From a virus: a DNA stretch of 26,959 bases. The notes beneath the pieces are model-generated. The model ran no database searches and was not told where the DNA came from. It saw only the letters and a program-made list of their open reading frames with translations. The stretch covers positions 1 through 26,959 of the IMG/VR virus record IMGVR_UViG_3300042401_000287; one strand, given 5' to 3'. Below are positions 1 through 26,959 of the stretch, one piece after another. Made by a program: the position numbers and the translations under genes. Positions within the stretch are counted from its first letter, which is position 1; the number at the start of each line of letters is the position of its first letter.

Positions 1-375
1 GGTGTGATCTATTCTACTGATTCAGATGATTACTATGATGTGTGGATTAAACGAAAACAATCTATGGGACGTATTTTTGAGATCGACATGTTGACTATTC
101 AACGTCATCTTGAAAACAACAAAAAACCATATGATGCACTGTACTCTATTGATGATCATGCGCCTGAGCTCCTGAGCTTATATCTTGGTAAAAAGATTGC
201 TCTTGAGTCTATGGTGATATTGAATGACTTGGAAAACTACTTGGACAAATGGGAGCCACTCATTATGTTGTGGAACGATGAATTCAGGTTGATAAGAAAA
301 GTCAAAAAGTTTGTTAAATATAATCCAGATGTGGTAAAATCTATCTATAATCGGTACAAAGAAGAGATGCAATAA
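1..375 (+). CDS. 59: gp59-like loader of replicative helicase (C-terminal part, cut by window edge)
   Basis: In T4, gp59 loads the gp41 helicase onto gp32-coated single-stranded DNA at forks and recombination intermediates. Only about 124 codons are visible. The frame is open to base 1, so the GTG at 4 need not be the start; T4 gp59 is about 217 aa. The C-terminal half follows the T4 pattern from memory: an IALESMVILNDLENYLDK stretch resembles T4's SFETFILLDSFLNIIDK, then a WND motif (WNN in T4), then a basic helix ending in YNRYKEEM. The fragment is all-alpha in character. The position just upstream of gp32 also matches T4, where the order is 33-59-32. The stop is 2 bases before the next ATG, so the genes are probably co-transcribed. 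The assignment is by recalled similarity and context only. Confidence 0.78.
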   Translation, partial: GVIYSTDSDDYYDVWIKRKQSMGRIFEIDMLTIQRHLENNKKPYDALYSIDDHAPELLSLYLGKKIALESMVILNDLENYLDKWEPLIMLWNDEFRLIRKVKKFVKYNPDVVKSIYNRYKEEMQ

Positions 376-377
376 TC

Positions 378-587
378 ATGGGACGCACTTATACTCATAG
401 ACGCGAGATTGATGACCAAGATCGTCAACAAAAAATTAAAAATAAACCGAGAAAACATTCACGAAATGCCACAGGTGAGGGCATGCGTGTTATAAATAAT
501 TGGTCGGAAGATGATTACTCAATGTATGAAGACTCTGACGAATACTTCGAAAATACTTCGCAACACAACGTAAACAAAAGGAAATAA
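378..587 (+). CDS. Small charged protein of unknown function between gp59 and gp32
   Basis: This 69-aa ORF starts 2 bases after the gp59 stop and ends 1 base before the gp32 start, so it is packed as a genuine gene. The N-terminal 35 residues are strongly basic (a THRR-like start, then KIKNKPRKHSRN). The middle is acidic and aromatic (NNWSEDDYSMYEDSDEY), and the tail is basic (NVNKRK). No cysteines, membrane segment or known fold are visible. T4 has no gene at this spot. A role with nucleic acid or with gp32/gp59 is conceivable from charge and context, but I do not recognise the family. Its reading frame contains a perfect TATAAATA (491-498) and the presumed leader of gp32, so part of its sequence may be constrained by regulation of the next gene. 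Confidence 0.7.
   Translation: MGRTYTHRREIDDQDRQQKIKNKPRKHSRNATGEGMRVINNWSEDDYSMYEDSDEYFENTSQHNVNKRK
491..498 (+). promoter_or_regulatory. Candidate T4-type late promoter upstream of gp32
   Basis: Perfect TATAAATA, the T4 late -10 consensus, 91 bp upstream of the gp32 ATG. Initiation would be expected near 504. T4 gp32 is also transcribed late. The site lies inside the 69-aa gene, and in DNA this AT-rich a few such octamers per strand are expected by chance, so support is moderate. Confidence 0.4.
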
Positions 588-588
588 T
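539..588 (+). promoter_or_regulatory. gp32 leader with possible translational operator and ribosome-binding site
   Basis: The direct repeat AATACTTCG (541-549 and 552-560) creates two CGAA arms (539-542, 548-551) and two TTCG arms (546-549, 557-560). These can form alternative short hairpins. They are followed by an A-rich, G-poor stretch (561-580) and a good Shine-Dalgarno AAAAGGAAA (576-584) five bases before the ATG. T4 gp32 represses its own translation by nucleating at a structured element and spreading over an unstructured A/U-rich leader, and this layout is compatible. Operator function is inference; the ribosome-binding site is clear. Confidence 0.4.
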
Positions 589-1509
589 ATGGATATCACT
601 ACACTTCGTAAAATGCGTAATTCTGACTTCGGCAAAATCGCGGCAGAATTTGAAAAGGGTACTACAGGCGGCTCAGGCGAAAAGAAATCATACGCTGATG
701 AACGCATGTGGAAGCTGGACCCTGATAAAGCAGGTAACGCAACTGCTACAATCCGATTCTTGCCACGTCACACTGCTGACGAATTGCCTTGGGTTAAAGT
801 TTGGAACCACGGTTTCCAAGGACCTACAGGCAAATGGTACATCGAAAACTCCCTCACTACTATCGCACAGAATGATCCTGTTTCTGAGTTGAACACTCGT
901 CTCTGGAATTCTGGCTTGGAATCTGATAAAGATGTTGCACGTAAACAAAAGCGTAAGCTTAAGTATATGGCAAACATTCTTGTCGTAAGCGATCCTAAGC
1001 ATCCCGAGAATGAAGGTAAAGTTTTCATCTACCAATTCGGTAAGAAAATCTTTGACAAAATCATGGACAAAGCTAAGCCTACTTTTGAAGATGAAGACCC
1101 AGTAAACGTCTTTGATCTTTGGGAAGGTGCAGACTTTAAACTGCGTCAACGTAAAGTTGAAGGCTATCCTAACTATGATCAGTCAGTCTTTATGGAACCA
1201 TCGGCGGTTGCTGACTCTGATGAAGAAATTCTGGAAGTTGTCAACAAGCAATATCGCCTTGGTGAATTCCTTGAGCCAAAGAACTTTAAGACGTACGACG
1301 AACTTGCTCGTAAGTTGAATGATGTTTTGAATGGTCAATCGGCTCCAACCGCAGCTCAACAAGATGCTGACACAGATGCTTATGAAGCTCCTGTTGCTCG
1401 TCAAGTTGTTCAAGAAAAACGTGCACCTGTTAAAGTTTCATCTGCTCCAGTAGAAGATGAAGACGACGATGCAATGAGTTTCTTCAAGAAAATCGCTCAA
1501 GAAGACTAA
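589..1509 (+). CDS. 32: gp32 single-stranded DNA-binding protein
   Basis: Cooperative ssDNA-binding protein of phage replication, recombination and repair; 306 aa against 301 in T4. An N-terminal basic segment (DITTLRKMR, residues 2-10) fits the self-association domain. The OB-fold core carries the family stretch MANILVVSDPKHPENEGKVF (127-146) followed by FGKKIFDKI, and a second block WEGADFKLRQRKVEGYPNYDQS (178-199). The C-terminus ends in a flexible Ala/Pro/Glu linker and an acidic tail with DEDDDAMSFF, the partner-recruitment tail. The protein has no cysteine at all: where T4 has the His-Cys3 zinc site, this one reads ENSLTTIAQNDPVSEL (86-101), so the zinc-binding subdomain has no Cys ligands. 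A strong ribosome-binding site precedes it and a terminator follows. Confidence 0.95.
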   Translation: MDITTLRKMRNSDFGKIAAEFEKGTTGGSGEKKSYADERMWKLDPDKAGNATATIRFLPRHTADELPWVKVWNHGFQGPTGKWYIENSLTTIAQNDPVSELNTRLWNSGLESDKDVARKQKRKLKYMANILVVSDPKHPENEGKVFIYQFGKKIFDKIMDKAKPTFEDEDPVNVFDLWEGADFKLRQRKVEGYPNYDQSVFMEPSAVADSDEEILEVVNKQYRLGEFLEPKNFKTYDELARKLNDVLNGQSAPTAAQQDADTDAYEAPVARQVVQEKRAPVKVSSAPVEDEDDDAMSFFKKIAQED

Positions 1510-1513
1510 AAGG

Positions 1514-1537
1514 AAAGGGACCGAAAGGTCCCTTTTT
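1514..1537 (+). terminator. Intrinsic terminator after gp32
   Basis: A 9-bp stem (AAAGGGACC at 1514-1522 with GGTCCCTTT at 1527-1535) closes a GAAA tetraloop and runs into a T tract. It starts 5 bases after the gp32 stop. On the minus strand the same hairpin is followed by a T/C-rich stretch, so it may also end leftward transcripts from the convergent 674-aa gene. Confidence 0.9.
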
Positions 1538-1541
1538 AAAT

Positions 1542-1730
1542 ATGGAAGATGGAAAAACAATTGTATATGATGTGGTGTACCAAGATCGTATAGTTGGAGA
1601 GCTTAAGAAGCTTGCGCCTGCTATACCTCTTATTAAATCACAAGCACAGTATCTCAACCAAAACATCGAAGACTATAAAATCGTTTTAAAGTCCAATGGT
1701 AATGTTGTGTGGTCTGGATCAGTAAGCTAA
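1542..1730 (+). CDS. Small hypothetical protein after the gp32 terminator
   Basis: This 62-aa ORF fills the gap between the gp32 terminator and the end of the convergent minus-strand gene, overlapping that gene's last 12 bases. The sequence looks protein-like: an opening of alternating hydrophobic residues (TIVYDVVYQDRIVGEL), a helical middle, and a closing KIVLKSNGNVVWSGSV strand pair, suggesting a small alpha/beta fold. The ATG at 1542 has no Shine-Dalgarno because the terminator T tract lies directly upstream, and no promoter is visible. It would depend on read-through. I do not recognise a family. It could be a genuine small gene or a chance ORF. Confidence 0.45.
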   Translation: MEDGKTIVYDVVYQDRIVGELKKLAPAIPLIKSQAQYLNQNIEDYKIVLKSNGNVVWSGSVS

Positions 1731-3743
1731 TCTAGAACCTGTATATCTATTTAGTGATCCATCATCTTTTCTAGTTGGTAGATCATACTTAGTAACTTGA
1801 GTATTGTTGCTTACGTTTGTGTTACTTACGTTTGTGTTGTTAGAAGATTTTGCAGAGTCATTTCTAGCTTGCTTTAGTACTGTATTGTCGTTAGTGCCTT
1901 GACTTATAATTTCTCCAGATTTCGAGCTTTCTGCTGGGACGACATTTAAACTTGTAGCAGAGTTGTTCTCTTCAGGACTTATAATATTGCTGGTCATTTC
2001 GCTCGATGTCATTGCAGCTTTAGCTTTAGCTTTAGAGATAGCCTCGGTAGCTACTTTTCTAGCCTCTTCACCTTTTCCAGTATCTAATAGTTTTTTAACT
2101 TTAAAATAGTCTTTCTTTTCTACCTTAACATCATAGTCCCCAGTAGACTCATTACTTAATGTATAAGTATCTTTTCCAAACAATCCACCAGATTTTCTTT
2201 CGCCTAAAATACTAGAATACTCAGTAGACACTTTACCGTTAGCGTCTGTTTCTTTAGAGCCTAGTGACAATATTCTACCAGTGTCTAATCCCTTAGCGCT
2301 AAATAATGCTCCGAGAGTTTCGCTGCCTAATACACTTTTTGCAGTAGTAATGTTTTGTTCAAATTTACTAGATTCTTTATATGTTCCATTTGAACCTGCC
2401 ATTGATTGTTGGTCTACTGCTTTATTTGTCCCTATCTTAAATGTACCAGATGCACCATCACCAGAAGCGTTAACTTCTTGTAGTACCCTTTTGCTTATTT
2501 TATTATAGGCTTCTGTGTTTACTATATTGCCGGCTGTGTCCATTGCGCCAGCTTTTATAGCTCTTTCTTTTACGATTTCATCTCGATTTTGAGCTTTTAG
2601 TGTACCAGAATTTCCACGATTGAATGTGTCTTTAACTCGATCTATAAAGCTAGGACCATTTGGATTTTCGTTTAAGTACTTAGTTTCAGTTGCAATTCTA
2701 GTTGCTGCAGCTTCATTTGCAAGGTTTCCTCCAAATAGTCCGCCAACTTTTTCTATGCCACGACCAAGACCAGATTCTGCTTTTTGGAATAGAGACATTC
2801 TTTCCCAGTTAGCATCATCTTGTTTAGTATCAATCTCTTTACCACCAACGCCAAGTTTTCCTGCAACATAGTCTGCTGCAAAAGGAGCTGCGACCAAAGC
2901 AGCACCTGTAGCCAATGATGCTCCGCCAGCGCTTCCTAGTGCACCTATAACTCCACGTCCTAAAGTTGCACCACCTTTTAAGACAGCGCCTGCGCCACGT
3001 GCTATACTACCACCAGCTCTTCTTAAAACTTTTCCTGCTCGACCTAAAGTTCCTTTGCCTCTACCTATTAGATCACCTATGCCAGGGCCAGAAGATTCTT
3101 CTTTATCGCCATCATCCTTTTTAAGACTTTTATCTAGTAATCCAAACGCTTCAGCCATCTTTCCAGTGTTCTCAGCTATCTGTTTAAGGAATACTGTTTG
3201 CTGATCCATAAACAACTTATTCTCATTTTGCGACTCTTCTGAGCCTCCAAGAGAAGATGATGTACTAGATGGCATAGCACCAGATGATGGATTCATCCAA
3301 CCAGAATATTTTCCAGGTTCTTCTTCTTTCTTAAATGGATTTAAATGAGCCGCTCCAACAAAACCTTGTTTTTCAAATTCAGCTTTATCTAGATGTTCTG
3401 ATATTAATCCACCAGAGCCACGCTCAAGTAGACCAGTTTTATCTAAAAATCCACGAGGAGTTAAAAAATCTTTTAAGTTGTTTTTAAATTCACCAGCTCT
3501 AACTCCAAGAGTTCTAAACTGTGAGCGTCTTTCTAAGTCTACACCAGCTCCATACCCAACATCATTTTGCACTTTTGGTGTACCAGTGCCTGCCATCTTC
3601 CCAGCTAGCTTAAAGGTGTCATTAAGAAGCTTTAATTGCTTCTCTACTTCTTTAGCATGCTTTTCATCTTTTTCGTCTTTCGTTTTTTTATTACGAAACA
3701 TTTCTAAGATGTTGATGCCATCTGGTGATGTTGTGGTATTCAT
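1719..3743 (-). CDS. Probable tail tape-measure / central hub protein (gp29-like candidate)
   Basis: 674 aa, the last gene of the leftward operon. It has a charged helical N-terminus (KDEKHAKEVEKQLKLLND, 23-42), a basic Gly-rich stretch with RGFLDKTGLLERGSGG (97-112), a second helix near 178-210, and a Gly/Ala-rich hydrophobic region (about 220-300, including GASLATGAALVAAPFAA). The C-terminus is Ser/Asn-rich and low-complexity. A long helical protein with a central hydrophobic segment is typical of tape measures. The gene follows a frameshift-linked chaperone-like pair, the canonical position for a tape measure. At about 0.15 nm per residue it would predict a tail near 100 nm; T4 gp29 is 590 aa. 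Start: ATG overlapping the upstream -1-frame stop (TAATG). Function is inferred from context and composition, not from clear homology; a different hub component is possible. Confidence 0.6.
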   Translation of the reverse strand: MNTTTSPDGINILEMFRNKKTKDEKDEKHAKEVEKQLKLLNDTFKLAGKMAGTGTPKVQNDVGYGAGVDLERRSQFRTLGVRAGEFKNNLKDFLTPRGFLDKTGLLERGSGGLISEHLDKAEFEKQGFVGAAHLNPFKKEEEPGKYSGWMNPSSGAMPSSTSSSLGGSEESQNENKLFMDQQTVFLKQIAENTGKMAEAFGLLDKSLKKDDGDKEESSGPGIGDLIGRGKGTLGRAGKVLRRAGGSIARGAGAVLKGGATLGRGVIGALGSAGGASLATGAALVAAPFAADYVAGKLGVGGKEIDTKQDDANWERMSLFQKAESGLGRGIEKVGGLFGGNLANEAAATRIATETKYLNENPNGPSFIDRVKDTFNRGNSGTLKAQNRDEIVKERAIKAGAMDTAGNIVNTEAYNKISKRVLQEVNASGDGASGTFKIGTNKAVDQQSMAGSNGTYKESSKFEQNITTAKSVLGSETLGALFSAKGLDTGRILSLGSKETDANGKVSTEYSSILGERKSGGLFGKDTYTLSNESTGDYDVKVEKKDYFKVKKLLDTGKGEEARKVATEAISKAKAKAAMTSSEMTSNIISPEENNSATSLNVVPAESSKSGEIISQGTNDNTVLKQARNDSAKSSNNTNVSNTNVSNNTQVTKYDLPTRKDDGSLNRYTGSRLAY
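1810..1839 (-). repeat. 15-bp tandem duplication in the 674-aa gene
   Basis: Two adjacent 15-bp copies (1810-1824 and 1825-1839) differ only at the last base. They encode NVSNT and NVSNN near the C-terminus of the probable tape-measure protein. This looks like a recent in-frame duplication in a low-complexity linker. Confidence 0.8.
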
Positions 3744-3919
3744 TAGCTTTGTAACCTTTGTTTTTCTTCTTTTAAGTGCTCTTTAAGCAGATGTACATAA
3801 ACTTCTCTCTCATAGGGTATCATATTATTTAGATCTTCTAAACTATATTTATGATGCTGCATCAATGCAAAATTTGTTTTATAGTGATTGTATGCAGTTT
3901 CATGAGAGAGATTAATTAG
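3743..3919 (-). CDS. -1 frame extension of the gp26-family gene (chaperone GT-like part, no start codon of its own needed)
   Basis: After the gp26-family stop, the -1 frame stays open for 58 codons from 3919 and ends in TAA at 3745-3743, which overlaps the ATG of the 674-aa gene. Its translation is strongly protein-like: NHYKTNFALMQHHKYSLEDL, then NNMIPYEREVYVHLLKEHLK and a charged end. The hydrophobic pattern with a PYERE turn resembles C-terminal extensions of tail-assembly chaperones. A slip on T-TTT-TTC would fuse it to the 241-aa protein, giving 299 aa. The only internal ATG (3862-3860) would give 39 aa and has no Shine-Dalgarno. A lost T in a real seven-T run (sequencing error or mutation) would also explain the break. 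That the frame is coding is fairly sure; the mechanism is inferred. Confidence 0.72.
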   Translation of the reverse strand, partial: LINLSHETAYNHYKTNFALMQHHKYSLEDLNNMIPYEREVYVHLLKEHLKEEKQRLQS

Positions 3920-4641
3920 AAAAAATTTGAGATGCCTGACAATATTTTTTTATGATCTAATGAACACACCGGACACTTATATTCTACTCTGTGCTGGTAC
4001 TTAGGCATAGACTCAAAGAAATCTTTCATCTTAGTAAATTGTTCTGATGTTAGATTGTTTACGAATTCTACCATCTCTTCTAATTTAGTATCTTTCCCAT
4101 GATGAATTTCGTCGCCACTATAAATCATATCAATAGACTGTGCCATTACTTCAATAACACTATTGACGTCACCATCATTACTATCACTCAGCGCTGCTAA
4201 TTTGCTTAGCATATTAATTCCAGGATACTTCATGATGATGCCAACATCGTCAAATAGAGGAATCTTTTTACTGTGATCTGGATCAAACTCTACATCAATC
4301 TTTGTGATGTCGATGTTTAATTTAACTGCAGCTTTAGGATCATTTTCACATGTGTCGCAATAGAACATTAGGTCAACGGTTTCTCCAACTGACTTTGCTC
4401 TAATTTGGCAGAAGATATACTCAATATCAAATGTTGCAAGTGATTCAACATCTATTTTATTTTTAGCGCATGATTCAATAATACCCTTTAAAGTATCAGA
4501 CATTACTGTCACGTCTTCACTTTGCTGAGCAATTAATAGAGCCTTTTCTTCTTTAACTAGAAACGGTCTGAATTTAAACTTCTCTTTTGTAGAGGGAATC
4601 TCTAGTGTATAAACTGGAGTGTTTTGTACTGGTAAAGCCAT
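3916..4641 (-). CDS. 26: gp26-family baseplate hub / tail-assembly chaperone-like protein
   Basis: 241 aa; I place it with the T4 baseplate-hub gp26/gp51-type proteins found in T4-like phages. The N-terminus VYTLEIPSTKEKFKFRPFLV followed by KEEKALLIAQQSED is the family hallmark. Two CxxC pairs (FYCDTCEN in the middle and YKCPVCSLDH near the end) suggest a zinc ribbon. The last codons are AAT TTT TTC TAA, putting a canonical -1 slippery heptamer against the stop. The start ATG overlaps the gp16 stop (TAATG). T4 gp26 is 208 aa. The protein is expected to act in assembling the central hub or tail-tube initiation complex rather than as a major virion component. The gp26 versus gp51 label is uncertain. 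Confidence 0.72.
   Translation of the reverse strand: MALPVQNTPVYTLEIPSTKEKFKFRPFLVKEEKALLIAQQSEDVTVMSDTLKGIIESCAKNKIDVESLATFDIEYIFCQIRAKSVGETVDLMFYCDTCENDPKAAVKLNIDITKIDVEFDPDHSKKIPLFDDVGIIMKYPGINMLSKLAALSDSNDGDVNSVIEVMAQSIDMIYSGDEIHHGKDTKLEEMVEFVNNLTSEQFTKMKDFFESMPKYQHRVEYKCPVCSLDHKKILSGISNFF
3919..3925 (-). other. Candidate -1 ribosomal frameshift site T-TTT-TTC
   Basis: Read on the minus strand, the last zero-frame codons are AAT TTT TTC followed at once by TAA. The heptamer T-TTT-TTC fits the X-XXY-YYZ rule, and an overlapping A-AAT-TTT also fits. A weak CAGG about ten bases upstream could act as a stimulatory Shine-Dalgarno-like element. I see no convincing downstream stem-loop. Confidence 0.6.
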
Positions 4642-5060
4642 TATTTGTCCTTTCGCATTTGTTCAATCATCTTACTCAATTCAGTGGTACTACCAACAAA
4701 CACACTATTGTTTGTGACATTGGTAACACCTTGGGGTGTACGTTCAGTATCTTTGCTTTCTAATTTTGCATGTTTAGTGTGTAAGTCTAGTAGTTGATGG
4801 TTTATATCAGCCACATGTTTCATCAGTCCTCCAACAACTTCAAAAGCTCTTGGATGTTCTGAAACCTTTGCTATTTCAAGTGCGTGGTTTACAGCATCTT
4901 GCCCTTGACGTAGTAATTCATATAGGTTGCCACGAGTCTTTTCATAGTCTGTTTGTATAAAATCATTTTTATAAGTTTCACTAGGTAGTATTTCTACTAC
5001 TTCGGCCTCTATCTTTTGAGTAGGTGCCACATTAAATATTTCAGAGAGTTTATCTATCAT
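4641..5060 (-). CDS. 16: gp16 small terminase subunit
   Basis: 139 aa (T4 gp16 is 164 aa). TerS recognises phage DNA and regulates the gp17 packaging motor. Two blocks match remembered T4 gp16 closely: EHPRAFEVVGGLMKHVADIN, where T4 has [20 protein letters not shown], and NNSVFVGSTTEL, where T4 has NATVFVGSPTEL. The central region is helical, as expected for the oligomerisation core. The acidic N-terminus carries EVVEILPSE. The start ATG overlaps the gp54 stop (ATGA) and the stop overlaps the next start (TAATG). In T4, gene 16 sits directly before the large terminase gene 17; here it lies between tail genes and no large terminase is in the window. Confidence 0.88.
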   Translation of the reverse strand: MIDKLSEIFNVAPTQKIEAEVVEILPSETYKNDFIQTDYEKTRGNLYELLRQGQDAVNHALEIAKVSEHPRAFEVVGGLMKHVADINHQLLDLHTKHAKLESKDTERTPQGVTNVTNNSVFVGSTTELSKMIEQMRKDK

Positions 5061-5824
5061 GTTAAAAGACTTCCTAATCCAGTTTCTATGCCCTGTGACT
5101 GAATTTGTGCAATTGCATTTGCAGCACTTATTTGATCGGCATACTGTTCGTTAAAAGATAATGCATTCTGTAAATATTCAGAAGGTACTGTAGTTGCCCA
5201 AACACTACCAGAATTTGCATAATCAAACGGTATCACACCGTTCAATGGTGTATTTTTATTTGTATTAAAGATGTTTTGGATGCTAGGATCACCACCTAAA
5301 GTATCATACATTTGAACACTGCTGTACTTATAATTAAAAACCACTGCAAGTTTCATCACGTCTTTACTATTTTGATCTAATGCAATCGATTGAATATTTT
5401 TTGGATACGCTTCATAAAGAGTCATTTTATAAATGTTCTTGTCATTAGTATCTAATACTGTAACGTCAATGTCAGTTGTATAATTGTCGTAGTAATTTAT
5501 TGTTCTTGATATTGGATTAATAACACAATTAATCCATGTATCGAAAAAATGTTTCACAGTCATTGCTTGATCTACATAAAAATTTAAAGTGACTGGATCA
5601 AAATTTCTGTCATATGGAATTTCACGTTGCTCACCAAAGGTTCTGGTTGGTTGAGTAGCTATATTAATTCCAGGAATAGATGTGCTTTCACAAAACAAAT
5701 GAATTATTTGAAGGTTGAACATATCTTTCTGAATAAGATCTGGCAATCGAAAATCAACTAAGAATCTATTGTTCTTAGCTAGTGCACGACTTTTAACTTC
5801 TTCTTTAAATCTTTGTAACGACAT
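5057..5824 (-). CDS. 54: gp54-like baseplate tail-tube initiator
   Basis: 255 aa from the ATG at 5824, which overlaps the upstream stop as TAATG; an in-frame TTG 12 bases further upstream is less likely. T4 gp54 (320 aa) sits on the gp48 cap and starts tail-tube polymerisation. The opening SLQRFKEEVKSRALAKNNRF resembles T4 gp54's SLEEFNNQAINADFQRNNMF. The body carries the tube-protein signature shared with gp19: IPGINIATQP, then REIPYDRNFDPVTLNFYVDQ, and later WINCVINPISR with YEAYPKNIQSIALD. It is shorter than T4 gp54, closer to a bare tube-protein fold. A second tail-tube protein is the alternative, but the neighbours favour gp54. Confidence 0.78.
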   Translation of the reverse strand: MSLQRFKEEVKSRALAKNNRFLVDFRLPDLIQKDMFNLQIIHLFCESTSIPGINIATQPTRTFGEQREIPYDRNFDPVTLNFYVDQAMTVKHFFDTWINCVINPISRTINYYDNYTTDIDVTVLDTNDKNIYKMTLYEAYPKNIQSIALDQNSKDVMKLAVVFNYKYSSVQMYDTLGGDPSIQNIFNTNKNTPLNGVIPFDYANSGSVWATTVPSEYLQNALSFNEQYADQISAANAIAQIQSQGIETGLGSLLT

Positions 5825-6384
5825 TATTGACCCCAAACGTTATTTTTTCTAGTTTTAGCAAAGCTTTCTACTGGCAACATCAACGTTGTAGTCCAATCTG
5901 TAGGAGCTACCATTTTCAATGGACTTTGTAGATGAGTCCCTAAATATCTTTTTACACACTTCGCGGCAAGTTCATGTCTAGCAAGACCTTTGATTGCTCC
6001 CCATGAATATCTAAGTCTGGTTTTCTCATCAATAGCCTTTGTATTTTTAAATTTAAGAAGACCGTCAAACAATACTATCCTAAGTTGATAAGGAAGATAG
6101 TGCATGTTTAAACCAATGAATCCATCTTCAGTTTTCTCAAATGGAAATACTAAAGGAAATCTATCATAGTGCGGCAACTCTTCTTTGTATTTTGGTTCAT
6201 AAAAGAACATGTACATATTGCCTGGAATAATCTGAGTTACTCTATCTCCATGTGTCTTATGGAATAGATTAGTGTTAATGCGTTCACGCGACAAAAGAGT
6301 AGCCTGTTGCTGAAACCAACCTTTAGACTTAGACACAATTGATGGATCGTATCTGTATTTTTCGTAAATGTCTTTAGTACTCAT
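5824..6384 (-). CDS. Conserved T4-like protein of unknown role, between gp4 and gp54
   Basis: 186 aa, with ATGA and TAATG overlaps to both neighbours, so it is translationally coupled to gp4 and gp54. It opens with a helix (KDIYEKYRYDPSI) and a basic stretch, then carries a distinctive conserved-looking core: MYMFFYEPKYKEELPHYDRF, PLVFPFEK and GLNMHYLPYQLRIVLFD. The C-terminus contains a W-rich LPVESF segment and ends in a basic NNVWGQ. I recall this core in T4-like and other large myophages, but its molecular role is not clear to me. The pairing with gp4 would suit a head-completion or DNA-end function such as T4 gp2; that is only a guess from neighbourhood. Confidence 0.75.
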   Translation of the reverse strand: MSTKDIYEKYRYDPSIVSKSKGWFQQQATLLSRERINTNLFHKTHGDRVTQIIPGNMYMFFYEPKYKEELPHYDRFPLVFPFEKTEDGFIGLNMHYLPYQLRIVLFDGLLKFKNTKAIDEKTRLRYSWGAIKGLARHELAAKCVKRYLGTHLQSPLKMVAPTDWTTTLMLPVESFAKTRKNNVWGQ

Positions 6385-6815
6385 ATTCCTAATTCGTGTT
6401 CGGTTAGAATGATAAACTCCATGTCGCGGTCTTTTGCGTATCTAGTAGCTGCCTTCCACTTAGCCTCATTAACTCCCCACGTCTGTACTTCTTTAAGAAA
6501 TCTAGGAGTTCTTCTAGAAGGAGCAATAGGAGGTTTTGTTTGAATAGCTGGTTTAATTTCTACCAGATACTCTTTTGTGTTTCCATTTATATCTTTTATT
6601 TTTACTCTAAAGTCTATAAAGTATCTATGTGGTCTATTATCTATAGGAGAGATGTATGGCACAATTGTTTCTTCAGAATGCCATTTTATAACTGCAGCAT
6701 TGTTATCACACCATATAGCAAACTTGGTTTCCCAGCTAGATCTCATCACTATGCTTGTTGGATCTCCCGAGTATTTTTGAGGATTCTTAGGAACAAATTT
6801 TCGTTTGTGGTACAT
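6381..6815 (-). CDS. 4: gp4 (gp50/65) head-completion protein, nuclease-like fold
   Basis: 144 aa (about 150 in T4). gp4 is needed to finish filled heads before tail joining. The start KRKFVPKNPQKYSGDPTSIV and the block RSSWETKFAIWCDNN with WHSEETIVPY are the family signature. A PD-(D/E)xK-type arrangement is visible: Glu in SWE, Asp in RYFIDF, then LVEIKPAIQTKPP giving the ExK pair. The central region therefore looks like an intact endonuclease core. It is the first gene of the leftward operon, 24 bases downstream of the expected start of a late TATAAATA promoter. No clear Shine-Dalgarno precedes the ATG, so translation may be modest or rely on an A/U-rich leader. Confidence 0.9.
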   Translation of the reverse strand: MYHKRKFVPKNPQKYSGDPTSIVMRSSWETKFAIWCDNNAAVIKWHSEETIVPYISPIDNRPHRYFIDFRVKIKDINGNTKEYLVEIKPAIQTKPPIAPSRRTPRFLKEVQTWGVNEAKWKAATRYAKDRDMEFIILTEHELGI

Positions 6816-6818
6816 AGA

Positions 6819-6826
6819 TATAAATA
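6819..6826 (+). promoter_or_regulatory. Late promoter for the rightward baseplate operon
   Basis: Perfect TATAAATA in the 46-bp gap between divergent genes, 36 bp upstream of the gp48 ATG. By T4 spacing, transcription should start near 6832, giving a 30-nt leader that contains AGGA (6852-6855) as ribosome-binding site. Location and exact match make this a strong call. Confidence 0.8.
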
Positions 6827-6844
6827 AAGGATAGAGCTCTTAAC

Positions 6845-6852
6845 TATTTATA
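6845..6852 (-). promoter_or_regulatory. Late promoter for the leftward head/hub operon
   Basis: The plus strand reads TATTTATA, a perfect TATAAATA on the minus strand. The expected start is near 6839, giving a 24-nt leader to the gp4 ATG. It faces the rightward late promoter head-on, with a palindrome AGAGCTCT (6833-6840) between them. Confidence 0.78.
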
Positions 6853-6861
6853 GGACTTCCA

Positions 6862-7923
6862 ATGGCCCAAACAACAACAGTACCAGTACCGCCAACTGGT
6901 GTGCCAAAATCAGATTATGTTAAAAAGAAATACCAGAAAGATAAGTATTCTGTACAGGGATATGAGTACCCGAATGATTTAATGGGCAGAAACAATGAAT
7001 ATGGCGGAAATTATGCTATATTCTATATCAACGTGGCTGAAGATTCTAAGATGATTACAAATAAGCAGGTTGCTACACTATCTGCTGCAGATCAAACTAT
7101 TGCTGACAAACAAAGAGTTAAGAAAGCTATTACTGGACTTGATATAGATAAAATCGACGCAGTGGTAGGTGGAGCAGTCGCAGGCGGAGTGCTTGGTAAA
7201 GTAGCAGGGTCTTTTCTTGGTTTTGGCGGAGCTACTAAAGGAGCTGTTGTTGGCGCCGGCGCCGGTGGAGTATTGGCAACTCAAACATCCAATTTCACAC
7301 GTAGTCAAAAGAGACTTCAAACGGCAATTGCACTTCATATTCCAAATGACTTGTCTATTAGATATGGAGTAGGATGGGGAGAAGACGAAATGTTTGCGGC
7401 AGCCGCTGCTATGTCAGGTGCACAAGAATTAGCGTCAGCAAATGTTGGTAATGTTACTAGTACAGGTGCCGCTGCTATTCTAAGAACTGCGCCAGGCGGA
7501 TCATTCTTAGGTGTTGCTGCTGGACTAGCTCCCAATCCAAAGAAAGAACAGGTATTTAATGGAGTTGATTTTAGAGCTTTCAATTTCAATTATAGATTTG
7601 CTCCAAGATCTTCTGATGAAGCTAAGAATGTGATAAACATAATTAATACGTTTAAGTATCATATGCATCCAGAGTATAAAGATACTACTGGTTTCTTATT
7701 TTTGTATCCTTCAGAGTTTGATATTGTATATTATCACGGTGCTGAAGAAAACTTGAACATTCATCGTCATACTTCTTGTGTATTAACAGACCTGACCGTA
7801 AATTATTCTCCCAACGGAGTGTTTAACACATTCTCGGATGGTATGCCTACAGAAATTGCTGTTCAAATGAATTTTAAAGAGCTTACTATTCTTACAAAAG
7901 AACTTATTCAGGATGGTCTATAA
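6862..7923 (+). CDS. 48: gp48-like baseplate tail-tube cap
   Basis: 353 aa (T4 gp48 is 364 aa). gp48 caps the hub and carries gp54 and the tail tube. The C-terminal third follows T4 gp48: FNFNYRFAPRSSDEAKNVIN (T4 has WDLTPRSTEDLMAIINI), then a late block VLTDLTVNYSPNGVFNTFSD and MNFKELTILTKELI. The middle holds a Gly/Ala-rich hydrophobic segment (residues 100-140, GGAVAGGVLGKVAG and GAGAGGV), a glycine-zipper-like feature not in the T4 sequence as I recall it. It is the first gene of the rightward late operon; its TAA overlaps the gp53 ATG (TAATG). Its partner gp54 is encoded on the opposite strand about 1 kb away, whereas in T4 genes 48 and 54 are adjacent. Confidence 0.85.
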   Translation: MAQTTTVPVPPTGVPKSDYVKKKYQKDKYSVQGYEYPNDLMGRNNEYGGNYAIFYINVAEDSKMITNKQVATLSAADQTIADKQRVKKAITGLDIDKIDAVVGGAVAGGVLGKVAGSFLGFGGATKGAVVGAGAGGVLATQTSNFTRSQKRLQTAIALHIPNDLSIRYGVGWGEDEMFAAAAAMSGAQELASANVGNVTSTGAAAILRTAPGGSFLGVAAGLAPNPKKEQVFNGVDFRAFNFNYRFAPRSSDEAKNVINIINTFKYHMHPEYKDTTGFLFLYPSEFDIVYYHGAEENLNIHRHTSCVLTDLTVNYSPNGVFNTFSDGMPTEIAVQMNFKELTILTKELIQDGL

Positions 7924-8666
7924 TGTATTTTGCAAACTTTCCAACTATTGTCTATGATTTCAACATCAATGGCAAAACTGAATATAAAATCATAACTGAC
8001 GTAACACGAAATGTTAGATTTAGAAAAAAAATTCTAGAGAACATTGCTCTTTACGATGAATACGATATTCAAGAAGGAGAAACTCCTGAAATTATTTCTG
8101 AAAAGATTTATGGTACTCCATTCTATCATTGGGTAATTATGCTAGTAAATCAGCGTTATGACTATATGAATGATTTTCCTATCACTCAGCGAGAATTAGA
8201 TGCTTTAGCTGAGGAGAAATATGGTGACACTAAAGATCACGCTAAATACTATCTCTATAAAGATCCAATCAGTGGATTAAGTGTACAAAAAGAATGCCCT
8301 ATTACGCTTGTTCTAAAAGAGTCCAACGCTTTAGGTAGTAGCATTGGTGCTATCAATGTTGGTGATGTAATTACAGTAAAAGATTTTGGATACAAAGCTC
8401 GGGTAGATCAGATTTTAGTTCCATCCAACGGAACTAACATCACTATTATATCTTCTCTTAGAACTGGCCAATTCATAACCGGTGCAGATACAATTCTGTT
8501 CGAAGATTCTACCGCGGATCTAGTATCTTTTTCAGTGCCTGCACAGTACTCTACTGTTTCTAATTACCAATATGAAGACATTGTAAACGAATCAAAGCGA
8601 AGAATAAAAATTGTCAATGCAACTTACATTGATCAGATATTAAAAGAGTTTGAAGATCTTCTATGA
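7923..8666 (+). CDS. 53: gp53 baseplate wedge protein
   Basis: 247 aa (T4 gp53 is 196 aa). gp53 is the wedge subunit that joins wedges around the hub. The N-terminal half matches T4 gp53: FRKKILENIALYDEYDIQEG, then a LysM-like EIISEKIYGTPFYHWVIMLV followed by NQRYDYMNDFPITQREL (T4 has NPQLYWVLLMCNDNYDPYYGWITSQE). The end of the protein, RRIKIVNATYIDQILKEFED, also parallels T4's IKIIAKSDINSFMNDL. The extra length is an inserted beta-rich region (about residues 118-200). It is coupled to gp48 by TAATG and to the next gene by ATGA. Confidence 0.9.
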   Translation: MYFANFPTIVYDFNINGKTEYKIITDVTRNVRFRKKILENIALYDEYDIQEGETPEIISEKIYGTPFYHWVIMLVNQRYDYMNDFPITQRELDALAEEKYGDTKDHAKYYLYKDPISGLSVQKECPITLVLKESNALGSSIGAINVGDVITVKDFGYKARVDQILVPSNGTNITIISSLRTGQFITGADTILFEDSTADLVSFSVPAQYSTVSNYQYEDIVNESKRRIKIVNATYIDQILKEFEDLL

Positions 8667-9931
8667 ACAGTAATATAAAAGAAGCAATTAAATTTGCTGG
8701 AGATGTTTCTTTAAGAAAAATTGAAATTGTTGGATCCAACAATTTCGCGGTTGACATCTCTAAACAAATTGCTCAAATAAATGTCTATGAAGACTTGTTT
8801 TCTCCGTTTATTACGATGTCTATCGTAGTTCGAGAATCAGTTGACTTTGTTTCAGCGCTTCCACTTAGAGGTGAAGAGTATATTAATGTAGAGATTGCTA
8901 CACCTTCATTTACAGAACAAGAGCAAATTATTAAAGGCAGGTTTTATGTTTACAAGTTAAGCGATAGAACTGAAGTAGGTAAAAAATCTATTGTATATGT
9001 TCTTCATTGCATTTCATATGAAGCTATTACTGACATGAACATAAAGTCTAGTAAAGCATATAGAGGAAAACCATCTGAAATCGCAAAAGAACTTATAGCA
9101 CAATTTGCAAGTACAAAAAAGACTAATATTGAAGAAGCATCTAATAGTGTAAAGTATATAAGCAACTATTGGTCACCCGTAAAGAATTTAAACTATGTTG
9201 CAAGTTTAGCCATAAACTCTAATAAGTCTCCTACATATTTGTTTTTTGAAAATAGATATGGATTTAATTTCTTATCTCTTGAAAGCCTTTACGATTCAGA
9301 TTTAGCACAGTCGTTTGTAAAAGATGATTATTCTCGCGGTGTTGATGGTAGAGGTAGATCGTTTAAAAATATAGATGAAGACTATAAACGTATTCTAGAT
9401 ATTAAAATAAAAAGTGTATATGACTCTATGGAAAATATTCCAAATGGAACATATGCTTCTAGAATGATTTCATTCGATTTTCTTAAGAAAAAATATAACG
9501 TTAAAGACTACAACGTCTTAGATAAATACACAACTCAAAAACATCTGAATAAAAATTCTCTGATATCAGAATATAAGCCAGCATCTCCCGTAAATGCCAT
9601 ATATAATCAAACTAAGCACTTTGCTATGTTTGATGGATTTACCGACACTAGTGCTAGCAGATATCTTCAAGAAAGAACTTCTTTGATTCAATTACTACAG
9701 TCTAATGTAGTTGAAATAACAGTGCTCGGCAGAACAGACTATACTGTAGGACAAAAAGTATATTTAAAAATTCCTAAAGCAACTCCTCTTGCCGAGAAAG
9801 ATAGCACTGACGATGCCATAGATCCTACATACACTGGATATTATATCATCACAGCCATGAACCATAATATTGATCGTGAAAAACACGAAATCACAATGGA
9901 ATTGTCTAAAGATTCTTACATAGGAAAATAA
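8663..9931 (+). CDS. 27: gp27-like baseplate hub protein
   Basis: 422 aa (T4 gp27 is 391 aa). It precedes gp5 directly, as expected for the trimeric hub that binds the gp5 spike. The N-terminus reads like the hub tube domain of myophages (gpD/gp27 type): LRKIEIVGSNNFAVDISKQI, NVYEDLFSPFITMSIVVRES and LPLRGEEYINVEI. The C-terminal domain has GRTDYTVGQKVYLKIP and YYIITAMNHNIDREKHEITM, the usual closing beta-domain of these hubs, where a VGxKVxL strand and a HxxD/x-H motif recur. The stop is followed immediately by the gp5 ATG. Sequence identity to T4 gp27 is not obvious by eye, so the name rests on order and domain pattern. Confidence 0.8.
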   Translation: MNSNIKEAIKFAGDVSLRKIEIVGSNNFAVDISKQIAQINVYEDLFSPFITMSIVVRESVDFVSALPLRGEEYINVEIATPSFTEQEQIIKGRFYVYKLSDRTEVGKKSIVYVLHCISYEAITDMNIKSSKAYRGKPSEIAKELIAQFASTKKTNIEEASNSVKYISNYWSPVKNLNYVASLAINSNKSPTYLFFENRYGFNFLSLESLYDSDLAQSFVKDDYSRGVDGRGRSFKNIDEDYKRILDIKIKSVYDSMENIPNGTYASRMISFDFLKKKYNVKDYNVLDKYTTQKHLNKNSLISEYKPASPVNAIYNQTKHFAMFDGFTDTSASRYLQERTSLIQLLQSNVVEITVLGRTDYTVGQKVYLKIPKATPLAEKDSTDDAIDPTYTGYYIITAMNHNIDREKHEITMELSKDSYIGK

Positions 9932-12421
9932 ATGCTATATGTTGGCGTAGTTGAAAATAGATATGATCCAATGAAACTTGGCCGATGTCAAGTGCGTGTC
10001 GTTGGATTGCATACACACAATAGAAATGAATTGCCTACCGCAGATTTGCCGTGGGCAATGGCGATGCAGCCCGTCACGTCAGCTGCATTAAGTGGAATTG
10101 GTACTACACCAGTTGGACCTGTTGAAGGTACATGGGTTATTGTCATGTTCAATGACGAATCTAATCAAATTCCAATTATGCTTGGAACATTTGGTGGTAT
10201 ACCTCAGCGTGACTTTGCAGATATCACATCGTCGAACGATACACTAACATTAAAACTTGACGGCCTTGAAACTAAGACAAACCAACAGTCTGGAGTTTTA
10301 GTAGACAGTTCAGGAGAACCTGTAGTAGATGGTAGTGGTCAACCTGTGGCAGCTGGAGACGTAGTACAGTCTATTGAATCTAATACACTAAAAAGAGCAG
10401 CTGACTTTAATGTATCTAAAGGTGCTATTGATGTCATTAAACAATACGAAGGCCTTCGTTTAACTGCATATCAAGATTCTGTTGGCATATGGACTATTGG
10501 ATATGGAACAACAATGATTAATGGACGTCCAGTTGTTCAAGGTATGACAATTGGAAAAGAAGACGCTGAATTATATTTGCAAAGTCACGTTGATGAAGTT
10601 GTAAAACCAACTCTTAAGAGAAATGTAAGAGCTCTCATCACTCAATCAATGTTTGATGCTTTAGCTTCTTTTGCATATAACGTGGGTACCGGCGCTCTTA
10701 GTAAGTCGACACTACTGAAAGATCTTAATTCAAGTAAGTATCTTGATTCAGCAGCAGGTTTTATGCAATGGACTAAAGCAGGTGGAGTTGAACTTGCAGG
10801 ATTGGTAAGACGTCGTAAAGCTGAAAAAGATTTATTCTTAAAAGATGGTTTACCAAATGACGCTGGAGAAGTTACACCCAACCAACAGCAAGAACTTCCC
10901 CAAGATGTTCAGAATGCTCAACAAGCAAATCCTGCCGCGGGCAACACATCGAATGCTACAGCATCAAAGCAAGTAGTAATTGGATTTTCAGATCCGTCCG
11001 GCAAATACCCATTATACTACAGCGAACCAGATACAAACAGACTAGGTAGACACGAAGAAATTCAAAAGACTGTTGTCTATAAGAAAGAAGCTTCGTTAGA
11101 CAAGGGCGTTGAGATCGCGGGCGGAGGCACATGGGATCAGTCGCCTGTTCCGTACAATGCTCAGTATCCATTTAATCACGTCATGCAGTCTGAGTCTGGC
11201 CACGTATTAGAATTTGACGACACTCCTAATTCAGAGCGTGTTCACATCTATCATAAATCTGGCACCTTTACAGAGATTGACGCTAATGGTACTCAAGTAA
11301 ATCGCATCGTTGGTGATGGTTATACTATTATTGAACGTAATGGATTTGTTCATATTCAGGGAACACTAAACGTGACCGTTGAAGGCGCACAGAATGTTCT
11401 AATTAAGAATGGAATGAATCTTGATGTTTATGGAACTACAAACATTAATGTCTATAACGACGTAAATCTTAATGTCAGTGGGTCCATGAACGCTTCTATT
11501 GGAAGCAATTTTAATGTTAAAGCTGCTGCTATTAAATTGGAAGCTGACTCTATTGACATGTTCTCAAATGGAGGCGTAAATATTCAGGCTGCAGGGGAGA
11601 CAAATATTCTTTCGGGCGGTAATATTAATCTTGAAGCTCCACAAATTCATGGGGCTAATGGAGCAAGTGGAGCTGCAACAACTGGTCTTGGAGATGCTCC
11701 AGCAGCTAAAGAAGTTTCTGTTCCAGAATTTAATCAATTAACTGTAATCACACGTGAATCTCAGGCTGCAGGACAGTACGAAACTCCTGACGAAGGAGAT
11801 CCTACTGCATATCAACAGCGGCAAATTCAAACTGGAGCTATTAATCAAGAGAATTTAAATTCTGGAGAACAACAAGCAGCAGAGGCTCCTCCAACAAATG
11901 CCGTGCAACCTGCAGGCGCAAAATGCGATGCTATCTTTAAGATGACTTCATTTGATGTAGCAATGCCACTGTCGAAGAATTTTACACTTAGTGCGTTAAC
12001 TAAAAAAGGCTCTAGAATGCCTGTGGCTCAGCTTGGATTAACACCTCAAGAAATTGTATGTAACCTTAAAGGCTTATGTGAGAATGTACTTGAAGTTGTG
12101 CATGACTACTATCCAAATATGATTATAACTTCAGGTTTTAGAAGACCTGGCGATATTCCACAATCTTCTAAAACCTCAGATCACTATAATGGTCAAGCTG
12201 TTGATATTGTTATTCCAAACTTAGATCGTGCTGGTCATTACGAAGCAATTAAGAAGCTTCAAACTTTACTACCATATGACCAATTGATTTTAGAATATTC
12301 TGGTGCTAAAACTGTTTGGATTCATTTCTCGTTTAAGTATACTAATGGTAGAAAACAAGTGTTTACTATGAGAGATCATCACAGAATTGGTAACATGGGT
12401 CAATTAGTGTTGGTAACATAA
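9932..12421 (+). CDS. 5: gp5 baseplate hub spike with lysozyme and C-terminal M15-type peptidase
   Basis: 829 aa (T4 gp5 is 575 aa). The needle punctures the envelope and digests peptidoglycan. In order: OB-fold (1-92, opening LYVGVVENRYDPMKLGRCQV); a T4-type lysozyme (about 164-304) with E173, D182 and T188 spaced exactly as T4 lysozyme E11/D20/T26; the gp5 middle domain (349-475, with QSESGHVLEFDDTPNSERVH); a beta-helix of short repeats (476-575); and a Gln/Ala-rich linker. An extra domain (about 663-829) has the M15 zinc-peptidase motifs SDHYNGQAVDI (H751, D758) and WIHFSF (H798), plus SGFRRPG. T4 gp5 lacks this last domain. The protein may therefore cut both glycan and peptide bonds. The stop overlaps the next ATG (TAATG). 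Domain calls are from motifs. Confidence 0.93.
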   Translation: MLYVGVVENRYDPMKLGRCQVRVVGLHTHNRNELPTADLPWAMAMQPVTSAALSGIGTTPVGPVEGTWVIVMFNDESNQIPIMLGTFGGIPQRDFADITSSNDTLTLKLDGLETKTNQQSGVLVDSSGEPVVDGSGQPVAAGDVVQSIESNTLKRAADFNVSKGAIDVIKQYEGLRLTAYQDSVGIWTIGYGTTMINGRPVVQGMTIGKEDAELYLQSHVDEVVKPTLKRNVRALITQSMFDALASFAYNVGTGALSKSTLLKDLNSSKYLDSAAGFMQWTKAGGVELAGLVRRRKAEKDLFLKDGLPNDAGEVTPNQQQELPQDVQNAQQANPAAGNTSNATASKQVVIGFSDPSGKYPLYYSEPDTNRLGRHEEIQKTVVYKKEASLDKGVEIAGGGTWDQSPVPYNAQYPFNHVMQSESGHVLEFDDTPNSERVHIYHKSGTFTEIDANGTQVNRIVGDGYTIIERNGFVHIQGTLNVTVEGAQNVLIKNGMNLDVYGTTNINVYNDVNLNVSGSMNASIGSNFNVKAAAIKLEADSIDMFSNGGVNIQAAGETNILSGGNINLEAPQIHGANGASGAATTGLGDAPAAKEVSVPEFNQLTVITRESQAAGQYETPDEGDPTAYQQRQIQTGAINQENLNSGEQQAAEAPPTNAVQPAGAKCDAIFKMTSFDVAMPLSKNFTLSALTKKGSRMPVAQLGLTPQEIVCNLKGLCENVLEVVHDYYPNMIITSGFRRPGDIPQSSKTSDHYNGQAVDIVIPNLDRAGHYEAIKKLQTLLPYDQLILEYSGAKTVWIHFSFKYTNGRKQVFTMRDHHRIGNMGQLVLVT

Positions 12422-13017
12422 TGGCTTCAGTTTCTGCAACTATTACTTATCCAACACAACTGCCAGCTATTCCTTGGGATCGTGGTCAACAGGTTGTTGA
12501 AGGTGACCCATTAGCATTAGCTTTTATGGGAGTATATGACAACTCTGCATTTAGTGCAAATGTAACATTTGGCATTGTTCTTCAAGAAGGAGATGCTAGT
12601 ACATACACAATAACTAGCGTGCAAGTTGCGCTACCATTTAATGCTGTTAAATATGACGATACTGATGGCACTGTAGCTGAACCTATAGATTTAGGTTTGT
12701 CATACACTGTAGCAGGATCGACTGTGTCTATAACTGGTCAAATAAAAGGTCTTTTAAATGAATACTATACTTTTGTTATGAAAGATGGAAGTGTTCGAGA
12801 TCTTCCGATAAATAATAATGAGGACTGGGCCGCGGTAGTAAAATGGTCAGTGCCTGCTCGCAAAGAAATAGGTGTTTCATATTCATTTGTGGTAACATAC
12901 GTTGATGAACTTCTAACAGAGTATCAGAGCACAATCATTATTCCTCAATGGATCTATTGGAGTTGGCAAACTTCTTTACAAGCACTAAATGACTTTGTTA
13001 AGGCTGGAGATATTTGA
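12421..13017 (+). CDS. Unrecognised beta-rich virion protein between gp5 and PAAR
   Basis: 198 aa, coupled by TAATG to gp5 and by TGATG to the PAAR gene. Composition is rich in Val, Thr and Ser, with alternating hydrophobic patterns such as TYTITSVQVALPFNAVKYDD, SVSITGQIKGLLNEYY-like strands and a closing PQWIYWSWQTSLQALNDFVK helix. No signal peptide, membrane segment or cysteine is visible. It looks like a beta-sandwich structural protein. T4 has no gene between 5 and 5.4 of this kind (repEB/repEA lie there). Its tight linkage to the spike suggests a hub or spike accessory role, but I cannot assign one. Confidence 0.82.
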   Translation: MASVSATITYPTQLPAIPWDRGQQVVEGDPLALAFMGVYDNSAFSANVTFGIVLQEGDASTYTITSVQVALPFNAVKYDDTDGTVAEPIDLGLSYTVAGSTVSITGQIKGLLNEYYTFVMKDGSVRDLPINNNEDWAAVVKWSVPARKEIGVSYSFVVTYVDELLTEYQSTIIIPQWIYWSWQTSLQALNDFVKAGDI

Positions 13018-13328
13018 TGGCAGCAGTAGCAAGACTTAAAGACTCAGTATTTTCTGCGACAGGCATTGGTCACAAGTGTAGAGCTCCTAGAACAATTTCA
13101 ATAGCCTCAGCATCGTCTAGATTCTTCGCGGATGGAATAGGAATTGCACGGGGTGGTGTAGATACTGTAGATCCACATAATAAAAGTGGATGTGTTCCAG
13201 ACACAGACCTCATCATTAAGTCAAGTTCTAGAGTTTTTATAGAAGGTAATCCTGCTGCACGAATTGGAGATTCCGCGGCAAGTGATAACACATTAATTGC
13301 CGGAAGTTCAAGAGTATTCTTTGGATAA
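13017..13328 (+). CDS. 5.4: PAAR-repeat spike tip protein (gp5.4-like)
   Basis: 103 aa starting at the ATG in TGATG; a TTG three bases upstream is also in frame but less likely. PAAR proteins form a sharp cone on the end of the gp5/VgrG needle, held by one zinc ion. The sequence has the expected repeats: ARLKDSVFSATGIGHKC, SSRFFADGIGIARGG, SSSRVFIEGNPAARIGD (the eponymous PAAR) and GSSRVFFG at the end. Candidate zinc ligands are the His and Cys of GHKC and of DPHNKSGC. T4 gp5.4 is 97 aa. No extra effector domain is attached. The stop is followed by an AT-rich 13-bp spacer before gp25. Confidence 0.9.
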   Translation: MAAVARLKDSVFSATGIGHKCRAPRTISIASASSRFFADGIGIARGGVDTVDPHNKSGCVPDTDLIIKSSSRVFIEGNPAARIGDSAASDNTLIAGSSRVFFG

Positions 13329-13341
13329 TAATAAATAACAA

Positions 13342-13737
13342 ATGGCTACAAGAAATACACGAATCTTTTCAGATCTAGATCTAAACTTTGATGCTCATCC
13401 AGTCTCGGGTGACATAGTAAAGAAGTATGACGAGAATGCTATTAAGCAATCCATCAAGAATCTAATTCTAACACAAAACTATGAGCGACCATTTCACAGT
13501 GAAATTGGTTCTCAGATAAAGTCGTTACTATTTGAATTGCCAACTTCGATGACTTCGTCGTTGATTAAAAGACAAATAGTTGATACGATCTCAAACTTTG
13601 AACCTAGAGCTAATATTCTAGACGTGACTGTCTTATTAGCGCAAGATAACAATGGTATATACTGCACGATTGTATTCACAGTATTGAATACAACTACACC
13701 TGTTAGTGTAGATCTATTTTTAGAGAGAACACGATAA
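13342..13737 (+). CDS. 25: gp25 baseplate wedge protein
   Basis: 131 aa against 132 in T4. gp25 forms the core wedge bundle with gp6 and links to the sheath; it is the most conserved contractile-system baseplate protein. The start SDLDLNFDAHPVSGDIVKKY, the block NYERPFHSEIGSQIKSLLFE and the EPR motif in ISNFEPRANILDV (around residue 90) are diagnostic. The gene is directly followed by the gp6 ATG. There is no good Shine-Dalgarno: the preceding bases are the A/T run ending AATAAATAACAA, so translation may depend on coupling to the PAAR gene 13 bases upstream. Confidence 0.95.
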   Translation: MATRNTRIFSDLDLNFDAHPVSGDIVKKYDENAIKQSIKNLILTQNYERPFHSEIGSQIKSLLFELPTSMTSSLIKRQIVDTISNFEPRANILDVTVLLAQDNNGIYCTIVFTVLNTTTPVSVDLFLERTR

Positions 13738-15540
13738 ATGGCTAGCAATAAAATCACAACAACAGAGTTAGACTTTGATAACATCAAAACTAATTTAAAA
13801 ACGTTTTTGCAATCACAGTCTGAATTTAGTGATTATAATTTCGATGGCTCGGGTCTGTCTGTTCTTCTAGACGTCTTAGCATACAACACTCATTATAATG
13901 CTCTTTACACAAACCTTGCTATTAATGAGATGTTTTTAGATTCAGCAAGTAAACGTGACAGTATTATTTCTATTGCTAACAACTATGGGTATTTACCTAA
14001 GTCACGTAGATGTGCTACTGCACAAATTTCGATGACAGTTCCAGTAGGAAGTTCAACAAGTCAAACATTACTTATTCCAAAATATACTTCTTTTAGAGCT
14101 TCTTCAAGTGGTTTCGAATATGTCTTCTATACTCGTGATGATAATATTGCAGGTAAAATTGGCAGCAACTATATATTTGATACTTTTACTTTATATGAAG
14201 GAACTCCAGTTATTGAGAAATTCAATACTGTAGAAAATGTTGAATACTTGTTACAAAATAATAATATTGACACATCGACAATAAGAATCTATGTACAGCC
14301 AAGTGCTACAACTCTGGAAGTTGAGGCATATGTTCACGCTGAAAGCATTATTAATCTTACCGACACAAGCAAAGTATTCTTTGTTCGAGAGTTAGAAGAT
14401 GGAAAATACGAAGTAAGATTTGGTAAAAACAATCTTGGCTTTGAGCCCGAAGTTGGTTCTGTTGTTACTATCGAGTATATGGTAACAACTGGCGAAGAAA
14501 GTAATGGCATGAAACTATTTTCATACAATGGTTCAAGTCTTTCTGGTACTCCAACTATTACTCTAGTTTCTCAAGCAATTAATGGCGCTGAGGCAGAAAG
14601 TGACGATGAGATTCGTTATAACGTTTCGCGTAAATTTAGAACACAAAACAGAGCAGTTACTGCCGAAGACTATATTGATATTATTAAGACTAATTATTCT
14701 GATATAGATTCGATATCATGCTGGTCTGGTGACGAATCAACCCCTCCTCAGTATGGTAAGGTGTTCATCTCAATTAAACCAATTTCAGGTCCTTTCCTTA
14801 TTCCTTCTGAAAAATCTTACATTACTGAGATTGTGCTAAAACCTAGAGCTGTGATAGGTGTTTATCCAGAGATTATAGATCCTATTTACAACAGACTAGA
14901 GATTAACAGCACGGTGTATTACAGTCCTAATGAAACAAATAAGACTGCTTCAGACTTAACAGACATTGCTCGTACAGCAATTATAGACTATAATAACACA
15001 TATCTTGAAAAGTTTGATGGCATTTTGCGATATTCAAGATTTATATCTGACATAGACAACAGCGATGCTGGAATTAAAAGCAATATTACTACTGTTAAAA
15101 TTCGTAGAACTATTGATGTAATTTTTGATAACTACGCAAAATATGTTGTAGAGTTAAATAATCCAATTTATGATTCTGGTGTTCCAGAAGAAGCTGTAAT
15201 AACTAATGGGTTTTTTATAGACGACACTGAAACTATTCATTATATTGACGACGATGGCTTAGGTAAGCTAAGACTTTTCTACTATAGCGCTGATACCTTT
15301 CAAAAAGTATTTGTTAATAGTAATTGTGGTAGTCTTAATTATGACGCTGGAATGATTACCGTGGATAATATTAGGGTCGTTGGCACTGTAGAATCTAACT
15401 TAGAATTTATTGTTAAGCCTCATTCAAATGACATTGTTTCAAAGCAGAATCAGATTGTTCTCATAGATGAAAATCATTTAATTGTAACTGCAATTAGAGA
15501 AACTAATCTATCAAATAGACCATTTACGTATAGCAGATAA
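13738..15540 (+). CDS. 6: gp6 baseplate wedge protein
   Basis: 600 aa (T4 gp6 is 660 aa). gp6 dimers form the continuous inner ring of the baseplate with gp25 and gp7. The N-terminal block TTTELDFDNIKTNLKTFLQS, SGLSVLLDVLAYNTHYNALY and AINEMFLDSASKRDSI is the T4 gp6/baseplate-J family signature. The middle contains the J-like segment IRYNVSRKFRTQNRAVTAED followed by YIDIIKTNY, and the VFISIKP strand. The C-terminal part is beta-rich (TYSR end). The stop overlaps the next ATG (TAATG). Length and motif order suggest an intact protein. Confidence 0.94.
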   Translation: MASNKITTTELDFDNIKTNLKTFLQSQSEFSDYNFDGSGLSVLLDVLAYNTHYNALYTNLAINEMFLDSASKRDSIISIANNYGYLPKSRRCATAQISMTVPVGSSTSQTLLIPKYTSFRASSSGFEYVFYTRDDNIAGKIGSNYIFDTFTLYEGTPVIEKFNTVENVEYLLQNNNIDTSTIRIYVQPSATTLEVEAYVHAESIINLTDTSKVFFVRELEDGKYEVRFGKNNLGFEPEVGSVVTIEYMVTTGEESNGMKLFSYNGSSLSGTPTITLVSQAINGAEAESDDEIRYNVSRKFRTQNRAVTAEDYIDIIKTNYSDIDSISCWSGDESTPPQYGKVFISIKPISGPFLIPSEKSYITEIVLKPRAVIGVYPEIIDPIYNRLEINSTVYYSPNETNKTASDLTDIARTAIIDYNNTYLEKFDGILRYSRFISDIDNSDAGIKSNITTVKIRRTIDVIFDNYAKYVVELNNPIYDSGVPEEAVITNGFFIDDTETIHYIDDDGLGKLRLFYYSADTFQKVFVNSNCGSLNYDAGMITVDNIRVVGTVESNLEFIVKPHSNDIVSKQNQIVLIDENHLIVTAIRETNLSNRPFTYSR

Positions 15541-18116
15541 TGAGTAAAATACAAGTAACTACTGCGTTAGAACGTCAACTTCCTGAATTCATCAGGGAGG
15601 ATTATACTACGTTTGTTAAATTTGTAAAAGCCTATTATGAATTCTTAGGACAAACAAACTCTCGCAATCTTGAAGATATCAGAAGCATCGATAAAACTTT
15701 AGATGCCTTTGTTGCAAAATTCAAGAAAGAACTTGCTGCAATATTTCCAACCGCAAACATTCAAAATGAAAGAATGTTTCTTGAGCATATTTCTGATTTT
15801 TATAATTCTCGTGGATCTGTTGAATCATACCAATTGCTATTTAGAGTACTTTTCAATAAAAACTCAGATATCTTCTATCCTTCTACTCAAATATTAAAAG
15901 TCTCAGATGGTAAATGGATACAAGACAAATCTGTATTTGTGAAAGCTGTATCTGGTGATATTTTTAGCATGAAGGGTAAAATCATTACACTAAAAACTGC
16001 TAAAAAGATCATTGAAGTTTTTTGCCCAAACGTTCTATTGTATCGCGATGATATCTATGAAGTCTTTCTAGATAAACAGTATTATAACGACTTAGCAATT
16101 GGAGAGATTGTAGAGTTTAACACTGCATCTGGCGTTATTCTTCCATGCCCAGCTAAGTATAAAATTTCTAATGAGGGTGCTGGATTTGAAATAGGCTCTA
16201 TATATAACTTGCCTACAGCAACTGGTAATGGTAGCACTATTAAGATTACACGCGTAGGATCTCTAGGTGAAATTAAAGCAATTCAAATAATTACTTTTGG
16301 TTTAGACTACGACACAAATTTCTATGCTAAATTAAGTAATAAGTCTACGCAGGCTTTAGCTTTTTATCATCCCATTACTCAATATATTGCTGGTACACCG
16401 AGAAATGTTAATTTAGAACCTACTGCTTCGTATGGTGTTCCAAATGAAAATCCTGCTTCTCAAGATCAGATATCAGACTATCTTAACTTTGGCTATTTTG
16501 TTAATCAAGATTATTTTTACTACGACTTAACATATGTTCCTGTAGAATTTAACGCATTAACGTCATCGCTAAGACCAGATATGGCCCAGACTGTTTGGTT
16601 CGCCGATACATCTTATGTTGGTGATATTATAGCGTCGTTTTACACTAACGAATCTGGAGTAGTAATTGACGAAGACACTGCAGAAATTAAAATAGATCTT
16701 GGTGCAGTTGCTGTTTATCCTGGATATTACGCCACAAATGATGGGTTTATTTCAGATGAAATTTACATTCAAGATGGAGACTATTATCAACAATTCTCTT
16801 ATGTTGTTAAGATTGAAGAGCAATTAGAAAATTACAAAAACATCGTTAAGTCTTTATTGCAACCGACTGGTCTAAAGTTGTTTGGTGAATTCAATATCTA
16901 TAAAAACTTTGATGTTATTGCAACGCCTCTATTAGCATTTATTAGAAGACAATTCTTTGATCAGATCACTCAGATTAATGATTTTACGACGTCTAACATT
17001 GGTAAATTTGTAAGTGACACATATATTGGTGATTATGCAGAAACTACATTGAAAGATGTTGGAAAGTTTCTACAAGAACCAATTACACCATTAGACGATA
17101 TCTATAAAGACGTTGCTAAAATTCTTGATTGGGATACTCAGAATAATTATGTGAATCTTATAGACAATGATATTAGTGCTAAAAATGTTGGTAAAAATGT
17201 TTCTGATACATTAGTTGCGTTTCTTGAGTATGTAGAAAAGTCTTTAACTAGAATCAATGAAGACTACACTTCTATCGTTGACGGAACTATTTACAAAGAC
17301 ATTACAAAAGAAATTGCTCCAGAATATATCGATAGCATTTCTGATATCATATTGAAAACTATGGGGTTAAATAAATCTGAAGAACAATTTGTCTCTGAAT
17401 TATTGATATTAAAAGATCTTGAGTTAACAAAAACAGAAATTTTAAACCTCATAATAGATTTACAATACAAAGATTTTACTACACAATACAGCGATAATAT
17501 TGCTGCAGTACAACCAGATTCTAAGTTTTTAGATTGGTCAAGTGGTGTTAATGGTACTTTCTATAAGACTCTAAGTTTTGAAGAAGTGCTGTTTCAAAGA
17601 ATAGTTGATTACAAGAGAGATCCATCTGATATCTCTACAATCATTGAAAATTCTTTTAATAGAGACATTGCAACTGCACAAAGTGATAGTGTTCCAATTG
17701 GATTTGCTATATCTAGAATAGTTGATTATATTAGATCTTTTGGTGATAATATTACGGGTGTAGGCGAAGAAGTAGATATTGTGCGAGCAATAATTCTCAG
17801 CGATGATATTGGACTTGCAGAAGCTGTTTCCACAGTAAGAGCATTCGTAAGATCTTTTGCCGATGATATACAAGCACTAGAAGCAATATCAAAAGTTTTT
17901 ACTATGTCAACTATTCAAGATAGTATGACTATATCAGAAGGTCAATTTTTCATAGGATTGTTATATAATCGTTCGTTCGAAGATTATATAAATAGTTTTA
18001 TAGAAGGAAGCACGCTATATTTTGATCCATATAGCGCAACAACAACAACTGCTGAACTCACAGATGATTATTTTTCACAAGAGTATGCAGTTGTATCAAC
18101 AATTAGTATAACATAA
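15540..18116 (+). CDS. 7: gp7-like baseplate wedge protein with C-terminal degenerate repeats
   Basis: 858 aa (T4 gp7 is 1032 aa). Its place between gp6 and gp8 matches T4 gene order, and gp7 initiates wedge assembly. The N-terminus (LERQLPEFIREDYTTFVKFV, KAYYEFLGQ, then FYNSRGSVESYQLLFRVLFN) is a conserved block I recall from T4-like marine phages. A GxGF/Y-type beta module follows (KISNEGAGFEIG, residues about 208-220). The C-terminal third (about 675-830) consists of weak repeats of about 20-25 residues built on RIVDYIRSFGDNI, TVRAFVRSFADDI and LLYNRSFEDYI. T4 gp7 identity is not obvious by eye; the label is mainly positional. The 3' end contains a candidate late promoter for the next gene. 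Confidence 0.62.
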   Translation: MSKIQVTTALERQLPEFIREDYTTFVKFVKAYYEFLGQTNSRNLEDIRSIDKTLDAFVAKFKKELAAIFPTANIQNERMFLEHISDFYNSRGSVESYQLLFRVLFNKNSDIFYPSTQILKVSDGKWIQDKSVFVKAVSGDIFSMKGKIITLKTAKKIIEVFCPNVLLYRDDIYEVFLDKQYYNDLAIGEIVEFNTASGVILPCPAKYKISNEGAGFEIGSIYNLPTATGNGSTIKITRVGSLGEIKAIQIITFGLDYDTNFYAKLSNKSTQALAFYHPITQYIAGTPRNVNLEPTASYGVPNENPASQDQISDYLNFGYFVNQDYFYYDLTYVPVEFNALTSSLRPDMAQTVWFADTSYVGDIIASFYTNESGVVIDEDTAEIKIDLGAVAVYPGYYATNDGFISDEIYIQDGDYYQQFSYVVKIEEQLENYKNIVKSLLQPTGLKLFGEFNIYKNFDVIATPLLAFIRRQFFDQITQINDFTTSNIGKFVSDTYIGDYAETTLKDVGKFLQEPITPLDDIYKDVAKILDWDTQNNYVNLIDNDISAKNVGKNVSDTLVAFLEYVEKSLTRINEDYTSIVDGTIYKDITKEIAPEYIDSISDIILKTMGLNKSEEQFVSELLILKDLELTKTEILNLIIDLQYKDFTTQYSDNIAAVQPDSKFLDWSSGVNGTFYKTLSFEEVLFQRIVDYKRDPSDISTIIENSFNRDIATAQSDSVPIGFAISRIVDYIRSFGDNITGVGEEVDIVRAIILSDDIGLAEAVSTVRAFVRSFADDIQALEAISKVFTMSTIQDSMTISEGQFFIGLLYNRSFEDYINSFIEGSTLYFDPYSATTTTAELTDDYFSQEYAVVSTISIT
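17987..17994 (+). promoter_or_regulatory. Candidate late promoter for the 189-aa structural gene and gp8
   Basis: Perfect TATAAATA within the end of the gp7-like gene, 140 bp upstream of the ATG at 18127. The next gene has its own strong Shine-Dalgarno and is not overlapped by its neighbour, unlike most genes here, which fits a fresh transcript. Chance occurrence in AT-rich coding DNA is a real alternative. Confidence 0.45.
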
Positions 18117-18126
18117 AGGAAATCAA

Positions 18127-18696
18127 ATGATTTTAATCCCACAATTTAGAAATATCGTAGAAACAACAGGTACGCTAGCGATTGTTCACACAGACGCTGA
18201 TGGTAATCTTAAAGATAACCGTTTCTACTCAAACATCGTTACAACAATTGGTAAGCAATGGCTTGCTGCTCGTATGAAAGATACTGTTGCCGGTCATACA
18301 ATTCCAGCGCAAATGTCTCATATGGCATTAGGTGGCTCTGGCACCGGCGGCACTAGCAACAATGGCGTTGGTACTAACCCAGTTAAAACTACTCCTGTGA
18401 TAGGCGATACAGCTCTTACAACTGGTGGATCTCCAGCTCTTTCTGAGCTAGCTCGTCAAGGTTTAACTGTTCTCGGTGGCTCTTTCCCACAAGGTTATTC
18501 TGGTGGTTTGCCAATTACCGCAGTTATTACGTATGCTTCTACTTTTGCTGCTGGCACTGGTACTGGAGCTTTAGTTGAAGCTGGTATTTTCAATGCTGCT
18601 TCCGCTGGTACTATGCTTTGCAAAACATCTTTTGATGTTGTTAACAAGCAAACTGCTGATACTATTGCTATCACTTGGACAATCAACATTCAGTAA
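18127..18696 (+). CDS. Virion structural protein of unknown role between gp7-like and gp8
   Basis: 189 aa with a strong Shine-Dalgarno (AAAGGAAA, 18115-18122). The C-terminal half carries a motif common in phage tail and baseplate proteins: AAGTGTGALVEAGIFNAASA followed by GTMLCKTSFDVVNKQTADT and a closing ITWTINI strand pair. The middle is Gly/Thr/Ser-rich (LGGSGTGGTSNNGVGTN). The N-terminal ETTGTLAIVHTDADGNLKD is beta-like. No T4 counterpart occurs at this position. Ala/Gly codons are mainly GCT/GGT, as in highly expressed late genes. It may be a fibre-socket or decorative baseplate protein; this is inference. Confidence 0.8.
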   Translation: MILIPQFRNIVETTGTLAIVHTDADGNLKDNRFYSNIVTTIGKQWLAARMKDTVAGHTIPAQMSHMALGGSGTGGTSNNGVGTNPVKTTPVIGDTALTTGGSPALSELARQGLTVLGGSFPQGYSGGLPITAVITYASTFAAGTGTGALVEAGIFNAASAGTMLCKTSFDVVNKQTADTIAITWTINIQ

Positions 18697-18703
18697 TTGA
18701 ATA

Positions 18704-21094
18704 ATGGCTACATCCCTACTTAAATTCTCCTTTAAAACCGGTTTAATTAAATCGGTTATTTCAGAAATTGCTTCTAATATTAGCAAGTATTACTATACTT
18801 TTGGAAAGGCTAACCCTTGGTTTTCTATTAGTGGTGTTACTGCTACTGTAGTTGCAAATTCTAATACCGTTATTCTTACAAGTGGCACTACAACCGGTTT
18901 TAAACCAGGTCAATTAGTTACACAGACTAGCGGTATTGGTAGATTATCTGCAAATGCTAAAGTAGAATCTATTGTTTCTTCTACACAATTTATTGTGACA
19001 GAAGCGCATGTGACTAGTGGGGCTGTAACATTCAGTATTGATGATGAAACAGTTGTTGAAGAAGCTATAGATTCATATGAATATGAGATCGGTGTTAGAA
19101 ATAACGCCATTCTCTATAAACAAATTGACGCTAACGACGTTGCTCCAGTTATTACAAGAATTAACTGGACATCGGGATTTGTTTTTGATATGTATCGTGA
19201 ATATACTACAGACACTCCTTCTTTTAATGGTGCAACATCTATCGACACAGCTCAATTTTATGTACTGACTGATCAGTATCGTGTTTATAAATGCTTAGAC
19301 AATAACAATGATAGTCCTTCATCTGTTAAGCCAACTACTACCTCAAATATACCGTTTACTTTAGCGGATGGGTACATTTGGAAGTATATGTATACTATTC
19401 CAATTACTCTCAGAAATAAATTCTTATCAACAACACTGATGCCTGTTGCTAACGCTTTAACGACTCAATTTTATTCTAGCGGAGCAATAGTTGGCTACTC
19501 AATTGAGAACCAAGGTTTAGGTTATAACAAAACATCTTACAGAATAGATGGATTTAAAATCATCAATGGTGGTACTGGATATGCTGCTCCTTCTATTACT
19601 ATCACAGCGCCAGATCAACCCGGTGGCACAACAGCAACTGTTTTAAGTGTCACGGTCGTATCTGGTGTTATAACTGCTATAACGATGAATCAAAAGGGAG
19701 ATGGTTATTCTTATTCTCCAACGTTTACGATAGTTGGTGGTAACTCATCACAGGCTATAATCGAACCTATAGTTGTACAAACTAGCACAAGTTATACTAA
19801 ATTGACAGTTGACGGCGATGGATATTTAGAAGAAAATCCTTATGAAGTCGAATCTATTGAAATCTTAAATGGTGGTACAGGATATGGATCTATTGATTTA
19901 GCTTTTACAAATCCAGATCTTCCAAATGGAGTTAAGGCTGTTGCTACTGTTACAATTGTAGCTGGTGTTGCTACTGCAGTAGCAATTAACAACAGTGGAT
20001 ATGGTTACTCAAATCAATTCAATTCTATTACAGAAGACCCTAACGCCTCAAATGTGGTTACATATGGACAAACAAACTTAGCAGGAACACTAGGATCTGG
20101 TTTTCGATTTAGAGTTATAAACAAAAAAAATAATGCAGTAATTGAACCAATTATAAACACTGATGGTCAAATAGAACAAATTAGAGTGATTAAACCAGGT
20201 ATTGGATATACTTACGCAAGCGTTAAAGTTGAGAATTTTAATGATGGACCAGAAGATCCAACTGAAGAAGCTTCTATATTATTAGATTTTAGTGTAGGTT
20301 CAATTGAATCAAACCAATCTACGGTTGAAATTACTGCAGTTCCAGGCGCAATAGACGCAGTATATGTAAAGAGTGCTGGTTTTGGATACGTGACAACACC
20401 AACTGTAGAGATCGTTGGAAATGGAACTGGTGCAACGGCTAGCGCTCAATTAGACGCATTTGGACGTATTCGTAAAATTAATATTAATAATTCTGGCATA
20501 GGTTATACAGAAGCAACTGCAGTGATTACTGGATTTGCAACAGAAGACGCAGTACTAGATGTAGTTCTTCCACCTAAAGACGGCCATGGCAGTGATGCTA
20601 TCTCTGAATTGTACGCAAAAACTATTTTATTTAGAACAAATTTATTTAAAGATACAATTTACAGACAAGCAATTAGTAACTCGTTTAGACAAGTGTGCTT
20701 AGTAAAGAATCCTAAAGCTTTTAATGCTAGAACAAATCTTAGATTGGGTATTGCTTCGTCTGCATTGTTAGTAATAGGATCTAATTCCCAAGTAGGCTTT
20801 GGTGAAATAGCAGTCAATGATATTCTTACAAAGGGCAACAGCAGATTTTTAGTGATTAGCAAATATGAAGATTATGATGAGAACAATGATGCTATGTTAT
20901 TAGGATATCTAGATAGCACTTTAGTATCTGCAGGAGATACTATTGGCAAACAAGGCGCAAACTTTTCTGTTAACAGCGTAATATTGCCGGGTGTAAATAA
21001 ATTCTCGGGTGAAGTACTAACCATAGACAATAGAGTTAAATTTAGCCCGTCAGCAGATCAAATCGTTATTGCATCAAACACTATTACCTTCTAA
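18704..21094 (+). CDS. 8: gp8-like baseplate wedge protein, enlarged by GxGY repeat modules
   Basis: 796 aa, more than twice T4 gp8 (334 aa). gp8 forms the middle part of each wedge with gp7 and gp10. The gp8 signature is split: YYTFGKANPWF (30-40) matches T4's FITFGRSEPW, and after an inserted beta domain (about 41-115) come NAILYKQIDANDVAPVITRI, NWTSG, FYVLTDQYRVYKCLD and ADGYIWKYMYTIP (221-233; T4 has GDGYVWEYLFEIP). From about 265 to 605 nine GxGY motifs occur (271, 290, 332, 371, 391, 432, 499, 559, 598), mostly 20 or about 40 residues apart. The C-terminal part (TILFRTNLFKDTIYRQ onward) resembles the end of the wedge fold. Start: ATG 7 bases after the previous stop. Confidence 0.82.
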   Translation: MATSLLKFSFKTGLIKSVISEIASNISKYYYTFGKANPWFSISGVTATVVANSNTVILTSGTTTGFKPGQLVTQTSGIGRLSANAKVESIVSSTQFIVTEAHVTSGAVTFSIDDETVVEEAIDSYEYEIGVRNNAILYKQIDANDVAPVITRINWTSGFVFDMYREYTTDTPSFNGATSIDTAQFYVLTDQYRVYKCLDNNNDSPSSVKPTTTSNIPFTLADGYIWKYMYTIPITLRNKFLSTTLMPVANALTTQFYSSGAIVGYSIENQGLGYNKTSYRIDGFKIINGGTGYAAPSITITAPDQPGGTTATVLSVTVVSGVITAITMNQKGDGYSYSPTFTIVGGNSSQAIIEPIVVQTSTSYTKLTVDGDGYLEENPYEVESIEILNGGTGYGSIDLAFTNPDLPNGVKAVATVTIVAGVATAVAINNSGYGYSNQFNSITEDPNASNVVTYGQTNLAGTLGSGFRFRVINKKNNAVIEPIINTDGQIEQIRVIKPGIGYTYASVKVENFNDGPEDPTEEASILLDFSVGSIESNQSTVEITAVPGAIDAVYVKSAGFGYVTTPTVEIVGNGTGATASAQLDAFGRIRKININNSGIGYTEATAVITGFATEDAVLDVVLPPKDGHGSDAISELYAKTILFRTNLFKDTIYRQAISNSFRQVCLVKNPKAFNARTNLRLGIASSALLVIGSNSQVGFGEIAVNDILTKGNSRFLVISKYEDYDENNDAMLLGYLDSTLVSAGDTIGKQGANFSVNSVILPGVNKFSGEVLTIDNRVKFSPSADQIVIASNTITF

Positions 21095-21099
21095 GTCCA

Positions 21100-21107
21100 T
21101 ATAAATA
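21100..21107 (+). promoter_or_regulatory. Late promoter for the DUF4815-type structural gene
   Basis: Perfect TATAAATA in the 49-bp gap after gp8, 37 bp upstream of the next ATG. Start expected near 21113, leaving a roughly 30-nt leader with a purine-rich GAGAAGAGA ribosome-binding region. Both the intergenic location and the spacing match the strong late promoter before gp48. Confidence 0.8.
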
Positions 21108-21143
21108 ACATATATTGACTCAACAACTTAAGAGAAGAGAACT

Positions 21144-24100
21144 ATGGCATTAGATTTAAACGTATCTCCTTTTTACGATGACTATTCTGAAAACAAAAAA
21201 TTCTATAGAATTTTGTTTAGACCAGGATACTCAGTTCAGGCGAGAGAGTTAACTCAACTACAAACAATTCTTCAGCAGCAAATTGCTCGTCATGGTGATC
21301 ATGTCTTTAAACAGGGATCAATGGTTATTCCTGGCCAGATAGCATATGACACTGATGTTAAGTATATTAAATTAGTTAATTATACTGGGATTGATACGTA
21401 CTTAGCGTCAATTGCTGGTAAAGAAATTACTTCAGAAGGCGGTTTAGTTGCTGAAATTATTGATTACAGTTTAGCTGGAACAGATCCTCAGACTACTATT
21501 TTTGTTAAGTATAAAAATTCTCTTCAAGACGGCTTTGGACGAAACATTTCAGAGTTTGAAGTTAACCAAGTTTTAAGAGCAGTCGATAATACTATAAGTG
21601 GATCTATTACAACTGCAGACGTTAATCGCCCATCTGGTAAGGCTTCTTCAGCTACTATCAAAAAGGGTGTGTATTACATTAACAATAACTTTGTTCTAGT
21701 TGATGATCAGGTTATTATTCTTGATAAGTATGATGCTGAGGGATACTTAGGACCCTCATATAGAGTAGGTCTTCAACTAACTGAAAGTGTAATTTATCCA
21801 GAAGATGATGAATCGCTGCTAGATAATGCATTAGGTTCTCCTAACTATGCAGCACCGGGTGCTGCCCGTTACTTTATGGATCTTGTATTAACTAAGATCA
21901 CTTTAGCAGAAGCTGAACCAGATAACTTCATTGAGTTGCTACGTTTAAAGAATGGTGTAGTAGAATTTAAAATTGACCGTTCGCAATACGCTGAATTAGA
22001 AAAGACATTAGCTCGTCGCACATATGACGAGTCTGGAGATTATGCTTTATCACCGTTCGGTATTCAAGCACGTAATTACAGAAACAACTTTAGAAATGGG
22101 TGGGCCGCTGCTGAAAAATATATTCAAGGCGACATTATAAGAACTACTATTGGTGATGGAATTGACTTTTATTATTTTACAGCAACTATTGCTGGCTTAT
22201 CTGGTAATAGCGCTCCTTCGTTATCAAGAGCGCGTGATGGTCTTGATGATTATACCACAGACAATCAAGTTAGATGGGAATATACACAACTTCCAAACTT
22301 TAATCAAGGTATCTATAGCTTTAACTCTGGTGATTCAGCCTTTACAGCCTTTACTTTAAATGATCATATCCGTTTAGATGGAATGTTAGCATACGGAGTT
22401 GAAGCTGGCAAAGCATATGTTCGTGGTTATGAAATTGAAAAGCTAGCGACAGAGTATCTACCAGCTAATAAGTCACGTGATTTGCCTGCTGGTTCAACAG
22501 CTCTTGCTAACTACTTAGGAATTCCTAATTTTAATAGAAACAGTTCTAATGGACTAGACGCAGTTACTAATACAGTGTCTGTTAAGCAAACCACAAACAT
22601 TTATACCTCAATGGGGTCGTATGTTTTAGTTAAAGATGTTGCTTTTGCGCCAGACTTAGTAAATCTTCCACAAGTTAATTTGTACAGTGTTGTAAAAGGT
22701 TCTGCTTCTGATACTGCTATTCCTAGTCATATCATTGGTAAAGCTAGAATTCGTGCTATCGAATCACATGGTACTTTAGAATCTACACCAGTTTACAAAT
22801 TATTCTTGTTTGATATTCAAATGATATCTAATAAGTATTTTAAAGATGTAAAAGCAATTGGTTCGTTGACTGGAACATATTCATTTCTTTCTAATGCATT
22901 TATTCCAACCGGTTCTACAGATTTAATTCTAAATGATCCACAAAGATCATCTTTATTGCATACTTTACCAAACTATGCAATTAAAAAAATTGTTTCTATG
23001 GACTATATTGTTGTTGTTCCATTTACACAACAAATTTCTACCAGTCCATCTGGGGAGGGTGACTTTGGTGTTATAACTCTTACTGCTCCATCTGGTGGAT
23101 ATACATTTGAAGATAGTGCAGAAAGCAGCAATTACATTGTTGTCAGATTAAATACTGCTACTAGCCCAGGTGCTATATTGATTGCACCTACAATTGCAGT
23201 CGGAGGGAATGGCACAACAGTTTCTATTAGTGGTCTAGAAAAATCTAAACTGTATACAGTGTTTGCAACTCTTAAGAGATCTAACTCTCAAACTTCAACT
23301 TCAACAGTTCAAGTAACAAACCAAACAGAGGTCTTTACAACTGAAGCTACTGCAAGATCATCTGAAATTGTTTTACAGAAAACAAATGGATATCGTATAA
23401 TTTCTATCAAGATGGCTCCTGCAGGCTTCGGTGCTTCGGTTGGATATGATATTGATATCACTAATAGATACACCTTCAGCAATAATAGTGATGTGTCTTC
23501 TGTTGGAAAAATTTCTCTTACCTTGCAAGATGGTGCTCCATTGCCAACTGGTTCAATTGAAGTTAGATATGAATATCTTAACGTGAGTGGCGGTCCTGGC
23601 GACGTAGTAGCTGTAAACTCATATGTAGCTGCAAACTCTGGGCTTAGATACGATGAAATTACGTCAGTGAATGGTGTTCAATTAAGAGATGCTATTGACT
23701 TTCGCCCTCGTGCTAGCACAACAGGCTACTTTGAAACGTATTTCCCAAAGTTTGGCCAATCAACAACTGTTGAATATACGCACTACTTACCAAGAATCGA
23801 TAGTGTTTCATTAACATCCACTGGCCAATTTATCACTAGTGCTGGAGTTCCAAGTCTTAAAGCTGTTGAACAAAATATTCCAGCCAATTCAATGAAACTA
23901 GCTCGCATTTCTTTAGAACCATACACATTTGATCTTGATTCAAATAGTGTTCGTATTGATCGTGTAGAGAATAAGCGTTATACGATGCGCGATATCGGTA
24001 AGCTTGAGAGAAGAGTGCAAGACTTAGAATACTATACATCATTAAGTCTATTAGAGTTAGACACTAAGAATATGCGCATTGTAGATTCTGACGGTTTAGA

Positions 24101-26959
24101 CAGATTCCAAAACGGTTTCATCGTTGATACTTTCGATGGTCAAGGTATTGGCAACTCATCTTCTCCTGAATGGAATGCTTCTATTGATTTTAATAGGAAA
24201 GAACTACGTCCGTTCTTTAATCAGCGCCAGGTTGATTTGCTAGAAAACGTTAATAAAACTACTAAAACATATAAAGTATCTGGTGATTTAGTAACACTTC
24301 CATTTAATGAAGTTTCACTGATTAATCAACCAAAAGCTTCTCGTCGTGAGTTTGTTAATCCATATGCGCTTTATTCGTATATTGGAGTTCTGTCACTAAC
24401 ACCTTGGTCAGACACTTGGTTCTCTACAGAACGCCGTCCAGATATCGTGTTAAACGACGAAGGTCAATACAATGCTATAGTATCTATGGCTGAGCAACAA
24501 GGAGTTCTTGGCACCGTTTGGAATTCTTGGCAAACAGTATTCTCTTCAAGTAAATCACTTGGCGAGAGAATGGACACTCTAAACAGATGGTCAGAAGCAA
24601 ATACCGTAGTTCTTAATGACGGCAATAATGGTGGAACTTTCTGGAGAGCACGTTCTGATTTTACTGCAGATGAGTTAGTTGCTATTGGTGTTGATCCAGC
24701 ACTAGCAGGTAATCAAAATGCGTTGAACTCTTCTGGTGCGGCCGGGTTGCGCGTAGTTACTATTGAAACACAAGCTGTAGAAACTACTGCTAAGCGTAGT
24801 GGTGTAAGATCTTTTGTAGTAGATAAAGTAGATTCTAGAGTACTAGAAGATCGAGTTGTTGATACTAAGATCGTTCCATATATTCGTCCAAGAGCTATAT
24901 TAGCGCGCGGCTTTGGATTCAGATCTAACACTAGACTATATAACTTTTTTGATGGTACTAATGTTGATCGTTATGTGCAATGTGCAACTCGTATTGAGTA
25001 TACTAAAATTTCTGGCAAGCACGACACATTCACTACTACACGAAACTGTGGTTCAAACGTTCAAAATGCTGAACGCTTAGTAAGTTATGCAACCGGTTTG
25101 TATATGACTGGTACAGTTACTGTAACAAATGGTTCTACAGCTGTAGTTGGCTCCACAACAGCTTTTACAACTGAAATTTCCGCGGGAGATACTTTCTTTA
25201 TTGGTAGCGATGCTTATATAGTAGCTGCAGTACCTAGTAACACAAGCTTGACTTTGAAAAATGCATACACAGGGACTACAGCTTCTGCAATTGCAGCAAC
25301 TGTAAAAAGCACTAAACACTCTAACTTAGAAGTTGAACTTGCGTTTAGTCATGGTGAAGTTATTAAAGAATATGATGCATCTAACGTTGCTACTGGTCGC
25401 ACAGCAATTGTTGTTGGTCAAGAAATAAACGCTGGTAAATATTACGTTTGGGTTCTTAATGAGCGCGGCGATAATAAATACAGCACTGCAACTGGTCATT
25501 ACCTTGAGGGCGAGTATACTGATGTTCTTAGCTCTAAGCCAAGAATCAAATTTGTTGCGAGAACAGTATTTGACAATTTAACTTCTAGTGCAACTGGTCA
25601 AGTTAATGGTATCTTTAGAGTTCCTAATAACCCAATCGACAAGTTTAGAACTGGTACTCGCGAGTATCGTTTAACAGACAGTCCATCAAATGCTGCCAAT
25701 GAAACTACTTACGGTGCAACATACTATCAAGCGAACGGACTAGTTGAAGTTAAACAGCGTACTATTATTTCAACTAGAACTGCTGAAATTGTTTCAGAAG
25801 TTGTGTCGGATGATAAAACTGTTATCAATGTGTCAGATCGCGTAACTGCTGATTCTGGCTGGTTTGATCCATTAGCTCAAACCTTCTTAGTGCAAAATGA
25901 GGGTGGTTGCTTTATTACATCTGTTGATTTATACTTTGCTGCAGTTGATCCAACTGGTAAAATTCCAGTTAGAGTTGAAATTCGTGAAGTTGTGAATGGA
26001 TATCCAGGTAAAGTGGTATTGCCATTCTCGCGTGTAAGCAAGCAGGCTGCAGATATTAATGTTGACTCTATTGCTGGTACCACTGCAACAAACTTTAAAT
26101 TTAACTCTCCAGTATATTTGCAAAATGGTACAGAATATGCGTTAACAGTACTTTCTGATTCTAATGCATATGAAATGTGGATTGCTCAAACATTAGAAAC
26201 TGATGTTATTAGTAAAGCTGTTATCAATTCTCAGCCATATAATGGTGTACTATTTAAGTCGCAGAATGCTTCTACATGGACAGCAGATCAAACTCAGGAC
26301 ATGAAGTTTAAAATCTATCGTGCAGAGTTTACAAGCACTTCAGCTGATATTGAATTCATTCCTCCAGAAAATAAAGCTAAAGCTCTTGCATTTAATCCGC
26401 TCAACTTTATTGAGAATGGTACACAAATGCGTGTTACCCATCGTGACCACGGATTTAGACCTCTAGACACAGTGACTTACACAAATCGTCAGATTACTAC
26501 ATTTGTTAATGGAATTCCATCTGCGTATCTGTTTAATACTCCACTAACTGTTTCTAACATTGAAACAGATATGTACATGGTAGAATTAAATTCAATTCTT
26601 CCAAAATCTACATCATCACTTGCTATTGGAACTGGTGCTAGAACATTTGTGCTAAGCACAAATTATGCTAGAGCTAAATTTGATGCTTTTAGAACTGGTA
26701 ATACTGTAATTAGATTTACAAGATTCGATACAGCAAACAATGTGATTTATGATAATACATATATGGAAGGCACTATTACTAGTGTAACTGATACAAGTAT
26801 TATTATGAATATAACAAAGGTTGGAAGTGTCACAGGAACATTTAACTCTTGGATTTTATCTTCAACTACATCTGGACAAACTGGCGGAAGTTATATTTCA
26901 GCAACTGAAAACTATGAGTTTCAAACGGTGCTAATGAATGGTAATACAAACGTTCTTCC
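21144..26959 (+). CDS. Giant DUF4815-type baseplate/fibre-attachment structural protein (runs off the right edge)
   Basis: The frame is open from the ATG at 21144 to the last base, at least 1938 codons, with no stop. The N-terminus (LNVSPFYDDYSENKKFYRIL, FRPGYSVQARELTQLQTILQ, HGDHVFKQGSMVIPGQ) is the DUF4815 signature found in large structural proteins of T4-like marine phages. Later parts include a helical LERRVQDLEYYTSLSLLELD (near residue 954), an inserted small beta domain with GTVTVTNGSTAVVGS (near 1321), and DPLAQTFLVQNEGGCFITSV (near 1575) followed by IPVRVEIREVVNGYPGKVV, a block recurring in such proteins. It sits after gp8, where T4 has gp9/gp10, so a role in the outer wedge or fibre attachment is likely. 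It has its own late promoter. The C-terminus is not seen. Confidence 0.88.
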   Translation, partial: MALDLNVSPFYDDYSENKKFYRILFRPGYSVQARELTQLQTILQQQIARHGDHVFKQGSMVIPGQIAYDTDVKYIKLVNYTGIDTYLASIAGKEITSEGGLVAEIIDYSLAGTDPQTTIFVKYKNSLQDGFGRNISEFEVNQVLRAVDNTISGSITTADVNRPSGKASSATIKKGVYYINNNFVLVDDQVIILDKYDAEGYLGPSYRVGLQLTESVIYPEDDESLLDNALGSPNYAAPGAARYFMDLVLTKITLAEAEPDNFIELLRLKNGVVEFKIDRSQYAELEKTLARRTYDESGDYALSPFGIQARNYRNNFRNGWAAAEKYIQGDIIRTTIGDGIDFYYFTATIAGLSGNSAPSLSRARDGLDDYTTDNQVRWEYTQLPNFNQGIYSFNSGDSAFTAFTLNDHIRLDGMLAYGVEAGKAYVRGYEIEKLATEYLPANKSRDLPAGSTALANYLGIPNFNRNSSNGLDAVTNTVSVKQTTNIYTSMGSYVLVKDVAFAPDLVNLPQVNLYSVVKGSASDTAIPSHIIGKARIRAIESHGTLESTPVYKLFLFDIQMISNKYFKDVKAIGSLTGTYSFLSNAFIPTGSTDLILNDPQRSSLLHTLPNYAIKKIVSMDYIVVVPFTQQISTSPSGEGDFGVITLTAPSGGYTFEDSAESSNYIVVRLNTATSPGAILIAPTIAVGGNGTTVSISGLEKSKLYTVFATLKRSNSQTSTSTVQVTNQTEVFTTEATARSSEIVLQKTNGYRIISIKMAPAGFGASVGYDIDITNRYTFSNNSDVSSVGKISLTLQDGAPLPTGSIEVRYEYLNVSGGPGDVVAVNSYVAANSGLRYDEITSVNGVQLRDAIDFRPRASTTGYFETYFPKFGQSTTVEYTHYLPRIDSVSLTSTGQFITSAGVPSLKAVEQNIPANSMKLARISLEPYTFDLDSNSVRIDRVENKRYTMRDIGKLERRVQDLEYYTSLSLLELDTKNMRIVDSDGLDRFQNGFIVDTFDGQGIGNSSSPEWNASIDFNRKELRPFFNQRQVDLLENVNKTTKTYKVSGDLVTLPFNEVSLINQPKASRREFVNPYALYSYIGVLSLTPWSDTWFSTERRPDIVLNDEGQYNAIVSMAEQQGVLGTVWNSWQTVFSSSKSLGERMDTLNRWSEANTVVLNDGNNGGTFWRARSDFTADELVAIGVDPALAGNQNALNSSGAAGLRVVTIETQAVETTAKRSGVRSFVVDKVDSRVLEDRVVDTKIVPYIRPRAILARGFGFRSNTRLYNFFDGTNVDRYVQCATRIEYTKISGKHDTFTTTRNCGSNVQNAERLVSYATGLYMTGTVTVTNGSTAVVGSTTAFTTEISAGDTFFIGSDAYIVAAVPSNTSLTLKNAYTGTTASAIAATVKSTKHSNLEVELAFSHGEVIKEYDASNVATGRTAIVVGQEINAGKYYVWVLNERGDNKYSTATGHYLEGEYTDVLSSKPRIKFVARTVFDNLTSSATGQVNGIFRVPNNPIDKFRTGTREYRLTDSPSNAANETTYGATYYQANGLVEVKQRTIISTRTAEIVSEVVSDDKTVINVSDRVTADSGWFDPLAQTFLVQNEGGCFITSVDLYFAAVDPTGKIPVRVEIREVVNGYPGKVVLPFSRVSKQAADINVDSIAGTTATNFKFNSPVYLQNGTEYALTVLSDSNAYEMWIAQTLETDVISKAVINSQPYNGVLFKSQNASTWTADQTQDMKFKIYRAEFTSTSADIEFIPPENKAKALAFNPLNFIENGTQMRVTHRDHGFRPLDTVTYTNRQITTFVNGIPSAYLFNTPLTVSNIETDMYMVELNSILPKSTSSLAIGTGARTFVLSTNYARAKFDAFRTGNTVIRFTRFDTANNVIYDNTYMEGTITSVTDTSIIMNITKVGSVTGTFNSWILSSTTSGQTGGSYISATENYEFQTVLMNGNTNVL

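Follow-up and report, generated by a model that had tools for sequence, protein, structure and literature searches.

We found that the gp26-family gene carried by IMG/VR virus record IMGVR_UViG_3300042401_000287 very probably encodes a G/GT-type tail-assembly chaperone, whose short and long forms would arise by -1 ribosomal slippage at U_UUU_UUC. The window, i.e., the whole stretch of DNA analyzed, is this 26,959-base record. A sequence-only reading had arrived at the same interpretation, which is supported here by a conserved slippery heptamer, a coding -1 frame, and homology to both gp26 and gp51 of T4. Frameshifted tail chaperones are a kind already known in other phage tails and, judging from the excerpts of the literature available, were apparently already reported for T4-like phages. 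The T4-like gp26 and gp51 proteins had, reportedly, already been identified as tail-assembly chaperones by Vladimirov and colleagues in 2022.

The minus strand of the window carries, in this order, matches to head closure, DNA end protector, tail tube, small terminase, and gp26 proteins, followed by an open reading frame (ORF) of 674 codons (Table 1). With a PF12322 score of 193.6 bits against a cut-off of 24.5, the gp26-family ORF passes the curated threshold, and it covers positions 5 to 232 of the 282 positions of phrog_150. The four remaining junctions of this operon are ATGA or TAATG overlaps, as had been noticed before; the junction at 5824 was taken directly from the sequence, the ORF list choosing an upstream TTG there. 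If no frameshift took place, the gp26-family gene would be separated from the next one by 172 nt, in keeping with the gap of about 170 nt estimated earlier.

Table 1. Features at the gp26-family junction of the window
Feature	Position	Strand	Evidence
gp26-family ORF, short (G-like) product, 241 aa	3916..4641 including stop	minus	PF12322, E 4.8e-57; phrog_150, E 1.5e-61
Slippery heptamer T_TTT_TTC (U_UUU_UUC), 0 frame	3919..3925	minus	Codon reading; T_TTT_TTN kept in relatives
0-frame stop TAA, immediately 3' of the heptamer	3916..3918	minus	Codon reading
gp51-like (T-like) extension in the -1 frame, 58 codons past the heptamer; predicted 299-aa fusion	3743..3925	minus	phrog_634, E 3.3e-24; phrog_150 positions 231-282, E 3.8e-8
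674-aa ORF, probable tape measure protein	1719..3743	minus	N-terminal likeness to L009 protein

The codons at the junction read ATC TCA AAT TTT TTC TAA TTA. The slippery T-TTT-TTC is indeed present beside the stop codon, as the sequence-only reading had it, and it forms an X_XXY_YYZ heptamer in the 0 frame, contiguous with a conserved coding -1 frame. Read from the heptamer, this frame encodes FFLINLSHETAYNHYKTNFALMQHHKYSLEDLNNMIPYEREVYVHLLKEHLKEEKQRLQS and then stops, its last base being 3743. We could verify that it is open for 58 codons and ends in a TAATG shared with the start of the 674-aa ORF. Both a short and a long isoform with a common N-terminal part, as in the G/GT pair, are thus encoded in terms of coding potential, and their sizes agree with those given earlier (241 aa for the short form and 241 + 58 = 299 aa for the fusion). 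The -1 frame contains a stop 8 codons upstream of the slip site, and its first ATG, GTG, or TTG lies 20 codons past the slip-site start, within the conserved block. Since a 58-codon open frame is expected from base composition with a probability of about 1.6%, its openness by itself is weak evidence; against this stands the match to phrog_634 (E 3.3e-24), the family annotated as "baseplate hub assembly catalyst," gp51. Furthermore, the -1 piece corresponds to positions 231 to 282 of phrog_150, which means that the family profile itself crosses the junction.

We then looked at the conservation of this arrangement. A tblastn search with gp26 against a phage collection matched 934 records (one place each, 60 listed), and the 60-residue -1 piece matched 775 records at E values up to 10 (60 listed), 617 of them over at least 80% of its length. 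Among the matches listed, six records were common to both sets (P-SSM2, S-SZBM1, S-CAM4, P-RSM6, Sf-CH8, and Sf-CH11), and in all six the start of the gp51 match precedes the end of the gp26 match by exactly seven bases. IMG/VR loci were read in two rounds, a first set of 19 followed by 80 more, the latter being the best 80 of 597 confirmed and, having been picked by similarity, including few distant relatives. A T_TTT_TTN followed by a continuing -1 frame was found in 19/19 of the first loci and in 80/80 of the best 80 of 597, the contig of two loci (L024 and L086) ending before the stop of the -1 frame. Adding the window and 12 named phages to the IMG/VR loci gave a total of 112, from which 93 representatives less than 90% identical were retained. 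The heptamer contains a run of six T's in 89 of these 93 (TTTTTTC in 59, TTTTTTT in 28, TTTTTTA and TTTTTTG in 1 each), the whole run at the site being 6 to 8 T's long. The T run and the downstream frame are therefore conserved with a break at the same place, which is what the sequence-only reading had proposed to look for. The four other representatives, namely, the Vibrio phage K474 (GCTTTTT), BX-1 (CGTTTTT), phiMAM1 (GGTTTTC), and SE14 (GATTTTC), have shorter T runs and all keep the -1 frame; we take the phiMAM1 site to resemble that of T7 gene 10. Three further named phages outside the 93 carry the six-T run, bringing the count to 11 of 15 named phages.

The run is retained at higher G+C content as well, as in Moby, at 54% over the part read, and phiN3, at 49%. 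In the 89 representatives harboring it, Phe-Phe is preceded by Ser, Asn, Asp, or Ala, with T as the third base of that codon in 89/89. In L050 (TTA) and L105 (TTG), the second Phe is replaced by Leu and the heptamer is still slippery. The product of the codon-usage probabilities, 10^-31.5, presumes independent sequences and is not a p-value. We obtained a rough dN/dS of 0.065 for the -1 extension, and changes at codon positions 1, 2, and 3 numbered 2403, 1250, and 4982, respectively (198 pairs at least 75% identical). Judged by this pattern of substitution, the extension evolves as a protein, under protein selection. The position of the 0-frame stop varied among 91 representatives: it directly follows the heptamer in 22, comes one codon later in 66, two codons later in 1, and eight codons later in 2.

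Signals that could act on the ribosome flank the heptamer in many relatives. A Shine-Dalgarno-like element ending about 5 to 10 nt before the heptamer reaches -5 kcal/mol or lower in 67 of the 93 representatives, compared to 11% of control places. At the expected place, 88 representatives have a Gly; the codon preceding it is GAG in 52 of them, GAA in 13, and not a Glu codon in 23, while GAG makes up 24% of the Glu codons elsewhere in the same genes. On the 3' side, RNA folding peaks just after the heptamer (mean z of -1.36 in 40-nt windows at +6, versus -0.41 to 0.19 upstream). A downstream hairpin preserving 9 or more of the pairs of an 11-bp stem was detected in 19 of 92 representatives, all of them belonging to the 69 whose stop is delayed by at least one codon and none to the 23 with an immediate stop; the stem model was derived from one sequence of the later-stop group, and these pair counts lean towards that sequence. 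A compensatory paired change is clear at one position of the stem and occurs once at another. From these alignments, the stem was taken as a subgroup feature. Some relatives thus carry a Shine-Dalgarno-like element, a heptamer, and a hairpin in the same order as the dnaX-type -1 signal. However, the dnaX-type heptamer is A_AAA_AAG, unlike the U-rich one found here, and the signal of the window consists only of the heptamer and the directly adjoining stop. Indeed, we found no strong Shine-Dalgarno-like element upstream of the heptamer in the window (-2.5 kcal/mol) and, by folding scan, no hairpin near its slip site. A hairpin about 21 nt downstream (z of -1.85) lies beyond the usual geometry and was not taken as a stimulator. 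It is plausible that the stop next to the heptamer stimulates slippage in the window, and frameshifting there may be less efficient than in relatives or dependent on the stop codon.

The main competing explanation is that gp51 is a separate small protein initiated at or past the gp26 stop, as in public annotations, which we consider unlikely for the window. An ATG is found near the junction in 42 of 91 representatives and a GTG or TTG alone in 17. Additionally, the gp26 stop forms a TAATG in the L013 group and a TAATG or TGATG in 7 of the 12 named phages (phiN3, RHph_I1_9, K474, Moby, R11Z, BX-1, and S-CRM01), and 8 of 15 named records have a separate gene annotated at or just past the stop. 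However, the other 32 of the 91 representatives have no ATG, GTG, or TTG near the junction, and in the window the base after TAA gives TAATT and the first start comes late, inside the conserved block; reinitiation cannot explain those loci. Moreover, the conserved frame starts at the heptamer itself, and T4 gp51 corresponds to the full fusion. The Shine-Dalgarno-like element also argues against initiation, since most such ATGs come at least about 17 nt after it, which would be too distant, and since it occurs in 20 of 33 loci devoid of a start codon at the junction. In some relatives, the available start codons suggest that a separate gp51 may nevertheless be made by reinitiation, replacing the fusion or beside it.

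Alternatively, RNA polymerase could gain or lose a U in the T run, so that some mRNAs would encode an in-frame fusion. Runs of 6 to 8 T's at the site would be compatible with this, but six T's are a short run for polymerase slippage, the run is phased in the 0 frame as X_XXY_YYZ, and a flanking Shine-Dalgarno-like element or hairpin, a type of signal that acts on ribosomes, is found in many relatives, making transcriptional slippage very improbable. Finally, even though homopolymers are error-prone, the chance that a lost T split one ORF, by sequencing error or gene decay, is negligible, as three further IMG/VR contigs are identical to the window over 400 nt around the site, rendering a sequencing slip very unlikely, and the same break is seen in 80/80 relatives (best 80 of 597) and 15 named phages.

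With ribosomal slippage as the preferred reading, most ribosomes would terminate at the TAA, giving the 241-aa gp26-like protein, and some would shift back one base on U_UUU_UUC, the two tRNA-Phe re-pairing with UUU UUU. The shifted ribosomes would then translate the gp51-like extension to yield the 299-aa fusion. In this model, molecules of the short form would cover the tape measure protein specified by the following gene, and the long form would bring in either the hub or tail tube subunits; neither would remain in the finished tail. T4 gp51 is said, in the accessible part of PMC3004832, to be absent from the particle.

This arrangement resembles the gpG/gpGT pair of lambda and the HK97 gp13 type in having a short form and a predicted, less abundant form with a -1 extension, encoded directly ahead of the probable tape measure gene; a modest fold match to HK97 gp13 may add to this likeness. 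It differs in that no solved structure was matched by sequence and in that the slippery site is U_UUU_UUC. According to the accessible text of PMC5009743, which describes the G/GT mechanism, G-T frameshifting is conserved in long-tailed phages, T4 being the exception. Another parallel is found in the Vandenendeviridae, where, as far as the available part of the study on phage Adele goes (PMC12846349, which also mentions T7), a -1 frameshift occurs family-wide at a T run ending the short chaperone gene. The Vandenendeviridae site is an invariant GTTTTT, unlike the T_TTT_TTN observed here.

T4 gp26 aligns with positions 14 to 235 of the 282 positions of phrog_150, an end that coincides with the end of the short product, while T4 gp51 aligns with positions 13 to 280 and also matches phrog_634, thus spanning the whole fusion. 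By homology, one gene of the window would supply what T4 gets from two, genes 26 and 51. Both systems belong to the same family (PF12322, phrog_150, and phrog_634) and share the short-form end and the fusion span, but T4 uses two genes on opposite strands and the window a single gene with a probable frameshift to -1. An uninterrupted gene combining both parts, a finding that would have counted against a frameshift, does exist, namely, in T4 and seven IMG/VR relatives; there, however, the fused gene (51) stands beside a separate short gene (26), so that both products are encoded. In a 45-sequence tree, the 29 members with the frameshift arrangement lie apart from the 16 sequences of T4 and its seven relatives (support 96/85), and within this T4-type set gp26 (99/98) and gp51 (100/100) form two clades. 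The root of this tree is arbitrary and the order of events is not set by it; the L122 gp51 row derives from a match that does not comprise a whole number of codons, and the L105 branch is very long. The frameshift arrangement with a six-T run also occurs in R11Z and AS-zj, which are Straboviridae without assignment to the Tevenvirinae. We give about even weight to a scenario in which the gp26 -1 frameshift is ancestral across the T4 superfamily, comprising marine and many terrestrial lineages, much of which would use a signal of two or three parts, and in which the T4 subfamily swapped in the duplicated genes 26 and 51 and the window shed both stimulators and relies on the adjacent stop. The family would represent a test case in which frameshifting and gene duplication meet the same need.

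In the 15 named records, the -1 extension is omitted in 4 (AS-zj, phiMAM1, SE14, and ACG-2014j), annotated from an internal start in 3 (HTVC008M, Mosig, and Melnitz), and given as a gene of its own in 8; a fusion is annotated in none of the 15. If the frameshift is true, the annotation of many T4-like genomes would be corrected. A 2010 study (PMC3037559) described, in the part available, cyanophage and marine vibriophage gp51 as being without its first ~200 residues, its text giving no cause, and listed gp51 as missing in Aeh1. The frameshift arrangement would explain these "missing" N-terminal residues and may also account for the absence listed for Aeh1. Some T4-like phages have, in the accessible part of PMC10885494, which cites Vladimirov et al. 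2022, a short chaperone gene plus a fused longer one in place of frameshifting. Within the listed titles and abstract openings of mostly open literature, we found no description of cyanophages or pelagiphages frameshifting at gp26/gp51.

We also compared the predicted structure of the short protein (mean pLDDT of 91.8) to known folds. The top aligned PDB chains were 3fgx (Z of 7.9) and 2ob9, the tail assembly chaperone of HK97 (Z of 7.5, 84 residues, rmsd of 4.2), followed by a row at 4.4, although unmatched models often reach a Z of 7 to 8. Foldseek gave nothing significant for this model (E of 2.7). A model of a T4 gp51-like natural fusion, built from an alignment of 6, matched no chaperone (best Z of 2.9), its extension being poorly predicted (block means of 50 to 64). 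Sequence searches of solved structures returned none for the gp26 profile and one chance match for T4 gp51.

Regarding the downstream gene, the 674-aa protein had no convincing family match in profile searches, and BLAST against the tape measures of HTVC008M and T4 gave no useful match. The tape measure identity proposed for it earlier thus lacks a family match of its own, and its support, from similarity at the N terminus, is indirect. In a four-sequence comparison, the N-terminal part is 34% identical over 108 aa (E of 1e-11) to the syntenic L009 protein, which matches the tape-measure family phrog_4372 (E of 3.4e-10) and was the only one to do so among three syntenic proteins scanned, those of L007 and L015 having no tape-measure family match. 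The N terminus also resembles the L007 protein, and a tape-measure match occurs in the corresponding gene neighborhood of HTVC008M. Going by these similarities and by synteny, the 674-aa ORF is probably the tape measure gene.

The -1 extension, the gp51-like frame that follows the slip site at the end of the gp26-family gene, is kept in four phages with shorter T-runs, namely, Vibrio phage K474 (L106), BX-1 (L109), phiMAM1 (L111), and SE14 (L112). Two of these, K474 and BX-1, also harbor a TAATG, so that the route to the long form may have changed in these phages. The position of the 0-frame stop varied as well. Two related loci (L057 and L060) have this stop 8 codons beyond the heptamer, and since the 0 frame remains open over these codons, the short product would carry a tail there. 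The stop is likewise later in Mosig (L125). Upstream of the slip site, a third related locus (L103) contains 104 codons of open -1 frame with ATG codons within, and in this it differs from the other 79 loci in the table of the best 80 of 597 IMG/VR relatives. A passage of PMC13119998, a paper on T4-like Klebsiella phages, refers to mass-spectrometry peptides, tabulated in its supplement, that suggest frameshifts.

At the right-hand end of the window, no closed ORF of more than 80 aa was found in the last 5.8 kb (positions 21094 to 26959). Because the ORF listing comprised closed ORFs and left out open-ended ones, this region is probably a single long frame running past the record end.

The small-terminase-like gene of the window immediately precedes gp26, within the tail operon. 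The EF-hand match of the 110-aa ORF of phage HTVC008M was weak (E 0.0012, under the Pfam cut-off).

Coordinates of two genes neighboring the gp26/gp51 region
Feature	Sequence	Coordinates	Strand	Remark
Small-terminase-like gene	Window	4641-5060	minus	phrog_445, E 4.9e-42
110-aa ORF	HTVC008M (L022)	3903-4235		Between gp51 and tape measure
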